Shown piece after piece: positions 1 through 64,000 of a stretch of DNA of 64,000 bases (its first letter is position 1; every line of letters starts with the position of its first letter). Source of the DNA: Terriglobia bacterium (lineage in GTDB: Bacteria > Acidobacteriota > Terriglobia > Acidiferrales > UBA7541); NCBI GenBank assembly GCA_020073485.1, contig JAIQFB010000001.1, positions 1 through 64,000 on the forward strand, written 5' to 3'. The translations under genes and the position numbers were made by a program. Below the pieces are notes generated by a model, which made no database searches, was not told the DNA's origin, and saw nothing but the letters and a program-made list of their open reading frames with translations.

Positions 1-28
1 TCCACTTGGGGCAATTGCCCCAAGTGGA
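1..28. repeat. perfect 28-bp palindrome at window edge
   Basis: The first 28 bases are a perfect palindrome (half-site TCCACTTGGGGCAA followed by its reverse complement). It could be a rho-independent-type hairpin of the gene to the left of the window or a dimeric operator; there is no clear T-tract on the right. The left context is cut off, so the role is open. Confidence 0.6.
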
Positions 29-38
29 TGTTTCTTTC

Positions 39-82
39 GTTTATATATTCTTCAGACTGTGTTTATGCCCCGTTTAGGAACT
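39..82 (+). promoter_or_regulatory. phased 4 x 11-bp operator array, copy 1 (candidate KdpE site)
   Basis: Four 11-bp units begin at 39, 50, 61 and 72; units 1, 3 and 4 start with GTTTA and unit 2 (CTTCA) is degenerate. The core at 61-77 reads GTTTATGCCCCGTTTAG. It lies directly upstream of the Ser/Thr kinase-kdpD-kdpE-like operon. The same architecture recurs before the universal-stress/kdpFABC unit, the 13097 gene and the second kdpF. Assignment to KdpE is inference from position and from the TTTA-type direct repeat known for KdpE operators. Confidence 0.65.
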
Positions 83-119
83 CAAGTGTACTGTGGGGGC
101 ATTATTCGGCCTATGTCCA

Positions 120-1088
120 ATGTATTCTCTCCAGCCTGGCGACCAACTCGATCATTACCACATTGAAAGCCTCGCCGCCCAAAGCGGCATGGCGTCGATA
201 TTTCGTGCCACGGACCTGCGAAACGGCCGAGCCATAGCGATCAAAGTGCCGCACCTCGAAGTGGAAAGTGATCCCCTCTTCTACGATCGCTTCAAGCGGG
301 AAGAGGAAATTGGGAGAAAACTCGATCATCCTGGTGTGATGAGGGTATTCGACGACGAAGACCGCACCCGCGTCTATATGGTCATGGAGTGGGTGGACGG
401 ACGCTCCTTACGGCACATCCTGACCGAACAGAAGAAGCTTTCCCCTGAGCGGGCGGTGCGTATTGCGCTAGGGATTTGCAACGCTTTGGAGTACATTCAC
501 CGCAATGGTGTTGTCCACCGCGATTTGAAACCGGAAAACGTCATGGTCGACTCCGAAGACCACATTAAGCTGATCGATTTCGGCATCGCTGGCAGCGTGG
601 GTATGCGGCGACTGACTTTTGCGAAGCTCACTCGCGCCATGGGCACACCCGACTATATCTCTCCCGAACAAGTGAAATCGAAACGCGGTGATGCGCGGAG
701 CGACGTATATGCGCTTGGCGTAATGCTGTATGAGATGTTGACAGGCGAGGTGCCCTTTCAGGGGCCCAACCCACTCGCCGTCATAAACGATCGGCTGTTA
801 AACCATCCCACTCCGCCGCGCGAGCTCGATCCCAAGATCTCTCCTCAACTACAAGAGATTATCTATCGTGCCCTTGAACGTAATCCGGCGAATCGCTATG
901 CAAGTGCTCGTGAGTTCGCCAAAGACCTTGCCAATCCTGAGTCAGTCGGCGTAGCTGACCGCGATGAACTGCGGGACTGGAAGTTGCGACGTTCCTCACA
1001 GTCAAGAACGATATTGAAGTACGTGATGTTCGCGATGATTCCCATAATCATTTTTATCCTGCTTTTGATCGCGGCGAGGCACAATTGA
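120..1088 (+). CDS. membrane-anchored Ser/Thr protein kinase (PknB type)
   Basis: Eukaryotic-type Hanks kinase of about 322 residues that phosphorylates Ser/Thr on proteins. Visible motifs in order: a degenerate glycine loop (QSGMAS), catalytic-lysine segment AIKVP, catalytic loop HRDLKPENVM, DFGIAG, and activation-loop end GTPDYISPEQ. The last ~22 residues are a single transmembrane segment, so the kinase domain is cytosolic with no extracellular sensor domain. I use ATG 120; a GTG at 93 is an alternative and neither has a good ribosome-binding site. It overlaps the downstream histidine-kinase frame, suggesting an operon with the Kdp two-component pair; cross-phosphorylation of that pair is speculation. 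Confidence 0.9.
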   Translation: MYSLQPGDQLDHYHIESLAAQSGMASIFRATDLRNGRAIAIKVPHLEVESDPLFYDRFKREEEIGRKLDHPGVMRVFDDEDRTRVYMVMEWVDGRSLRHILTEQKKLSPERAVRIALGICNALEYIHRNGVVHRDLKPENVMVDSEDHIKLIDFGIAGSVGMRRLTFAKLTRAMGTPDYISPEQVKSKRGDARSDVYALGVMLYEMLTGEVPFQGPNPLAVINDRLLNHPTPPRELDPKISPQLQEIIYRALERNPANRYASAREFAKDLANPESVGVADRDELRDWKLRRSSQSRTILKYVMFAMIPIIIFILLLIAARHN

Positions 1089-1177
1089 ATCGCTCTGAGA
1101 CATTGAGGCGCGGATTCGGCGTCAAGGGGACCCTGCCCTGGGAGCATCGCGAAGGTGGAAGGCGGTATTTTAGTTTG

Positions 1178-2686
1178 ATGTTCACTTCAGCCGAATCGAA
1201 CATTCGCTCGGTCTCCGAACACTTTCCACAAAGGGTCGGACGCTTAACCCTACGCCTGTTACTTGCTTTGAGTTTTGTCGCCGCGATCACGTTTGTGTTT
1301 GTTCGCCTGATCCCCGTGAATGCCACATCCGTAGGTTTCTTCTATCTAGTCGCTATCCTGGTGATCGCCACGGTAGGGGGACTCATAGAAGCCACCGTGT
1401 CCTCCATTACTGCAATGCTGTGCTTTAATTTCTTTTTCTTGCCACCCATCGGGACATTCACCATCGCCGATCCGCAAAACTGGGTCGCCCTGTTTGCTTT
1501 CTTGACTACGGCTCTTACTGCCAGTCAGCTTTCAGATCGATTGAAACGACAAAGAAGAGAGGCACTCGACCGGCAGCGCGAGATGGAGCGATTGTATGCC
1601 CTCAGCCGAGCCATACTGCTCACCGATACCGCGCAGCCCACCGCGAAGCAGATCGCACATCAAATCGCCAATGCCTTTGAGTGCCCTGCAGTAGCGCTGT
1701 ATGATCGCAACACCCGTGAAGTCTACTTGGCTGGCCCAGAAGCATTTCCCGACATGGATGCTATTGATGCGAAGCTGCGTGAGTCTGCAATCCATTCCAG
1801 CGTGCTACGAGAAGATGATGAAATTCTCATAACGTCCATCCGCCTTGGTGGAGAACCCATTGGTAGTTTGGCGCTTACCCATGCCTTTCTGTCTGATGCG
1901 GCACTACAGTCTCTCTTGAACCTTGTGGCTGTGGGGCTCGAAAAGGCGCGTGCCCAGGACGAGGTCAACCGCGCACAAGTTGCCCGCCAGAGCGAGGAAT
2001 TGAAATCTACACTTCTGGACGCAATTGCTCATGAATTTAAGACTCCACTTACGTCGATTAAAGCCGTGACAACCGACCTGCTCTCGAATCCCGAAGAATC
2101 GCTTTCGCAGGAACAGCGTGGATTGGTCGCGATTGCGGATGAAGGCGCGGATCGTCTGGATAGGCTGGTTACCGAAGCGATTCAGTTGGCCCGAATCGAG
2201 GGTGGTAGGTTTCAATTGAATCGGGGAATTCATTTTCCAAGCTCATTGCTCTCCGCTGCTCTTCGGCAGACGAAGTCTCTATCGGATGGCAGAGACATCA
2301 AGTTGCAAGTGGCCGATGACTTGCCTTTGGTGTTTGTGGACGCCGAGTTAGTAGTGCTGATGATTGCGCATCTAATCGATAACGCAGTGAAGTACTCTCG
2401 ACCGGGCAGCCCCATTTTGATTAGCGCAGATGCCGGCGAGAAAGGTGTGATCATTCACGTGGCCGATCAAGGGCCAGGAATCAGCGAGGACGAACAAACC
2501 CGGATCTTCGAAAAGTTCTATCGCGGTAGTAGTGGGCAGCACCTCAAAGGTACAGGCATGGGACTTGCGATTGCCCGTGAGATCATGCGTGCGCATGGTG
2601 AGGAAATTTGGGTCAAGAGCAGCCCAGACAAAGGATCGGAATTTTCTTTTTCGTTGCCGGTCGCACCAGTGGAGGGCGCCGAATGA
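1178..2686 (+). CDS. KdpD-type sensor histidine kinase lacking the N-terminal KdpD/Usp part
   Basis: Membrane histidine kinase matching the C-terminal half of KdpD: a four-helix DUF4118 membrane bundle (first ~110 residues), a GAF-like linker, a HisKA domain with IAHEFKTPLTS (phospho-His codon at 2030, residue ~285) and an HATPase domain with DNAVKYS, DQGPGIS and GMGLAIA. The cytoplasmic Walker-A/Usp region of classical KdpD is absent and is instead encoded as two separate proteins at 10.6-12.8 kb. ATG 1178 follows a GGTGGAAGG stretch; an in-frame TTG at 1085 would overlap the kinase stop. Its stop overlaps the start of the response regulator (ATGA), so the two are translationally coupled. 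Confidence 0.9.
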   Translation: MFTSAESNIRSVSEHFPQRVGRLTLRLLLALSFVAAITFVFVRLIPVNATSVGFFYLVAILVIATVGGLIEATVSSITAMLCFNFFFLPPIGTFTIADPQNWVALFAFLTTALTASQLSDRLKRQRREALDRQREMERLYALSRAILLTDTAQPTAKQIAHQIANAFECPAVALYDRNTREVYLAGPEAFPDMDAIDAKLRESAIHSSVLREDDEILITSIRLGGEPIGSLALTHAFLSDAALQSLLNLVAVGLEKARAQDEVNRAQVARQSEELKSTLLDAIAHEFKTPLTSIKAVTTDLLSNPEESLSQEQRGLVAIADEGADRLDRLVTEAIQLARIEGGRFQLNRGIHFPSSLLSAALRQTKSLSDGRDIKLQVADDLPLVFVDAELVVLMIAHLIDNAVKYSRPGSPILISADAGEKGVIIHVADQGPGISEDEQTRIFEKFYRGSSGQHLKGTGMGLAIAREIMRAHGEEIWVKSSPDKGSEFSFSLPVAPVEGAE

Positions 2687-3378
2687 GCGCAGGCCGCATT
2701 CTCGTTGTGGACGACGACCCCCAGATTCGTCGCACAATGAAGGCAACTCTGACCGCTCGTCACTATGAAGTAAGTGATTCACGAAACGGGGAAGAAGCCT
2801 TGGATAAGCTACGCTCGGAAACTTTCGACCTAGTGTTATTGGACATGAACATGCCTGGAACCGGAGGAATCGAGACCTGTCGGCTCATCCGTTCTAGTTC
2901 TGACGTAGCGATCATCATGTTGACCGTCAACAATACAGAAAAAGACAAGGTGGAAGCGCTCGACGCCGGTGCCGATGACTACGTTACTAAGCCTTTTAGC
3001 ATCCCTGAACTGCTTGCTCGGATTCGCGCTACTTTACGACGACTACCGCAGGCCCCCGATGAGGCAGGATTACAACAACTCACGCTGGAGGGTGTTGAAA
3101 TCGATCTTCCCTCACGGCAGGTAACCGTGCGCGGCCGCACTGCCAGCCTCACGGCGAAGGAGTTTGATTTGCTTTCGTACTTCCTCATACATCCTAACAA
3201 GACAATTGCTCATCGCGAGCTGCTACAAGCGGTCTGGGGCCCGGACTACGGCGATGAGCTAGAATATTTGCGGGTTTTCGTCAACCGCCTGCGCAAGAAG
3301 ATCGAACCGGATCCCTCCAAACCCCATTTCTTGGTTACTGATGCTTGGGCGGGCTACCGCTTCCACCTCCCGCACTGA
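2683..3378 (+). CDS. kdpE: KdpE-like OmpR-family response regulator
   Basis: Response regulator of 231 residues. The receiver has the acidic cluster VVDDDP, phospho-acceptor Asp in LVLLDMNMPG, Thr in MLTV and Lys in TKPFS. The C-terminal winged helix is intact (LTAKEFDLLSYFLIHP, then RVFVNRLRKKIEPD). KdpE activates kdp transcription when K+ is limiting. ATG 2683 overlaps the kinase stop by four bases, fitting an HK-RR pair. It is the obvious protein to bind the phased TTTA arrays found before four genes or operons in this window. Confidence 0.9.
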   Translation: MSAGRILVVDDDPQIRRTMKATLTARHYEVSDSRNGEEALDKLRSETFDLVLLDMNMPGTGGIETCRLIRSSSDVAIIMLTVNNTEKDKVEALDAGADDYVTKPFSIPELLARIRATLRRLPQAPDEAGLQQLTLEGVEIDLPSRQVTVRGRTASLTAKEFDLLSYFLIHPNKTIAHRELLQAVWGPDYGDELEYLRVFVNRLRKKIEPDPSKPHFLVTDAWAGYRFHLPH

Positions 3379-3420
3379 AGAACCTTCCCCAGTAGACCGA
3401 GTTTCGAACGCGCTGCCGGT

Positions 3421-3473
3421 CACGGATACCCGCTACTGTGATCCGTGTCACTTCGTTTGACCCAGTAAACTGG
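3421..3473 (+). terminator. possible terminator hairpins after kdpE-like gene
   Basis: CACGGAT (3421-3427) pairs with ATCCGTG (3441-3447), and CCAGT (3462-3466) pairs with ACTGG (3469-3473) followed by TTTATTT. Either could end the kinase-kdpDE transcript. The second runs directly into the copy-2 operator array. Confidence 0.35.
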
Positions 3474-3516
3474 TTTATTTGGTTGTTAGAAGTTGTTTAT
3501 GCGCTGTTTATCCCCG
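3473..3516 (+). promoter_or_regulatory. phased 4 x 11-bp operator array, copy 2 (candidate KdpE site)
   Basis: Units begin at 3473, 3484, 3495 and 3506; units 1, 3 and 4 start with GTTTA and unit 2 (TGTTA) is degenerate. The core at 3495-3511 is GTTTATGCGCTGTTTAT. It sits just upstream of the universal-stress-like genes and kdpFABC, so it is the expected place for KdpE-dependent activation of the first pump operon. Confidence 0.65.
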
Positions 3517-3537
3517 CTACTGCACAATCCGCAGTGG

Positions 3538-4050
3538 ATGGGCACAATGAAAGATCTACTCAACAGCGCAATCACAAAGCCAGCGCGGCTATCAGTAAGC
3601 TGGGAAACACCTGAAGGAGTTGGACCGGGACGGCTCGAGGTAAACGTGATCTTTACTGATCCACAAGCCACGGTGGCTGCCTTGAAGACGGCTGGATCAT
3701 TGGCACGGGACCTTGGAGCATGTATTCGAGTACGAGCCGCAATCGCTGTGCCGTATGCATTGCCTCTTAATAAGCCGCCAGTGTCTGCTGGTTTCATCGA
3801 AGAGTTCCTATCTGATTTGGTTTGTCGCCTGGAGTTGGATGCTTTCGAGCCGAGCGTTCACTTGTATCTATGCCGAGATCAGGTCGAAACTCTTTTGCAT
3901 GTACTGAGTCCAAATTCCTTGGTCGTCATTGGTGGGCGAAAACACTGGTGGCCCACGGCAGAGCGTCGGGCAGCAAAGGCCCTTCGATCCAAAGGTCATC
4001 GAGTTGTTTTTATTAGCATAAAGACAGAAACGAAATCGGATCGTCAATGA
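3538..4050 (+). CDS. universal-stress-like protein preceding kdpFABC
   Basis: About 170 residues. The order of an alpha/beta fold with VNVIFTD near the N-terminus, a helix with LKTAGSLARDLGA, and a late SLVVIGG strand resembles UspA-type nucleotide-binding proteins, but the family match is loose and the classic Gly-rich ATP loop is not obvious. Start 3538 is an ATG; 3547 is an equally possible ATG and neither has a strong Shine-Dalgarno. The end overlaps the next gene by four bases (ATGA). Position between the operator array and kdpF suggests a role in K+ response; the exact role is unknown. Confidence 0.6.
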   Translation: MGTMKDLLNSAITKPARLSVSWETPEGVGPGRLEVNVIFTDPQATVAALKTAGSLARDLGACIRVRAAIAVPYALPLNKPPVSAGFIEEFLSDLVCRLELDAFEPSVHLYLCRDQVETLLHVLSPNSLVVIGGRKHWWPTAERRAAKALRSKGHRVVFISIKTETKSDRQ

Positions 4051-4552
4051 AGTCAAAAACTCTAACTCAACCGGCGATTCGAACGATGACGGGTCTATCT
4101 TCCTGCAGCGTCGATGAAGTCTCATCACATGCATCGGCCATAGTGGGAGTCACTCTACTGGGGGATCTAGAGGATGTTCTTGCAGTAATTCGAACGGCAG
4201 TTCTATTGGCAAAAAACTTGAAGGCACCCCTATCGCTCAACCTTATTGGAAGGGATATTTTGCCAGGCAACTTTAACGACACTCCATATTCCAAATTGGT
4301 GGCAGAAATCTTGCGTTTTGCTAAAGCCCAACTTGAAGGGCTCGCTGCTCCCGCTTTCATAATGGAAGCAAATATTGTTGCAGCGTCTTTTATCTGCGCT
4401 GGGTCCGTGACGTTGTCGATCCGAAGCGCGGATCCGATTCTAAGGCGTCAGCGAACGTGACCGAGAGAGAAACCGCGCGAGAGATGTTTTATGTATCTAT
4501 TGAGTCTCGTAAGGCTCACTATGAGCCGGTTCTCGAAGCAGAGATGAGGTGA
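4047..4552 (+). pseudogene. second universal-stress-like gene, apparently frameshifted
   Basis: The frame starting at 4047 gives an Usp-like N-terminal region of ~110 residues (IVGVTLLGDLEDVL, LRFAKAQLEGLA) and then a low-quality tail to the stop near 4460. A different frame, open from 4337 to 4552, carries a plausible C-terminus (TERETAREMFYVSIESRK) resembling the upstream paralogue's RVVFISIKTETK and ends three bases before the next small gene, in the position expected for the true end. I read this as one paralogous gene broken by an indel around 4360-4390, perhaps with internal loss. A sequencing error or programmed frameshift cannot be excluded. Confidence 0.5.
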
Positions 4553-4555
4553 ATC

Positions 4556-4639
4556 ATGCTGGATATTTTCTATGTCGCTATTGTGATCGTCTTTTTTGTC
4601 CTGTTGTGGGGATTTACCAAGGCGTCTGAACGCCTGTAG
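4556..4639 (+). CDS. 27-residue single-span membrane peptide upstream of kdpF
   Basis: A short ORF with ATG three bases after the preceding stop and an AGATGAGGTGA ribosome-binding region. It encodes one hydrophobic helix (about residues 3-20) ending TKASERL. A positional equivalent (13547-13642) precedes kdpF in the second kdp operon and ends in a similar EACDKI. That shared placement argues for a genuine small protein rather than chance. Function unknown; possibly a KdpF-like accessory subunit. Confidence 0.6.
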   Translation: MLDIFYVAIVIVFFVLLWGFTKASERL

Positions 4640-4648
4640 GAGGACCCA

Positions 4649-4732
4649 GTGGAATATGTAATTGCGGGAGTTGTCGCGGCGTTTTTGTTCGTTTATTTGA
4701 TGTATGCCTTGCTTCGGCCGGAAAAATTTTGA
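4649..4732 (+). CDS. kdpF: KdpF, small stabilising subunit of the K+ pump
   Basis: 27 residues starting at GTG 4649 behind an AGGAGG site. Single transmembrane helix followed by YALLRPEKF, the typical KdpF ending (aromatic-A-L-x-x-x-E-x-F). KdpF is a non-essential lipid-like stabiliser of the KdpABC complex in the inner membrane. It lies ten bases before kdpA with a good ribosome-binding site between them. Confidence 0.85.
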   Translation: MEYVIAGVVAAFLFVYLMYALLRPEKF

Positions 4733-4741
4733 GGTGGTGAG

Positions 4742-6529
4742 ATGACTTTACTCGGTATTGCCCAGATCGTGATCTTTTTTGCCATCGTGGTCGCCATAAC
4801 AAAGCCCATTGGCGTTTTCATGCATCGCGTTTTTGAGGGCGAGCGGACCTTCCTTCATCCTATTTTCCGCCCGCTGGAACGCCTGATCTACTGGCTTGGC
4901 GGCGTCCGCGAGGGCGAGGAGCAGTCCTGGGTTCGTTACTCGGCATCCATGATTTCGCTGAGTATCTTCAGTTTTCTGTTCGTGTACCTGCTGCAGCGGC
5001 TGCAGGGGCATCTGCCGCTGAACCCGATGCACTTTTCAACGTCGCAGGCCCCCTCAAACGCCACGCCGATGACGCCGGACCTGGCGTTTAATACGGCAGT
5101 CAGCTTTGTGACGAACACGAACTGGCAGTCCTATTCTCCGGACACCACGATGAGCTACTTAACGCAGATGGCAGCTCTCGCCGTCCAGAACTTTGTTTCC
5201 GCTGCTGTGGGCATTGCTGTTGCCGTCGCGCTAATTCGTGGATTTGCGCGTCATAGTGCCAAGACGATAGGCAATTTTTGGGTGGATGTGACGCGATGTA
5301 CGCTCTACATCCTGCTCCCCATTTGTATCCTGGCGACACTGTTTTTCGTCGGGCAAGGATCGATCCAAAACTTTAAAGGGCCCGCCACCGTAACAACTCT
5401 GGAAGGAGCGACCCAGGTGATTGAGCAGGGCCCCCTTGCTTCTCAGTTAGCCATAAAGATGCTGGGAACGAATGGTGGCGGATACTTCAACGCGAACTCT
5501 GCTCATCCGTACGAAAATCCGACGCCGTTGGCAAACCTGCTCCAGATGTTACTGATCTTTTCGCTTGGCGCTGGACTCACGTACATGTTTGGCAAGATGG
5601 TACGGGATACGCGTCAGGGCTGGGCGATTTTTGCAGCGATGGCTTTGATGTTTCTCGCCGGATCTTTCATCTGCTATTGGGCCGAGCAAGCAGGAAACCC
5701 CATGTTGACCAAAATGGGGATCGAGCACGTGTATACAGGAAGTCAGCCGGGCGGAAACATGGAGGGGAAAGAGGTCCGGTTCGGCAATCCGATGACGGCG
5801 CTGTTTGCCACGGTAACGACGGATGCCAGCTGCGGGGCCGTCATTGGCATGCATGATAGCTTTACGCCGATCGGCGGGCTCGTGCCGTTGTTCAACATTC
5901 AGACTGATGAAGTGATTTTTGGCGGGGTGGGCGCCGGTCTCTATAGCATGCTGATTTATGCAGTAGTTGCCGTCTTCATCGGAGGTCTGATGGTCGGGCG
6001 CACGCCCGAATACGTTGGCAAGAAGATTGAGCAAAAAGAAGTCAAGATGGCAATCATTGCTATCTTGGCGACTTCTTTGGTCATTCTTTGCTTCACCGCC
6101 ATCAGTTCAATTGCGCCGTTTGCGGCGAACCACTACTGGAATCCTCCCGGACCATCCACCGCGAATCTGAACAATGGAGGACCGCACGGATTCTCCGAGA
6201 TCTTGTATGCCTACTCAAGCGGCGCGGGGAATAACGGCAGCGCTTTCGCTGGAATCAACGCCAACACGCCCTGGTACAACTTGTCGATTGGCGTCGATAT
6301 GCTGGTTGGAAGATTCCTCTTCATCATTCCGGCGCTTGCCATTGCCGGCAGCCTGGCCTCAAAAAAATTAATTCCTGTAACCAGCGGTACATTACCAACA
6401 AACGGTTCGCTGTTTGTCATTCTACTGATCGGGACCGTGATCATCGTGGGCGCGCTCACTTATTTTCCGGCGCTCTCCTTGGGTCCGATTGTTGAGCACA
6501 TGCAAATGCTAAATGGGAAATTGTTCTAA
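4742..6529 (+). CDS. kdpA: KdpA, K+-translocating channel-like subunit (operon 1)
   Basis: 595 residues, normal length. KdpA selects K+ on the extracytoplasmic side and passes it to KdpB. All four selectivity-filter segments are visible: VTNTNWQSY, LGTNGGGYF, TTDASCGAV and GNNGSAF. Ten-helix hydrophobic pattern throughout, plus the conserved MVGRTPEYVGKKIEQKE loop. ATG 4742 follows GAGGTGGTGAG. First gene of a canonical F-A-B-C operon, preceded by the candidate KdpE operator at 3473-3516. Confidence 0.97.
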   Translation: MTLLGIAQIVIFFAIVVAITKPIGVFMHRVFEGERTFLHPIFRPLERLIYWLGGVREGEEQSWVRYSASMISLSIFSFLFVYLLQRLQGHLPLNPMHFSTSQAPSNATPMTPDLAFNTAVSFVTNTNWQSYSPDTTMSYLTQMAALAVQNFVSAAVGIAVAVALIRGFARHSAKTIGNFWVDVTRCTLYILLPICILATLFFVGQGSIQNFKGPATVTTLEGATQVIEQGPLASQLAIKMLGTNGGGYFNANSAHPYENPTPLANLLQMLLIFSLGAGLTYMFGKMVRDTRQGWAIFAAMALMFLAGSFICYWAEQAGNPMLTKMGIEHVYTGSQPGGNMEGKEVRFGNPMTALFATVTTDASCGAVIGMHDSFTPIGGLVPLFNIQTDEVIFGGVGAGLYSMLIYAVVAVFIGGLMVGRTPEYVGKKIEQKEVKMAIIAILATSLVILCFTAISSIAPFAANHYWNPPGPSTANLNNGGPHGFSEILYAYSSGAGNNGSAFAGINANTPWYNLSIGVDMLVGRFLFIIPALAIAGSLASKKLIPVTSGTLPTNGSLFVILLIGTVIIVGALTYFPALSLGPIVEHMQMLNGKLF

Positions 6530-6589
6530 GGGCGCGGGCTCTACTTGGAACGCGCTAAGAAGATGTCATTGCGAACGAGGAGTTAGAAA

Positions 6590-8716
6590 ATGTCTACTGT
6601 CACTACCCCTCCGGTGGAACGTAAACCGGAAAGCAAAAAAGAAGGCACGGAACTCCTCTCTAGGGGTGTTCGGGCTCGCCCGTTGTTCGATCCTGAAATC
6701 CTGGGGCGCGCCATTAGGGAATCATTCGTAAAGCTTAATCCCCGGTTGGTTGCAAAGAACCCGGTGATGTTTGTCGTGGAGGTCGGCGCAGCTCTGACTA
6801 CCATTTATGTCATCAAAGATGCAGTCACGGGTACCGGCAACCTTCTTTTTGGCATTCAAATCGCGTTTTGGTTGTGGTTCACCGTCGTATTCGCCAATTT
6901 CGCAGAAGCAATGGCGGAAGCGCGTGGCAAGGCGCAAGCGGATGCACTCCGCAAGACCAAAACTGACACGACTGCCCGGAAAATTCTACCCAATGGCGCG
7001 TTTGAAATGGTACAGGCCTCAAAACTGCGCGCTGGAGATGTCGTCTACTGCGAAGCAGGGTACCTCATTCCGGGAGACGGCGAAGTCATCGAGGGTGTCG
7101 CGAGCGTCGACGAATCTGTCATTACAGGAGAGAGTGCCCCCGTCATTCGGGAATCCGGCGGGGACCGAAGTGCGGTAACTGGCGGTACTAAGGTGCTTTC
7201 GGATCACATCAAGATCCGGATCACCTCCAATCCGGGCGAAACTTTCCTCGACCGCATGATCGCACTAGTCGAGGGTGCGGTGCGCCAGAAGACACCTAAT
7301 GAAATTGCTCTGAATATTTTGATCGCTGGTCTGACGTTGATCTTCTTGCTGGCGGTTGCGACGCTTCCACCCTATGCAAAATATGCCATCCAAGCAGTTG
7401 GTAGCGGGACTGCCCCTACGGTTGCCGTTCTCGTATCCCTGCTCGTGTGCCTGATTCCCACGACCATCGGCGGATTACTTTCTGCCATTGGTATCGCGGG
7501 AATGGATCGCGTGATGCAGCACAACGTCCTGGCGATGAGCGGAAAGGCGGTCGAAGCTTCGGGCGATGTGAATACGCTGCTTCTCGACAAGACCGGAACC
7601 ATCACGCTAGGCAATCGACAGGCAGTTGAATTCATAACGGTCGATGGTGTGAGCGAAAGCGAACTGGCAGATGCCGCTCAACTCTCCAGCCTTGCCGACG
7701 AAACCCCTGAGGGACGGTCGATCGTCGTGCTAGCCAAGGAGAAATACAAACTGCGCGGTCGAGAACTCGCCGAGCATAACGCCCATTTCATTCCGTTCTC
7801 CGCATATACCCGGATGAGCGGTGTTGACATGAATGGCAGCCAGCTGCGAAAGGGCGCGACGGATGCCATTGCTCAGTTCGTGAAGGAGGCTGGCGGCAAG
7901 GTATCTCCATCTCTTCAGGAGATTTCTGACCGCATCTCGAGAAATGGCGGGACACCGCTCGCGGTGGCCAATGGGTCGAAGGTTCTTGGGGTTATTCATC
8001 TCAAAGACATCGTCAAAGGCGGAATGAAGGATCGGCTCGCCTCGCTGCGAGCTATGGGAATCCGTTCGGTGATGATCACCGGAGACAATCCCTTGACCGC
8101 CGCTGCCATCGCGCAAGAAGCGGGCGTGGACGATTTCCTCGCACAGGCTACGCCAAAGGACAAGCTGGAATACATCCGAAAAGAACAGGCTGAAGGGCGC
8201 CTCGTCGCCATGACCGGTGACGGAACCAATGACGCACCTGCGTTAGCTCAGGCCGATGTGGGCGTGGCTATGAACACCGGAACCATGGCGGCGAAAGAAG
8301 CCGGCAACATGGTGGATCTGGACAGTAATCCGACAAAGCTGATTGAGATCGTGGCCATCGGAAAACAATTGTTGATTACCCGCGGTTCGTTGACCACTTT
8401 TTCGATTGCCAATGACATTGCAAAATACTTTGCGATCATCCCGGCGATGTTTGCGGCCATGTATCCCGAGTTGAACAAGCTGAATATCATGGGGCTGCAC
8501 TCGCCCCAAAGCGCGGTACTCGCAGCGGTCATCTTCAACGCGGTAATCATTATCGCTTTGGTTCCACTGGCGCTGCGTGGCGTGCAATACAAACCTGTCA
8601 GTGCCGGCCAGATGTTGAGCCGGAATCTTCTGATCTACGGCCTTGGTGGAATCATCGTGCCATTTCCGGGGATTTGGCTGATCGACAAGATCATTGTTGC
8701 TATGCACTTGGCTTAA
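6590..8716 (+). CDS. kdpB: KdpB, P-type ATPase subunit (operon 1)
   Basis: 708 residues. P-type ATPase that powers K+ uptake with KdpA. Motifs: actuator TGES (ITGESAP), phosphorylation site [11 protein letters not shown], hinge [10 protein letters not shown] and [15 protein letters not shown] 6590 follows GGAG at a normal distance. Gap of 60 bases from kdpA. Second copy of the same subunit is at 13995-16148; the two are clearly homologous throughout. Confidence 0.97.
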
Positions 8717-8727
8717 AGGAGTAGGAC

Positions 8728-9468
8728 ATGCTTAAAGAACTTGGACCTGGACTTCGTTTGACGCTGATTTTCACCGTTCTCACCGGATTGCTGTACCCCG
8801 CCGTGATGACAGGTGTGTCCGAGCTTGTTTTTCCGAAGCAAGCCAATGGTAGCCTCGTTACGGTTGGCGGCAAGGTTGTCGGGTCGACCCTCATCGGCCA
8901 ACCCTTCGCCAAGCCTGAGTATTTTCATCCACGCCCATCAGCGGCTGGCAGTGGTTACGATGCAACCGCGTCTAGTGGTTCAAACCTGGGGCCCACGAGT
9001 GCCAAACTCCTCCACGGAACGACCAAAATGGATGACAAGAAAAATGAGATCGTCGATTTTGACGGCATCAACCTTCGCATCGTGCATTACTGCGTCGATA
9101 ATGAGATCCCCTACGAATCATCGGTACCTCTTGACCAGTTCAAAGATTCGCACGGTGACCTCGATGACGTAAAGCTGATTAAGGCTTTCAATGATGATAA
9201 GACACCATTGGTCTTCACAGCGAAGGCACCTATCCCACCGGACGCGGTGACAGCCTCGGCCTCGGGCCTGGACCCGCATATCAGTCCCGGGAATGCCGAG
9301 ACACAAGCCGCGCGCATCGCAAAGGCGCGGGGCGTTTCCGCGGATCAGCTAAAGCAATTGATCCCGCAGTTTACGGATCGAGCTGATCTGGGGTTTCTCG
9401 GCGAACCGCGCGTCAATGTTCTCATGTTGAACATCGCACTTGACCAGAAGTTTCCGGTTTCGAAGTAA
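8728..9468 (+). CDS. kdpC: KdpC, enlarged variant (operon 1)
   Basis: 246 residues, longer than the ~190 usual for proteobacterial KdpC. One N-terminal membrane helix, then the KdpC signatures FPKQANGSL, QPFAKPEYFHPRPSA, ASGLDPHISPGNAETQAARIA and the C-terminal GEPRVNVLMLNIALD. The extra ~50 residues lie between GPTSAKLL and the SGLDPHIS motif (about residues 93-165). KdpC is required for assembly and affinity of the pump. ATG 8728 has AAAGGAGTAGG upstream. Confidence 0.95.
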   Translation: MLKELGPGLRLTLIFTVLTGLLYPAVMTGVSELVFPKQANGSLVTVGGKVVGSTLIGQPFAKPEYFHPRPSAAGSGYDATASSGSNLGPTSAKLLHGTTKMDDKKNEIVDFDGINLRIVHYCVDNEIPYESSVPLDQFKDSHGDLDDVKLIKAFNDDKTPLVFTAKAPIPPDAVTASASGLDPHISPGNAETQAARIAKARGVSADQLKQLIPQFTDRADLGFLGEPRVNVLMLNIALDQKFPVSK

Positions 9469-9518
9469 GGAGAGAGCGCGACTGTGCGGGGAACACGATT
9501 CGGACGGTCCAATGCGAC

Positions 9519-10211
9519 GTGAGTGGTAGGCGATTGAGCTACCGCGTCAAACTTGCCCTTTTCCTTCTGTGCGCAATCGCGATCCTTTTCCTCGCCGATA
9601 CGGCGTACCAGGCTCTCAATACCCTTTCGCGTTTGAACGTCGTGGAGGCTGAACGGGACCAGTGGCAACGCCCATCCGATGTTATCCAGGCATTGGATTT
9701 AAGGCCCGGAAACGTCGTTGTCGATCTGGGATGTGGTTCTGGGTACTTCACGCTGAAACTTTCTGCGCCAGTGGGCCAAAACGGTCGCGTTCTGGCAGAG
9801 GACATTCGCAGGTTGCCCCTCGTGTTCCTGTGGCTGAGGACATTCCAAAGGCGCCAGCGCAACGTCAGCATTGTACTTGGTGAACCCGACGATCCTCACC
9901 TGCCTCTACAGGGCGTGAATGCTGTACTCATCGTCAACACGTATCATGAATTTACGAATTCCCAGCCGATTCTTATTCACGTGGTCCAGTCGCTCGTTTC
10001 TGGAGGACGGTTGGTCGTCGTCGATCGTGAACCTCGTCCGGTCGCCCAAATGTCTACGGGGACTGCAGCAGAGCATCATGAAGTATCATCCGAACAAGTT
10101 GAAAGTGACCTTCGTCATGCAGGACTCGAGATCGTCAGCCGGCAGGATCGCTTCATCCAAAATGATCCATTAAATGAGAACTGGTGGATCATCACCGCCC
10201 GGAAGCCATAA
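9519..10211 (+). CDS. membrane-anchored class I SAM-dependent methyltransferase
   Basis: 230 residues from GTG 9519. An N-terminal transmembrane helix (about residues 10-28) is followed by a Rossmann methyltransferase domain with SAM motif VVDLGCGSGYFTLKL, an acidic motif-II region LAEDIRRLP and a post-I strand NAVLIVNTYHEF. The NTYHEF segment resembles methyltransferases annotated near kdp or metal genes; the substrate is unknown. It lies 50 bases after kdpC in the same orientation and is probably cotranscribed. Confidence 0.8.
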   Translation: MSGRRLSYRVKLALFLLCAIAILFLADTAYQALNTLSRLNVVEAERDQWQRPSDVIQALDLRPGNVVVDLGCGSGYFTLKLSAPVGQNGRVLAEDIRRLPLVFLWLRTFQRRQRNVSIVLGEPDDPHLPLQGVNAVLIVNTYHEFTNSQPILIHVVQSLVSGGRLVVVDREPRPVAQMSTGTAAEHHEVSSEQVESDLRHAGLEIVSRQDRFIQNDPLNENWWIITARKP

Positions 10212-10302
10212 AGGAATTGCTCTGAGCGCTGCATAGCTGTGTGAGTCCGGAATAGCTGTTAAAAACATCAGAAGGACGAAAAAGAGGAGCTCACGAGGCA
10301 AC

Positions 10303-10527
10303 ATGGATCGACTCACGTGGTTTGGTTTGTTTGCAGTTACGGCGATGTTGGTGTGCTACGCTTTCGAAAGTCGCAGCCGGTGGTTCATCCTAGCGTTCGC
10401 TGCGGCGTGCGGGTTAGGGTCGGCTTACGGGTTTCTACAAGGTGCCTGGCCATTCGGATTGGTAGAGGCTGTCTGGTCCATTGTGGCGGTGCGGCGATGG
10501 CTGATTACTGCGGGGCGAACTCAATGA
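10303..10527 (+). CDS. small two- or three-helix membrane protein
   Basis: 74 residues, mostly hydrophobic with predicted helices at roughly 4-20, 27-45 and 50-65, and a GAWPFGLVEAVWSIVAVRRW segment typical of a conserved bacterial hypothetical family whose name I cannot give. It starts at ATG 10303 and lies between the methyltransferase and the KdpD-like pair. Function unknown. Confidence 0.65.
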   Translation: MDRLTWFGLFAVTAMLVCYAFESRSRWFILAFAAACGLGSAYGFLQGAWPFGLVEAVWSIVAVRRWLITAGRTQ

Positions 10528-10587
10528 ACAACTACCACTAGGTGTTTCCGTTGGAGTTTACGCGATTCCAACTGACAGTGATTCTCA

Positions 10588-11691
10588 ATGATGAATGATT
10601 CATCTCAACGGCCCAGTCCCGAGCAACTGCTCGCGCAAATCGAACAGGAAGAACGGCGGGAACGTCGCGGACGACTGAAAGTTTTCCTCGGCTACGCCCC
10701 TGGCGTTGGCAAGTCCTTCCAGATGTTGGACGAAGGCCGTCGACGCCGCGAACGAGGGGAAGACGTCGTCGTTTGCGCGCTGCAACCGGAGTACCCTCCT
10801 GAAGTTGAGACTGTATTGCGGAAACTTGAGAATATACCCACCTTAAAGACCGCCGATGGGGAGGCCATAGACGTCGCAGCAGTATTGCAGCGGAAGCCAC
10901 AGGTTGCTCTGGTTGACGGCCTTGCCTATGAAAATCCTTCAGACTGTCTGAACGCCCATCGCTGGCAAGATGTGGAGCAACTCCTTGAGGCTGGCATCTC
11001 AGTCATCGCGACGGTCAACCTACAATACCTTGAAAAACATAGCGACGAGGTAGAACGCATCACTGGCAAGCGAGTCTCCTGCACCATTCCGCGCGGCTTT
11101 TTGGATAGAAGCGCGGACGAAATCGTTGTCGTCGACGCTCCTGCCACAGAGAGTCTTTCGCGCCAAGTAGCTCCGGGAGATCGCGCTGCTCTGCTTGCAG
11201 AAGGACATAAGCTCTCCCGGCTCAGGGAACTGGCGCTGTTAGTCGCGGCGAGCGTAATCGACCGCCAGCTCGAGAGCTACTTGCGGTCACATGGGATGGA
11301 TTCATCCTGGGGCGTACAGGAACGTATCCTCGTCTGTGTCACGCCCCGATCCAATGCTGCTAAAATGCTGGAAAGTGGCCGGCGCAATGCAGACCGCTTC
11401 CAAGGTCAATTTTATGTGGTCTATGTGCAGCAACCCGTTCTTTCGCAGCAAGATCGGCAAGTCTTGCAACAGAACTTGGACTACGCACGTCAACTTGGGG
11501 CCCAGGTGGAGGTCCTAAGCGGTCTAGACGCGACAGATGCAATCCTGAAGTTCGCGCGCCAAAAGGGCATCACGCAAATCTTTGTCGGGCACAGTATGCG
11601 TGAGGGAGGATGGCGTCGGCTTTGGGGCAACTCAATTAAGCGTCTGATCCGCTCAGCGGAAGGAATTGATGTCGTCGTCTACCCCCATTAG
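10588..11691 (+). CDS. stand-alone KdpD sensor/Usp protein, diverged copy
   Basis: 367 residues matching only the cytoplasmic N-terminus of KdpD: KdpD domain (~28-235) followed by a Usp domain (~245-367). Walker A is intact (GYAPGVGKS, residues 35-43). The family's DELAHTN segment is replaced by DGLAYENPSD, so the Walker-B-like acidic Glu and the HTN triad are lost. There is no membrane domain or kinase. It overlaps the next, canonical copy by 23 bases. Probably works with the separate DUF4118 histidine kinase at 1178-2686; this copy may be regulatory or bind a different ligand. Confidence 0.85.
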   Translation: MMNDSSQRPSPEQLLAQIEQEERRERRGRLKVFLGYAPGVGKSFQMLDEGRRRRERGEDVVVCALQPEYPPEVETVLRKLENIPTLKTADGEAIDVAAVLQRKPQVALVDGLAYENPSDCLNAHRWQDVEQLLEAGISVIATVNLQYLEKHSDEVERITGKRVSCTIPRGFLDRSADEIVVVDAPATESLSRQVAPGDRAALLAEGHKLSRLRELALLVAASVIDRQLESYLRSHGMDSSWGVQERILVCVTPRSNAAKMLESGRRNADRFQGQFYVVYVQQPVLSQQDRQVLQQNLDYARQLGAQVEVLSGLDATDAILKFARQKGITQIFVGHSMREGGWRRLWGNSIKRLIRSAEGIDVVVYPH

Positions 11692-12841
11692 CGGAGATTC
11701 TGGCAGTGATCCACAGTCCAGGCGACGGGGCCAACTGAAGGTATTCCTCGGCTATGCCGCTGGCGTTGGTAAAACATACCGCATGTTAGAGGAAGTACAG
11801 CACCTCAAGCGGCAGGGCAACGATATTGTAGTCGGCTACTTTGAGCCTCACGGGCGGAAAGACACAATCGCAAAAACCGTCGGTCTGGAGATGATTCCGA
11901 CCAGCACGATCCGCTATCGCACAAGCACGTTTCAAGAGATGGATATTGACGCCATATTAAGACGACGCCCCGCCATTTGCGTTGTCGATGAATTGGCGCA
12001 CACCAATGTGCCTGGCTCACAGCGCGCAAAGCGATGGGAGGACGTTCAGATGCTGTTGGATGCCGGAATTAATGTTATGACGAATATGAACATCCAGCAT
12101 CTTGAGAGTCTCAATGATCAGATTTACCGAATCACTGGCGTTCGCGTACGCGAAACCGTGCCGGATTGGTTTGTCAAGAGTGCCGCTGAGGTCGTTATGG
12201 TGGACGCGACAACGGGAGCACTCCTGAACCGGCTAAAGAGAGGAGATATCTACGCTCCAGAAAAAGCGCAGCAGGCGATGGAGAATTTCTTCAAGGAATC
12301 GACTCTCACGGCACTACGGGAACTCGCCATGCGCCAGGCCGCACACGAACTCGAATTGCGGGAAATCGCCAGTACATCAGAAGAACGCCGACCACAGGAA
12401 GAGCCTTCTAGTGCTTCGCCTTCATCGCCAAAAGCAACCATAGATCGGATCCTAATCTATGTCAGTGCCGATTCTTCAACGGCAATGCTAATTAGGCGCG
12501 GGCGAAGAATGGCTGACTATCTCGGTGCCGATTGCTTTGCAGTTTCTGTAGTGCCGCTCCGGGACAAAGGTCGCCTGCCAACACAAGATCGGAACGCGAT
12601 GGAAAAGCACTTGAACTTCGCGAGAAATCTCCATATCGAAGCGCGAATCTTGGAAGGCGATGATGCTGCGGAAACAATCGCGGACTTTGCGCACCGCAAT
12701 CAAATAACGCAGATACTCCTCAGCCGCTGCGACCATAGCTCATGGAGTCGCCTGTTCGGAAGTGACCTCATTCCGCGGGTCGTTCAGAAAGCAAGAGATA
12801 TTCGGGTAATCATTGTTGCCGAACGAAAAAGACCCAACTAG
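11669..12841 (+). CDS. stand-alone KdpD sensor/Usp protein, canonical copy
   Basis: 390 residues. KdpD domain with Walker A GYAAGVGKT (about residues 28-36) and intact VVDELAHTNVPGS and NIQHLESLND motifs, then an Ala/Pro/Ser-rich linker and a Usp domain (~255-385) with ILIYVSADSSTAML. Starts at ATG 11669 after GGAAGGAAT. In classical KdpD these domains are fused to the membrane kinase; c-di-AMP binding by the Usp domain is known in some KdpD proteins. The split arrangement implies assembly in trans with the kinase encoded ~9 kb upstream. Confidence 0.88.
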   Translation: MSSSTPISGDSGSDPQSRRRGQLKVFLGYAAGVGKTYRMLEEVQHLKRQGNDIVVGYFEPHGRKDTIAKTVGLEMIPTSTIRYRTSTFQEMDIDAILRRRPAICVVDELAHTNVPGSQRAKRWEDVQMLLDAGINVMTNMNIQHLESLNDQIYRITGVRVRETVPDWFVKSAAEVVMVDATTGALLNRLKRGDIYAPEKAQQAMENFFKESTLTALRELAMRQAAHELELREIASTSEERRPQEEPSSASPSSPKATIDRILIYVSADSSTAMLIRRGRRMADYLGADCFAVSVVPLRDKGRLPTQDRNAMEKHLNFARNLHIEARILEGDDAAETIADFAHRNQITQILLSRCDHSSWSRLFGSDLIPRVVQKARDIRVIIVAERKRPN

Positions 12842-12964
12842 CCGCTCCATTTTCTGCAGAAGAAGATCGAATCCTCCCCAAGGGACTTCAAGTAGTTGCT
12901 CGCTGATTTCTGCTTCGGATTCCCTTTGCAATTACCGGACTAGCCGCCGCGCGTTCGTCGAACC

Positions 12965-13008
12965 GTTTAGAGAATGTGTACGCGCCATTTATGCCTCGTT
13001 TAGGAGCA
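12965..13008 (+). promoter_or_regulatory. phased 4 x 11-bp operator array, copy 3
   Basis: Units begin at 12965, 12976, 12987 and 12998 (GTTTA, GTGTA, ATTTA, GTTTA). The core at 12987-13003 is ATTTATGCCTCGTTTAG. From 12963 to 13003 it matches copy 4 (13423-13463) at 36 of 41 positions. It precedes the small gene at 13097. Confidence 0.65.
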
Positions 13009-13016
13009 TGCGCGTA

Positions 13017-13044
13017 GCTTGGTATTGAAATTCGATACCAAGCC
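13017..13044 (+). promoter_or_regulatory. 9-bp stem, 10-nt loop inverted repeat
   Basis: GCTTGGTAT (13017-13025) pairs perfectly with ATACCAAGC (13036-13044). It lies between the copy-3 operator and the ATG at 13097, so it falls in the probable 5' untranslated region or at the promoter. It could be an RNA hairpin or a dimer operator. Confidence 0.4.
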
Positions 13045-13096
13045 ACGAGTAATGACTTCTACAGAGGGCTTGGATGGATTGAAAAGGGAGCGAAGT

Positions 13097-13390
13097 ATGT
13101 TCTCGAGAGAAAATATACGGATTGAGAACGCAAGGCTCTATCCCTCAGAGATTGTGAATCAACTTCGAACAGCGTTGGCGAACGGCACAGAACTGCACGC
13201 CGATGAGTTTCGGGTGAATTTCTACGATTTGAACTCTGAGGGTCGCACATATTTCATTTATATCTCACCTGCGAACGGAAACGTCACACTGATTGCGACA
13301 TGGGCGCAAAAATACACATCCACTGATGCGAAATCGGTCGAACAGCACACATGGTGGCGACGGATCACGGAGCACATCCTTGCAGCCTAA
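13097..13390 (+). CDS. hypothetical protein under a kdp-type operator
   Basis: 97 residues from ATG 13097, which has GGGAGCG at a normal distance; upstream in-frame starts at 13019 and 13052 fall next to the hairpin and look worse. Soluble, mixed alpha/beta appearance with FRVNFYDLNSEGRTYFIYISP, no membrane segment, no motif I recognise. Located between two phased operator arrays and between the KdpD-like genes and the second kdp operon, so it is likely part of the potassium response. Confidence 0.65.
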   Translation: MFSRENIRIENARLYPSEIVNQLRTALANGTELHADEFRVNFYDLNSEGRTYFIYISPANGNVTLIATWAQKYTSTDAKSVEQHTWWRRITEHILAA

Positions 13391-13424
13391 AGAACTGTGG
13401 CCACGACTGTGCGTTCCTCGATCC

Positions 13425-13468
13425 GTTTAGAGAATGTATATGCGGAATTTATGCATCGTTTAGCGTCT
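13425..13468 (+). promoter_or_regulatory. phased 4 x 11-bp operator array, copy 4
   Basis: Units begin at 13425, 13436, 13447 and 13458 (GTTTA, GTATA, ATTTA, GTTTA). The core at 13447-13463 is ATTTATGCATCGTTTAG. Positioned about 80 bases before the first small gene of the second kdp operon. Confidence 0.65.
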
Positions 13469-13546
13469 TACGTTTACCGTGGAGAACATGAGCACCGTGA
13501 TTGAGAATCCTGTGTTGAAACAGGGCAGTACAAGGAGAGATAGAAA

Positions 13547-13642
13547 ATGAATCTCGCGATTTGGATGCCGGCGATGTTTCTCCTGGGAATTGCAGGCATG
13601 GTGCTGTGCATCCTTTTTCTCGAAGCCTGCGACAAAATCTGA
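13547..13642 (+). CDS. 31-residue single-span membrane peptide upstream of second kdpF
   Basis: Starts at ATG 13547 after AAGGAGAGATAG, a good ribosome-binding site. One hydrophobic helix (residues ~4-25) ending LEACDKI. It occupies the same place as the 27-residue peptide before the first kdpF. Function unknown. Confidence 0.6.
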   Translation: MNLAIWMPAMFLLGIAGMVLCILFLEACDKI

Positions 13643-13666
13643 CGCGACAATCGTGAGGGGGCAAGG

Positions 13667-13747
13667 ATGATCTATATCACGTTGATCCTTTCGGTTTTTC
13701 TTTTCGTTTATTTGTTCACGGCGCTGGTAAGACCGGAGTGGTTCTGA
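13667..13747 (+). CDS. kdpF: KdpF of the second kdp operon
   Basis: 26 residues from ATG 13667 with GTGAGGGGGCAAGG upstream. One membrane helix then FTALVRPEWF, closely matching the LMYALLRPEKF ending of the first copy. It is separated from kdpB by about 250 bases rather than sitting next to kdpA. Confidence 0.8.
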   Translation: MIYITLILSVFLFVYLFTALVRPEWF

Positions 13748-13785
13748 TGGTGTTCTTCTTCGCATTCCGAGTCTAGTTTTAATGT

Positions 13786-13959
13786 CGCGCGGGGCCGAGT
13801 CTCGCTATGACCGCCATTATGGCGAGACCCGCGCGAATCCTAAAGAGTGTCAAGGCTTGAAGTGTTGATTTAAGTCGCGACGAATTTGGTGGAATGGCTT
13901 TGCCATGAGGCTCCAGGACGAGCTTCGGAAGCCCGACTGCAGATAGCGGCCCAGAGGCC
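13786..13959 (+). other. structured leader between kdpF2 and kdpB2
   Basis: This 247-base gap (13748-13994) has no convincing gene. It contains a long imperfect hairpin (CGCGCGGG 13786-13793 and TCTCGC 13800-13805 pairing with GCGAGA and CCCGCGCG, 13822-13835) and a GGCC-CAGA-GGCC stem-loop at 13948-13959. It may be an attenuator or RNA leader controlling kdpBCA. I do not recognise a known riboswitch class, including the c-di-AMP type. Confidence 0.4.
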
Positions 13960-13994
13960 ACTACGAGCTACTGGGTACCCTGGAGAGAGTAATC

Positions 13995-16148
13995 ATGGAA
14001 ACACAAGCCGCTGTAGAAACGACACCGCAACCCCTACACCGCAAAATCACGAAAGTAATTCGCAAGAGGACGAATCAGCTCATGCCGCCGGGAACGGCTG
14101 GTCCGGCCTTGAAGCAGGCCGTCATCATGTTGCGCCCAGACATCCAATGGACCAACCCAGTGATGTTCGTCGTCGAACTCGGAGCGTTCTTGACGCTGCT
14201 GTTCGTCGTACAGGCGGCCTTCGGGCATTCGGCGAGCCAGATACCGATTACATATTTCATTGCTCTGGACGTTTGGCTCTTCCTGACCGTGCTGTTTGCC
14301 AATTTTGCAACGGCACTGGCTGAAGCTCGCGGCAAGGCCCAGGCCGAATCGCTTCGTCGAACTCGGCGCGATACTGTAGCACGTCGTCTAAGCCCGACAG
14401 GCACCATCGAAGAAGTCTCTTCAACCCATTTGAAGCTGGGCGACACAATTGTCGTAGAGGCCGGTGAAATCATTCCCGGAGACGGCGAAATAATAAAGGG
14501 AATTGCTTCCGTTGATGAATCGGCGATCACTGGGGAATCGGCGCCAGTCATTCGTGGCGCTGGGGGCGATCGTTCTGGTGTAACTGGCGGAACAAGGGTG
14601 CTGTCGGATCGCATCGTTGTACGAATCACCGCCAGCGCTGGTGAATCGTTTCTCGACAGGATGATCGCGCTGGTCGAAGGAGCCATTCGCCAAAGAACCC
14701 CGAATGAGATTGCGCTGACCCTCGTGCTATCGGCCTTTACGCTGATCTTTTTGATTGTCGTTGTGCCCATTTGGCCGATGGCGTGGAATGCCGAGCAATA
14801 TATGATGGGCTATCTCGCTCTTCAGCAGCCTCTCCATAGTCTGGGCACGGATGTTCCTACGCTGGTCGCGCTTCTGGTGTGCCTGATACCGACGACGATT
14901 GGGGCGCTGCTTGCCGCGATTGGAATCGCAGGCATGGATCGCGCACTCCAAGCAAATATCATCGCCAAGAGTGGTAAGGCCGTCGAAGTGGCAGGCGATA
15001 TCGACATCGTCCTGCTGGACAAAACGGGAACTATCACTATCGGCAATCGGCATGCAACTGAATTCCTTCCGGTAGAGGGGTATTCTGCGACCGAACTAGG
15101 GCGCCTGGCATCATTGGCATCCGCTGCGGACGAAACCCCTGAGGGCAAGAGCATCGTTAGCCTGTTTGAATCGGATACTCAAGCGCCGATTGCCGTGCCG
15201 TCCGGTGCCGAATTTATTATCTTTACAGCACAGACGCGCATGAGTGGCATCGATCTGGCCGGTGGGCGCCGGATTCGCAAGGGCGCGTCCGATGCAATCG
15301 CACAATTCGTGAAGGAGCAAGGTGGCACAGTGGCAGCCGAGTTTCAGCCACTGGTCGATGGCGTGGCATCAAGGGGTGCCACGCCGCTCGTTGTCGCCGA
15401 TGGGCCGAGAGTGGTTGGCGTCGTTGCTCTTGAAGATATTCTTAAGCCCGCTATGCGCGAGCGCTTCGAGCGGCTGCGACAAATGGGTCTGCGCACAGTA
15501 ATGATCACTGGAGATAACCCACTTACGGCGGCCACCATCGCGAAACAAGCCGGCGTCGATGATTTCCTGGCGCAGGCGACTCCCGAAAAGAAGCTTGAAT
15601 ACATTCGCAAGGAACAGGCGGAGGGAAAGCTCGTCGCGATGATGGGCGACGGCACGAACGACGCTCCCGCTTTGGCTCAGGCTGATGTGGCGGTCGCCAT
15701 GAACGCGGGCACTCAAGCTGCAAAAGAAGCCGGCAATATGGTGGACTTGGACAGCGATCCCACCAAGCTCATCGAAGTCGTCGAAATCGGGAAACAGTTG
15801 CTGATGACAAGGGGCGCGCTGACGACTTTTTCGGTCGCGAACGATGTGGCGAAGTATTTCGCCATCATTCCGGCACTGTTTGCGAGTACGCTCCCCTGGC
15901 TGAAGACGATGGACATCATGCATCTGCACTCGCCGACGTCCGCAATTCTGTCCGCCGTAATTTTTAACGCGCTCATCATCCCGGCACTGATTCCGGTTGC
16001 TCTCAGGGGAGTGAAGTATCAGCCGCTGGGGGCCGATGCGCTATTGCGAAGGAATTTGATGATCTGGGGACTCGGAGGCGTAATCCTGCCCTTTGTTGCC
16101 ATCAAGCTGATCGATGTAGCCATGGTTAGCTTGCGTTTGGCTTCCTGA
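13995..16148 (+). CDS. kdpB: KdpB, P-type ATPase subunit (operon 2)
   Basis: 717 residues with [29 protein letters not shown] and [15 protein letters not shown] 13995 follows GGAGAGAG. It is the first large gene of an operon in the order F-B-C-A, unlike the usual F-A-B-C. An insertion relative to copy 1 lies in the loop around residues 259-285, between membrane helices. Energises K+ import with the KdpA at 17230. Confidence 0.96.
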
Positions 16149-16167
16149 AGGGAACGGAGGCGTTCAC

Positions 16168-17184
16168 ATGGCGCATAACATTTCAAAGAGTGTCTTACTG
16201 CTGGTTTTCACGGTAGTCATCGCTTGCGGCATCTATCCGGGCGCAGTCTGGCTGGTGGGGCACCTATTTTTCCGCTTCCAAGCGGAGGGCAGCTTGTTGA
16301 AAGGTCCCGACGGACAGGTGGTCGGCTCTAAGCTGATCGCGCAGCCGTTCACCAAGGACGAATATTTCCAGCCGCGCCCGTCGGCGGCGTCCTACAACGC
16401 CTCCGCGTCCGCATCGTCCACACTCGCTCCGTCCAATTACCTGCTGCGAAATCGTGTCGCCACGATGCTCGGACCGATTGTGAAGTATCGAGGCGGCCTA
16501 AGAGCCGGTCAACTGGTGGCTCCTGATATCGAAACTTGGTTTCAACAAGATCGATATCAGGGGAACCCGTCAATCGTCGCTCAGTGGGCAGATCTCCACA
16601 ATGGCCTGGCGGCGGCTTGGATTGGTGCAGATACCTCCCACGGCTCGTACGTGGACTCTTGGGCCAAGGCGCATCAGGCCATTGTTGCGGACTGGGTGAA
16701 GGCCAATCCGAGCACCCCACAACCCAAAGCCTCCGACTTGGCGGTCGTGTTCTTCGAGACCTTCTCGAAGGAGAATCCCGGACGGTTTCCATCTGCTGTG
16801 ACAAAGACAGGGGCAGACGGTAAGCCCCAGACTTCGATCGAACCGGTGAAGGACGGTTCGGATATCCAGCCAACTTTCTTTGACATGTGGCGGCAGGACC
16901 ACCCGGATTCCGACCTCCAGGATGTGCCGGGAGACATGGTCACAACTTCTGGTTCCGGCCTCGACCCGCACATCACAATCGAAAATGCGGAATTTCAGTT
17001 GGACCGCGTAGCTGCCAAATGGGCCGCCGATACCAAGAGTGATCCGGCGAAGACTCGAAATGAAATCGAGCAGATTCTGCAGGTGAACGCCTCGGCTCCG
17101 TTTGGCGGGCTGGCCGGGGAAAAGATGGTCAACGTATTAGAAGTCAATCTGGAACTGCGGAAGCGGTACGGCGCCCTGAATTGA
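16168..17184 (+). CDS. kdpC: KdpC with a large periplasmic insertion (operon 2)
   Basis: 338 residues, far above the usual ~190. N-terminal membrane helix and family signatures FRFQAEGSLL, QPFTKDEYFQPRPSAAS, SGSGLDPHITIENAEFQ and GEKMVNVLEVNLELRKRYG are present. About 150 extra residues (roughly 95-255) are inserted before SGLDPHIT; the insert is rich in Trp/Asp and contains two similar segments (WADLHNGLAAAWI and WAKAHQAIVADWV). ATG 16168 is preceded by GGAACGGAGG. The insert may alter pump assembly or add an outside interaction. Confidence 0.93.
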   Translation: MAHNISKSVLLLVFTVVIACGIYPGAVWLVGHLFFRFQAEGSLLKGPDGQVVGSKLIAQPFTKDEYFQPRPSAASYNASASASSTLAPSNYLLRNRVATMLGPIVKYRGGLRAGQLVAPDIETWFQQDRYQGNPSIVAQWADLHNGLAAAWIGADTSHGSYVDSWAKAHQAIVADWVKANPSTPQPKASDLAVVFFETFSKENPGRFPSAVTKTGADGKPQTSIEPVKDGSDIQPTFFDMWRQDHPDSDLQDVPGDMVTTSGSGLDPHITIENAEFQLDRVAAKWAADTKSDPAKTRNEIEQILQVNASAPFGGLAGEKMVNVLEVNLELRKRYGALN

Positions 17185-17229
17185 TGGCGCGCTCTAACTG
17201 TTCGGGACTTTAACGGGAGGCAGGTGCAA

Positions 17230-19047
17230 ATGTGGATTCTTCCGATTTCGATGCTTGTGATTACGACTCTTCTCGCGATTCCGCTGAGTCGCTATATGAC
17301 GCGGATCATGGATGGCAAGTATAAAGTCCCGAGATTTCTGGGGTGGTTCGAGCAGCGTCTCAACAGCGGACCACAGAATTGGAAGCAATACACGGCTTCC
17401 TTGCTTATCTTCAATACCGTGCTCTTCGTTTTCGGCTTTGTCGTTCTGGCGCTTCAGCCGCGGATGCCTCTCAACCCGCAACATAAGGGTCTGCTTGCGC
17501 CGACGACGATCTTTCACACCGTTGTTTCCTTCATGACCAACACGGACGTTCAGCACTACTCAGGGGACGTGCACTTCTCCAATTTCACGCAGATATTCTT
17601 TGCGTTTACGATGTTCTTTCTTTCCGCGTCGATTGGTTTCTGTGCCCTTACGATGATTATTCGGGCGCTGCGCAGTGACTCTTCTGTTGGGAACTTCTTT
17701 GTGGACATGTGGCGCGTGGTTGTCTATATGTTCCTGCCAATCTGCTTCGTCACGGCTATCCTCTTCCTCCAACAGGGCAGTCCGATGACTTTCAAAAGCT
17801 TCCGACAGGTCTCGACATTGGAACCGGCAGCCATGGGGACCTTGGAAAATGGCCAGCCAAATCCTCAGACAATCGTAGTGGGTCCGGTAGCGGCGTTTGT
17901 ACCGATAAAGCAACTGGGCACTAATGGCGGTGGGTTTTATGGTATGAACTCGGCACATCCGTTCGAGAATCCTACTGCTTTCACGAATTTTCTTTCCTGC
18001 GTAGCGATGATGTTATTTCCGTTTGGCCTGGTGCTCATGTTCGGCCGCATGCTGAACCGACTCAAACATGCCTGGCTCATATTCGGCGTCATGATGTTCT
18101 TCATGGTCGGCACCGTTGTTTGGGCGATCTACTTTGACACGCTAAAGCCAAATCCGGGATTGACAGCGCATCCGATCGCCAGGACATACGAAGTCTTCAA
18201 CGCGGACGCTGCGGGAGGCAAGCAGGCCGTAATCTTGCCAGCGGTCGCCGGATTGCCTGTTGATCAACACCTGGGGAACCTAGAAGGGAAAGAAATGCGA
18301 TTCGGAACTTCGGCAGGGGCCACGTTTGCGGCTCTGACAGTCGATGTGACCGACGGCGCCGTGAATGCCGAGCATGACAGTCTCAACCCGATCGCCGGCC
18401 TTTCTCCCTATGCGGGGATGTGGCTGAATTGTTTCTTTGGCGGGAAAGGCGTGGGGATGATCAACATGCTTCTATTCGTCGTGATCGGAATATTCGTCGC
18501 CGGCCAAATGGTAGGACGGACCCCAGAATATCTGGGCAAGAAAATCGGTTCGCGAGAAATGAAGCTCGCGATGATCGCATTGCTAGTGCACCCGATCATG
18601 ATTCTGTTGCCCACCGGACTTTTTGCGGGCACGAGTTGGGGAATGAAGGCTGAAAGCAATCCAGGTGCGCATGGTTTCTCGCAAATCCTCTATCAATTCT
18701 CATCCTCTTCCGCCAACAATGGATCGGCCTTCGACGGCCTGGGTGTAGCGTACGGATTTAACGATAATCCAAATCCCGCCCCAATGGCGCGCCAGTGGGA
18801 CATTGCCAGTGGTTTGGTGATTCTGATAAGCCGTTTCCTTCCGATCATCGCGCCCATGGCGATGGCAGCGTTTCTCGGCGCTAAGAAATCTAGTCCGTTT
18901 GGTCTGGGTACGCTGCGGGATGACACTTCTACGTTCGCATTTCTCCTGGTTGGTACGATTGTGATCATTGGCGCTTTGCTCTTCCTTCCAGTAGCTGCTC
19001 TCGGACCACTGGCAGAGCACTGGGGACCGTTGCCTTTTGGCGGCTGA
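17230..19047 (+). CDS. kdpA: KdpA with an altered third selectivity-filter segment (operon 2)
   Basis: 605 residues from ATG 17230 (GGGAGGCAGG upstream; GTG 17224 is an alternative). Filter segments 1, 2 and 4 are TNTDVQHY, LGTNGGGFY and NNGSAFDG. The third, SCG in most KdpA, reads DVTDGAVNAEHDS, so the Ser-Cys pair is replaced by Thr-Asp. The MVGRTPEYLGKKIGSRE loop is kept. Placed last in the operon after kdpC. Substitution in the filter may change ion affinity or selectivity relative to the first pump; that is inference. Confidence 0.94.
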   Translation: MWILPISMLVITTLLAIPLSRYMTRIMDGKYKVPRFLGWFEQRLNSGPQNWKQYTASLLIFNTVLFVFGFVVLALQPRMPLNPQHKGLLAPTTIFHTVVSFMTNTDVQHYSGDVHFSNFTQIFFAFTMFFLSASIGFCALTMIIRALRSDSSVGNFFVDMWRVVVYMFLPICFVTAILFLQQGSPMTFKSFRQVSTLEPAAMGTLENGQPNPQTIVVGPVAAFVPIKQLGTNGGGFYGMNSAHPFENPTAFTNFLSCVAMMLFPFGLVLMFGRMLNRLKHAWLIFGVMMFFMVGTVVWAIYFDTLKPNPGLTAHPIARTYEVFNADAAGGKQAVILPAVAGLPVDQHLGNLEGKEMRFGTSAGATFAALTVDVTDGAVNAEHDSLNPIAGLSPYAGMWLNCFFGGKGVGMINMLLFVVIGIFVAGQMVGRTPEYLGKKIGSREMKLAMIALLVHPIMILLPTGLFAGTSWGMKAESNPGAHGFSQILYQFSSSSANNGSAFDGLGVAYGFNDNPNPAPMARQWDIASGLVILISRFLPIIAPMAMAAFLGAKKSSPFGLGTLRDDTSTFAFLLVGTIVIIGALLFLPVAALGPLAEHWGPLPFGG

Positions 19048-19079
19048 AACACCGACCCAGCAGTGGTAAGGCCCGCTTA

Positions 19080-19091
19080 GGGGTTCACCCC
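19080..19091 (+). terminator. short hairpin after second kdpA
   Basis: GGGG-TTCA-CCCC stem-loop 33 bases past the kdpA stop. No T-tract, so a weak terminator candidate between convergent genes. Confidence 0.25.
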
Positions 19092-19138
19092 GAAATGGAC
19101 TGAATGTGATACGCCAAGACTCCGTCTGTTCCAGAAAT

Positions 19139-19285
19139 TTAGCTCAGATCGTGTTTATCGCGTGTTCCCTCCGGCAGAATCGGAAACGGGTACGGAAATT
19201 CTGGCGCGTGCTTGAATTCCAGATGCCGCTCTCCGCCGTCGTGCAACTTGTCTTCGGGCATGTACAAATATTTCTTGTTGCTCAT
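19139..19285 (-). CDS. 48-residue hypothetical protein
   Basis: Read on the minus strand from ATG at 19285, with a strong GAGGTGG ribosome-binding site seven bases upstream, to TAA at 19139. Hydrophilic and charged, starting MSNKKYLYMPEDKLHDGGER, with an FPYPFPILPEGTRDKHDLS end. Convergent with the second kdp operon. Function unknown; the good translation signal is the main support. Confidence 0.55.
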   Translation of the reverse strand: MSNKKYLYMPEDKLHDGGERHLEFKHAPEFPYPFPILPEGTRDKHDLS

Positions 19286-19390
19286 TAGCCACCTCGCAGA
19301 TTGGGACGCTCACTATTGAACGGATATTGCAAAGGTTGCGGAGAAAGTCGGGTTTTGGCGGCGCGGCCTGAACTTTGTGGCAACGGGGAG

Positions 19391-19864
19391 CTACGAACGG
19401 CGCGAAAGGTCCGCGCGTAACTTTCTGTTGACCTTGTTTTCCTTGTGCCAGAAGGCCCCTTCGGCAGACGTGGCGTGATCACTGGTTTTGTAAACTTGCT
19501 GATAGTCCCACAAAAGTGGTTCGCCGGACTCATCCAAGGCCGCGACTAGCAACCCTTGCCTACACAGCTCTTCACGGGCTTCCCGTATTTGGCACCGCAA
19601 GTCGAACTTGAGTTCTTCGTCGGGATTGATCGTCAGCACGTTTTGCTCGCCTTTTCGCTGCAGCAGGTCGACAAGAGAGTAGGAACTCGCGCGTTCATAC
19701 TTTTTGATATTTAGAGGAATGGAAATGAGTGCCACTTTCGCCTCGTACTCGACAATCGTATCCGCATTGTGCTTATCAAGCGTTTGGTATTCGTCTAGAA
19801 AGCGCATCAACACGGCCGCCGCGTCCGTGAGCTGTTTCAGTGTCACCTTTTTATTTTTTGCCAT
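19391..19864 (-). CDS. hypothetical protein, 157 residues
   Basis: Soluble, helical and charged; begins MAKNKKVTLKQLTDAAAVLM and contains a DEYQTLDKHNADTIVEYEAKV helix region. ATG 19864 is preceded by GGAGAAGAATGAA. No family recognised. Lies upstream of the 48-residue gene on the same strand, about 100 bases away. Confidence 0.65.
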   Translation of the reverse strand: MAKNKKVTLKQLTDAAAVLMRFLDEYQTLDKHNADTIVEYEAKVALISIPLNIKKYERASSYSLVDLLQRKGEQNVLTINPDEELKFDLRCQIREAREELCRQGLLVAALDESGEPLLWDYQQVYKTSDHATSAEGAFWHKENKVNRKLRADLSRRS

Positions 19865-20252
19865 TTCATTCTTCTCCGCTTCTCGTTGTTTGCACTTCTT
19901 CGGGATTCGTTAAGCTAATACGCGGAAAGTGAAAGAAGAACATTTTCATTTAGCTCGCCGGGCCAACACCGGCGTAGGGGGACCGCCGTCTTGGTCTCAA
20001 TGGCTACTCTCCGGCGTTCAGAAGGATTCTCGCGTCCCAAATCCGGCGGCCCGCGTAATCACACTGAAATCCGTGATGCGTTCCTGAAAATCCCTCTCTT
20101 TCCCTTCGAGCCATCGGCAGGAAGACGCTGCTGTGGGAATGCGGATGGTGTTGCGCTCATCGCCCTCCCGGAGGTTCGCGTCCGCGCCCCAAGATTCCGA
20201 CTTCCGAACGCTATGGTGGAAGCAAGCCAAGTGGCCTGCGCCGGAGGGCACT
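19865..20252. other. 388-base interval without a supported gene
   Basis: Divergent intergenic region between the 19391-19864 gene and the 20253 gene. Open frames exist on both strands but none has a recognisable product or start signal. Presumably holds two promoters; none identified with confidence. Confidence 0.5.
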
Positions 20253-20492
20253 ATGAACATGGACATTGAGTGGGGCGAGCGCCTCGTCAAGATGATGGTC
20301 TTTTTCGACAACGTGCGATTCATCCCAGAAAACCGTCAGCCAGGGAAAGAATGCTGCGCCTGTGGCGGACAGGCGATCTACGCCCAACTCGACGACCGGG
20401 ATGAGGCGCTAGCCTACTTTTGTAAAGAGGATGTTTGGGAAGGTCGACGTAAGATTTCCAGAAAAGCCCGATTGTTGTTACCCAGCGGGTAG
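20253..20492 (+). CDS. small zinc-ribbon-like hypothetical protein
   Basis: 79 residues from ATG 20253 with CCGGAGGG upstream. Contains ECCACGGQA and, 20 residues later, FCKED, i.e. a CxxC plus a third Cys that could bind zinc; the C-terminus is basic (RRKISRKARLLLPSG). Function unknown. Confidence 0.55.
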   Translation: MNMDIEWGERLVKMMVFFDNVRFIPENRQPGKECCACGGQAIYAQLDDRDEALAYFCKEDVWEGRRKISRKARLLLPSG

Positions 20493-20538
20493 ATGTAAGA
20501 CTATATGGCGGGCGGCAATGGCACACGACGCAAGTCTG

Positions 20539-20724
20539 CTACTCTTCTTCTTTCGGTTCCTCGCACACGGCCCGATGCGTCGCCAGGATTTCGTCCCAGT
20601 CCCTATCGGACTGCTCCATCGCATCCATCTCGCGCTGGTGCTCCGGGCAATACGGATGCCCCGGCTTGTCGCAGAAACGCTCAGGCGTGGTGCGGGACGC
20701 GAGATAGAGCCAACTGCAAGTCAT
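20539..20724 (-). CDS. small Cys/His-containing hypothetical protein
   Basis: 61 residues from the ATG at 20724, beginning MTCSWLY and containing FCDKPGHPYCPEHQREMDAM, a possible Cys/His metal site, with a charged C-terminal tail. The longer upstream open frame overlaps the next gene and has no support. Probably cotranscribed with the two genes to its right. Confidence 0.45.
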   Translation of the reverse strand: MTCSWLYLASRTTPERFCDKPGHPYCPEHQREMDAMEQSDRDWDEILATHRAVCEEPKEEE

Positions 20725-20734
20725 GTGTATGCCT

Positions 20735-20929
20735 TTATGGCAGGAGCTTGCCGCCAAACGTGTTCCTCGTTGTGACCTTCCCCTGCGCGTTTCGCACGGA
20801 AATATGCTGAGAAATTGCCTGGCCGCTGTTCGCGTTGTAAATCGTGTTGGTGGTGACGACCGTTCCGTCCTGCATGAAGGTTGTATTGATTTCCCCAACA
20901 AGTTTGTTTTGGCTGTCGTACGTCTTCAT
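20735..20929 (-). CDS. hypothetical protein, 64 residues
   Basis: Starts at ATG 20929 (AAGAGAGGA just upstream). Polar, beta-rich sequence: MKTYDSQNKLVGEINTTFMQ then VVTTNTIYNANSGQAI. No motif recognised. Lies 10 bases before the 61-residue gene and 36 bases after the phosphatase, in a probable three-gene operon. Confidence 0.5.
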   Translation of the reverse strand: MKTYDSQNKLVGEINTTFMQDGTVVTTNTIYNANSGQAISQHISVRNAQGKVTTRNTFGGKLLP

Positions 20930-20965
20930 TTCATTCCTCTCTTTTGTCGTGGTTTGCAGAGGCCG

Positions 20966-21382
20966 TCATCGCAAATGTTCCCGGACGCTGGCGAGTAGGA
21001 TGGCGGACGGAGAAATGAACCCGCGAAGCATCCTGATTTCCTGTAAGGCTGCGTCGAATTCCTTGTAACCGACGCAGTGTAGATATGCGGCGGCCATGAT
21101 CGGACCTCTGGATATTCCACTCCCACAATGCACAAGGACCTTGCCTCGCCGGATGTTGTTTGAAATGGCGTCCATAATGGCGTTGAACCGAGCGGGCGGA
21201 ATCGCTATCTCATCTTCAACAGGAAGGTGGACGTAGGTAATCTCGGAATGGGTGTTGATTGGCGCATTTTGGGAAAGTGAAACAACATGAGTCAGGCCGT
21301 GAGGGTTCGCCTTCGCGAGCCGCTGCGCGTCAAACATACTTCCGAGATAGAGCCGCCACCAGATTTTCGTAACCTCTAGCAT
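20966..21382 (-). CDS. dual-specificity protein phosphatase
   Basis: 138 residues. The cysteine-phosphatase loop is intact (VHCGSGISRGP, matching HCxxGxxR) and is preceded by a DSP-like start (WRLYLGSMFDAQ) and an AxF-NAIMD helix. ATG 21382 follows GGGAGGAGAACG. Hydrolyses phosphate from Tyr/Ser/Thr or from other small substrates; target unknown. First gene of a small minus-strand operon. Confidence 0.85.
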   Translation of the reverse strand: MLEVTKIWWRLYLGSMFDAQRLAKANPHGLTHVVSLSQNAPINTHSEITYVHLPVEDEIAIPPARFNAIMDAISNNIRRGKVLVHCGSGISRGPIMAAAYLHCVGYKEFDAALQEIRMLRGFISPSAILLASVREHLR

Positions 21383-21915
21383 TCGCGTTCTCCTCCCACC
21401 TCAATCTACGTGGACCCACCTGGCAGCGGCTAAGGCATAGTCACGATCCGTGCCCATATGTGGCCAAACTGAGCCGCACCACACCCTGAAATGGTCCGCG
21501 CAGGAATAGAGGTGCTCTCAGAGGGAACGAATAGCGCATGTGATGGATAGGGCGCTGATGACGGCGGAGAATTGTGGAGAGGGGGAAATGGCTTCCGGAT
21601 CAACGGCTCTGAATTCCCGGGTAGGCGGGTCGTCCTTTCGCATTATTGAACCATCATTGACAGGGCTTCATGAGCTAGGCCTCTTACATCGACGAGGCCG
21701 TGAGCAGATGGAGCGATCCTTGAAGAGTACCCGGCAGAAATGTATCACTTACTAAAGGGCATGGATGTAAAACGATTAGCAACCAGTTTAGTAGAACCCT
21801 GTCGGGTTAAGCACTTTGCAGCAGTGCCCGAAATTTTGGCACGCGCATTCTTGTTCATGAACCACCCACACTTCGCCTGACGCGACATAGCCTTGGTTCA
21901 GACCCCGCCACCACT
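21383..21915. other. 533-base interval without a supported gene
   Basis: Only a weak 71-codon plus-strand frame starting near 21540 is open; it has no recognisable product or ribosome-binding site. Nothing else supported. Confidence 0.5.
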
Positions 21916-21941
21916 TTACAGGTGAAGAATTACAGGTGAAG
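21916..21941 (+). repeat. paired arm-type repeats left of tRNA-Val fragment 1
   Basis: Two copies of TTACAGGTGAA 15 bases apart, ending 45 bases before the tRNA fragment. They match the pair at 22116-22143 and are read as integrase arm-binding sites of an element lying to the left. Confidence 0.5.
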
Positions 21942-21986
21942 TTTCTGTCGGATTCCGAAGAAAACTCTCTAAAGCATTGAAAAGAA

Positions 21987-22032
21987 TGGTAGGCCCGTGC
22001 GGACTCGAACCGCAGACCTCTACCGTGTCAAA
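21987..22032 (-). pseudogene. tRNA-Val(GAC) 3' fragment, copy 1 (attachment-site relic)
   Basis: On the minus strand this reads as the 3' part of a tRNA: anticodon-loop TTGACAC, 3' stem, a T-arm with GGTTCGAGTCC and an acceptor end with CCA. The 5' half is missing. It matches the copy at 33346-33391 at all but one position (47-base stretch including one flanking base). Such orphan 3' halves are produced by tyrosine-recombinase integration into tRNA genes. Confidence 0.75.
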
Positions 22033-22115
22033 GGCCGCCTAACACCTACGTTGAATAACGTGAACAACCTCAACGACCACCTAAGTACCTGGAAGCACGC
22101 CTAAGACGACATCCT

Positions 22116-22143
22116 TACAGGTGAAATTACAGGTGAAGAAATT
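22116..22143 (+). repeat. paired arm-type repeats right of tRNA-Val fragment 1
   Basis: 28 bases holding two TACAGGTGAA units; identical to 33475-33502 and starting exactly the same distance (84 bases) after the tRNA fragment end. Confidence 0.6.
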
Positions 22144-22343
22144 CTGAGAGCGCGTGCTCCGCCATAGCAGTTCCGCAAAGCCTGAATCTCATATCCCGAA
22201 GAGGGTATTTTATCAGCTGGGAATTAGAGTCGCGGCGGGCACATCGAGCGGCGACCCATTCAAGAGTTACAGCGGCACGGGATTTCTAAACATGGGCTGG
22301 CGAAAACGCGGTTAATTCCATCGTAGTTGTAAGCACGCATCGC

Positions 22344-23363
22344 TCATCGTTTCGCGCTTCGCCGACCTTTCGTCGACGCCCTGCGGGCGGGCTTGCGGCG
22401 AGCTAATCTCGCCTGATTGCGGAACCGGGCCGGCGGAAGACCAAATTCACGTTTGAAGGCACGGTTAAAGGCGGGTTCGGACTCATAGCCAACTTCAGCA
22501 GCGATCTGCGCAACACTGCTGCTCGTGGACTTCAGCATTTGCGCGCTGAGTTGAAGCCGCCAGCGGGTCAGGTAGGCAATGGGCGTCTCCGACAAATAAC
22601 GCCGGAAGCGCTCGGCCAATACGGAACGCGAAATTCCTACATCGGTTGCGAGCGCCGCAATCGTCCAAGGATGCGCTGGCTGGCGATGCATCAGAGCGAG
22701 GGCTTTCCCAACTTCCGGGTCACGGACGCCAGCCAGCCACCCGGTTTGATCCGGCGGAAGGACAGCGATATAACGTCGCAAAGCCTCCACGAACAGCACC
22801 TCTGCCAGCTTGGCGATCACGGCCTCGCCCCCGGGCTTGGATGGATCGGCGTTACCCACTGAATAGCGGATAGAGTCCTCCAGCCATTGGCCCGAAGCAT
22901 CGTTGCGGATATTGATCTTCAGAATGGGAGGCAGTCCGCCCAAAAAGACCCGGCTGAGTTGCGCCTCGCAAACCATGTAGCCGCAAACAAACCTGGTGAC
23001 TTCTCCGCCCCCGCCAAAACGCGAGAGCTTCAGGCCCTCCGACAAAATTCGTTGCAGTTCCTGTTCATTGTCCACTGGTTTGACGGGCGAGCCGTTTCCT
23101 ACGATATGCGGGTCGCCGTGCGGAAAAATTACAATCTCCCCTGCGCTTAGAGAGACCGGATGACCCTCTCCCTCGACTTGTGCATAGCCGCGGCCCTCGG
23201 TGAGCAGATGAAATATGATCACGTGCACAGAGTCCGAGGAGAGATGGCGAGCTACGACGCGAGATGCCGGCGAGCGAAAACACCAGGGCGCTGAGAATTC
23301 GCCGTTGTAAAACAAGGCGCCGTCGAGTTTGACGGTCTTCAGGACTTCCGACAGAACATCCAT
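22344..23363 (-). CDS. AraC-family regulator with cupin-type N-terminal domain (copy A)
   Basis: 339 residues from ATG 23363. N-terminal AraC-binding cupin (Cupin_6 type; GEIVIFPHGDPHIVGN) about residues 5-185 and a C-terminal double helix-turn-helix (GISRSVLAERFRRYL; VAQIAAEVGYESEPAFNRAFKREFG). The tail is basic and Arg/Lys-rich. Divergently transcribed from the methyltransferase at 23568, which it probably regulates. Paralogue of the protein at 31882-32952. Confidence 0.9.
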   Translation of the reverse strand: MDVLSEVLKTVKLDGALFYNGEFSAPWCFRSPASRVVARHLSSDSVHVIIFHLLTEGRGYAQVEGEGHPVSLSAGEIVIFPHGDPHIVGNGSPVKPVDNEQELQRILSEGLKLSRFGGGGEVTRFVCGYMVCEAQLSRVFLGGLPPILKINIRNDASGQWLEDSIRYSVGNADPSKPGGEAVIAKLAEVLFVEALRRYIAVLPPDQTGWLAGVRDPEVGKALALMHRQPAHPWTIAALATDVGISRSVLAERFRRYLSETPIAYLTRWRLQLSAQMLKSTSSSVAQIAAEVGYESEPAFNRAFKREFGLPPARFRNQARLARRKPARRASTKGRRSAKR

Positions 23364-23567
23364 GCGGTCTCCGACGTGCGGCGATGTGTTTCGGCAAACT
23401 GTTCCGGACTTTGGGTCAATTAAACCACAAACTGCGCGTATCCGGGCAAGAGAACCAGACGCTCGGATAAGTATCCCCGCAGCATCTTGCCGCATAGTGA
23501 CTCCGACGAAACAACACAGCAACGAATCGTGGATCGGTCATGATTCGAAAATAAAGGAGAAGAAACC

Positions 23568-24389
23568 ATGCAAGCTACAGCGATCTCACCCGAATTTGTG
23601 AATCTGAAAACTCGCCTCAAAAAAACCTGGATGGCCGGCGATTACGATCGGTTCTCGCGTTACATGGAAAATGGCGCGCGGGATTTCTACGAGCGCCTGG
23701 ATGTCGCTCCGGGAGCCCATTTTCTGGATGTCGCTTGCGGCTCGGGGCAACTCGCTCTGATTGCCGCGCGGGACGGCCTGAAAGTTACCGGCGTGGACAT
23801 TGCCCGCAATCTGGTGGAACGCGCGCAGGAACGGGCGCACGCCGAGGATTTGTCCGCGCGCTTCGAAGAAGCCGACGCCGAGGCCCTCCCATTTGAGGAC
23901 GCGAGTTTCGACATTGTGGCCAGCCTGGTCGGAGCGATGTTCGCGCCGCGGCCGGACGTTGTCGCGCAGGAACTGCTGCGCGTGTGCAGTCCGGGCGGAA
24001 CCATTGCCATGGTCAATTGGACTCCACAGGGATTCATCGGGCAAATGTTCAAGGCAGTATCGAAATTCATTGCGCCATCCGGGATGCCCTCGCCGGTGCT
24101 GTGGGGTGACGAAGTCACAGTCCGTGAAAGGCTCGGCGCAGGACTCTCGGACCTATCCCTGGTTCGGCGCCATTACACGTTCAGCTACCCGTTTCCTCCT
24201 GCTGAGGTAGTGGAGTTCTTTCGCCTCAACTACGGACCGACCTATCAGGCGTTTGCTTCCTTGGATGCCGCTGGTGCTAATGATCTTCGCCAGGAGCTTG
24301 AAGCGCTGTGGTCTTCTCAGAATCGAGCGGGCCAAGGTTCCACGACCGTCTTCGCTGAATATCTGGAAGTAATCGGAGTTCGATCTTAA
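23568..24389 (+). CDS. class I SAM-dependent methyltransferase
   Basis: 273 residues. SAM-binding motif FLDVACGSGQLALIAA, acidic motif GVDIARNLVERAQ and DAEALPFEDASFDIV, which resembles the UbiE/UbiG Methyltransf_11 group. Substrate unknown. ATG 23568 behind AAGGAGAAG. First gene of a plus-strand series divergent from the AraC regulator. Confidence 0.85.
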   Translation: MQATAISPEFVNLKTRLKKTWMAGDYDRFSRYMENGARDFYERLDVAPGAHFLDVACGSGQLALIAARDGLKVTGVDIARNLVERAQERAHAEDLSARFEEADAEALPFEDASFDIVASLVGAMFAPRPDVVAQELLRVCSPGGTIAMVNWTPQGFIGQMFKAVSKFIAPSGMPSPVLWGDEVTVRERLGAGLSDLSLVRRHYTFSYPFPPAEVVEFFRLNYGPTYQAFASLDAAGANDLRQELEALWSSQNRAGQGSTTVFAEYLEVIGVRS

Positions 24390-24421
24390 ATGAAGTTTCA
24401 GCCGTTTATGGAGGAGATCTA

Positions 24422-25240
24422 ATGAACGAGCCACGTGAACTAGTCCAACGCTTGGAAAAGAACCCCCAATTGCCCAAAGGTAATGGCGAAATTCTTTCCG
24501 TGTACGGCGTCGAGTCGTGCCCGTTCGCCTCGGGCGATATCCTGTGTAGCCGGCACGTCCTGGCTTCATCGTTCGGACCGGCCTACACCGCCATTTGGCA
24601 TCGTGATCCGGATGGCGATTGGCACTTCTATCAAGATGTTCCGCCTCGGCTAGGCTGTGCGCGCTTCTTCGGCAAAGCGCTTGCAGACGTCACTGTGCTG
24701 CCGATCGAGACCCAGTGGGACGGACCACGGCGCCTGCGCATCGTTGCGTCGGGCGGGATTGAGTGGCAGCTCGATCTCAGTTCGACGCTCGCTACTTGTG
24801 CGATGAACCTGATGGGGAGCTTGATGCCCGACACGCTTTGGAAGAACCCAACTGTCCTGGCCGCAATGGCGCCTGTTGCTGGCGTTGCTTTGGGGGCGGG
24901 TAAACTGCGGTTGACCGGCCGGGCGCCGAACGGCCAAAGATTCATTGCAAACCCTCTATCAACTTGGACAGTTCCCAGCGCCAAGGCCACCATCTACGGG
25001 CGCAACCTTGGTGCGGTTGCGTCCCTGAGGGAGCAGCCCAAGCTGGGCGATTTTTGGATACCGCGCACCGGGCTGTTCGCGATCGGTCGTGCGTTCTTCG
25101 ATGCCTTCGACCCGGAGATTCATTCTGCAGCAACGAGTCGAACCGACTGCGCTGCAACTGATTCATCAATGAGTTTCGCCAACGAACCTGTCTCACAAAG
25201 TGCTGGAAGATCTGTCGCAGATCCCGCTTCAATAGCTTGA
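24422..25240 (+). CDS. hypothetical protein, 272 residues
   Basis: ATG 24422 follows GGAGGAGATCTA. Soluble; central region IWHRDPDGDWHFYQDVPPRLGCARFFG and GGIEWQLDLSSTLATCAMNLMGSLMP suggest a beta-rich fold; no catalytic motif recognised. Lies 32 bases after the methyltransferase and before a cupin, likely in one operon. Confidence 0.75.
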   Translation: MNEPRELVQRLEKNPQLPKGNGEILSVYGVESCPFASGDILCSRHVLASSFGPAYTAIWHRDPDGDWHFYQDVPPRLGCARFFGKALADVTVLPIETQWDGPRRLRIVASGGIEWQLDLSSTLATCAMNLMGSLMPDTLWKNPTVLAAMAPVAGVALGAGKLRLTGRAPNGQRFIANPLSTWTVPSAKATIYGRNLGAVASLREQPKLGDFWIPRTGLFAIGRAFFDAFDPEIHSAATSRTDCAATDSSMSFANEPVSQSAGRSVADPASIA

Positions 25241-25295
25241 TCGCACTGCACAGAGACCGGAAATTGAAGTTGAAACGTTCCACAGGAGGAATGAC

Positions 25296-25658
25296 ATGGC
25301 AAATCTCATTCAGCAGCCAACTGTCATCATGGCAGCGGGAAATAAAAGCAAGGAGATCTCAGAGTACGTAGGGCGTCTGAACTCTGCCACGGAGAGCTTG
25401 AGTATTGCGCACATGAAGAGTCCAGCCGGCTGGAGTGAGCCGGGACAGACTCCCGAGTTCGATGAATATACCGTGGTATTGCGCGGGGCTCTTCGTGCAG
25501 AAACTCGCGCGGGAACTATCGACGTAAAGGCGGGCCAGGCAATCCTGGCTCGCAGGGGTGAATGGGTGCGCTACAGCACGCCGGAGCCCAATGGCGCCGA
25601 GTATGTGGCGGTATGCATGCCGGCCTTTTCTCCTGAACTCGTGCGACGGGACGCGTGA
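25296..25658 (+). CDS. cupin-domain protein
   Basis: 120 residues. Single cupin barrel: PEFDEYTVVLRGALRAETRAG then VKAGQAILARRGEWVRYSTP. The metal-binding residues are only partly conserved (H and E positions are mostly replaced), so binding rather than catalysis is likely. ATG 25296 follows CAGGAGGAATG. Similar in build to EutQ-like cupins. Confidence 0.8.
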   Translation: MANLIQQPTVIMAAGNKSKEISEYVGRLNSATESLSIAHMKSPAGWSEPGQTPEFDEYTVVLRGALRAETRAGTIDVKAGQAILARRGEWVRYSTPEPNGAEYVAVCMPAFSPELVRRDA

Positions 25659-25796
25659 CTTCCGTCATTCGTCTGCTTCGCCTACATCTTCGGTCTGGCT
25701 AGGGAGAGGAACGTTGCCAACATTTTCGCAGGTTTTTGTCATCGGCAAAACACAGGCCGAACTCGATTTCGTCGATATTTCTTGAAGAGAGGCTAT

Positions 25797-26249
25797 ATGC
25801 GATTCGCGAAAGTCGTATTCTCAATCGCCGGCGTCTGGGGAGTTCTGGTCATGATGCCGCTGTATTTCCTGTTTGATTTGGTGGGCCGTCAGTATCCACC
25901 GCCTATCACGCACGCGGACTTCTACTACGGCTTCGTCTCGATAACACTTGCCTGGCAGGTTGCCTTTCTGGTAATCGCAACGGACCCACGTCGGTTTCGG
26001 CCGATGATGGTGGCGGCCATTCTCGAAAAGTTCGGCTACATGACGACGCTTGCTACGCTCTACGCGCAAGGACGACTGCAGTTTGGCCAACTCGCGGTCG
26101 TTAGCCCTGACCTCGTTCTTGCTCTCCTCTTCCTCGTAGCGTTTTTCAAAACGGCGGAGCGGTCAACCCAGTCCCACCATAGTGACTGCGTCAACACAGG
26201 CGAAGCAGCGAATCGCTGGTCGACCAAAATCCAAGCACAAAGGAGATGA
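25797..26249 (+). CDS. four-helix membrane protein (paralogue of 46552-46923)
   Basis: 150 residues with four hydrophobic helices over the first ~115 residues and a polar tail. Start ATG 25797 (AGAGAGG upstream); the in-frame TTG at 25782 is less likely. Sequence MRFAKVVFSIAGVWGVLV, then YPPPITHADFYYGFVSITLAWQ, closely parallels the protein encoded at 46552-46923 on the other island (MRFARVVYLLAGTYGLIV ... FPPAITHPEYFYGFLGVTIAWQ). Function unknown. Confidence 0.8.
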   Translation: MRFAKVVFSIAGVWGVLVMMPLYFLFDLVGRQYPPPITHADFYYGFVSITLAWQVAFLVIATDPRRFRPMMVAAILEKFGYMTTLATLYAQGRLQFGQLAVVSPDLVLALLFLVAFFKTAERSTQSHHSDCVNTGEAANRWSTKIQAQRR

Positions 26250-26252
26250 AAC

Positions 26253-26780
26253 ATGCCACCACAGACCACTGCCACTCACAAAATCAGAGCCTCCATGGGC
26301 CGTCGCGCTGAATCACTGGCGGATCGCATCGAGGAAGGCGCTGCCGGCTTGGCTGCCTTTGCTGAAGGACTCTCGGAAGTGGATTGGAGTACACCGATGT
26401 CGGGATCGGACCGTCGTCCGGTCGGCGTCATCGTGCACCATGTTGCGAGCGTCTATCCTATTGAGATTGATCTCGCGCAAGCAATCGCCAGTGGCAAAGC
26501 TGTCACAGACATCACGTGGGAAGTTGTCGCCGAGTTGAATGCTAAGCATGCCCACGAACATGCCGCGGTAACGAAGGCCGCCGCGCTAGAACTCTTACGC
26601 CGGAACAGTCATGAGGCGGGCGCTGCAGTTCGCGCATTCACGGATGACGAGTTGGATCGGGCGGCGCCCTTCTCGCTGAGCTTCGGCGCGCCTGTCACCG
26701 CGCAGTTCGTCATTGAGGACCACGCACTGCGGCACAGCTGGCACCACTTGGCGCGCATCCGCACAGCTTTGGGCCGGTGA
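26253..26780 (+). CDS. DinB-like four-helix protein
   Basis: 175 residues. Helical-bundle protein with the DinB-superfamily pattern: an early PVGVIVHHVASV (His metal ligand candidate) and a late EDHALRHSWHHLARIRTALG, with conserved histidines that would form a metal site. ATG 26253 after AAAGGAGATGAAAC. Enzymatic activity unknown; relatives include thiol-transferases. Confidence 0.75.
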   Translation: MPPQTTATHKIRASMGRRAESLADRIEEGAAGLAAFAEGLSEVDWSTPMSGSDRRPVGVIVHHVASVYPIEIDLAQAIASGKAVTDITWEVVAELNAKHAHEHAAVTKAAALELLRRNSHEAGAAVRAFTDDELDRAAPFSLSFGAPVTAQFVIEDHALRHSWHHLARIRTALGR

Positions 26781-26784
26781 CCTT

Positions 26785-27615
26785 ATGATGCGCACTCCGA
26801 AATTGATGGCCGTGCTCGCGCACCCCGATGACGAATCTCTGGGGGTGGGTGGTACGCTTGCAAAATACGCATCTGAAGGCGCGGACGTCTTTCTGCTAAC
26901 CGCCACGCGTGGCGATAGTGGCCGCTTCCGTGGCTATCGTCTGGAGGATAATCAGCACCCCGGCACGCTGGCGCTAGCGAATATCCGCGAGGCTGAGCTG
27001 CGCGCTGCCGCCTCAGTTTTGGGTGTGCGCGAAGTCTCAATCCTGGACTACCACGATCAGCATCTCGACCGTGCGAATCCACGGGAGGCAGTTGCCGCCA
27101 TTGTTGGACACATGAGGCGGATCCAACCCGACGTCGTCGTTACGTTCGGACCCGACGGCGCTTATGGGCATCCCGATCATATTGCGATCTCCCAGTTCAC
27201 CACGGCTGCGATCGTTGCCGCAGCCGACGCGGCGTTTCCATGTGATGGGATCGCATCCCCGCAGCAGCATGCGGTGTCAAAGCTTTACTACATCGCCTGG
27301 CCGGAATCGGCGTGGAAAGCTTACCAGTCAGCTTTCCGAAAATTGATCTCAACCGTAGACGGCGTCGAACGGCAGGCCATTCCATGGCCGGACTGGGCGA
27401 TCACCACGGTGATTGATACGCGGAACTCCTGGTCGACAGTGTGGCGGGCGATCTGCTGCCACGAATCACAGGTGACCGGCTACGAGCGGTTGAAGGACTT
27501 GTCGCCCGACGATCACAAAGCATTGTGGGGCCAACAGTCCTTCTATCGGGTATTCAGCATCGTGAACGGCGGACGAGCGGTGGAAACAGATCTCCTGGAG
27601 GGGATTCGCGCGTGA
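26785..27615 (+). CDS. LmbE/PIG-L family deacetylase
   Basis: 276 residues. Zinc-dependent N-acetyl-sugar-type deacetylase signature: AHPDDESLGVGGTLA near the N-terminus and GPDGAYGHPDHIAIS in the middle (Zn-binding His). ATG 26785 (ATG ATG pair). Its stop overlaps the next gene's GTG start (GTGA). Relatives act on GlcNAc-Ins, bacillithiol precursors or glycans; substrate here unknown. Confidence 0.9.
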   Translation: MMRTPKLMAVLAHPDDESLGVGGTLAKYASEGADVFLLTATRGDSGRFRGYRLEDNQHPGTLALANIREAELRAAASVLGVREVSILDYHDQHLDRANPREAVAAIVGHMRRIQPDVVVTFGPDGAYGHPDHIAISQFTTAAIVAAADAAFPCDGIASPQQHAVSKLYYIAWPESAWKAYQSAFRKLISTVDGVERQAIPWPDWAITTVIDTRNSWSTVWRAICCHESQVTGYERLKDLSPDDHKALWGQQSFYRVFSIVNGGRAVETDLLEGIRA

Positions 27616-29156
27616 CGAAAGAACCGGCACCAAAGGGGTCCTTCGTGAATGGCGATTCCGGCCGTCGTGCGCCGATCGCGATGGATGCCGCGACGTTCCG
27701 CAGGCTGGGATATCGACTCGTGGACCAGGTCGCAGGGTTCCTAGAATCATTGCCGCTTGGTCCTGTGACACGTGATGAATCCCCGTTGGCGGTGCGTGAC
27801 GCGTTCGACCTCACAGCTCCGCTCCCGGAAATGGGAACGGACCCTGGGCCACTGTTAGAAGAGGCGGCACAATCGCTCTTCGCTCATTCGCTATTCAACG
27901 GACACCCGCGTTTCTTCGGATACATCACCGCGCCACCGGCGCCGATCGGGATTCTCGGAGACTTTCTCGCCGCGGCGGTGAACCCAAACGTTGGCGCATG
28001 GACACTCTCGCCAGCTGCCACCGAAATTGAATCTCAAACCGTGCGATGGATTGCCGAACTCATTGGCTACCCCGTCGATTGCGGCGGGCTGCTCCTCAGC
28101 GGCGGCAATATGGCGAACTTTGTCTGCTTCCTGGCTGCACGCACAGCCAAGGCGGGTTGGGATGTCCGCGAGCGCGGCGTTTCTGGAGATTCGGGACACA
28201 GGCTTCGCGTGTACTGCTCGGGCGAAACGCACACTTGGATTCAGAAGGCCGCAGACCTTGGCGGCCTCGGTACTGAATCAATCCGGTGGATCGCCACGGA
28301 CGGGAAACTGCGGATGGACGTCGCCGCGTTACGACATCAAATCGAAGCGGATACCACTGCGGGGGATGTCCCATTCCTTGTCGTCGGAACTGCTGGATCG
28401 GTCAGCACCGGGGCGGTCGACCCTCTTCCAGAGATAAGCGCACTCTGCAAAGAGTACGGGATCTGGTTCCACGTCGATGGAGCGTATGGTGGCTTTGCGG
28501 CCGCGGTTCCCCAGGCCCCCGATGATTTGCGGGCGCTGAGCCAAGCCGATTCGGTCGCGGTTGATCCGCACAAATGGCTCTACGCGCCGCTCGAAGCCGG
28601 ATGCGCGCTGGTGCGCGATCCGGAAGCGCTGCGCGCGGCGTTCGCGTATCACCCGCCGTACTATCATTTCGAGGAGCGCGTGACGAACTACGTCGATTAT
28701 GGGCCCCAGAACTCGCGCGGTTTCCGTGCCCTCAAAGTGTGGCTTGCCCTGAGGCACGTAGGGGCCGCCGGGTATCGCAAAATGATCGCCGACGATATTC
28801 GCCTGTCTCAGGCAATGGCTCAGGCGGTCAGCCGCCATGCGGATTTGCAGCTCATGACCCAGGATTTGAGCATTACGACCTTCCGCTACGTGCCACACGA
28901 TCTTCGAACGAATCTCACAGAACCACAGGTTGAACTTCATCTCGACGCGCTCAACCGTGAGCTGGTCGATCGGCTGCAGCGCGGGGGTGAAACATTCGTC
29001 TCCAACGCCGTAGTCGGCGGCCACTACGTGCTGCGCGCCTGCGTTGTGAACTTTCACACCGCTCAAACAGATGTGGAGGCGGTGCCCGCCATCGTTGCGC
29101 GAATCGGACGCAAGGTGGATGTTGAGCTGCGCCCGACGATCTCGCAGCGCGAATAG
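27612..29156 (+). CDS. PLP-dependent amino-acid decarboxylase (aromatic-L-amino-acid type)
   Basis: 514 residues from GTG 27612. Group II decarboxylase: N-terminal FRRLGYRLVDQVAGFLESLP, GGNMANFVCFLAARTAK, FHVDGAYGGFA and the PLP-lysine site DPHKWLYAPLEAG. Converts an aromatic or similar amino acid to its amine with release of CO2; exact substrate not predictable. Overlaps the LmbE gene by four bases and ends the operon. Confidence 0.9.
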   Translation: MTKEPAPKGSFVNGDSGRRAPIAMDAATFRRLGYRLVDQVAGFLESLPLGPVTRDESPLAVRDAFDLTAPLPEMGTDPGPLLEEAAQSLFAHSLFNGHPRFFGYITAPPAPIGILGDFLAAAVNPNVGAWTLSPAATEIESQTVRWIAELIGYPVDCGGLLLSGGNMANFVCFLAARTAKAGWDVRERGVSGDSGHRLRVYCSGETHTWIQKAADLGGLGTESIRWIATDGKLRMDVAALRHQIEADTTAGDVPFLVVGTAGSVSTGAVDPLPEISALCKEYGIWFHVDGAYGGFAAAVPQAPDDLRALSQADSVAVDPHKWLYAPLEAGCALVRDPEALRAAFAYHPPYYHFEERVTNYVDYGPQNSRGFRALKVWLALRHVGAAGYRKMIADDIRLSQAMAQAVSRHADLQLMTQDLSITTFRYVPHDLRTNLTEPQVELHLDALNRELVDRLQRGGETFVSNAVVGGHYVLRACVVNFHTAQTDVEAVPAIVARIGRKVDVELRPTISQRE

Positions 29157-29599
29157 GTCGGCGCTGCCTGGGAGAAGCTGGTTGGACGGTTAGCTCGAAC
29201 GGCTGTTGATGGGTGTCTCCACCGGATCATCATTGACGCTCGCGCAACTCCAGAGAAACGCATTATCGGTCAGTGGCTTTTTGGCGGTATACGCGTATTG
29301 CAAGAAGTGGATTTCCGGAATCCCATCTAGTAGAGAATAACTTTCTGCGGTACGGAGAGCGGTACGGGATTTCTCCGACATTTTTGTTTCTCACCTATGT
29401 CGTGCGAATCTCCGAATCTTCTCTCCCAATGCGCGCATTATGCATTCACTTAGTATTCTACTTCTCCTTATAACACGCGTATGGTTGGCGAGTTCCATGG
29501 AGGAGACGCACAATGATAGAGAAACCGAAACGATCTATGTAGACACTAAAGACTTCGAAGCGAACCAAGGTCATGGCGAAACTTACGAAGGAAATCGCG
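29157..29599. other. 443-base interval with short repeat and no confident gene
   Basis: Holds the 20-bp CGGTACGGAGAGCGGTACGG (29348-29367), the CGCGTATGGT motif (29476-29485) and two doubtful short frames: a minus-strand 63-codon one ending at 29190 and a plus-strand one from ATG 29497 running into the convergent gene. Could be a decayed gene or element end. Confidence 0.4.
29348..29367. repeat. CGGTACGG double repeat, copy 1
   Basis: 20-bp CGGTACGGAGAGCGGTACGG (two CGGTACGG units), identical to 33267-33286, 3.9 kb away and next to tRNA-Val fragment 2. Confidence 0.6.
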
Positions 29600-30229
29600 C
29601 TACAAGAAGAACGTCAGGAGACCCGTTCCAACTAGAGATGCTGCCCACATCAGGTCCAGATTCCACCACGCCTTGCGCAGCAGAGCCAGCCCGAGTTTTC
29701 GGTACACGATCCAGGCCACAAGGGTCGTAATCCCGAGATACGCCAAACTGTGGACGGTCACCGCGGCAAGAGGCACCCAGCCCGGTGCGTCGGCAGACAT
29801 CTGATGTGCGTGGTGGGTGGACATCGCCATCGCTCCCGGCGTCGCGCGCATCACGAACGGTAGGATCATCAGCCCCGCTCCATGCGCCGAGGCCATCAGA
29901 AACGACCACACCGTCAAATCACCGAAGCCCACCTGCATCCCGACCCATCGCGGATGGCGGTGACGCACCAGGTGGAAGAGCCCGAACGCCACCAATGTGA
30001 TTGAGACTGTCGGCCGGAGTATCGCGATCGGGATGACCGTCTGGGCCAGTGCCGCGGCCAGCAGCACCGCGCCCACGGACGCGGCGTGGCCGACGGCCAA
30101 GGGAGGCAGCGCGCGCCACACGCCTCGCGAGCTGCCCTGCTGCATGCCGAGCGCGACCGCGAACAGCCAGCCCATTCCCGGATTGATGCCGTGAAACGCC
30201 CCCAGAAACAGCATTGCACTCCATTGCAT
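29600..30229 (-). CDS. polytopic membrane protein next to methanethiol oxidase
   Basis: 209 residues, five to six hydrophobic helices. Contains GAFHGINPGMGWLFAVALG and HSLAYLGITTLVAWIVYRKLG, an arrangement like NicO/UreH-type exporters, with a His-rich loop (STHHAHQ). ATG 30229 follows AAAGGAGCG. Lies 14 bases downstream of the SBP56-type gene and is likely cotranscribed; may move a sulfur compound or metal, which is inference. Confidence 0.7.
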   Translation of the reverse strand: MQWSAMLFLGAFHGINPGMGWLFAVALGMQQGSSRGVWRALPPLAVGHAASVGAVLLAAALAQTVIPIAILRPTVSITLVAFGLFHLVRHRHPRWVGMQVGFGDLTVWSFLMASAHGAGLMILPFVMRATPGAMAMSTHHAHQMSADAPGWVPLAAVTVHSLAYLGITTLVAWIVYRKLGLALLRKAWWNLDLMWAASLVGTGLLTFFL

Positions 30230-30243
30230 GATTCGCTCCTTTC

Positions 30244-31656
30244 TTACGCGTAGCAGTAGGAATCCGAGGACGCGTCTCCGCCCCCCAAACGCACCTGGTG
30301 ACTGCGCATGCCCTCAAATTCGAGCAGGAATTTCGGATCGAGCGCCATTCCGCCTGCGGGATTGACGTCAAGTTTCACCATCCAGCTTCGAATGCCGTCC
30401 GGATAGAACTGTTCGTCCCAGGGAGTGTACAGGGAGTTGGTGAAGTAAACTCGCCGGCCGTCTCGGCTCGCTTCGACCATCTGTGGACCGCCGTTGAGCG
30501 GCTGCCGGGGCTTGGCGGGATGCGCTGCGCGGCTAACGATGCCCCCCAATCGAACCGACGCGATCTTCTTCGGATGCAGCGGGTCGCTCACGTCGTATTG
30601 AATGAACTCGCCCGTCCCCCAGCACGAGACGTACAGGAACTTATCGTCCAGGGATAGATTGATGTCCGTAATGAACGGCGGAACGGCCTTGAACCCTTGG
30701 AGAAACGGAGGGAGTAGCTTCGGGTCCGCCGGCTCGGCTGGAATTTCGATCACCTTCTTCACAGCCCATTTTCCGCCACCGTTGTTGCCATCATTCTGGC
30801 GATACCATGTCCAGACGGAAGCCGACAAGTCTTTCAGTGAAACTACGACACCGAGAAAGCCGTACGTGCGCGTGGGATCGTGCGCCGGCCGCAGTTCCAG
30901 CACCATCTGTTGTTCGGCCCCAAGATCCAGTTCCTGCACATGGCGGCGCTCGCGGAGGTTCCACATGTTCAGTGTGTGGCCATATTTACCGGCGAGTAGC
31001 ATCTCGGGATTCACACCGTCCTTGACCATGTTGGGCGTTCCCCAGGAGCTGCTTACCATGGTGTCGTATCCCAGGTGCCACCAAATGTCGTACGCCAGCT
31101 GTTGTGGGCCGCGGTCGAGCTCCCACGGGCCGATCACGTCAAACGTTTCCGGGTCCATGATGAAGGTGCCGCCCGGACCGCCGCCGTCGGGCGCGCCCAA
31201 GGCGCTGACGTAGATGCCTTCGGGACCGCAGTGTACGGTGTGCGGCGAGGCATAATTCGTCCGCTTGGCGAGCTCCTGGGCTTCGATTGTCTTTACGAGC
31301 TTTGGCCGGCGCGGATCCGGCTTAGTATCCAAGATGTGAATGCGCGAAGAGTTAATTCCCGGCACCACCAGATAACGCCGCTCCATGTGCGGGTGCGGCG
31401 CGTAAGGGCACAGGCAAGAGCTACAAGCATTCCAACCGAAGTGATGCAGTTCATCTCCCGCTTGGGGCATATCCACTTGCTCTACTAACCTTCCGTAGCC
31501 TGACGAATCCGGATCGGTATCCACTACGCCGATGGCGTCGGATCGCCCGTTTTTTGTCGGATTGATCAGCGCCACGTAGGCCAGCTTTTCCTGCGGGGCC
31601 TGCATGGCCATCTTCGGCGATGGGTAGAATGTGGGGTCCGGCTTGAGTAATGGCAT
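30244..31656 (-). CDS. methanethiol oxidase / SBP56-type selenium-binding protein
   Basis: 470 residues from ATG 31656 with CGAGGAGAC upstream; the longer upstream frame is not used. Matches the SELENBP1/MtoX family across its length: NACSSCLCPYAPHPHMERRYLVVPG, ASPHTVHCGPEGIYVSALG, SSWGTPNMVKDGVNPE and the C-terminal SHQVRLGGGDASSDSYCY. MTO proteins oxidise methanethiol to H2S, formaldehyde and H2O2, needing copper. The AraC paralogue at 31882 is divergent and probably its regulator. Confidence 0.9.
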   Translation of the reverse strand: MPLLKPDPTFYPSPKMAMQAPQEKLAYVALINPTKNGRSDAIGVVDTDPDSSGYGRLVEQVDMPQAGDELHHFGWNACSSCLCPYAPHPHMERRYLVVPGINSSRIHILDTKPDPRRPKLVKTIEAQELAKRTNYASPHTVHCGPEGIYVSALGAPDGGGPGGTFIMDPETFDVIGPWELDRGPQQLAYDIWWHLGYDTMVSSSWGTPNMVKDGVNPEMLLAGKYGHTLNMWNLRERRHVQELDLGAEQQMVLELRPAHDPTRTYGFLGVVVSLKDLSASVWTWYRQNDGNNGGGKWAVKKVIEIPAEPADPKLLPPFLQGFKAVPPFITDINLSLDDKFLYVSCWGTGEFIQYDVSDPLHPKKIASVRLGGIVSRAAHPAKPRQPLNGGPQMVEASRDGRRVYFTNSLYTPWDEQFYPDGIRSWMVKLDVNPAGGMALDPKFLLEFEGMRSHQVRLGGGDASSDSYCYA

Positions 31657-31881
31657 TGACGTCTCCTCGTTTTGTGATCGGCCGCGTGCTACGTAGTCCG
31701 CGGCTTGCGTTTGCAACGAGCGAAGTTTCTCAGGGGCGTCGCGCCGAGTCCATGTCCGCGGCCCCGCGTGTTTTGACCGAGACGCCGAGAATTGTTGACT
31801 TCTTATCCGAGGCTCTGAGATTCTTTGCACAGGCTCCGGGTCATCTACGGACGGTTACCCGAGAAAATTGGGAGTGAGCTC

Positions 31882-32952
31882 ATGGATGTACTTTCTGACG
31901 TTTTACGAGTAGTGCGGCTTTCTGGCGCCTTGTTTTTCACGGCCGAGCTTTCCGCGCCTTGGGCTTTGGAATCGCCCGACCGAACCTTGCTGGCTACGGT
32001 CTTGCCGAATGCCGAATGCCTGGCACTGTTCCACGTGCTTGTGGACGGCGAATGCTGGGTGGATACCACCGGCCACCCCACCGTGCATCTTCACACCGGC
32101 GACGTGATCATCTATCCACACACTCACCCGCATATAATGCGCAGCGCTCCAGGCGTCTGCTCCGTCCCTATCAATAAAGTCTTGCCAACCGGCTCGGGAG
32201 ACCAGTTGTCGCAGCTCCGCCACGGCGGCGGCGGTAATAAGTCTCGCTTCCTATGCGGCTACCTCGGGTGCGACCAGCGATTCGCGCCGCTGATCGGCGC
32301 CTTGCCCACAATGCTTCTGGTCCGCAACCGCAACGGCCAGGCTGCCGTAGAAACTGTTCGCCGCGATGGCAAAAAGTCCGCCGACGTCCGCCACTCGGCT
32401 GGAACTTGGCTGAGCACCACACTCGGTTACACCATCCACGAAGCGGCATCGTCCCGCCCGGGTAATGCAGCCATGCTGGGCCGGCTCACCGAGATCATGT
32501 TTCTCGACATCGTCCGCGAATACATGCAGCAGCTTCCGCCGGGCCAGACTGGTTGGCTGGCAGGCTTGCAGGACCCCCATGTTGGCGAGGCCCTGCGCCT
32601 GATGCACGCTGAGCCGGCCCGCCACTGGACCGTCGAGCAAATCGCTCGTGAAGTCGGCACCTCTCGCTCCGCCCTAGCAGAGCGCTTCACCGAACTCCTC
32701 GGCGAAGCGCCAATGCATTACCTCGCCACATGGCGTATCCACCTAGCCCGCCAGTTGCTCTGCGAGCCCGCGCGGAGCATCCCTGACATCGCCGTCCGAG
32801 TGGGCTATGAGTCCGAGGCTGCCTTCGGACGCGCCTTTAAGCGGCTCGTAGGCACGCCCCCAGCCGCTTGGGGCCGCGCCGCCAAAGATCCCGGGCCACA
32901 GGCAAGCTCCGGAACTCGTGCGCCCACGTTCAAGCGAGCCGCCGCGCGATAG
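31882..32952 (+). CDS. AraC-family regulator with cupin-type N-terminal domain (copy B)
   Basis: 356 residues from ATG 31882. Same layout as the 22344-23363 protein and clearly paralogous (MDVLSDVLRVVRLSGALFF against MDVLSEVLKTVKLDGALFY; both QTGWLAG, VGYESEAAFGRAFKR). Divergent from the methanethiol oxidase operon, 225 bases away. Likely activator or repressor of it. Confidence 0.9.
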   Translation: MDVLSDVLRVVRLSGALFFTAELSAPWALESPDRTLLATVLPNAECLALFHVLVDGECWVDTTGHPTVHLHTGDVIIYPHTHPHIMRSAPGVCSVPINKVLPTGSGDQLSQLRHGGGGNKSRFLCGYLGCDQRFAPLIGALPTMLLVRNRNGQAAVETVRRDGKKSADVRHSAGTWLSTTLGYTIHEAASSRPGNAAMLGRLTEIMFLDIVREYMQQLPPGQTGWLAGLQDPHVGEALRLMHAEPARHWTVEQIAREVGTSRSALAERFTELLGEAPMHYLATWRIHLARQLLCEPARSIPDIAVRVGYESEAAFGRAFKRLVGTPPAAWGRAAKDPGPQASSGTRAPTFKRAAAR

Positions 32953-33266
32953 AACAAATTCCGGCATGGATTTGTCCAGCGGCCTCCACTTCAATCTGCC
33001 GTAACAGTATTACGATCTGGTCCGGTTTTTACCTCTTCATCGGCATACGAGCGTTCTTCCGGAGTGAATTCTCTCTCACTCCCGCAGGTAAAAAAGTTAC
33101 GTCAGAGTGGGTTGGGCTTTTCAGTTGATTGCTTTCAATTTTCATGTTGCGGCGCGGAATCAACGAATCTCAACCATTCCTTGCTTCCTCTCGACATGCC
33201 GAAGTCAAAAGAGTTCCGCTTGACGACAACCCTCAATCGCCAGCACGACGCTTCTCACACTTTTAA

Positions 33267-33286
33267 CGGTACGGAGAGCGGTACGG
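33267..33286. repeat. CGGTACGG double repeat, copy 2
   Basis: Identical to 29348-29367. Placed 58 bases left of tRNA-Val fragment 2, i.e. where an arm site of an element to the left would lie. Confidence 0.6.
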
Positions 33287-33345
33287 AATTTTCGCAAAGC
33301 GGGTCACGGGAAACCGCTAAGTCCATCGAAATGATAGGAATGATA

Positions 33346-33391
33346 TGGTAGGCCCGTGCGGACTCGAACCGCAGACCTCTGCCGTGTCAAA
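33346..33391 (-). pseudogene. tRNA-Val(GAC) 3' fragment, copy 2 (attachment-site relic)
   Basis: Anticodon-loop to CCA portion only; no 5' half. Same orientation as copy 1, one base different. Together the pair frames an 11.4-kb island. Confidence 0.75.
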
Positions 33392-33474
33392 AGGCCCGCG
33401 AAAAGTTACCCCTCTTAACTTCCATAACGTTTTGGACTGCCGAAGCGCGGATAGCGCCGAGAAGACGGAACTCG

Positions 33475-33502
33475 TACAGGTGAAATTACAGGTGAAGAAA
33501 TT
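33475..33502 (+). repeat. paired arm-type repeats right of tRNA-Val fragment 2
   Basis: Same 28 bases as 22116-22143 at the same 84-base distance, although the intervening 83 bases differ between the two sites. Confidence 0.6.
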
Positions 33503-33549
33503 TTGTGCGGACCCCACCGCGCTCGCTCAATACGCTGAAGTCTGCCCTT

Positions 33550-35184
33550 TCATGCGTTAGGTGCCTCAATCCGATACACCGGGTACCGCGCAGCAATCGC
33601 TGCGAAATCGGCAAGCGGCGCTCCTACGGGCAGCGGGAAGTGTTTGCGTCCGCTTGAGGCGATGCGCACATACTCTCGGAGTATTGGTGCCCGTTCCTCC
33701 GGCGGCACAGATACGAGACGCACGCGGACAGAGCCTCCGTGGGCAATCACCGCGTCGCCCTGCGCCGCCTCGATGTTGTGCACCCAATCAGAAATGGTGC
33801 CGAACATCGAGACGACGTACCGTTCTCCCTCGACAGTGGGGACCACAACGGCGTCCGCACGCGGCCGACCCGATACGCGATCGCGGACTTCGAGGGCGAA
33901 CCAGGAACGCGGCGGCAATCCGACCCGCGCCCACCAACAAAAGAACTGGCTAACCCAGTGGCCGAGCCACGTTGGACGGCGGTTACGGTAGAAGAGGCGA
34001 TTGAATGCGCTTCGTTCCGCAGGATCGGGTTCGGTGAAATGGGCCATCGGCTCTACTCTCTGCATCAACGGCTCCGTTTCCCGCAGGAACGATGCGTCGG
34101 CGGTGTCCAGGAGATCGCGAACATCAAACGCCGTCGCATTGGTCATCACGACAGTGCCGATCCCTTTTCCAGAATACAAGCGCATCATGCAGTGAAATCC
34201 TCCGCCTCCGCCCTCCTTGTAGAAGAAAGGGAGGCCGTCAAGAACTCCTGTGTGCCAACCGAGGGTCATTGGAACAGCCCCTCCTCGCGTCGTTTGCTGC
34301 TGGGTATAGAACATTTGCCGCGTTTCGTCTCCAAGCAGCACGGACCGATCACGGAGTTGGTCTTGAAGGAACTTGCCGAAACCCCTCACGCTCCCGACGA
34401 GTCCACCAAATGCCGGACCATTGAGATAGTGACTGCGGATTGCTAGCCACCTGCCAGCGTAATCACCGACTAAGTCCCGATCGATCAGAACTCCCTTCGC
34501 GAGATTCATCAATGAATATTTCTCCAAATAGCCGGTGGCCTGACAAGCAGGATCGGTTACTGCATATCCGAGTTCTCGCGGCTCAATCGCTAGTGGTCGA
34601 AGGATGTGCTCGGTGACGTAAGACGAAAATGTCTCGCCGCTCGCGCGTTCGATCACCTTTCCAAGCAACCAGTAGCCGATGTTTGAGTACGCGTACTTGC
34701 TACCGGGGGCGAACGACAGTCGCGGATGATCGTGCAGTACAGTCGCGAGTGCGGCATCCTCGTCGAAGTTCCCGTGACGCTCTGCCGGATGGACCCACCG
34801 CAAGGGTAGCGGATTCGGGATGCCGGAGGTGTGGGAGATGAGCTGTCTGACCGTGACATTCGGTCCGTAAGGCAGCGCATCGACGTATTGTTCTACCGGA
34901 TCGTCAAGACCAACTCGCCGGATCTCGACGAGTTGTAACACGGCGGCAGCGGTAATGGTCTTGCTCATCGAATACGCCATCAGCGTTGTCGCAGTATTTA
35001 CGGGCATCCGGCGGCGGATGTCCGCCCAGCCACTGTAGTGTTCAAACAACACACCCGTAGACATCGCTACGAGATACTGAATCCCCGGCGTCTTGGATGC
35101 CGTCGTGAGCGCGGTCAGATAGGAGTCGACGCGAGCGGCGCCAGTCGATAGCTGTTGCTGCATGATTTGGTGGTCAAGAGACAT
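33550..35184 (-). CDS. serine beta-lactamase-like hydrolase fused to a deazaflavin-nitroreductase-like domain
   Basis: 544 residues. Residues ~20-370 are a class-C beta-lactamase/esterase domain with SxxK in YSMSKTIT and the second motif YSNIGYWLLGKV. The C-terminal ~140 residues (GRPRADAVVVPTVEGERYVVSMFG ... PPEERAPILREYVRIASSGRKHFP) resemble the F420/deazaflavin-dependent nitroreductase (DUF385) fold. A single polypeptide carrying both is unusual. Starts 11 bases inside the end of the preceding gene, so the two are coupled. Function unknown. Confidence 0.8.
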   Translation of the reverse strand: MSLDHQIMQQQLSTGAARVDSYLTALTTASKTPGIQYLVAMSTGVLFEHYSGWADIRRRMPVNTATTLMAYSMSKTITAAAVLQLVEIRRVGLDDPVEQYVDALPYGPNVTVRQLISHTSGIPNPLPLRWVHPAERHGNFDEDAALATVLHDHPRLSFAPGSKYAYSNIGYWLLGKVIERASGETFSSYVTEHILRPLAIEPRELGYAVTDPACQATGYLEKYSLMNLAKGVLIDRDLVGDYAGRWLAIRSHYLNGPAFGGLVGSVRGFGKFLQDQLRDRSVLLGDETRQMFYTQQQTTRGGAVPMTLGWHTGVLDGLPFFYKEGGGGGFHCMMRLYSGKGIGTVVMTNATAFDVRDLLDTADASFLRETEPLMQRVEPMAHFTEPDPAERSAFNRLFYRNRRPTWLGHWVSQFFCWWARVGLPPRSWFALEVRDRVSGRPRADAVVVPTVEGERYVVSMFGTISDWVHNIEAAQGDAVIAHGGSVRVRLVSVPPEERAPILREYVRIASSGRKHFPLPVGAPLADFAAIAARYPVYRIEAPNA

Positions 35185-36538
35185 CCGGCTGGCGTCCGTG
35201 GGACGGAATAGCTGAGTAGAGTGCGTCTCTGAGTGCGACGTCTCGCGGGTCTCCGGTTAGCCGCGTTCCCATTTGACTCGTCACGTATGCGTAGCCGACC
35301 CCAGACGTTGGATCGGCAAAGCCAAGCGAACCACCTGCTCCAGGTGACCCAAACGAACTGGCGCCGCCGAAGGGCCATACACGACTAGGCTTCATGAAAC
35401 CCAGTGAAAACTGCACACCGTCGGTTTTCATGCATTCGTCGTAAAATCCGCGCCTCGGGGGAATGGCTGGGGCGGCCAACAGTTTCAGCGTCTCTTGCCG
35501 TAACCCCAACTCGCGCCCTCCAGTAGCGAACACACTATACGCGTGTGCAATCGCTTGGGCGGTGGCAACACCATTGCCGGATGGCACTTCGAGGTTGCGC
35601 GCGTAGATGCGCTGCGCGTCCTGGTAGATCCCGGTGCCGGGATTGATGTTTAGCGCCCGATAGATGTTCGAGCGAGGATTCATCGCCTCCAGTAGGAAGC
35701 GAGGTCCGAAGCCGCGCAGCATTTCGAGTAGAGTCGGCGGCGCTAGTGTCGCCAGACGCGAGTTCGGGATCACCTCAGGCAGCCGGATGTAGACGTCCTC
35801 GCGAAGGGGCGACGCGATCTCATCCTGGAAGAACTGTCCTAAGCTGCGATGTTGCGGGTCCACACGGCGTAACAACTCGCCTTCGTAAAAGCCGAGAGTC
35901 AGTGCGTGATACGCCTGTCGCGTCCCAGGTTCCCACGCTGGTTTTTGACGCGCGAGCACGACCGCCAAGCGATCAAGATCGGCGACGACGCTACGATCCA
36001 CAGGTTCGTTGAATGCGAATAAGCCTGCTTGATGAGCCAACAATTGGCGGACCGTGATTCGTTCCTTGTCGTTCTGTGCGAACTCCGGCCAGTACTCGCA
36101 CACCTTTTCTTCGTAGTCGAGCGAGCCCCGAGTATGAGCGATGGCGAGGGTCATCGCGGCCAGACCTTTAGTGGCTGAGTGGATCACGACCATCGTGTCC
36201 TGCTCCCAGGACTCGCCGCTCTTTTTATTTCGGATGCCGCCCCAAAGATCAACGACCTTCTCGCCGTGGACAAAGGCGCAACAGGCTCCGCCCAGCTCAC
36301 GTCGCCGAGCGAAGTTGTCAGCGAAGACATCGCGCACGACCTCAAAGCCTGGGCTGACGCGTCCCTGGATACCGAAACGCCCGACCTTTTCGCAGACCCG
36401 CGACTTTTCCGAAAGTGCGCTTTCGGCCATCAGCGATGGTTTCATGTTCGGATTCATGATCTCGCTGAAATCCGACTGAAGTAAGTGACCTGCATCACGC
36501 ACAGTGATGGGCGCTGGCGCGACAGGCTCTGACTTCAC
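35174..36538 (-). CDS. class-C beta-lactamase-like serine hydrolase (EstB type)
   Basis: Up to 454 residues. SxxK motif in IHSATKGLAAMTLA, Tyr motif YHALTLGFYEGEL, and a GGRELGLR region; no signal peptide visible, so probably a cytosolic esterase or peptidase rather than a true beta-lactamase. Start is uncertain: GTG 36538 is the longest, ATG 36457 is a good alternative. Followed by the paralogous hydrolase fusion. Confidence 0.85.
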   Translation of the reverse strand: MKSEPVAPAPITVRDAGHLLQSDFSEIMNPNMKPSLMAESALSEKSRVCEKVGRFGIQGRVSPGFEVVRDVFADNFARRRELGGACCAFVHGEKVVDLWGGIRNKKSGESWEQDTMVVIHSATKGLAAMTLAIAHTRGSLDYEEKVCEYWPEFAQNDKERITVRQLLAHQAGLFAFNEPVDRSVVADLDRLAVVLARQKPAWEPGTRQAYHALTLGFYEGELLRRVDPQHRSLGQFFQDEIASPLREDVYIRLPEVIPNSRLATLAPPTLLEMLRGFGPRFLLEAMNPRSNIYRALNINPGTGIYQDAQRIYARNLEVPSGNGVATAQAIAHAYSVFATGGRELGLRQETLKLLAAPAIPPRRGFYDECMKTDGVQFSLGFMKPSRVWPFGGASSFGSPGAGGSLGFADPTSGVGYAYVTSQMGTRLTGDPRDVALRDALYSAIPSHGRQPDVS

Positions 36539-36587
36539 GCGAGAACTGAAGTACCCACTAAATTAGCACTAGCTTTCTCTCTCGACA

Positions 36588-36597
36588 CGCGTATGGT
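36588..36597 (+). promoter_or_regulatory. CGCGTATGGT motif upstream of 36628 gene
   Basis: One of three exact copies (others 29476-29485 and 59899-59908); two share ACACGCGTATGGT. Located 30-46 bases before start codons of mobile-region genes, and TATGGT could act as a -10 element. Confidence 0.3.
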
Positions 36598-36627
36598 AGC
36601 GCCCCAGTCCAAAGGAGGGACGCGATC

Positions 36628-36900
36628 ATGAAGAAGACCACGAGGAAAGCGACGAAGGCAAAGGCAGCGGTCAAGCGACCGAAAACCGTAGCCAAGGCTG
36701 CGACCGGAGTTCGGGCCAAAGCCGCACGGCGCACAGCGGAAGGCAAGTTCACCAAGATCATCTTCAACCAGATTGGCGGAAAGGAATGCTGCCGTTTCGC
36801 AGCGATGACATGGAAGGAGCGCGATGCGTTCATGGCGAAGCCCGAGAACGGCGTTGTCCGGGAACGGTATGAAAAGCACTTGGCGTCAGTTACGGCGTGA
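36628..36900 (+). CDS. Lys/Ala-rich basic hypothetical protein
   Basis: 90 residues. N-terminal ~38 residues are a Lys/Arg/Ala-rich histone-like tail (MKKTTRKATKAKAAVKRPK), followed by a folded part with IIFNQIGGKECCRFAAMTWKERD. ATG 36628 after AAAGGAGGG. Overlaps the next gene (GTGA). May bind nucleic acid; family unknown. Confidence 0.7.
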   Translation: MKKTTRKATKAKAAVKRPKTVAKAATGVRAKAARRTAEGKFTKIIFNQIGGKECCRFAAMTWKERDAFMAKPENGVVRERYEKHLASVTA

Positions 36901-37172
36901 AGTCTCTCTTCACACTCGGTCAGGTGGTCGCGACTCCCGGTGCGCTGGCTGCGCTTGAAAATGCGGGCCAGCAGCCGGGGGATTTTCTTGCCCGTCACGT
37001 CAGTGGTGATTGGGGAGAAGTTCCCCCGGAAGACGTGGAGGAAAACGAGTTCAGTTTGAAGCACGGTTTCCGGCTCTTGAGCGCCTACCGTACCAGCGCG
37101 GGGAACAGGCTCTGGGTGATTACCGAAGCTGACCGTTCGTCCACCTGTATTTTGCTGCCCGAAGAATATTGA
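36897..37172 (+). CDS. plasmid-related-type hypothetical protein
   Basis: 91 residues from GTG 36897. Contains LGQVVATPGALAALENAGQ, ARHVSGDWGEV and VITEADRSSTCILLPEEY, a layout I know from small conserved proteins on plasmids and islands often called plasmid-related protein. No catalytic residues evident. Confidence 0.75.
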   Translation: MKSLFTLGQVVATPGALAALENAGQQPGDFLARHVSGDWGEVPPEDVEENEFSLKHGFRLLSAYRTSAGNRLWVITEADRSSTCILLPEEY

Positions 37173-37181
37173 AGAGTGGAA

Positions 37182-37577
37182 ATGATGAAGATGCTCAAAA
37201 TCTTGGTGGCGGAAGACGACCGATTGCTGGCCCAATATTACGTAACACTTCTTAGCCAGTGGGATTGTGAAACGGTTGTCGAACATAGAGGCATAGACGC
37301 GATTCGCCGGGCGGCCACATTCCGACCAGATGTTGCTCTCCTCGGCGTCGTGATACCAGACATGGGCGGCGTTGAAGCTGCTATCAAGTTGCTGGAAATC
37401 TGTACCGGAACAAATATCGTCTTCGTTACGGAGTCGGTTCCTCCCAAGGCGTTAGAGCAACTGGCGGCGCAGGGCTATAACTTCCCGACGCTTCCTGCGC
37501 CCTTTACCCGCGAGGAGTTGCACGCCGTGGTGTTTGGACAGTTTTGCGATAAGCCACTGTCAGGAAAGAGCGTTTGA
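37182..37577 (+). CDS. receiver-domain protein lacking the phospho-acceptor Asp
   Basis: 131 residues, single REC fold: acidic pocket VAEDDRLLA and the beta-3 segment VALLGVVIPDMGGVEA. The Asp that is normally phosphorylated (DVMMPxMDG) is Gly55, and the conserved Lys before the final PF is Ala (LPAPFTREEL). It cannot be phosphorylated in the standard way and is likely a pseudo-receiver. GTG 37176 is an alternative start. Ends 18 bases past the E1-like gene's stop on the other strand. Confidence 0.8.
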   Translation: MMKMLKILVAEDDRLLAQYYVTLLSQWDCETVVEHRGIDAIRRAATFRPDVALLGVVIPDMGGVEAAIKLLEICTGTNIVFVTESVPPKALEQLAAQGYNFPTLPAPFTREELHAVVFGQFCDKPLSGKSV

Positions 37578-39056
37578 AAGGCCGTGTAGGGCACGCAGCT
37601 TGTCGATATTCTTCCGACGGCCACAGATACAATTAGGCCTGCGGGCCTGGGGCAGCTCTAGGCCGAACGCGGGACCGCGTAGGAAATCGAATTGAAAGCG
37701 AGGCTCCAGCTTCGATTTCCATCCACACACGTGAGCTAACGTTTCGGCCATCACCATACACGCGCTGAAGCATGCAACAAATGGAACGGAAGGCTCAAAG
37801 TTGTCTTCCTGCTGCTTCTCAGAAATCTTTTGCGCCATGGCCTGCTGAACCACCGAACAGATCGGGTGCCCCAAACGCAGTCTCAAAGCTTCTCGCTTTT
37901 CCGATGGTGCTGCTTCCACGTCTGCCTCTGTTACAAGTGAGTTCGGATCTTGTAGACGGCTCGCTGATAGCCCGGTAACCTCTCTCTGCACCTCTTCCGC
38001 CGGAGGGCCTGTGGGCGTTTGAAACAAGCAGATTAGGCAGGCAGTGTCTCCCCGCCAGGGATGGCTGCTCACTTGGCAAGTGAAATCACCAATCGCTCCG
38101 TCAATCACAATATCCGGCCACAACGCACGTTGAACCTCTTGACGAACATCGGTGTTGTCCAAGCCGTTCACAACGATTGCAGGATACTGCTTTAGGTCCC
38201 TTGCGAAATGCTCAAAAGTTCCCATGAATCCCTCTGCCCGGATGCCGACTCCTTCGAGAGTTGCCGTTAGATAAGGGGCCTTGGGCTTTTTCAAGTCCTC
38301 TGGCCCAATGAGAAGGCAAGTACCCAAATTCTCCGCTCCGTATTCTTCTCGATCAACCACAGTTACCTTCCCCGTGAACGGCAATCGCGAGATGAGATGA
38401 ACAATGCCGTTGCCAATTGCCCCTGCTCCAACGACCAGCAGGTCGCGTGTAAGTGTTTCGGGGATTTCCGGGCCGTAATCTGACGCTGTCTCAGCGTAGT
38501 CTCGCAAGGAGAAACTGAAGCCGTTCAACATCTCGCCGCGTTCAGGTCTTAAGCTGATGAGTCGCTTGAATACCTCCCCGACACCTAGGCATGCAGCAGC
38601 CAGTGCTCCAATAGGGTTGTTAATATCGCACTCACTCGAAACATCAGTAGCTCCCGATGTGACGCGCACGACAAACCCGTTAGAATTTATCGTTGTCCAT
38701 GGCAATTCGGGATGTGCCTTCGCGCCAACCGATAACACCGCATCGAATTGTTTGAAATCATCCAATTCGTCCAGAAATTCGATTTTCTTACCGAATGTAA
38801 TATGTTCAGCAAGATCCTCAGCTTCTTCCCTCAACTCATTGCTCTGCTTGGGTAAATAGACAGCGACGTTTGGACAGATTTTCACTGCAAGGCGGACTGA
38901 ATCTAGAAAGCATTCCCGGCCATTCGGGAGCGATAGCAGCTCTGGTTCGCCCGTCAGCAGAATTGTCTTATTTATGAATCTGTGGCGATCTTCAGCTAGA
39001 TCACCTAGCTGCTCGGCCGCTTTTTGTGGGCGGCTGTACGCGAGTTCAGAATCCAT
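37560..39056 (-). CDS. E1-like ubiquitin-activating adenylyltransferase (ThiF fold)
   Basis: 498 residues, starting ATG 39056 inside the end of the JAMM gene (11-base overlap). Nucleotide-binding GAGAIGNG (residues 210-217), then VDREEYGAENLG, KKPKA and GLDNTDVR, which match an adenylating E1 domain. The N-terminal ~200 residues look like a second, degenerate domain. C-terminal CICGRRK and TACLICLFQ give possible zinc or catalytic cysteines. Final gene of the Ubl-E2-JAMM-E1 operon; would activate the Ubl with ATP. Confidence 0.85.
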   Translation of the reverse strand: MDSELAYSRPQKAAEQLGDLAEDRHRFINKTILLTGEPELLSLPNGRECFLDSVRLAVKICPNVAVYLPKQSNELREEAEDLAEHITFGKKIEFLDELDDFKQFDAVLSVGAKAHPELPWTTINSNGFVVRVTSGATDVSSECDINNPIGALAAACLGVGEVFKRLISLRPERGEMLNGFSFSLRDYAETASDYGPEIPETLTRDLLVVGAGAIGNGIVHLISRLPFTGKVTVVDREEYGAENLGTCLLIGPEDLKKPKAPYLTATLEGVGIRAEGFMGTFEHFARDLKQYPAIVVNGLDNTDVRQEVQRALWPDIVIDGAIGDFTCQVSSHPWRGDTACLICLFQTPTGPPAEEVQREVTGLSASRLQDPNSLVTEADVEAAPSEKREALRLRLGHPICSVVQQAMAQKISEKQQEDNFEPSVPFVACFSACMVMAETLAHVCGWKSKLEPRFQFDFLRGPAFGLELPQARRPNCICGRRKNIDKLRALHGLSNALS

Positions 39057-39585
39057 CCTCGGCTCCAACAGTAATGAACGGAACATGCGTGTCCGGGACA
39101 ACTTGGATGCGGTGCTCAACTTCAGCCACGCCCAATCGGACGTACCCCTGGTTTTCAGTGAAGACATGGACACCCCATCGCTGAATGGGAGCCGACGACA
39201 TGCCATATTCAGGAGCCACAAGTGACAGGTAATAAGGGGTCTTGATGCCATAGGCCCGGTCGGTTGGAGAAAGATCAAGGCCATAGCCGGGTCCGTGAGA
39301 ATGCACCTGCCCGATCAAACGGGCATTGTTCTTGATCGCCAAGTCCGTGACCTCATTGAGCAGTTCCGCAGCGATCTGAATCTGGGCCGGATATTTTTCT
39401 ATACCGGGTCCACGCAGTTTGACCAAGTGAGTCACTTCGGCAGCCGCGTCTTTGTCGCGGCCGAGAAACAACACGATTCCCTCGTTGCCCTCGCGTCCAT
39501 CGATAGCCATTTCTGCGAGCGCATCAGGTATCACCGTTGCGGGAATTCGCCAAGCCTCAACTTGTGAGAAATACGAGTTCGTCAT
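39046..39585 (-). CDS. JAMM/MPN+ metalloprotease of the Ubl operon
   Basis: 179 residues. Zinc-protease signature GQVHSHGPGYGLDLSPTD (His95, His97, Asp109) with an upstream glutamate in GNEGIVLF. Such proteins mature ubiquitin-like modifiers or remove them from targets. ATG 39585 overlaps the E2-like stop (ATGA). Middle of the four-gene operon. Confidence 0.88.
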   Translation of the reverse strand: MTNSYFSQVEAWRIPATVIPDALAEMAIDGREGNEGIVLFLGRDKDAAAEVTHLVKLRGPGIEKYPAQIQIAAELLNEVTDLAIKNNARLIGQVHSHGPGYGLDLSPTDRAYGIKTPYYLSLVAPEYGMSSAPIQRWGVHVFTENQGYVRLGVAEVEHRIQVVPDTHVPFITVGAEDGF

Positions 39586-40019
39586 TTGAACCTACCTTGG
39601 TAATGGTCGTCGAGTTCTTCTTGCAGCTGCCGCAAAACCCATAGGAGAGGGTTCCCGTTTGGATTCCATCTGAAACGCGGATCGGCCTTCCATTCGGGGT
39701 GCAAGATGAAGCCTTCCAGACACCAGTTGACGCAGGCGTCAAGACTTTGTGGCCTGAAACCACGAGCGATAGGCCATGCCTGCGGCAAGTCGAGCCGTCC
39801 AGTCGCCGGGTCACGAAATTTCAGAGACGGCGGCTCATCCGAATATTTAGCCCATAGTAGACGCGCCTGAAATCGCTCGTTAGGCGCACTTGCTGGTGAC
39901 ATCGTAGCCAATACTTCGAGGTCTCCTGGCATCTCTAGCGCCCATCTTGTGGCATCTGAGACGCTCATCGCCTCTTCAAAGTCATCCTTCAAATTGAGCT
40001 TCGATAGTTCGTCGCTCAT
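39582..40019 (-). CDS. E2-like conjugation protein
   Basis: 145 residues with an RWD/UBC-like order: PPSLKFRDPATGRLDLPQAWP, then GFRPQSLDACVNWCLEGFILHPEW with Cys96 and Cys100 as candidate catalytic cysteines, then a helical end LLWVLRQLQEELDDHY. Overlaps its neighbours by four bases on each side. Judged E2-like mainly from its position between Ubl and JAMM/E1 genes and from this pattern. Confidence 0.7.
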   Translation of the reverse strand: MSDELSKLNLKDDFEEAMSVSDATRWALEMPGDLEVLATMSPASAPNERFQARLLWAKYSDEPPSLKFRDPATGRLDLPQAWPIARGFRPQSLDACVNWCLEGFILHPEWKADPRFRWNPNGNPLLWVLRQLQEELDDHYQGRFK

Positions 40020-40300
40020 TGTCCTTGTGTTACATGCTGGCTTAGCTTCAACTCCAGCGTGTGTTTGTCGCCAGCCACTTGACCGAGGGTCTCGCCGAGA
40101 TTCTCAAGTGGCGTTTTGTTGTGAAAGAGTGTGTAGGTATAGTTGGTGCCGTCCGGGTGCTGACCTTCCTTCAGCCCGAACGCATTGAGTACATTAGTCT
40201 TGAGCGTTCCGACCGTCTCGTGGCGACTGGCATGATCTTGCTCGTAGGGCTTACTCGCAGCCGCGTAGTGCACGATTACTTTCAAGGTTCCTTCAGTCAT
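40016..40300 (-). CDS. ubiquitin-like (beta-grasp) modifier protein
   Basis: 94 residues. Predicted beta-grasp: start TLKVIVHYAAA, a helix VGTLKTNVLNAFGLKEGQ, then YTYTLFHNKTPLENLGETLG and KHTLELKLSQHV. It ends ...TQGQ, so removal of a single C-terminal Gln would expose a terminal glycine for activation. ATG 40300; ATGA overlap into the E2-like gene. First gene of the operon. Confidence 0.75.
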   Translation of the reverse strand: MTEGTLKVIVHYAAASKPYEQDHASRHETVGTLKTNVLNAFGLKEGQHPDGTNYTYTLFHNKTPLENLGETLGQVAGDKHTLELKLSQHVTQGQ

Positions 40301-40394
40301 GTCGTTTTGTCCTCCGCTTCAGTGTTGCGTAAATTATGGCTGGGATTAGAATTCCCACCCCTGTATGGGACCACCGCTGTTGCCGCCACAGTCG

Positions 40395-40495
40395 TCCCTA
40401 TTTGGGAATGCTCGGCCTCGGCCCGGACTGGACACGCGAGAATGGAAAAATTTGTAGGACAGCCCTTGTCACATCATGCAACAATCCGAGCATTC
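40395..40495. promoter_or_regulatory. divergent promoter region with inverted repeats
   Basis: Within the 232-base gap between the Ubl and sigma genes, GAATGCTCGG (40406-40415) pairs with CCGAGCATTC (40486-40495), a perfect 10-bp inverted repeat 70 bases apart, and TCCC-N5-GGGA lies at 40395-40407. A GGGATTAGAATTCCC element also lies at 40343-40357. These are candidate operators shared by both operons. Confidence 0.45.
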
Positions 40496-40532
40496 TCGTT
40501 ACTAGGCAGCGGAAAAGGAGTTGTTGGGTCCC

Positions 40533-41183
40533 ATGGATCAAAGTGCGGTGCCCAACGCGCCAGCTGCGAAGGTCGCAACCCGCGGCGAGATCATTCAGGC
40601 GATTGAGGCGCTCACGGACGTGGATTCCGAGCGCCTGAACCAGGTTGCCATTAATCGAATCCTCCGCATCGGGCGTCGAGCAGCAAATGGTCGTACACAT
40701 GAAGACCTTCTTCAGGAAGCGATGGCACGAATCCTGGACGGTTCGCGCCATTGGCATCCGGAAAGGGTGAAGTTTGTTCCATATTTCGTGGGGGGCATGT
40801 GGAGCATCGCAAGTGAATGGGCTGGTCACCGCAAGAGGAACGCCAACGCACCGGAATATGCCGTCCTTGAATCTCAAATAACAAAAGAAGATGAGGATGG
40901 TGACACGCACTCGCCCTTTGCCGAGACGAAAACTGCCGATCCGAATATTGAGGAACAAATGGTTGACGCGGACATAGAGGCTGAGCGGAAGGCCCTCGCT
41001 GACGAAATCGAAGGACATTTTGTGCAGGATGAAAATGCCGCGTATGTGCTTATGGGCTGGCAGGATGGGATGGATGGGCCTGCGATACAGAAAGCGTTCG
41101 GATTCAGCGAGACGACCTATAGAACCATCGTTCGACGTATTAAGCGAAACTCACAGAGGATCATGGAAGAACGCTATGGTTGA
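40533..41183 (+). CDS. sigma-70-family (ECF-like) sigma factor
   Basis: 216 residues from ATG 40533 (GGAAAAGGAG at 40511-40520; in-frame TTGs at 40521 and 40524 are alternatives). Region 2 traces: GRTHEDLLQEAMARILDGSRHW and YFVGGMWSIASEWAGHRKR. C-terminal region-4-like helix-turn-helix: AYVLMGWQDGMDGPAIQKAFGFSETTYRTIVRRIKR. Divergent from the Ubl operon and overlaps the next gene, so it probably controls one or both operons. Confidence 0.75.
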   Translation: MDQSAVPNAPAAKVATRGEIIQAIEALTDVDSERLNQVAINRILRIGRRAANGRTHEDLLQEAMARILDGSRHWHPERVKFVPYFVGGMWSIASEWAGHRKRNANAPEYAVLESQITKEDEDGDTHSPFAETKTADPNIEEQMVDADIEAERKALADEIEGHFVQDENAAYVLMGWQDGMDGPAIQKAFGFSETTYRTIVRRIKRNSQRIMEERYG

Positions 41184-41625
41184 TAAAGCAAGCAGTGGTT
41201 CAGAGCGATTGGGCAGACTCATCGACCGACTAGCAGAGTATGTCCAGAATGCGCCCGGAGGCGAGCTACTGGAAGATGCCCGTCAAGAAGGACGCGATCC
41301 GGCTAAAACGACCATGCGGGTCAAAGGTTTGCTGTTGCGGGCGGTGAAGAACCACCAACAGGGAAAGCTGATGAGGGCCGAAGAGGAGTACCAGCGAGAG
41401 GTTGCCGCAATGAAGGCTCGGCCCATAAACCTGCCCCCAACCCCAGAACAGCGCCGGACCCTGCTTTCGACACTTTTCTCCCAGCAGCCACAACTTAAGG
41501 CAGCGTTCACTTTTCAAAATCGCGGTTTCTCCGAACTCACCGACCAGGACGTGGAAAACCATCTCCACAAACTTGCGCTTCTCGGAATTCTGGACGAAAT
41601 GCAACTTTGGGAAGACGATGAATAG
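41176..41625 (+). CDS. hypothetical protein between sigma factor and metallopeptidase
   Basis: 149 residues, helical and charged, beginning MVDKASSGSERLGRLIDRLA and with KNHQQGKLMRAEEEYQREV. ATG 41176 overlaps the sigma gene stop by eight bases and the end overlaps the metallopeptidase by eight bases. Position makes it a candidate anti-sigma factor or protease substrate. No family recognised. Confidence 0.65.
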   Translation: MVDKASSGSERLGRLIDRLAEYVQNAPGGELLEDARQEGRDPAKTTMRVKGLLLRAVKNHQQGKLMRAEEEYQREVAAMKARPINLPPTPEQRRTLLSTLFSQQPQLKAAFTFQNRGFSELTDQDVENHLHKLALLGILDEMQLWEDDE

Positions 41626-42454
41626 CCCACTAATAAATACACCTGACCAATTGCTTGACGACCTTGGCATCACGGAGCCTAGCCAACTCAAGATCGAAGC
41701 GATCGCGTATCACTGTCAAGCGGTTATCCTGTATGAGCCGCTTTCAGGATGCGAGGCAAACATAGTTGGTAAAGGGGACCGAGCGATCATCACGGTCGAT
41801 AGCAACGCCATTCCCACCCGGCAACGCTTTTCAGCTGGTCACGAACTGGGACATTGGATGAGAGATCGTGGTCAAATCGCGTTCGGTTGTTCCCAAAGGC
41901 AAATAGACTCTGAATGGACCGCAAACAATCCAGAAACAAGGGCCAATCAGTTCGCAAGTGACCTCCTCCTGCCTTCCAAACTCTTTGTTCCTCTTGCGAA
42001 GGGTCGGCCGATCACGATGGAGACAGTCCGCGAACTTAGCCGGACGTTCCAAATGAGCTTGACTGCCACGGCGATCAAGCTCATTCGTTTCGGCTCCTTC
42101 TCCTCGATGTTGGTGTATTACGAGAATGGCAATCGGAAGTGGTTTATTCCGTCCTCGTCAGACTTGCCAAAGCGGTTATGGCCGTCAAATCAACCGAACG
42201 AGGGGACGGCTACAGCCGGGCTATTGTCTGGCGAAATCAATCAGGAAGTGGTCAGCGACGCACGTGCTGACAAGTGGTTCGATATTCAGAATGCGGATCA
42301 CTATTATGTCCGCGAGAGTTGCTTCTGTAGCGGTCCAGAATCGGTCGTTACACTTCTTTGGTGGGAGGACGAAGCACAGATCATCGACCTCCAGGAGGAA
42401 GAAGAACGTAATGCTGTCCGTCGATCCGATCGACGCCCGGCAGACGAAGATTGA
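41618..42454 (+). CDS. ImmA/IrrE-family metallopeptidase
   Basis: 278 residues. Zinc-protease motif HELGHW (His75, Glu76, His79) and the typical ETRANQFASDLLLPS segment that follows, with the third ligand Glu. ImmA/IrrE proteases cleave repressors to switch on mobile-element or defence genes. C-terminal ~130 residues have a separate domain with SCFCSGPESVVTLLWWED. Operon partner of the sigma factor and adjacent to the Ubl operon. Confidence 0.88.
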   Translation: MNSPLINTPDQLLDDLGITEPSQLKIEAIAYHCQAVILYEPLSGCEANIVGKGDRAIITVDSNAIPTRQRFSAGHELGHWMRDRGQIAFGCSQRQIDSEWTANNPETRANQFASDLLLPSKLFVPLAKGRPITMETVRELSRTFQMSLTATAIKLIRFGSFSSMLVYYENGNRKWFIPSSSDLPKRLWPSNQPNEGTATAGLLSGEINQEVVSDARADKWFDIQNADHYYVRESCFCSGPESVVTLLWWEDEAQIIDLQEEEERNAVRRSDRRPADED

Positions 42455-42882
42455 GAAATGCCGTCCCAGGGACCGCCTGGGCATCGCAACTGTGCGTACA
42501 AAACTACACCTTTCCGCCCGCCAAAACTGCCGCCGTTAAGTATCCTTTATAGTGGTGTTAGCTGGGGCCTTTCGCGTGGGGTTTTTAGCTCACCCATTCA
42601 GGAAGTGGGGGCCGGCCGGGGTGGAGGGAAGGGCCGAATGCGACAAGGCCCAATCTTTCCGGGTGCGCAGTAATCCGGCCAGGATCAATGCCAAGCGTGG
42701 AGATCGCTTCGTACAAGCCAACTTCTTGGGACTGATCCCACTTTATCTTTGTAGTGGGGTTCAATGTGATTCAGGACCAAGGGGCTTTGTCCCGAGTGGC
42801 CTGAGTAGAACGCAGCACTCTGTGTTCGCGCGCACAAGATCATCCATCAGCGGCAACCCAGCCCAGGCTATTATTCTGAATT
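42455..42882. other. 428-base interval without a supported gene
   Basis: Open plus-strand frames run through it but look non-biological. It probably marks the end of the sigma-ImmA operon and the promoter of mtgA. Similar short sequences ATCCTTTATAGTGGTG (42541-42556) and TTTATCTTTGTAGTGGGG (42743-42760) could be promoter elements. Confidence 0.35.
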
Positions 42883-43590
42883 GTGACTGCAACGCCGAAC
42901 ACACACCCCAAGATCCCGCTTCGGACGGGCTTCCTCCGATCCTTTATTCGATGGTTTGTCATCGGCGTGGTGCTTCTTTGGTCGCTTACCGCGCTGATCC
43001 TTGTGGCCGCCAGGTGGGTCGACCCACCGACAACCGCGGTGCACATCCAGCGCCGCTTGCAGGCCTGGATTCACCACACGCCGTATCGCGAACGCTACAA
43101 ATTCATTCCGCTCAGCCAAATCTCGGCCGATCTCCAGCACGCTGTAATCGCCGCAGAGGACACGCACTTCTACCAGCACCATGGATTCGATTGGCACGAG
43201 ATCCAAATCGCTGCCGAAGACGATTTGGAAGGCGATCGCACTCGCGGAGCTTCCACCATTACGCAGCAACTCGTAAAAAACCTATTCTTTGGAACGGGCC
43301 GCTCTATCCTCCGCAAGGGCGCAGAGGTCACACTGGTACCGGTGGCCGAATTCGCCCTCGGCAAACAGCGCATTCTGGAGATATACCTCAACGTGGTCGA
43401 ATGGGGACCTGATATTTATGGTGCAGAGTCGGCGTGTCGTTACTACGACGAAACCGCAGCCCGAAATATCGGTCGGCAACAGGCGGCACGGCTCGCTGCA
43501 ATTCTGCCGGCTCCCCTGAAGCGACGACCCGAGCGCATGAATAACTACAGCGCAATTATCCTTAAGCGGATGGGCCAAATGGGTTGGTAA
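42883..43590 (+). CDS. mtgA: monofunctional biosynthetic peptidoglycan glycosyltransferase
   Basis: 235 residues from GTG 42883. N-terminal membrane helix (about 24-45) and the GT51 motifs EDTHFYQHHGFDW, RGASTITQQLVKNLFF and EIYLNVVEWGPDIYGAE. Polymerises lipid II glycan chains at the outer face of the inner membrane. Full length for MtgA. Confidence 0.93.
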   Translation: MTATPNTHPKIPLRTGFLRSFIRWFVIGVVLLWSLTALILVAARWVDPPTTAVHIQRRLQAWIHHTPYRERYKFIPLSQISADLQHAVIAAEDTHFYQHHGFDWHEIQIAAEDDLEGDRTRGASTITQQLVKNLFFGTGRSILRKGAEVTLVPVAEFALGKQRILEIYLNVVEWGPDIYGAESACRYYDETAARNIGRQQAARLAAILPAPLKRRPERMNNYSAIILKRMGQMGW

Positions 43591-43836
43591 TCATGGCTAA
43601 CATTTTACCAATGCGGCGGCTTTTATTACTTTCGCGCTGGGTTCTGGTCGGATGGTCGGCCATTCGGAAGCTATCCTCAAGAGCGGAACGCCCATGGGGC
43701 GATTGGATAGGGCCTGTGAAGTCGCCTTCTCGTCATGTGGGATTCGCGGTGGAGGTCAAATTGCGGAGCGAACGCATGAGTGTGTTATAAGACTCTCTGA
43801 CTTCTACTGGACCAAAACCTCGATCCGATCAGTTCA

Positions 43837-45285
43837 ATGAACATTCTCTTCGACAACACCTATGCCCGGCTGCCGGAACGTTTCTTCGCCAAACAGGAAT
43901 CCGCGCGTGTTCCGGAACCGAAGCTCGTCCGTCTCAACCTCGGGCTCGCGGCAAAGCTCTCGCTCGACGCCGACTGGCTGAAATCACCTGACGGCGTCGC
44001 TATGTTTGCGGGCAATGCGATTCCCGAGGGTGCCGAGCCGATTGCACAAGCCTATGCTGGCCATCAGTTCGGCGGATTCTCGCCACAGCTCGGCGATGGC
44101 CGCGCCCTTCTGCTCGGTGAAGTGATCGGCGCAGACGGCGCCCGTTACGATCTGCAGTTGAAGGGATCGGGACGCACGCGATTCTCCCGTGGCGGCGATG
44201 GCAAATCCGCCCTCGGCCCGGTCCTCCGCGAATACATTGTCAGCGAAGCCATGTCCGCTCTTGGGGTTCCCACCACCCGCGCGCTCGCCGCCGTTGCAAC
44301 CGGGGAGAAAGTGATGCGCCAGGAAGGGCCGCTGCCAGGGGGCGTGTTCACCCGCGTTGCTGCAAGTCACATTCGCGTCGGCACCTTTCAGTATTTTCTG
44401 GCACGCAACGATATTGATGGCCTGCGAGTGCTTGCCAATTACGTCATGGTGCGGCACTACCCGGCCGCCGCTCCAGCGCCAAATCCTTATCTGGCTTTGT
44501 TGGAGTCGGTCGCGAATGCCCAGGCGGATCTGATCGCCCAGTGGATGTCGCTCGGCTTTATCCACGGCGTGATGAACACGGACAACACCGCCATCTCCGG
44601 GGAGACGATTGACTATGGCCCCTGCGCGTTCATGGACGCGTTCCACCCGCAGTGCGTCTATAGCTCCATCGACTCCGGTGGGCGCTATGCTTGGGGCAAC
44701 CAGCCCAGCATCGGACTCTGGAACGTGACCCGCTTCGCGGAAACGCTGCTGCCATTGCTGTCTGAGGATCACGACGAGGCGACGAAGCTCGCCGAAGCCG
44801 CTCTCGCCGGATATCCGGAGCGATTCGGCGGCCAATATGCCGCCCACTTCCGCGCCAAATTCGGACTGCCACCCGAGGCGCCGGTTGCGCTCATCCAGGA
44901 GTGTCTCGGTCTACTCGACGGCCAAGGGGTAGATTTCACGCTCTTTTTCCGTCATCTCACACGAGTCGCCGGCGGAGAAGACCCCAAAACGCTCGCCGTG
45001 ATGTTTTCCAGCAGCGAGCCTTTCGAACAATGGTTCGCCAAATGGCGTGGGGAAGCTAACCCCGCCAGGCACCTCGCGGCGATGCGCGGCACCAACCCGA
45101 TTCTGATCCCGCGCAATCACCGTGTGGCGCAAGCGATCCAGAACGCTTATGTCGGCGACTTTGCTCCATTCCACCGTCTGGTGGATGCCCTGGCTGCGCC
45201 CTACGCCGAACAGGTCGAATACGCCGACCTCGAAACGCCACCGCGGCCTGAAGAAATCGTCCACGAAACTTTCTGCGGCACCTAA
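43837..45285 (+). CDS. selO: SelO/YdiU pseudokinase protein adenylyltransferase
   Basis: 482 residues. SelO transfers AMP to Ser/Thr/Tyr of substrate proteins. Family motifs seen: AQAYAGHQFGGFSPQLGDGRALLLGE, KGSGRTRFSRGGDGK, GVMNTDNTAISGETIDYGPCAFMD and C-terminal TFCGT. The selenocysteine of metazoan SelO is absent, as usual in bacteria. Upstream ribosome-binding site is poor. The 246-base gap after mtgA holds nothing supported. Confidence 0.93.
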   Translation: MNILFDNTYARLPERFFAKQESARVPEPKLVRLNLGLAAKLSLDADWLKSPDGVAMFAGNAIPEGAEPIAQAYAGHQFGGFSPQLGDGRALLLGEVIGADGARYDLQLKGSGRTRFSRGGDGKSALGPVLREYIVSEAMSALGVPTTRALAAVATGEKVMRQEGPLPGGVFTRVAASHIRVGTFQYFLARNDIDGLRVLANYVMVRHYPAAAPAPNPYLALLESVANAQADLIAQWMSLGFIHGVMNTDNTAISGETIDYGPCAFMDAFHPQCVYSSIDSGGRYAWGNQPSIGLWNVTRFAETLLPLLSEDHDEATKLAEAALAGYPERFGGQYAAHFRAKFGLPPEAPVALIQECLGLLDGQGVDFTLFFRHLTRVAGGEDPKTLAVMFSSSEPFEQWFAKWRGEANPARHLAAMRGTNPILIPRNHRVAQAIQNAYVGDFAPFHRLVDALAAPYAEQVEYADLETPPRPEEIVHETFCGT

Positions 45286-45516
45286 CCCACTCGCGCGCCG
45301 GAACAGATGATTGTAATCCCGCAACCAATCCACATCGCTTTGTTTGCTGGAACTTAAGGGAGAAACAGCGGACGAGGCTTCAGAAATGCCGACGCATCAG
45401 AAATACCGAGCATTGTCGTAATGGTTGTGCTTACGAACGCGCGAGTAACTTCCAGATCGTCGGCCACTCGGAAGTTCCCTTCGGCCCCGATTTGTCCGGC
45501 GGAAGTTTCGGAAGCC

Positions 45517-45564
45517 ACCATCTGCTTCGAAGGCAGATGCTCTATCCAGCTGAGCTACGGGCGC
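45517..45564 (-). pseudogene. tRNA-Arg(TCG) 5' fragment
   Basis: Minus strand begins GCGCCCGTAGCTCAGCTGG and runs through an anticodon stem-loop with CTTCGAA (anticodon TCG), then diverges at the variable loop; T-arm and acceptor 3' side are absent. A 14-base core TGCTTCGAAGGCAG (45523-45536) recurs with one change at 56255-56268. Confidence 0.7.
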
Positions 45565-45629
45565 ACCGTCGATCACTCTGATTCTAAACCGCTTTTTGAT
45601 TTTGTCTCAAGTATGTTGACCTTTAGTTT

Positions 45630-45678
45630 GCCAGAGCTGTGCCAAAACCTCGATTCATCTTGGTTCCTGTGCCAAAAC
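45630..45678 (+). repeat. GCCAGAGCTGTGCCAAAACC-type arm repeats, left
   Basis: GCCAGAGCTGTGCCAAAACC at 45630-45649 matches 56125-56144 at 19 of 20 positions; a second CTGTGCCAAAAC follows at 45667, 30 bases after the first. Confidence 0.55.
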
Positions 45679-45856
45679 TAAGCCCTTGAGTTTCAATCGC
45701 AGACGGACTTCTGTTTTGGCGCGAATTCACTTGCAAGAGAACCTATGAGGAACGAACCAACCCAAATTGTGAAATGTTTGTTGAATCCAAAATGGATGGT
45801 CGGCGAATAGGGCATCTGCTTTCTGAGCAGATCGCGGGAGCTTTCCCGGATTGGCT

Positions 45857-46033
45857 TCAGGCTTCAGTAATGAAAAACAGGCTTATTCCTGCGATGATGA
45901 AGCCGGTGGCAATTGTCACACCGGCCAGCAGAACGGCCCAGCTTATTGCGGGAAAGAGTAATCTGGCCAGCCCTATCATTAAGGAAGTAATCCCCAACAA
46001 GGGAGGCAACTTGGGAAGGCCGCGGCGGACCAT
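45857..46033 (-). CDS. possible 58-residue membrane protein
   Basis: Minus-strand frame from ATG 46033 to TGA 45857, with two strongly hydrophobic helices (SLMIGLARLLFPAISWAVLL; GVTIATGFIIAGISLFFI). Its ribosome-binding site is poor and a stop lies seven codons upstream of the ATG, so this may be a chance ORF. Confidence 0.35.
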   Translation of the reverse strand: MVRRGLPKLPPLLGITSLMIGLARLLFPAISWAVLLAGVTIATGFIIAGISLFFITEA

Positions 46034-46153
46034 CCCTTGACGTGATAATCCGCCCTACGAACCGTTCACAATAATTGATTCTCCCGAGTGCTTCAAAGCA
46101 TCTCAACGTACGAACGGCGTTCTGACAGACAGGAACAATGGAGGTTGTAGACC

Positions 46154-46513
46154 ATGCTTACGGCTGGAAAAGCGAGTCAGTTTGCTAACGAATGGATCGA
46201 AGCCTGGAACAATCACGCTCTCGAACGCATCGTGGCCCACTACACGGATGACATTGTCTTCTCCTCGCCTTTTGTGGCCAGCATTGGAGGAGTCGCAACC
46301 GCTACCTTATGCGGACGCGCGGAATTAGGAGCTTACTTCAAGGCGGCCCTCAGTAAGTTCCCGTTGCTGCGTTTCGAACTGCGCTCCGTCTTCTATGGAA
46401 CGGATGCGCTGACCATCATCTACAAGAGCGTGAACGGCCTACTTGCGGCAGAAACGATGGTGTTGAGCGACGAGTTTCTTGTCAAACGCGTGTGGGCACA
46501 ATACGACAAGTAG
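46154..46513 (+). CDS. SnoaL/NTF2-like protein
   Basis: 119 residues. NTF2-fold pattern: FANEWIEAWNNHALERIVAHYTDDIVFSSPF then GRAELGAYFKAAL and RFELRSVFYGTDALTIIYKS. ATG 46154 follows GGAGGTTG. Small-molecule enzyme or binding protein; substrate unknown. Convergent with the following membrane gene. Confidence 0.8.
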   Translation: MLTAGKASQFANEWIEAWNNHALERIVAHYTDDIVFSSPFVASIGGVATATLCGRAELGAYFKAALSKFPLLRFELRSVFYGTDALTIIYKSVNGLLAAETMVLSDEFLVKRVWAQYDK

Positions 46514-46551
46514 TAGTTACGGCGCGTGACCAACGAGGATTTCGAAGTTCC

Positions 46552-46923
46552 CTAATGATCGCGCCCAGTACTGATATACGCTGCGACGAATAGTCCCGCA
46601 AGAATCCAATCCACCGAACCGAGCGAAAGTACAACCAGCGGAATCCGGTGCTGTATGAACAAGAATATGGCCGGAATTCCAAAGCCGACCTTTTCGAGAA
46701 TCGACGGGAGAATCATCGCCCGAAACCGCAAAGGGTCCATCGCTAATACAAGAAAAAGGATCTGCCAAGCTATCGTCACACCCAGAAATCCATAGAAATA
46801 TTCGGGATGAGTGATTGCAGGCGGAAAGTCGCGGCCAATTCTTGCTTCAAGGAAATAGCCTGGAGCAACAACGATCAACCCGTACGTTCCGGCCAGCAGA
46901 TATACAACCCTTGCGAAGCGCAT
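46552..46923 (-). CDS. four-helix membrane protein (paralogue of 25797-26249)
   Basis: 123 residues from ATG 46923 (GGGGAGG upstream). Four hydrophobic helices. Same motif series as the 25797 protein (GRDFPPAITHPEYFYGF, VLAMDPLRFRAMILPSILEKVGF). Two copies in two different islands suggest a mobile cargo family. Function unknown. Confidence 0.8.
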   Translation of the reverse strand: MRFARVVYLLAGTYGLIVVAPGYFLEARIGRDFPPAITHPEYFYGFLGVTIAWQILFLVLAMDPLRFRAMILPSILEKVGFGIPAIFLFIQHRIPLVVLSLGSVDWILAGLFVAAYISTGRDH

Positions 46924-47166
46924 GATCCTCCCCTTCCGTTCCACATTTGTGGCTTCTGGCTGAGCCTGTTTCCGAAGTCATGATTTTGCGTGAGCAGCGC
47001 CCATTGACAACTTACAACTTGAAGTTACGAGAATCCGGTCCAATCGTGGGAACCTCGGGTGGCTCAAAACTTTCTGAAAGAAGGGGAAACTTCGAATTCC
47101 CCTTCTGCTAAGGTTGATTGTCACGTCGAAACCACATTCTGAAGATCATTACTGAACGATATTTCT

Positions 47167-47622
47167 TCACGACGGTCGGGGGTAAGCCGCGGTATCAACC
47201 GATACTCCGCGGGGCGTCAACACTCCCAGAACCACGGCCACAAGCACTAATGCCGGGACGTCTCCTAAGAGGTGGCCATGCTCTGCGGGCATATTCATCA
47301 CCTGCATAGCCATAATGCCGGCGTGCACGAGGCTGGAGCACACGGTAAACCAGATTAGACTGCGATGCCGCAGCGGATTCCTCGAAGCATAGATAAGACA
47401 TATTCCGAGGGTTGCATACACACCGACAATCATCTGTTCATATTCGGTCTGATTCGGACTCCATCTCCATCCGGCCGGCCACCACGCATTCATCAGCGGG
47501 TACAATCCGACGAGAAAAATCAGACCGAAAGCCACAAGTGCCACACGCAGCAATCGCAGCCTCACTGCCCAAATCATCGGGGTGAAATCTTCGTTCTTTG
47601 GTAATGTTTGCGTCGTTGCCAT
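47167..47622 (-). CDS. four-helix membrane protein, DUF6632-like
   Basis: 151 residues with hydrophobic helices near 28-46, 68-82, 94-113 and 122-137. NPLRHRSLIWFTVCSSLVHA and MQVMNMPAEHGHLLGDVPAL match the layout of a small membrane family I associate with DUF6632, low confidence in the name. ATG 47622 has AAAGGAGAATAAG. Confidence 0.7.
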   Translation of the reverse strand: MATTQTLPKNEDFTPMIWAVRLRLLRVALVAFGLIFLVGLYPLMNAWWPAGWRWSPNQTEYEQMIVGVYATLGICLIYASRNPLRHRSLIWFTVCSSLVHAGIMAMQVMNMPAEHGHLLGDVPALVLVAVVLGVLTPRGVSVDTAAYPRPS

Positions 47623-47712
47623 TTCTTATTCTCCTTTAACCTGCAAATCGATTTAAATTTTCAACCAAATCGCAAACCGAACCGGCGGCATGGAAACGGC
47701 GCCGGTTCGCCC

Positions 47713-49860
47713 TTACTGCACCGTAATGCTGATCGTTGTTGTATGAACAATTGCGCCGGACTGCGCCGTCACCGGAATCGTGGCCGTGCCGCGGTACGTT
47801 TGCGAATTCGTCGAATAACCGCAAGACATAAGGGTGAGCGCGAGCACGATCACCGCGGCCATGCTCGCGGCAAAACCGCGAATCGCATTGCGTTGGGGCA
47901 CTCCTCGTTTCCAGAGCGAAGTCAGCACGCCGATCAGACCGAGGGTTGCGAGGAACCATCCCGTACCAGTCCCTGCCATCCCGCCGTAATGAAGCACGGT
48001 GGCAGAGGTAGTTACGGTGAGTGTGGTTGCAGCCATCGCTCCGTTTGGCGTAACCGTAGACTGGCCAAAGTTGCAGGTGATCCCCGTAACAGAAGCACAC
48101 GAAAGTGTGACCGCATCGCCAAATCCTCCCGACGGTGTCACCGTGATGTTGAAGGAAGCCGACTGGCCCGCCGTCACAGTCGTGGCTTGCGGAGTTGCAC
48201 CGAGTGCGAAGTCATTGGCTGCGATCGTAGTGTTCATAGGCGTTGACGCGCTGCCGGCAAAGCTGTCGTCCCCGGCATAGGAAGCGGAAAGAGAATGCGC
48301 GCCGACCGCCAGATTGGTGGTCGTGAATGTCGCCACGCCTGCGGCGTTCAGCCTGGCAGTTCCAATGACCGTGTTTCCGTCCAGGAACTTGATTTCGCCT
48401 GTCGGTGTTCCTCCCGCCGAAATCACGGTTGACGTCAACGTGACCGGGGCGCCCGGTGCTGCATTCGCGGGTGCCATGAGAGTCAGAGTAGTCGCGGGGC
48501 CCGTCACCTGCACGTCAGTGTGCGAAGAGCTCGGCAGGAACGTGTCATCACCAAGGTAGTGAACATCTATGTTGTGAACCCCCACACCTCTCAGCGCGGT
48601 ATCAAACAGTGCCATTCCGTTTGTGACAGCAGCGTCCATAATCGGTCCGCCATCAACTTGTAGTGTCACCATACCTTTGGGCGTCCCTGTGTTGCCAGAT
48701 CCCGCCGAAATCGTCACGGAAATCTGCTCGGCAGCTCCTGCGGTGGCGGGCGGCACGGTCACTCGTGTGGTTGAAACGAGGCCGGGCGTAATCGAAGCGA
48801 ACAAGCCGTCCTGCCTTGCGGCGATTCCCGCAGTCAGGTACAACGTGTTCGAATCGCCCAATCCCTGCGACCCCAAAGCGAGGGCGTGAAGGCCGTCGAT
48901 GACCAGTACATTGCCGTCGCCGTCCTTAAGTTGCCCGGCAAAATTTCCAGTGACTGGATCAAATGCATTGATGGTTCCGTCGCCCGTGTTACTGATCAGG
49001 ATGTCATTGCTGAAGGGCCCGAAATTGGCGCCGGCCTTCGCGATCCCCCACGGGGCATTCAACGGCCCAGCCGTGGCAAATCGCCTGACGAAGTTGCCCG
49101 CCAGATCAAAGACACTGACGATCCCGTTTCCCGCGCCAAGAATCGGGTTTTGTTTGGCGGCGTCTTGAACCGCGTACGTGATAAAGACCTGGTTCCCGAC
49201 GACCTGCATGCCAAACGGGGCGAAACCCGCAGGCAAATTCAGATCTGTAAATGACCCCTCAGGCGCCAGGGGATCAAAAGTAGCCGTAAACGATTCCACG
49301 CTTCCGGTGTGAAAATTGGCCACAGCCAGGAATTCTGAGCAGCATTCCGGCGTCAGAATCGCAAGTCCGGTGTAGACCGCCCCCGACCTCGATCGGTCAA
49401 CCGCCAGCGTCGCCTGAACAAGCGAAGTCCCATCTGCGTTGACAAACCAAAAATAGATCCCTCCATCGGCGGTTGCGATGATCGTGGAAATCTGCAACGG
49501 CGGAAAACTGTTTGAAGTCCTGAAAAAAGAATGCAGATCCGACACAATTCCTGTAGGCGTGGCCGACCCAGTCCCGGCTGGATTCGGAACTGAAAACCCC
49601 GGCGGTGTGCTCCTGACACCAGCTGCGTCCAGAGAAATCACTCGACCGCGGACCGAATTGGCCACAATAAATGACACGCCCGGGTCAATTGCAATCCCCC
49701 AAGGGTCCAGCAAGAATGGGTCCACATTACTCGCCACGCCAGCCACATCCGATGCCAGATTGCTCTGCCGGTAGGCTATATTTTGCGCCGATGCGCCAGC
49801 AGCCAGCAGCGATCCAATCACGAAAAACAAAAAGACTTTGCCAGAAATTCTTCGCAGCAT
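47713..49860 (-). CDS. TIGR03118-family beta-propeller with Ig-like repeats
   Basis: 715 residues from ATG 49860 (GAGGAAATC upstream). Signal peptide (FLFFVIGSLLAAGASAQ). Residues ~30-340 are a TIGR03118 propeller (AYRQSNLASDVAGVASNVDPFLLDPWG; PWGIAKAGANFGPFSNDILI). Then two Big_3_5-like Ig domains (PTGEIKFLDGNTVIGTARLN) and a C-terminal hydrophobic region. Secreted or outer surface protein of unknown role. Confidence 0.85.
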   Translation of the reverse strand: MLRRISGKVFLFFVIGSLLAAGASAQNIAYRQSNLASDVAGVASNVDPFLLDPWGIAIDPGVSFIVANSVRGRVISLDAAGVRSTPPGFSVPNPAGTGSATPTGIVSDLHSFFRTSNSFPPLQISTIIATADGGIYFWFVNADGTSLVQATLAVDRSRSGAVYTGLAILTPECCSEFLAVANFHTGSVESFTATFDPLAPEGSFTDLNLPAGFAPFGMQVVGNQVFITYAVQDAAKQNPILGAGNGIVSVFDLAGNFVRRFATAGPLNAPWGIAKAGANFGPFSNDILISNTGDGTINAFDPVTGNFAGQLKDGDGNVLVIDGLHALALGSQGLGDSNTLYLTAGIAARQDGLFASITPGLVSTTRVTVPPATAGAAEQISVTISAGSGNTGTPKGMVTLQVDGGPIMDAAVTNGMALFDTALRGVGVHNIDVHYLGDDTFLPSSSHTDVQVTGPATTLTLMAPANAAPGAPVTLTSTVISAGGTPTGEIKFLDGNTVIGTARLNAAGVATFTTTNLAVGAHSLSASYAGDDSFAGSASTPMNTTIAANDFALGATPQATTVTAGQSASFNITVTPSGGFGDAVTLSCASVTGITCNFGQSTVTPNGAMAATTLTVTTSATVLHYGGMAGTGTGWFLATLGLIGVLTSLWKRGVPQRNAIRGFAASMAAVIVLALTLMSCGYSTNSQTYRGTATIPVTAQSGAIVHTTTISITVQ

Positions 49861-49994
49861 GATTTCCTCAGCTTTCAAAGTAGTCCTGCAATTTCAAGCC
49901 TGCTTGGGTTTCACTCAGGGCGCTGCGTGGGATTCCCACGACAAGCGCCCTGAGCCTCTTGCTTCATGGCGATACGGTTCAAAGCCGCATCGGT

Positions 49995-51122
49995 TTAGGG
50001 CTCATCAATTTCATTGAGCTCGGTGGTGACCGGAACGAGCGTTCCAAACGTGCCGTCGTTCTCGTGGTTGGGTCCAGCCGTGAAGAACAAGGTGTTGAAA
50101 GCGCCGGAATTGGCATTGCCTGCGCCGAAGACCAGAGCCCACAGGCCGTCAATGGTGAGAGTGGAGTTGTCGGATTTCTTCATGAGCCCGATGAAACGGC
50201 CGTTGACCGGATTGAATGCCGCGATCTGGCCGCTGCCGAACATCCCCACGAGGAGCGAGTGGCTGAATTCACCGAATTCCCCGGGAGCCAATACCATTCC
50301 CCACGGCGCATCGAACCACGGGCCGGACTGCAGATGAGCCAAACGCTTTCCACCCGGGCTGAACACGTTCACAAATCCCAGGCCTGGTCCGTCCACTTCA
50401 TCTTTCTGGTCGGCGTCCTGTTTTGCGTACGCGACAAAGAGGTCCGTGCCGATCGCCTGGATATTGAACGGCGCGAAATCGCGGTGGTCACGGTCGTCAT
50501 CGCGGCCATCTTCATCTCTGTCCCTGCGGAATGCGTCATGATCCAGGTCCACAGGTTGAAACGTGGAGTCATACACTTCAATTTCGCCGCTGTGAAAATT
50601 CGCAACGTACAGGAAGTGTTTGCCATTCCACTCGGCGATGGTGACACCCTTGTAGATAGCCCTTTTGCTGGAATTATCCTTCACGATGACCGCCGCCGCC
50701 CCGCCGTTCCAGGCCGCGATGGTGCCTTCCTCGGTCACGAAGATGAATTTCGCCGCTGTGCTGCCGGGCAGCGCGAAATCGGCGGTGCCGTTGGCAACTA
50801 CTCCGGTTGGAGAGGAGTGCTGGTTGACGCCCGACGGCACCGGGATCGTGACGGTCAGCGCCTTGTTTCCGACGCCGTTATATACCGTTGCCAATCCTGT
50901 GCCGTTGTCCGAAATCCACCACGCGCTGCCCGTACTTCGAGTCAATCCCCACGAGTTCACGAGCTGTGTGTCGTGACCATTCAATGCGTTCGTTCCGTCT
51001 CCCGGAATGCTGGAAACCAGATCCGTCCGGTTGTATTGCTGAGCCGATGCGACGGACGGAACCAGAACACTCAACAACGAGAGTGCGATGACCAACTTGC
51101 CCTGCTTGTTGACAAAATCCAT
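49995..51122 (-). CDS. TIGR03118-family beta-propeller, short form
   Basis: 375 residues with signal peptide (VIALSLLSVLVPSVASA) and the same TIGR03118 start (YNRTDLVSSIPGDGTNALNGHDTQLVNSWGL) and FDAPWGMVLAPGEFGEFSHSLLVG. An Asp/Arg-rich loop (DRDEDGRDDDRDHRD) interrupts the propeller. ATG 51122 after GGGGGGAAG. Paralogue of the upstream-coded 715-residue protein, lacking Ig domains. The minus-strand gene order is ECF sigma, this gene, long paralogue. Confidence 0.85.
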   Translation of the reverse strand: MDFVNKQGKLVIALSLLSVLVPSVASAQQYNRTDLVSSIPGDGTNALNGHDTQLVNSWGLTRSTGSAWWISDNGTGLATVYNGVGNKALTVTIPVPSGVNQHSSPTGVVANGTADFALPGSTAAKFIFVTEEGTIAAWNGGAAAVIVKDNSSKRAIYKGVTIAEWNGKHFLYVANFHSGEIEVYDSTFQPVDLDHDAFRRDRDEDGRDDDRDHRDFAPFNIQAIGTDLFVAYAKQDADQKDEVDGPGLGFVNVFSPGGKRLAHLQSGPWFDAPWGMVLAPGEFGEFSHSLLVGMFGSGQIAAFNPVNGRFIGLMKKSDNSTLTIDGLWALVFGAGNANSGAFNTLFFTAGPNHENDGTFGTLVPVTTELNEIDEP

Positions 51123-51332
51123 TAACTTCCCCCCTAATTTAGATTTTTGAATTAAAACAAGTACATCTCCATCTCACAGCAAACACCCCCCGAGAGCGGC
51201 GCGAAGACCCCGGAACTCTCGTATTCCCACTGCCCAAATCAAAGCGATACTGCCTACTTGAAAGGTCTGGGCTTCCTTTCCAGTTCCTCAAATTCCTGCA
51301 CGAACGGCGCGCCGTCCTCGTCGTTTCGCGCG

Positions 51333-51959
51333 CTAAGCGACTTCGGCGTGAAACGCCTTCTGTTGCCGGAGGCCATTCCTCGATTCCTGCAACAATTTGC
51401 GCAGCCGGACTCGCGCTTTGTGCAACTGAGACTTAGAATTCCCGATGGAGCAGCCCAGCAGCGAAGCGATTTCGTTGTGCTCGTACCCTTCGATGTCGTG
51501 GAGCATGAACGCCTGCCTATAGCCGAACGGCAGTTGCGCGATCGCGCGCTTGAGATTCAGCCGGTCGATGGATCCGGCCAAGACCAGGTCGCGCACGCCG
51601 AATTCCTTTCGTGGCTCGTCAAATTCTTCCGTTCTGGCGTCGTCCTCCAGGGGCGTTTCCTTCACGGTCTTTTTGCGCAGGTGCATCAGCACCGTGTTCA
51701 CGGACACGCGGTGCAGCCAGGTGGAAAACGCGGATTCCCCGCGAAAGGTGTGAATCTTGCGAAATACTTGCAGGAACGCTTCCTGGGTCAATTCCTCGGC
51801 GTCGGCCGTATTTCCGATCATGCGCAGGCACAGCGAATACACCCGCTGCTTGTGCAGGTGAAACAGGGTCTCAAATGCCTGCTCCTCCCCTCTTTGCGCG
51901 CACGCGACCAGTTCGGCCGTGACTGGAGCGTTCTGTGCTGACCGTTCTTCTAAGTTCAA
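51333..51959 (-). CDS. ECF sigma factor (RpoE-like)
   Basis: 208 residues if translation starts at TTG 51959, directly after a perfect AGGAGG; an ATG at 52043 gives a longer N-terminus. Sigma-2 (FHLHKQRVYSLCLRMIGNTADAEELTQEAFL, TFRGESAFSTWLHRV) and sigma-4 (LPFGYRQAFMLHDIEGYEHNEIASLLGCSIGNSKSQLHKAR). Probably transcribes the propeller genes downstream; no anti-sigma gene is adjacent. Confidence 0.88.
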   Translation of the reverse strand: MNLEERSAQNAPVTAELVACAQRGEEQAFETLFHLHKQRVYSLCLRMIGNTADAEELTQEAFLQVFRKIHTFRGESAFSTWLHRVSVNTVLMHLRKKTVKETPLEDDARTEEFDEPRKEFGVRDLVLAGSIDRLNLKRAIAQLPFGYRQAFMLHDIEGYEHNEIASLLGCSIGNSKSQLHKARVRLRKLLQESRNGLRQQKAFHAEVA

Positions 51960-52098
51960 GAATCCATCCTCCTGTCTTGAAAAAATGTCCGGGGTAATCA
52001 CAGCCTGGAAGTCGGAAATCGAAGGCCGAAAATGCAATCGCATCCGCGCTCAATCGACCTTCTGAAGTCCGCCTTTCTATCTGAGAAATTAAATGAAG

Positions 52099-52365
52099 TT
52101 AACAGCTCGGCTTTCGGATCTGCTCGGCAATGAACGGCGAGGCATTCAGGAATTCAACCCTGTAATCAGTCAGCTTCCGGAGCATCGCGATACCGTCCCG
52201 ATCCACGAACGAAACATTTCTCAGATCGATGCTCACTTGCAGACCCTTCTCCAGGTGCGTCTCACACGTCTTTTGCAGAAGCTTCACCCACTCCGCGCTG
52301 ATTTGACCGTCAATTCGTATCGTCACTGTTTCACCCGCCGTCCCGATTATTGAAACCCTGAGCAT
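52099..52365 (-). CDS. STAS-domain-like protein
   Basis: 88 residues from ATG 52365 (GGGAGCC upstream; longer frame to 52422 less likely). Layout of a STAS/anti-sigma antagonist fold: VTIRIDGQISAEWVKLLQKTC, then VSIDLRNVSFVDRDGIAMLRKL. The usual phosphorylated Ser is Arg (VDRDG). May signal to the neighbouring ECF sigma or the GAF regulator; partner unknown. Confidence 0.7.
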   Translation of the reverse strand: MLRVSIIGTAGETVTIRIDGQISAEWVKLLQKTCETHLEKGLQVSIDLRNVSFVDRDGIAMLRKLTDYRVEFLNASPFIAEQIRKPSC

Positions 52366-52528
52366 TGCGGCTCCCGGCGTGAAGAAATGCAAATGCTTTG
52401 CCAAACGGGAAACAGAAACCACATTTGCCTAAACTACTGAGCACATGTTATTTGCCGAAATGGCGATCAGGAGAGCGAGGATTGGGCTACCACATTTGGT
52501 GGGTCACGCAGCAGAGATTTGGTGGGAA

Positions 52529-55500
52529 CTACGATTCGCGGTGGGCGGCGCGCTTGACTCCGAGCTTTTGCATTCGGTTGCGGAGCGTATTGGGATGCAG
52601 CCCCAGAATTTTTGCCGCCCCGCGCGGCCCTTCGACGACACCCTGGGTTTGGTTCAGTATCGCGACAATGTGGTTGCGTTCGATTTCTTCAAGAGTGGCG
52701 GCCGTTGGCCCCACTGAGGGAAGCGGCTCATGCACGCCCGCTGCTCGTTCGTCAACATCGGCGGGGGAGCCGGACACCGTCAGTAAGGGAACAGTATCCG
52801 GCCCTAGTTCGAGGACCGAGCGCTGTGAAAGTATCGCAGCCCGCTCAATCACGTTTTGCAACTCTCTGATATTCCCAGGCCAGGAATAGGCCACCAAGCG
52901 GTCGAGCGTCGCTCGCGATATGCCCTGAATATCCTTGCCGAATTTCTTGGAAAAACGAGAAAGAAAGAACATCGCCAACTGCGGAATGTCGGATTGCCGC
53001 TCGCGCAAGGAGGGCATGTCGATGGGGAAAACATTGAGGCGGTAGAAGAGATCGGATCTGAATTCGCCTGCCCGGATGGACTCCTGGAGATTTCGATTCG
53101 TTGCGGCGATCACTCGTACGTCGACGCATATGGGCCGGTTGCTTCCCACCGGTTCAAACTCCTGCTCCTGAAGCACTCGCAATAGTTTCACCTGAGTTTC
53201 CAGCGGCAATTCGCCGATTTCATCCAGGAAGATGGTGCCGCCGTCGGCCAGTTCAAACCGGCCAATGTGACGTTCAAACGCGCCGGTAAAGGCCCCTTTG
53301 ACATGGCCGAACAGTTCGCTCTCCACCAGGCCGGCCGAAATGGCGCTGCAGTTGACCTTCAACAGCGGGCGGTTTTTGCGCTTGCTGTGTTCATGAATCG
53401 CGCGGGCGATCAGTTCCTTACCCGTGCCGGTTTCGCCATAGATCAGGACGGTGGAGTCTGTCGGGGCCACCTGCTCGACTTTGCGCAGCACCGCCAGCAG
53501 CGCGGGGCTGTTGCCGACGATTTCCTCGAAATTATGCTCCGTGCGGATTTCATCCTGCAGGTAGATGTTTTCTTTCTCCAAGCGGGCCTTTAACTCGATG
53601 ATTTCCTCATAGGCCCTCATATTGGCCACCGCAAGGGCAATTTGATTTCCGATTTCCTGCAAGCTTTCAAGATTTGCCTGGGAATACTGGTTTCTTTCGG
53701 TGCTTCCGACATTCAGGGTGCCTATACTCTTGCCCCCGAGAATTAATGGAACGATACAGTCGGAGTGGATACCTTTGGCAAGCAACCGGGCGTCATTTGC
53801 ATACTTCTGCTCTTTCTCCAGGTCGCCGCGAATGACGCCGCGCTGATGGTCAAAAACCCAGGCCGAGATCGTTTCTTTGCGGTTGAACTCCAGCCCGGCT
53901 CGAAAGTAATCGGTGGGGATGGTTCCCTCCATCGCCAGGTACCGAAAGGTTTCGGTATTTTCATAGAATATCGTGATAGCCGCCCCGCTATAGGAAACGA
54001 TGCCGCGGAGAATGCCGGAGACTGAGCGCAGAAGTGCCTCAGGCGTAAGATGCGTGACAATTGCATTGTTGATCCCGAGCAGCGTGCGATAGCGCTCGGC
54101 AGTGCGTTCTACTTTCGTGTTGAGCGCGGCGATCTCCTCATAGGATGTCATGTTGGAGACGGCGAGGGCCACCTGGCTTCCCAGTTCACACAAGAATTCC
54201 GCATCGGCTTCCGAATATTGGTTCGTCTTCTGGCTTGCGAGGTTGAGCGTACCAATACTTTTGCCGCCAATCATCAAAGGAGCCACGCAATAGGAGTTGA
54301 GACCCTCTTCAATCAGGCGGCGATCGTTCAGATAGTGGTGCTCCTTCAGAAGGTCGTTGCGCACAGCAGGCCTTTGGTTCTCAAAAACCCAAGCCGAGAC
54401 ACTTTCTTCCGGATCGAATTCCTGCCCGGCCCGAAAGTGCGACGACGCAGTGATGCCTTCGATGGCGAGGAATCGGAACCTCCCGCTGCTCGGAATGTAG
54501 AGCGTGAAAGCGGCGCGGTCGAACGAGATGACCCGGCTCAGAACTTCGGAAATAGAATGAAGCAGCGCCTCCTGGCTCAAGTTGGTGATGATGGCGTTAT
54601 TGATTTCAAGAAGCGTGCGGTAGCGTTCCGCCGTGTGTTCCACCTTGATGTTGAGCGCCGCGATTTCCTGGTAGGACTGCATGTTTCCAACAGCGAGCGC
54701 GACCTGGTTTGCTATTTCCAGAAGGAACTCGGCATCCGCTTCGGAATACCGGCCTTTGGTATCGCTCCCGATGTTGAGAGTTCCGATGGTCTTCTCTCCG
54801 AGAATCAACGGAACGACGCAATACGAATGGATACCCTCCTCTAACAAGCGCCGCTCGATCGGGTATTTCATGGCCACAGATATATCCGGGCAAATAAGAG
54901 GCCTCCGATGTTCCAGGACCCAGCCCGAATGGCTGTCCGTGCGGCTCATTTCGACTCCAACCTGAAAATAATCCGAGTTCCAATGGGTTGAGAGTGCGTG
55001 GATACGGATCGTGTCGGTGGCGGGATCGTACAGGTTGAGCGCAGCGCGATACACGGGCAAGACACGCTCGAGCACACCGCAAATCGCGTTGAGCAGACTG
55101 CCCTGGCGCAGATTGGTGATGATGGCATTGTTGATTTCCAGAAGTGTGCGATACCGTTCGGCGGTACGTTCAACTGTGGCGCTCAACGTGGCAATTTCCT
55201 GATACGACTTCATGTTTCCAACAGCCAGCGCTACTTGGTTTCCTATTTCATTTAGGAACTGAGCATCCGCTTCGGAATACGCGCCTTTTACGTCGCTTCC
55301 TATGTTGAGAGTTCCGATGGTCTTGCCCGCCAGGATCAGAGGAACGCAGCAAAACGACCCGATGCCCTCTTCGAGGTACCGCCGTGCGATGGGGTAATCC
55401 ATGAGCGTTTCTACGTCCAAGCAAAGAAGGGGCTGCCCGTGATCAATTACCCAGCCCGAAGGGGTGTCGGCTCGACTGACCTCCGTGCCAACTCGGAAAT

Positions 55501-55732
55501 GGTCCGTATTCCAGTGCGTGGAAAGCGAGAGTATGCGGACCGTGTCCTTCTCGGGGTCATAGAGAGTGATCGCGGCCCGGTAGACCGGCAAGACATCTTC
55601 GAGCGCTTCGCAAATCGCATTGAGCAGGCTGTCCTGGGTCAGATTCGTGATAATGGCATTATTGATCTGAAGAAGCGTGCGGTAACGCTCCGCGCTTGCC
55701 AGCTTATCCGCGTTCATTCGAGTGCTATTCAT
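52529..55732 (-). CDS. four-GAF, sigma-54-dependent transcription activator (FhlA-like)
   Basis: 1067 residues from ATG 55732 (ATG 55717 also possible). Four tandem GAF domains (starting YRTLLQINNAIITNL, YRTLLEINNAIITNLRQ, YRTLLEINNAIITNLSQ and YRTLLGINNAIVTHL), then an AAA+ domain with GETGTGKE, GAFTGA and DEIGELPL, and a C-terminal Fis HTH (ILGLHPNTLRNRMQKLG). GAF units bind small molecules and gate ATPase activity. Near-identical linkers (ALAVGNMxSYQEIA) show that the GAFs arose by recent duplication. Confidence 0.93.
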   Translation of the reverse strand: MNSTRMNADKLASAERYRTLLQINNAIITNLTQDSLLNAICEALEDVLPVYRAAITLYDPEKDTVRILSLSTHWNTDHFRVGTEVSRADTPSGWVIDHGQPLLCLDVETLMDYPIARRYLEEGIGSFCCVPLILAGKTIGTLNIGSDVKGAYSEADAQFLNEIGNQVALAVGNMKSYQEIATLSATVERTAERYRTLLEINNAIITNLRQGSLLNAICGVLERVLPVYRAALNLYDPATDTIRIHALSTHWNSDYFQVGVEMSRTDSHSGWVLEHRRPLICPDISVAMKYPIERRLLEEGIHSYCVVPLILGEKTIGTLNIGSDTKGRYSEADAEFLLEIANQVALAVGNMQSYQEIAALNIKVEHTAERYRTLLEINNAIITNLSQEALLHSISEVLSRVISFDRAAFTLYIPSSGRFRFLAIEGITASSHFRAGQEFDPEESVSAWVFENQRPAVRNDLLKEHHYLNDRRLIEEGLNSYCVAPLMIGGKSIGTLNLASQKTNQYSEADAEFLCELGSQVALAVSNMTSYEEIAALNTKVERTAERYRTLLGINNAIVTHLTPEALLRSVSGILRGIVSYSGAAITIFYENTETFRYLAMEGTIPTDYFRAGLEFNRKETISAWVFDHQRGVIRGDLEKEQKYANDARLLAKGIHSDCIVPLILGGKSIGTLNVGSTERNQYSQANLESLQEIGNQIALAVANMRAYEEIIELKARLEKENIYLQDEIRTEHNFEEIVGNSPALLAVLRKVEQVAPTDSTVLIYGETGTGKELIARAIHEHSKRKNRPLLKVNCSAISAGLVESELFGHVKGAFTGAFERHIGRFELADGGTIFLDEIGELPLETQVKLLRVLQEQEFEPVGSNRPICVDVRVIAATNRNLQESIRAGEFRSDLFYRLNVFPIDMPSLRERQSDIPQLAMFFLSRFSKKFGKDIQGISRATLDRLVAYSWPGNIRELQNVIERAAILSQRSVLELGPDTVPLLTVSGSPADVDERAAGVHEPLPSVGPTAATLEEIERNHIVAILNQTQGVVEGPRGAAKILGLHPNTLRNRMQKLGVKRAAHRES

Positions 55733-55825
55733 TTGATTAAATATCGCAGCGTATAAGTTACAGAACCTTCTTGTGGAAAGGACTGATTCCGGAATCACGC
55801 CACAATCATGTTTCCCTACAATATG

Positions 55826-55852
55826 TGAATATTGGGTTACAAGCAATATTCA
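55826..55852. promoter_or_regulatory. 8-bp inverted repeat upstream of sigma-54 activator
   Basis: TGAATATT (55826-55833) and AATATTCA (55845-55852) separated by 11 bases; centred ~105 bases before the activator start. Candidate autoregulatory operator. Confidence 0.4.
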
Positions 55853-56120
55853 TGAGGCCGATCCAACGGATCATCGGATCTCGAGCGATTCAGCATCCAT
55901 ACCGTTGCTGGTTCCGAGGCGGCTTTGAATTTGTTTCACTTTCAAGACTCGCATGGAAGAACGTGGGACTCGTCTAGATGGAGGAATTTACACGCGGTGC
56001 GAGTAGGCACAACTTTTGCAGATCTTGACAGGACTAGTAGCCGTAATAACGTAACTGGCAAGCCCGGATTCTGGGCTGAAAGAACCGTTTGTGTCCGAAG
56101 CACAGCTTTGCCAAGGTCAT

Positions 56121-56144
56121 CTGTGCCAGAACTGTGCCAAAACC
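56121..56144 (+). repeat. TGTGCCAAAAC arm repeats, right
   Basis: CTGTGCCAGAAC (56121-56132) overlaps CTGTGCCAAAAC (56132-56143). The 20-base GCCAGAACTGTGCCAAAACC (56125-56144) matches the left copy at 45630-45649 at 19 positions. Confidence 0.55.
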
Positions 56145-56288
56145 CCACCAAGTGTCAGCGTTGGGGATAGCTTTGAGCGAGAAGCAGATTCCCCAAGTTG
56201 TTGTAAACACTGAAAAGTGAAGTGAAAGAATAGAGGCTTTGGAGCGGGCGGTTGTGCTTCGAAGACAGGGTTCTTCGTATTTCTGAGG

Positions 56289-56870
56289 TTACGACTTATG
56301 CGAGATGAGAAGCCTTGCCCGGACCGTCCCATAACCGACCCCGAGGGTTGCGGCGATTTGTCGTAGGCTCTGGCCTTGCGCCTTCAATTCCAGAATCCGC
56401 TCGCGGTCCACTCCGCTTTTCGGACGCCCTAGTTTCTTACCATTCGCTCGCGCATTCCGAATCCCCGCCGTCACCCGCTCCCGTATCAGATCGCGTTCCA
56501 ACTGGGCAACAGCGGAAATAATCGTGAACAATGCTGCGCCCAATGGCGTGGTCGTATCAATATTCTCCTGATAGCTGATGAACTGGATGCCGAGGGAACG
56601 AAATTCCTCCAGCGCCGAAAGCAGGTGTTTGGTAGAGCGGGCGAACCGGTCAAAGCGCCAAACCACAATCGCATCGAACTGCCGCTTCCGGGCGTCGTCC
56701 ATCAATTTATTTAGTTCCGGGCGAGAGTCTTTCGCGCCCGACTGGCCCACGTCAACGTATTCGCGGACCAGATCAAATCCTCGCGCTGTGCAGTAGGCGC
56801 GGAGATCGCGAACTTGCAACTCACAGCTTTGGTCCTTCGTGCTCACCCGTGCATAGATTCCGATTCTCAT
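56289..56870 (-). CDS. serine recombinase (resolvase/invertase family)
   Basis: 193 residues, typical for Tn3/Pin-type resolvases. Catalytic Ser10 in YARVSTKDQ, VVWRFDRFARSTKHLL and the C-terminal helix-turn-helix (GQSLRQIAATLGVGYGTVRARL). Cuts and rejoins DNA via a 5' phosphoserine link. Lies just outside the right end of the putative second island and may belong to the next element. Confidence 0.92.
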   Translation of the reverse strand: MRIGIYARVSTKDQSCELQVRDLRAYCTARGFDLVREYVDVGQSGAKDSRPELNKLMDDARKRQFDAIVVWRFDRFARSTKHLLSALEEFRSLGIQFISYQENIDTTTPLGAALFTIISAVAQLERDLIRERVTAGIRNARANGKKLGRPKSGVDRERILELKAQGQSLRQIAATLGVGYGTVRARLLISHKS

Positions 56871-56995
56871 GCTTTCGTTCTACGGGGTGACGACCGGAAA
56901 GGGCTAGTTATCGCTCGCCTCCGAGTAGAGCAACCAACTCTCGCATTTAGCTCTTCCACCAAAACCGCCGGTAGAACTGAGGCGGAGGTGAGCGC

Positions 56996-57253
56996 GTGCT
57001 AAATCTTCTGGCGGATGCTTTCCGCAAATCACAATACATCACCGATAAAGAGTTCATCGCCAAGCTGGAGCGGGGCGAGATTGAGTACATCGTCCGCCAC
57101 ATTGAAAATGGTTCGTACGTTGAGGTGGGCCGCTTCGGCTACAGATTCAACGAGCGAGGCAAATCAAGGGGCGGCTGGATTAGAAACTATACGGAGGACC
57201 GAACGTCGGATTGGGAACAATGGGCGGCGCTGTTGACGGAGCCTTTATCGTGA
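56996..57253 (+). CDS. hypothetical protein, 85 residues
   Basis: From GTG 56996 (GGCGGAGGTGAGC upstream). Soluble and charged: KEFIAKLERGEIEYIVRHIEN. No recognised family. Divergent from the resolvase; likely part of the mobile region. Confidence 0.55.
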   Translation: MLNLLADAFRKSQYITDKEFIAKLERGEIEYIVRHIENGSYVEVGRFGYRFNERGKSRGGWIRNYTEDRTSDWEQWAALLTEPLS

Positions 57254-57382
57254 AGACTGCCTTCGCCTACGCTACCCCGGCGTCACTCGCGTGATCGGCC
57301 AGGTACCAGATGATGAGCCGCGTATCCTTGTTGGATAGCGGCTGTAGCCTTTGGACCGCGTTGTTGAATTTGAACGACATTA

Positions 57383-57580
57383 CTAGCTCACCCTCGTTAA
57401 CTTCCACGCCGGACTTCCACATCCGCGCAGCCGTTGCACGCGACGACGCTTGGCTACACTCTGGACATAACTCAGGCTTACCCCAAGGATCGTGGCAATC
57501 TGCTTTTGGGTATGAGCGGTCTCCAGAATGAGCCGCACGGTCTCGTCTTCCAGTTGTCGTAATAGTTCTTGCTTGTTCAT
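57383..57580 (-). CDS. small helix-turn-helix protein
   Basis: 65 residues from ATG 57580 after GGGAGGAATC. N-terminal coiled helix (MNKQELLRQLEDETVRLIL) then HTQKQIATILGVSLSYVQSVAKRRR, a resolvase-like HTH unit. Possible element regulator. Confidence 0.6.
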   Translation of the reverse strand: MNKQELLRQLEDETVRLILETAHTQKQIATILGVSLSYVQSVAKRRRVQRLRGCGSPAWKLTRVS

Positions 57581-57733
57581 GATTCCTCCCTGCACCTGCA
57601 TTCCGTAGTCCCAAAACTTAACTAACAAGTGATCCCATACCCGCCAAACAACTATTGCTTGAAATTGAACCGGGTCAGGCTTTGGGGTCCCGACCCGGTC
57701 ATTGCTTATTCAAGTTCCCTCCAGGGTTGCGCC

Positions 57734-57955
57734 TTATGCGCCTTTCATCATGTCCGCCATTTCTTTATTCAGGTGGTCCCTGACTGCTGCATAAACGGTG
57801 TCGATTATTCCTTGCTCGGCATCGTCGTACAGCTCGTCCGTCGCGTTCACAACAGAGTCTTTGAGGTACCTGGTTCCCAATACCCTGTGCCAATCGCGAA
57901 GCAACTGCACCTTCCCGGCGATGAGCGCGTCATCTACCGTGATCACTATGTTCAT
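57734..57955 (-). CDS. hypothetical protein of phage-like module
   Basis: 73 residues from ATG 57955 (GGGAGGTGA upstream). Begins MNIVITVDDALIAGKVQLLR; ends with a helical HLNKEMADMMKG. No family recognised. Last gene in a run of tightly packed minus-strand genes. Confidence 0.6.
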   Translation of the reverse strand: MNIVITVDDALIAGKVQLLRDWHRVLGTRYLKDSVVNATDELYDDAEQGIIDTVYAAVRDHLNKEMADMMKGA

Positions 57956-58042
57956 TGTATTCACCTCCCTGCTTCCCAGCTTGGGACTCATCAGGCCGGG
58001 TAACACCCGGCGACCGCTGCTGCGTACAGCGGTTTCGTCCTG

Positions 58043-58261
58043 CTACCGTGACTCGTGTCTGTCTACCAGTCCAAGCATGCGGCCACGACGCATCCGCGCT
58101 ATTACCCCGGCAGTGAGGCCGAGTTGATGTAGTTTGTTTATTTTGGTGACGCGGCGGCGTAAGCCAGCATCGGTGAGTTGCGCCCGATTAAGTAGCCGGA
58201 TGAATTCCCGTTCCAGCGTGTCGCAATGCGGACAGTTGGGGAGTGCCTGGTCGCGGCTCAT
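58043..58261 (-). CDS. small HTH-like hypothetical protein
   Basis: 72 residues, ATG 58261 overlapping the previous stop (ATGA). CPHCDTLEREFIRLLNRA at the N-terminus (CxxC) and LHQLGLTAGVIARMRRGRM towards the end. Probably regulates or packages a mobile element; unknown. Confidence 0.55.
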   Translation of the reverse strand: MSRDQALPNCPHCDTLEREFIRLLNRAQLTDAGLRRRVTKINKLHQLGLTAGVIARMRRGRMLGLVDRHESR

Positions 58262-58545
58262 CGGCGCACCTCTTCGCCGTAGGGACCGTGCACCTCGTAT
58301 CCGTCAAGACCATCGCCGTCTTTGATGTAGAGGGTCCTGGTCTTGCCGTCATACCGTGTTCGCTTCGCTGTGTGGTGCTCGTACCACAAGCAGGCACCAC
58401 AAAGTAGAAACACGTGGTTAAATTCGCAGTTACAGAGTGGGTGCGGCGTGCCCGCTGGCAGCACGCAACGGAACCAAAGCGGTTCGCTGCCCCAGGTAAG
58501 AGTTGTGCCGCATTTACCGCAGGAAAGTTGTGGGCGGCTCATCAT
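58258..58545 (-). CDS. zinc-ribbon-like hypothetical protein
   Basis: 95 residues from ATG 58545 (ATG ATG pair). CGKCGTTLTW and FLLCGACLWYEHH supply two CxxC pairs for zinc, then GKTRTLYIKDGDGLDGYEV. Overlaps both neighbours by four bases. Unknown phage/mobile gene. Confidence 0.6.
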   Translation of the reverse strand: MMSRPQLSCGKCGTTLTWGSEPLWFRCVLPAGTPHPLCNCEFNHVFLLCGACLWYEHHTAKRTRYDGKTRTLYIKDGDGLDGYEVHGPYGEEVRR

Positions 58546-58763
58546 GACACCGCCTCGTCTTCGGTTAGCGTGAAAGAGCAAAGGTTGCAAGGGATCGCGT
58601 AGCACCAGTGCGCCGGACCTTTACAGTTGTCGCAATCGGTCCAGAGCGTGGCCTCCCCGGCCTTTCCCGTTCGCTGGGAAGTGGCCCAGCACCAGTTACA
58701 TTTATAGGAGCGAACGAAGGTGAGGGCCGATTTCTCGGCCCCCCGGTTTTTGCGGCGACTCAC
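58542..58763 (-). CDS. multi-Cys zinc-ribbon protein
   Basis: 73 residues from GTG 58763, which overlaps the preceding TGA (GTGA). Cys pattern: YKCNWCWA, DCDNCKGP, WCYAIPCNLC. Part of the overlapping small-gene operon. Confidence 0.6.
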   Translation of the reverse strand: MSRRKNRGAEKSALTFVRSYKCNWCWATSQRTGKAGEATLWTDCDNCKGPAHWCYAIPCNLCSFTLTEDEAVS

Positions 58764-59128
58764 TTGCGCACCGCTTCGCCCCAAAATTCGGCTTCACGTT
58801 GCGCGTGTTTAAGCGCGACGTTAAACCGTCTCAAGCCATCCTTAGCTGACAGGCGTCGGCTCAGAACCGCTTCCGCTGCCAAGTCAAGGAAATCTTCACA
58901 GGTGAAGACCTCGGCGTTGTTCATGGCGGCTATGAAAAGGATGACCGCTGATTTCAGGTCAACGAAATTCTCGGCGTCACGAATAGCTCTACGCATTTTC
59001 GTGGCGTCACGGAAGACGACCTGAAAGATGGTTGATGTAGGAGCCGAAACTGAAACTTCTGGCTCAGGGGTAATACATAACTTAATTTGATTTCGGTTCA
59101 CAAATACTCCAGCGCGTAGAGGGGCCAT
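58760..59128 (-). CDS. hypothetical protein, first gene of the small operon
   Basis: 122 residues, ATG 59128. Helical, with ENFVDLKSAVILFIAAMNNAEVFTCEDFLDLAAEAVLSRRL; no recognised domain. Promoter and 59129-59279 upstream region carry no obvious motif. Confidence 0.55.
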   Translation of the reverse strand: MAPLRAGVFVNRNQIKLCITPEPEVSVSAPTSTIFQVVFRDATKMRRAIRDAENFVDLKSAVILFIAAMNNAEVFTCEDFLDLAAEAVLSRRLSAKDGLRRFNVALKHAQREAEFWGEAVRK

Positions 59129-59279
59129 CCATCACTACTGCCCTTGCGCTGGCGGGATCTGTGGATCTACAGCGGGCCTTTCGGCTGCCGTAGCGGACCC
59201 CAAAGAGGGCGGTTTTTACTTACGTCTGTTTACTCCAATTGCGTAGCAAGTGTACCAACGGAGGGTGGGAATGTCAACT

Positions 59280-59312
59280 AAAAAGAAAGGGTGGCCCTTT
59301 TCAGAGCCGCCC
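59280..59312 (-). terminator. rho-independent-type terminator after tRNA-like gene
   Basis: On the minus strand a GGGCGGC / GCCACCC stem (one C-A mismatch) with a 10-nt loop is followed by TTTCTTTTT, just past the CCA end of the tRNA-like gene. Confidence 0.6.
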
Positions 59313-59315
59313 CCC

Positions 59316-59390
59316 TGGTGGACGTGGCGGGATTTGAACCCGCACCTCATCATTGCAAGTGGATCGTGCTGCCGTTAACACCACACGCCC
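59316..59390 (-). tRNA. tRNA-like gene, anticodon TGC (Ala-type), in a mobile region
   Basis: 75 bases on the minus strand. Acceptor GGGCGTG pairs with CACGTCC including a G3-U70 wobble, the alanine identity element; D stem GTGT/GCAC; T-arm GCGGG-TTCAAAT-CCCGC; A73 and encoded CCA. The anticodon stem ATCCA/TGAT lacks one base on its 3' side, and the loop CTTGCAA places TGC at 34-36 (shifting by one base gives GCA, Cys). Possibly a non-canonical tRNA carried by the element. Followed by a terminator. Confidence 0.6.
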
Positions 59391-59407
59391 AAACGCTCCC
59401 GATGTTC

Positions 59408-59596
59408 TCAAGCGGGAGCGCCGGGGTCAGTGGTACGTAGGTTCGGAAAGTGCCTGAAGAGTTGTCTCCTCCTTCGAAGAATAGACATTGCCAGTTCGTC
59501 CGAATCAATTCTCCACTGACGGCCAAGCCGGACCTCCGGTAACTGCCCGCGCCGATCACGCAAAACTAGAGGACTTTTCGAATCACGCCGGATCAT
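59408..59596 (-). CDS. possible excisionase-like fragment
   Basis: A 62-residue minus-strand frame includes GQLPEVRLGRQWRIDSDELA, close to the C-terminal half of HTH_17 excisionases, but the N-terminal helix is not visible. May be a remnant. It faces the 59682 gene. Confidence 0.35.
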   Translation of the reverse strand: MIRRDSKSPLVLRDRRGQLPEVRLGRQWRIDSDELAMSILRRRRQLFRHFPNLRTTDPGAPA

Positions 59597-59681
59597 GCTC
59601 CCCTCAATGCGCGGTACACCTCGTGTCACTGATAATGCCAATCGTTCGTGCTGCGTAGTATTAAACCTTCGGAGCACGATT

Positions 59682-59873
59682 ATGAACCCTGAAACACCGG
59701 AACACTTCGTTGACGCCGACGAAGCCGCAAAATTCCTTTCACTCACGCGGCGTCGCGTTCTTGATTTAGCCCGTGCGGGCAAGTTGCCCTCTCACCCAAT
59801 CGGTCACGGGACAAGGCGAACTCGGCTGTTCCGACTGAGCGAAATTGCGGAGGCGATTTCAGGGAAGAAATAA
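59682..59873 (+). CDS. excisionase/MerR-like helix-turn-helix protein
   Basis: 63 residues from ATG 59682 (GGAG upstream). VDADEAAKFLSLTRRRVLDLARAGKLPSHPIG and RRTRLFRLSEIAEAI form an HTH_17 domain. Immediately upstream of the integrase, the usual position for an excisionase that directs element removal. Confidence 0.75.
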   Translation: MNPETPEHFVDADEAAKFLSLTRRRVLDLARAGKLPSHPIGHGTRRTRLFRLSEIAEAISGKK

Positions 59874-59898
59874 TCTGGGTTTTTGTCTGAGGAGAAAG

Positions 59899-59908
59899 CG
59901 CGTATGGT
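59899..59908 (+). promoter_or_regulatory. CGCGTATGGT motif upstream of integrase
   Basis: Third exact copy, 46 bases before the integrase ATG; possible promoter -10 region or regulator site. Confidence 0.3.
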
Positions 59909-59954
59909 ACGGCCCCACCCGGTCGTCCGTCGGGCGGCTGATTAGGGGTCGGTT

Positions 59955-61118
59955 ATGGGGCAACAGCAACATAAGGGCTGGTTAACGAAACACGTCAGCA
60001 AGCGCAACGGATGGACCTGGGTCTATCACTTCTACCGGGACAAGCCCGAAACCGGGAAACGTGTGGAAAACACCGTCACGCTTGGACCAGTGTCGCGGTT
60101 CCCCCGCGAAAAGGACGCCTGGGCGGAAGTTGAGCGTAGGCACCTCAGACCCAACGACAATCAGAGCGGCGTTGGCCGCATCACGTTTGCCGAACTGGCA
60201 GCTAACTATCGGCAAAAGGGCTTTAGCAAGCTCCGCATCACGACGCAGTCAACCACCGCGCATATTCTGGACGACTATCTGCTGCCGCGTTGGGGTGACA
60301 GCTTCGCTCTGGAAATCAATCCAGACGACATAGAGGAATGGCTCGGCGCGCTCATACTCGCGAATCCGACGCGGGAGAAAATTCGTCGGGTCATGAACGT
60401 GGTCTATCGCCGTGGGCAGAAGTCCCGGCTTCTTCCAATGACCGGGGAAGGCAATCCCGTAGCCTTTGTGACGCAGTCTTCAAAGACCAGTTATAAAGCC
60501 GCGATCGTCAGGCCCGAACAAGCCTTCCGCATCATGATCGAGTTGGAGGAGCCTTACCGGACGCTGGTGTTTCTGGTAGCCGTTACGGGACTCCGAATAA
60601 GCGAGGCCCTGGGCTTGAAATGGGGCGACCTTGATTATGAGCATCAGATGATTCATCTTCGGCGAGTCTGGGTGGGGAACGAAATTGTTGAGCAGTTGAA
60701 GACAGATGGCTCAGCCGCTCCGGTTCCTCTCGGTGGCCTACTGGCCGATGGTCTTCGCGGTTGGAACCAAAACAGCCCGTATACCAAATCAAACGACTGG
60801 GTATTTCCGTCCTTCAAGCTGAAAGGCAAGACGCCGCTGAGTGCGAGCATAATGGCAGCAGACAAGATTCGCCCCGCCGCCCTCAAGGTCGGCGTTCGAT
60901 TGGAACCTAGTCAGAGATTCGGATTTCACAACTTCCGTCATTCCCTTGCGACCTTCCTGGTCAATCGGGGCACGGACGTAAAGACGATTCAAGGCCTGTT
61001 GCGTCACGCTAAGGTGACCACAACACTGGATTTGTATTCACAATCCATTGACTCCGCAAAGCTAGCAGCGCAAGAAGACATCGCTCTGGCGATCACAAGC
61101 ACCGCTGCAGCGGATTAG
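59955..61118 (+). CDS. tyrosine recombinase / integrase
   Basis: 387 residues. Catalytic residues of the lambda-integrase family: Arg in TGLRISEALGLKWGDL, His-x-x-Arg in HNFRHSLATFLVNRG, GLLRHAKVTTTLDLYSQ (His/Trp position and Tyr nucleophile). N-terminal part has an arm/core-binding helical domain. Start ATG 59955. Drives site-specific integration; its att site may be the nearby tRNA-like gene or one of the tRNA-fragment sites upstream. Confidence 0.94.
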   Translation: MGQQQHKGWLTKHVSKRNGWTWVYHFYRDKPETGKRVENTVTLGPVSRFPREKDAWAEVERRHLRPNDNQSGVGRITFAELAANYRQKGFSKLRITTQSTTAHILDDYLLPRWGDSFALEINPDDIEEWLGALILANPTREKIRRVMNVVYRRGQKSRLLPMTGEGNPVAFVTQSSKTSYKAAIVRPEQAFRIMIELEEPYRTLVFLVAVTGLRISEALGLKWGDLDYEHQMIHLRRVWVGNEIVEQLKTDGSAAPVPLGGLLADGLRGWNQNSPYTKSNDWVFPSFKLKGKTPLSASIMAADKIRPAALKVGVRLEPSQRFGFHNFRHSLATFLVNRGTDVKTIQGLLRHAKVTTTLDLYSQSIDSAKLAAQEDIALAITSTAAAD

Positions 61119-61317
61119 CCCGATTACACCGAAGAGAATCTTCGTGGTGCCATCTCCGTCCCATCCCATGCGGGTCGGATGAGGTCGCAACGTCCAATTG
61201 ACCTTAATTGAACTTCCGGTTTGCCTGTCACTCGCTAATGTGTTAGGAATAGCCACATCTCCGGATTGGTAGTCCGGCGAAAGGCTCGCGAAGGCGAACG
61301 TCGGCTCACCATGCGAA

Positions 61318-63846
61318 CTACGAGGGTGGTCGGGTTTCCACGAGACCACGCTCTTCTGCCCAGCGCTGGGCCAATTGTTTGATCCGCCCCCGGTTTTCGT
61401 CGCGTGTCTCCGTTTTTTCAGGGTCGAACCGTTTCATCCACTTGCCAAGCAAGCCTTCGTTGTCGATCTCTTTTGCTGCGTCGCGGGTTTCAAATTGTTC
61501 AAAGTTTCCTGGGCCGAGTTGTATTTGCCGTCGCAAATCCGTGGACCTATCCAGTCCAGCGGCAGCGGCTTCCCACAATTTCCAGAAATTGTCCGCATCC
61601 TTTCTTAGAACATTTTTCCGTAGGGAATCCAGATACCTGTCCATGCCGAAGTGCCGAATCTTCTGAATCCCGAACCAGTTGAGTGAGGCTAGAGCCAAAG
61701 AGACGCTATGCTGGGGCAGATCACCTTGGAGAGGTTTGAAATCGAGAGAGCGAGCAAGGGAGGCGACGAAACCGGCACGTGCACAGTCTCCGCAGCCCAA
61801 CGCGTCTCGCACCTCATGGAGAGGCAGACTCGTGCCCTTTTCGAATGGCTCCGGCTCATTCGCGTGCTGCTCGAAGCTAGTGGGAAAAGTCCAGAATGGC
61901 CCCAACCACTTAGAGTTCTTCTGCTCCCAGCTTAGAGCTCCTAGCTCACCGAGTGTCACCACAAGGGCCCTAGCGCCTGTTAGGCTATTCTTGCTTACGA
62001 ACTCCGGATTTTCCTTGTCCTTCTCCTTGTTGATTTCCTCCAGGAGGGCTTTGAGAAGGCGTGTCATTTGGACATAGCGACCGAATTCGTCGCCTGCATC
62101 TGGTGACGTAGTGTTGAACCAGCGAAGAGCCGTCTTTGCGGAAGCAATCACAATGCCGTAGTGCTGGGCGACCCACTTTTCGATATCCGGCTCACCACCG
62201 CCGCCAGTTTCAAGGACCATGAGAGGCTTCGTCGACGATGGGCTCTGTTTATCGAAGTAGGCCATAAGCTCATGAGACAAGACCTTCGTCACGTACAATA
62301 TGGGAACGTTCTGGATCTCCTTGAATTTAGCTCCCCAATCTTCCCGCGGAAGTCGGCTTCCCTTCTCGCCGAATCGACGTGAGTCGAAGCCAGTTCTGAA
62401 TCCGAACCACGTGACGCAGGTGAAGCTCTCCGTCGCAACACCGGGAGAGGCCTCTGTAGGCATGGAACCGCCACTCTGGGGAATAACCTCGAGAACGCCA
62501 TCAAAGTCGATCCACTGCCGTTCTGAAAGGCTCCCGAGGATACCATCCCCGGCTGCGTCGTCCCCGATTTCCGCCACAACGGCAGAGGGGAGGCCCATTG
62601 CATCCCAGACAAGAAGTGGATTCCCACCCTGACCCAGCGAGCTATCGGAGATGAGCAGTTCCTTTTCTTTTGAGTCTGGTGCCCGAGTGGCCTCGGGCGG
62701 CCCATGGAACGTCTCTTGTTGAGCGGGCTGGGCGATCCCGATGACACGCGACGTCTGCAGCGGACCAACACAGCAGACCACCGGCGAAATGTTGGACAAC
62801 GGGGATTTGACTAGGTCATTGAACGGTAGTTCTCGGTAGGCAAGCTTGAGGGAGTCGGACGCTCTTTTTTTTCGGTCCGTTTTGATGTCAATCCTGTCCA
62901 GAAGCAGCTCTAGAAGGACAATGTAAGCTAGCCTCATTCGCTCTGGGGCCGCGGCCAGGCCTTGTGGAAGCCAAAGTGTATCGATGCCGAGCTCTTGGAA
63001 CCTGATCGTGGGTTCCGCATTAGCGCGGACATCGAGAATGATCAGGTTCTTCCGAGCGCCCCACCGGCTGTAGAGAAAGCGCATCAGGATCAGCTCTGCG
63101 GGGGTCAGGGAAGTGCCAAGGAACACGAAAACGTGGTCGTCGCGCTCCAGAGCGGCCCGGAACTCGAAGAACGGGAGAAGTCTGTCCTCCACCGAAGGCC
63201 CGAGCGCTGTTGTGCGGTATACAACGCTTGTTGTAACGAGTTGCCGGTAGGATGCCGACTCGATCCATTGATCGACCATCTCAGACGTGTGCGAACCGTC
63301 GCCCTTTGGAGGGGGCAGAGAGCCGTGAAGCTTCAAGATGACAAGTTCCTCACCTCTTGGTGGGTACGGGTCCGGAGGATTCCTCCCGGACCCGCCGATG
63401 GGCTCCATAACATACATGGGGTCGTATCGGCGGACGTCGTGCGCAGCAAGCTCCAGAAGAACGTCATAGTTCGTAGTGGCGATACGACGGTCGGCCATCA
63501 GGACCAGCGCTCGGTGCAGCTCGGAGGGCTTCAATGCATAGAGATCTTTGGCGAACTGGTGCCAGATATTCTGTTCTTGCTCTTCTTTGGCTTTACCGAA
63601 GATGAAGTGGAGTATCTCTGGATGCTCGAATCCCCGCCGCCTAAAGCAGTCGAACAACTCACGAGGTTCTCCGATCACTTGAAGCGCATCTTGGATCCAT
63701 TTATTCCAGCTTGGGCCAGCAACTAAACGAGTGAGACTGTTACCTACGATCGGAAACAGCTTGGGACGGGGTTTGTCTTTGAGAAAGCAGTCAAGCTGCT
63801 TTGACAAACAATCATGGATTCGGTCACGAAGAGGCTTCTTAGTCAT
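61318..63846 (-). CDS. SIR2-like NADase domain fused to a PfkB/ribokinase-like domain
   Basis: 842 residues. N-terminal SIR2_2-type domain (~1-300): ATTNYDVLLEL (residues 123-133), LKLHGS (171-176) and FVFLGTSL (240-247). C-terminal ~490 residues carry PfkB marks: GQGGNPLLVW (405-414), EIGDDAAGDG (426-435), TLGELGAL (631-638) and GCGDCARAGF (684-693, catalytic-Asp position 687). SIR2 domains in defence systems cleave NAD+; PfkB proteins phosphorylate sugars/nucleosides. Starts three bases after the upstream gene. Downstream of an integrase; candidate defence effector. Confidence 0.82.
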   Translation of the reverse strand: MTKKPLRDRIHDCLSKQLDCFLKDKPRPKLFPIVGNSLTRLVAGPSWNKWIQDALQVIGEPRELFDCFRRRGFEHPEILHFIFGKAKEEQEQNIWHQFAKDLYALKPSELHRALVLMADRRIATTNYDVLLELAAHDVRRYDPMYVMEPIGGSGRNPPDPYPPRGEELVILKLHGSLPPPKGDGSHTSEMVDQWIESASYRQLVTTSVVYRTTALGPSVEDRLLPFFEFRAALERDDHVFVFLGTSLTPAELILMRFLYSRWGARKNLIILDVRANAEPTIRFQELGIDTLWLPQGLAAAPERMRLAYIVLLELLLDRIDIKTDRKKRASDSLKLAYRELPFNDLVKSPLSNISPVVCCVGPLQTSRVIGIAQPAQQETFHGPPEATRAPDSKEKELLISDSSLGQGGNPLLVWDAMGLPSAVVAEIGDDAAGDGILGSLSERQWIDFDGVLEVIPQSGGSMPTEASPGVATESFTCVTWFGFRTGFDSRRFGEKGSRLPREDWGAKFKEIQNVPILYVTKVLSHELMAYFDKQSPSSTKPLMVLETGGGGEPDIEKWVAQHYGIVIASAKTALRWFNTTSPDAGDEFGRYVQMTRLLKALLEEINKEKDKENPEFVSKNSLTGARALVVTLGELGALSWEQKNSKWLGPFWTFPTSFEQHANEPEPFEKGTSLPLHEVRDALGCGDCARAGFVASLARSLDFKPLQGDLPQHSVSLALASLNWFGIQKIRHFGMDRYLDSLRKNVLRKDADNFWKLWEAAAAGLDRSTDLRRQIQLGPGNFEQFETRDAAKEIDNEGLLGKWMKRFDPEKTETRDENRGRIKQLAQRWAEERGLVETRPPS

Positions 63847-63849
63847 GTT

Positions 63850-64000
63850 TCACTTATGAGCAGATACCTGAGCGAGGTTCAATTGCTGTTTGATGGCGGC
63901 GATTAGGCGGGTGGCCGCGACTGCAGGCTCAAGGCCGTGGGGTTGTGAAGCGCCCGTTTCGACGTATTCTTTGAATGCCTCAACAACGTGGGTGTAATAA
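63850..64000 (-). CDS. partial gene, possible Gfo/Idh/MocA-type oxidoreductase C-terminus
   Basis: The last ~48 codons of a minus-strand gene that enters from beyond the window. It ends ...HVVEAFKEYVETGASQPHG, EPAVAATRLIAAIKQQ, which resembles the final helix of NAD-dependent sugar oxidoreductases. Its TGA is three bases before the SIR2-PfkB start, so they are cotranscribed and probably translationally coupled. Family call is weak. Confidence 0.4.
   Translation of the reverse strand, partial: YYTHVVEAFKEYVETGASQPHGLEPAVAATRLIAAIKQQLNLAQVSAHK

Follow-up and report, generated by a model that had tools for sequence, protein, structure and literature searches.

Seven intact open reading frames (ORF) lie in two divergent groups within the window, by which we mean the whole 64,000-nucleotide stretch of DNA analysed here. 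Four of them are on the minus strand and three on the plus strand, and the intergenic region that they share contains two promoter-like elements:

37560..39056, minus strand: E1-like enzyme, 498 aa
39046..39585, minus strand: JAMM/MPN+ deubiquitinase-like protease, 179 aa
39582..40019, minus strand: E2-like protein, ORF of 145 aa
40016..40300, minus strand: ubiquitin-like protein (Ubl), ORF of 94 aa
40407..40434, minus strand: promoter-like element facing the Ubl operon, TGTCCAGT-N12-CGAGCATT
40467..40494, plus strand: promoter-like element facing the sigma operon, TGTCACAT-N12-CGAGCATT
40533..41183, plus strand: ECF-like sigma factor, 216 aa from the ATG at 40533
41176..41625, plus strand: 149-aa protein, predicted to be all-helical, with no family match
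41618..42454, plus strand: CapP M78 metalloprotease with a C-terminal GAF-like region

Adjacent genes share 4, 4 and 11 nt along the Ubl-E2-JAMM-E1 operon and 8 nt at both junctions of the plus-strand operon (sigma/149-aa gene and 149-aa gene/protease), and CapP is separated from the Ubl operon by no genes other than those for the sigma factor and the 149-aa protein. The ORF listed for the E1 (574 aa) begins too far upstream, given the ATG at 39056, in overlap with the stop codon of the JAMM gene; for the sigma factor, a TTG at 40521 offers an alternative start, yielding 220 aa. Three further genomes (L070, L031 and L163) conserve all four minus-strand genes in the same order, which rules out chance ORFs. 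This layout agrees with an earlier sequence-only reading, which had placed four overlapping minus-strand genes here, divergent from an operon for a sigma factor, a 149-residue protein and an ImmA/IrrE protease, and had quoted a JAMM motif, HSHGPGYGLDLSPTD, and an E1 motif, GAGAIGNG, both of which are present.

The ubiquitin-like operon

The E1-like enzyme is made up of an N-terminal domain and a ThiF adenylation domain (Pfam ThiF, 1.5e-15) and matches BilD both in PADLOC (1e-24) and in the PDB (8tyz; 5e-19 across residues 32-492, and 2.4e-24 with a profile). Alignments reveal invariant cysteines at C247, C400 and C429, and cysteines 340, 343, 476 and 478 are probable zinc ligands. Identity to more distant plasmid E1s is only about 25%, and a scan of viral contigs with the window E1 returned no relatives. 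The JAMM protease, in which E35, H95, H97, S106 and D109 are invariant in the alignment, matches BilC (PADLOC, 2.7e-8; PDB 8tyx, 1e-4); its motif exceeds the usual HxH-x7-S-x2-D spacing by one residue, which is of normal length in a relative from another genome (G133).

Assignment of the two smaller proteins is less direct, given that family searches, PADLOC included, gave no significant match for either. The Ubl yields only non-significant matches to ubiquitin-like domains, and comparison of its profile with ubiquitin was not significant. It ends in ...QHVTQGQ, with a C-terminal QG that is invariant in four sequences and followed by a tail of 0-1 residue, and it is 62% identical to its relative in L070 and about 40% identical to those in L031 and L163. 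Relatives of the E2-like protein occupying the equivalent operon slot are 51-68% identical, and their alignment leaves C96 as the only invariant cysteine, together with an invariant H107; alignments of other E2-like proteins were too divergent to be informative. A weak, in-register profile match to the UBC2/RAD6 E2 (E 0.33) and a poor AF2 model built on a two-sequence input (pLDDT 47), with the order helix, three strands, helices, complete the evidence for this protein. Both assignments are hence putative, resting on operon position relative to BilA-B-C-D, on the invariant Ubl QG and on C96 and H107 of the E2-like protein.

Bil operons are ordered BilA-BilB-BilC-BilD. The window shares with them the order Ubl-E2-DUB-E1, an E1 that aligns with BilD over its whole length and a JAMM protease that matches BilC, so that it qualifies as having a BilD-family E1 and a BilC-family JAMM protease, and the BilD and BilC homology, together with gene order, bears out the initial identification of a Ubl-E2-JAMM-E1 operon. 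It differs from them in that its Ubl, a single short domain of 94 aa, and its E2 match no PADLOC BilA or BilB model. Judged from sequence comparison alone, the operon appears to be Bil-related without being a Bil member, and represents a distinct subfamily seen in the window, L070, L031 and L163. Bacterial ubiquitination-like operons termed Bub lie beside CapW, CapH+CapP or CapK+CapS controllers (PMC13373217). Both they and the window operon are ubiquitination-like and adjoin a controller, and the available portion of that report names no sigma-factor controller. The PDB matches of the E1 and of the JAMM protease carry Bil names, not Bub. There is no evidence that the window Ubl system blocks phage, and its role in defence is inferred; Bub operons have likewise not been shown to protect (PMC13373217).

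The sigma factor, the 149-aa protein and the CapP protease

Domain matches for the sigma factor are weak: residues 47-210 match the TIGR02937 sigma70-ECF model (7e-6, under the curated cut-off of the model), and Pfam detects Sigma70_r2 at 9e-5. Among 30 aligned relatives, Sigma70_r2 was detected in 8 and Sigma70_r4_2 in 2. Taking TIGR02937, the region 2 and region 4 matches in relatives and the promoter pairs together, we consider the expectation for an ECF sigma factor (regions 2 and 4) to be met.

The protease is indeed of the ImmA/IrrE type first proposed for it (Peptidase_M78, 3.6e-13), and it is more specifically a CapP, which had been missed: it matches the PADLOC capP model over its full length (residues 10-250, 1.2e-58), C-terminal sensor domain included, and PDB CapP 7t5t (4.5e-8; 8.9e-16 with a profile). 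Its active site, H75-E76-x-x-H79 plus E106, is invariant at all four named residues. By alignment, R68 and F71 are the equivalents of R85 and F88 of PprI, which contact single-stranded DNA (ssDNA) (PMC10904395).

The 149-aa protein belongs to no known family. It does not detectably resemble CapH or any known anti-sigma factor, and neither it nor the sigma factor matches the capH models. Its AF2 model (pLDDT 82) is all-helical, and searches of that model with Foldseek and VIA-align found no trustworthy PDB fold match and no match to a DNA-binding fold; the PhyR-NepR anti-sigma complex, far from significant, was not used. The protein is kept between the sigma factor and CapP in other genomes, with R116 near-invariant (46 of 47 sequences) and positioned inside a loop (112-117). 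This residue parallels R118 of DdrO, which is located in the DdrO cleavage loop. Comparison of CapH-like proteins with the 149-aa family disclosed no convincing common cleavage motif.

We propose that the 149-aa protein is an anti-sigma factor and the substrate of CapP, both sigma binding and cleavage being inferred. The triad could instead control the operon through different wiring, with CapP cleaving the sigma factor itself or with the 149-aa protein serving as a co-activator or adaptor, since anti-sigma function has no direct evidence and the fold has no assigned match. We regard such wiring as quite unlikely in view of the near-invariant arginine, set in a loop like that cleaved by PprI in DdrO, and of gene order, a sigma factor followed by its anti-sigma factor being a usual arrangement. 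It is further disfavoured by the precedent of CalpL-CalpT-CalpS, a type III CRISPR-associated Lon protease, anti-sigma factor and sigma factor in which an immune signal leads to cutting of the anti-sigma factor and release of the sigma factor (PMC12751052). The analogy with Calp is one of logic only, in that its protease is a Lon-SAVED enzyme triggered by cA4, whereas the window has an M78 CapP, a presumed ssDNA trigger and divergent linkage to the target operon. PprI(IrrE)-DdrO of Deinococcus has in common with the window CapP an M78 protease with a GAF-like domain, HEXXH and the R85/F88 equivalents, but DdrO is an HTH repressor and this locus has none.

Recurrence of the triad and its promoter-like pair

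Searches for relatives with the CapP alignment show the triad to be a conserved unit. Sigma factor plus CapP define 59 loci, with the same gene order and mostly overlapping genes; after dereplication, 47 loci from at least eight phyla have all three parts detected. For 43 of the dereplicated triads, 2.5 kb or more of upstream sequence is available; 21 of these have an E1 gene divergently upstream, and none of the 43 has one within 6.5 kb downstream. The cargos without an E1 are mostly immune as well, and include CBASS, pAgo, AbiE, TIR, restriction-like and Tn7-like operons. L070 repeats the window neighbourhood, with the same Ubl operon, triad and promoter pair; in L031 and L163 the Ubl operon stands under other regulators (CapH/CapP and HTH-M78, respectively), and the paired element is absent.

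The two promoter-like elements are outward-facing mirror images of the form TGTCCG-N12-nnnGCATA (or TGTC-N16-CGAGCATT), and a perfect 10-bp inverted repeat (arms 40406-40415 and 40486-40495) places one second block in each arm. Exact matches to the pattern number just two in the whole 5.05-Mb genome, and both lie in this gap, where no sigma-70-type promoter was found. Across triads, the strict pattern, picked after the sequences had been seen, is present at 15 of 59 loci, against 0.04 for shuffled sequences and 0.02 for random windows. A weight matrix scores above 20 at 36 of 60 loci and in 0.2% of shuffles, a null that is optimistic because these loci also served to train the matrix; 18 of the 60 fall under the cut-off of 14, some of them probably because a single matrix is unsuited to divergent sigma factors. 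The second block and the sigma factor vary together: agreement of the block is 6.6 of 8 within loci versus 4.8 between loci (none of 20000 permutations was as high), and it follows the similarity of the sigma factors (Mantel r 0.28, p 0.0008), whereas the -35-like block does not (Mantel p 0.55).

Mirror-image elements are also frequent in the operators of dimeric repressors. The pair could accordingly bind a repressor, either the 149-aa protein or the sigma factor acting as a DNA-binding repressor, with CapP relieving repression and no alternative-sigma promoter involved; the 149-aa gene occupies the operon place of CapH, the known CapP substrate, which is a repressor (PMC13373217). That reading seems unlikely to us, because each element is a two-block unit of near-constant spacing always directed outwards at a gene start, its second block follows the sigma sequence, no sigma-70-type promoter was found in the gap and no DNA-binding fold matches the model of the 149-aa protein.

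The same data bear on the suggestion that the Ubl operon and the sigma/ImmA genes are independent of one another and were inserted side by side by chance. Horizontal acquisition of the locus is likely, an E1 relative being absent from five other genomes of the same genus, and the Ubl operon does occur with other regulators. Chance insertion is nonetheless highly improbable and was rejected, being strongly disfavoured by linkage that recurs across cargos and phyla and is always divergent (21 versus 0), by the genome-unique shared pair and by L070. The original proposal of a sigma/protease switch thus gains strong support from a triad conserved beside immune operons and from elements facing both operons, and would have failed had the module never been shared by homologous operons, a condition that L070 does not fulfil. 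Its linkage to the Ubl operon holds, but the switch is not peculiar to that operon, as the sigma triad appears to be a general controller of many immune cargos, a point likewise missed at first.

A proposed protease-released sigma switch

We favour, as the probable explanation, a divergent three-gene switch that controls the Bil-related Ubl operon. At rest, the 149-aa protein would keep the ECF-like sigma factor inactive. CapP, activated by DNA damage or phage-derived ssDNA, would cleave it, probably at the loop around R116, and the freed sigma factor with RNA polymerase would fire the two mirror-image promoters, turning on the Ubl operon and, in a positive loop, its own. The E1 would then activate the Ubl, a single domain that ends in Gly, for transfer by the E2-like protein, and the JAMM protease would trim or remove the Ubl. 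Computation establishes which genes are present, that the triad is conserved as a unit and linked to immune operons, and that the promoter-like elements are paired and co-vary. The sigma/promoter model rests on no expression data, and the ssDNA trigger, Ubl conjugation and a defence outcome are inferred.

CapH+CapP provides a precedent (PMC13373217): it has the same protease family, full length with a C-terminal sensor domain, adjoins immune operons and has a presumed ssDNA trigger. The window differs in having a sigma factor and a helical 149-aa protein in place of the HTH repressor CapH, plus a paired promoter. Our literature search, whose coverage was partial, turned up no account that pairs a sigma factor with CapP, and a prior description is not excluded.

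It is an open question how self-harming immune systems stay off and then switch on. CapW, CapH+CapP and CapK+CapS, the controllers that the cited report names, work by relieving repression (PMC13373217). If our model is true, a protease-released sigma factor would make control both positive and amplifying, and its promoter code could be read. We lean towards a general class of immune-operon controllers in which an ECF-like sigma factor, released by CapP from a new family of helical anti-sigma factors, acts on a bidirectional promoter, as a cassette swapped among ubiquitin-like, CBASS, pAgo, AbiE, TIR and Tn7-like cargos across at least eight phyla. Its recurrence beside many immune operons suggests a previously unrecognised way to turn on bacterial immunity. 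The sigma factor, 149-aa protein and CapP, with a TGTC-N16-nGCAT pair, could serve as a tag for unknown defence operons, several unassigned operons adjoining the triad being candidates. The locus also defines a new branch among the ubiquitin-like systems related to Bil, and shows one such Ubl operon to have been fitted with three different protease-based controllers.

The ubiquitin-like operon and its relatives

The seven genes proposed at the locus from the sequence alone were all recovered as open reading frames, arranged in two divergent operons:

37560-39056, minus strand: E1
39046-39585, minus strand: JAMM protease
39582-40019, minus strand: E2-like protein
40016-40300, minus strand: Ubl
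40533-41183, plus strand: sigma factor
41176-41625, plus strand: 149-residue protein
41618-42454, plus strand: M78 protease

Successive stop/start overlaps are 4, 4 and 11 nt in the minus-strand operon and 8 nt at both junctions of the plus-strand operon; the E1 frame stays open further upstream, and the ATG at 39056 suits the operon layout. An MtgA-like transglycosylase gene (42883-43590) adjoins the locus; elsewhere in the genome lies a second copy (G000:C39:178847-179548) that is 89% identical to it. Convergent with the E1 gene is a stand-alone receiver domain (Response_reg, 37176-37577), which overlaps the 3′ end of E1 by 18 bases, and ORF translations reveal two neighboring serine beta-lactamase/esterase-like genes just beyond the locus (33550-36538, minus strand).

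The E1 matches ThiF (1.5e-15) and aligns over residues 32-492 with the solved BilD structure (5e-19; 2.4e-24 as a profile), the JAMM protease matches BilC, and the gene order, Ubl-E2-DUB-E1, is that of bilA-B-C-D. Because of these two matches and this order, the operon is, on sequence criteria, a Bil-related system, in agreement with the Ubl-E2-JAMM-E1 operon previously put forward. Neither Ubl nor E2 matched any family model searched, which places the operon, as far as such comparisons allow, on a distant branch of Bil-related systems. All four genes are present in three further loci:

L070, acidobacterial MAG contig: E1 53%
L031, genome G133: E1 43-44%
L163, Deinococcus aetherius plasmid pDAETH-1, 6158-10512: E1 47%

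Across the window and these three loci, QG stands at the C terminus of the Ubl, followed by no residue or by one, and the E2-like protein retains H107 and C96, its single invariant cysteine. The JAMM protease keeps E35, H95, H97, S106 and D109 in a three-sequence alignment, and alignments of the E1 with relatives preserve four probable zinc cysteines plus invariant C247, C400 and C429. At the level of fold, the Ubl and E2 assignments have only weak direct support: the profile hits, to ubiquitin-like domains for the Ubl and to yeast UBC2 for the E2, fell short of significance, and the predicted E2 model is poor. Since no E1 relative of the window type was seen in five other genomes of the genus or, at a strict cut-off, in 395 other genomes from the phylum, horizontal transfer is the probable origin of the locus.

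The sigma-CapP triad

The M78 protease is a full-length CapP (PADLOC 1.2e-58; PDB 7t5t), including the C-terminal sensor region, and aligns R68 and F71 with R85 and F88 of the Deinococcus protease PprI, which contact ssDNA (PMC10904395). The sigma factor is ECF-like (TIGR02937). The 149-residue protein matched no known family among the models searched; its predicted model is all-helical (pLDDT 82), and its sole near-invariant residue, R116 (46/47 sequences), lies in loop 112-117.

Scanning one genome per species with CapP alone as the starting point yielded 78 loci. A sigma gene accompanies CapP in 59 loci, including one on an IMG/VR contig that came from a separate scan, and after clustering at 85% identity 47 carry all three genes in the same order and strand. 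Record titles assign the triads to Acidobacteriota, Actinomycetota, Nitrospirota, Rokubacteria, Bdellovibrionota, Desulfobacterota-type bacteria, Pseudomonadota, Planctomycetota and Verrucomicrobiota. In the whole-genome search of the phylum, direct searching placed the 149-residue gene beside all five of the five best foreign CapP relatives, and inspection by eye beside several weaker ones. The triad is thus a unit. A complete triad occurs on a contig classed as viral (IMG/VR, L142:1-1819), of which the stretch analysed begins at the sigma gene and does not cover the divergent cargo.

In published systems CapP is activated by ssDNA and cleaves the repressor CapH (PMC13373217; PMC10904395), and in type III CRISPR the anti-sigma factor CalpT is cut by CalpL, freeing CalpS (PMC12751052). 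The triad would join both logics. The 149-residue gene occupies the slot where CapH would stand, and the R116 loop is reminiscent of the cleavage loop of the repressor DdrO, where R118 is required for ssDNA-stimulated cutting (PMC10904395); from this position, the helical model and the loop likeness, we propose that the protein may be an anti-sigma factor cleaved by CapP. Its anti-sigma role, its cleavage, an ssDNA trigger here and a defence outcome are all inferences.

PMC13373217 counts 544 bacterial ubiquitination-like (Bub) operons, of which 219 have CapW or CapH+CapP and 59 have CapK+CapS; the text consulted names no sigma controller. Our literature search, of incomplete coverage, found no description of a sigma factor + CapP controller, so its novelty extends only to "not found described". 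With that limit, our verdict is that the operon forms a new branch of the Bil-related group and that its immune-operon controller is a new variant.

A promoter-like pair in the divergent gap

In the gap between the operons lie two elements of two blocks each that mirror one another and face outwards (consensus TGTCCGaa-N12-nnnGCATA), together with a perfect 10-bp inverted repeat, GAATGCTCGG/CCGAGCATTC:

40407-40434, minus strand: promoter-like element
40467-40494, plus strand: promoter-like element

Under a strict pattern the pair occurs in 15/59 loci; shuffled sequences give 0.04, and windows drawn at random from these loci give 0.02. A weight matrix, searched in windows anchored on the 149-residue gene, places 36/60 loci above a score reached by 0.2% of shuffles; it was trained on the loci it scored, so this null is optimistic. 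Within a locus 6.6 of 8 second-block positions agree, versus 4.8 between loci, exceeding all 20000 permutations. How alike two sigma factors are predicts how alike their second blocks are (Mantel r 0.28, p 0.0008); in the same test it does not predict the likeness of the first blocks. The exact pattern is absent elsewhere in the window's 5.05-Mb genome, and the regulon looks confined to this gap; because simple counting predicts about 0.6 occurrences genome-wide, the weight rests on the pairing here and on this apparent confinement.

Exchange of controllers and cargos

The divergent neighborhood that the sequence-only reading proposed to seek elsewhere was encountered in L070, which couples the Ubl operon to a triad and has its own promoter-like pair. 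In L031 the genes divergent from the Ubl operon encode a CapH-like HTH protein and a CapP-like protease; in L163 the divergent gene is a single HTH-M78 fusion regulator. Both loci serve as natural controls: their gaps lack the pair. One cargo thus occurs with three kinds of M78-based controller, and the pair is seen only where that controller includes sigma. Conversely, the triads closest to the window's (L065 and L066, with a CapP identity of about 60%) are joined to other cargos, while L070 shares the window's cargo but its triad is less close (50%), so modules and cargos are exchanged.

The triad adjoins immune cargo. Of the 43 dereplicated triads for which 2.5 kb or more of upstream sequence is available, 21 have a divergent E1-type gene upstream, and in none does such a gene lie in the 6.5 kb downstream. 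Their architectures vary: JAMM and E1 are separate genes in some and fused in others, and some have DUF6791-ThiF accompanied by DUF6527. Other cargos are:

L079, L080, L090, also L086: CD-NTase; SAVED-HNH effectors in three examined cases
L085, L119, also L078 (which has E1 as well): SMODS or DncV-like cyclases
L066: Argonaute and DpnII-like nuclease
L076: AbiEii
L121 (of the L116 cluster): TIR
L095: Eco57I-type methylase
L112: patatin
L094, L099: Tn7-like TnsA/TnsB (TnsA-like PF08722 and Mu-transposase C-terminal domains), divergent from the triads at L094:4697-7495 and L099:2058-7660

The last two suggest that the switch may control transposition there. About eight cargos fit no assigned class; these divergent upstream operons (L081, L083, L084, L087, L092, L101, L113, L124) are candidate unknown defence operons. 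A few unassigned operons, like several CBASS-linked triads, open with a small protein ending in DPFPP-G or a DTFPPRG-like sequence.
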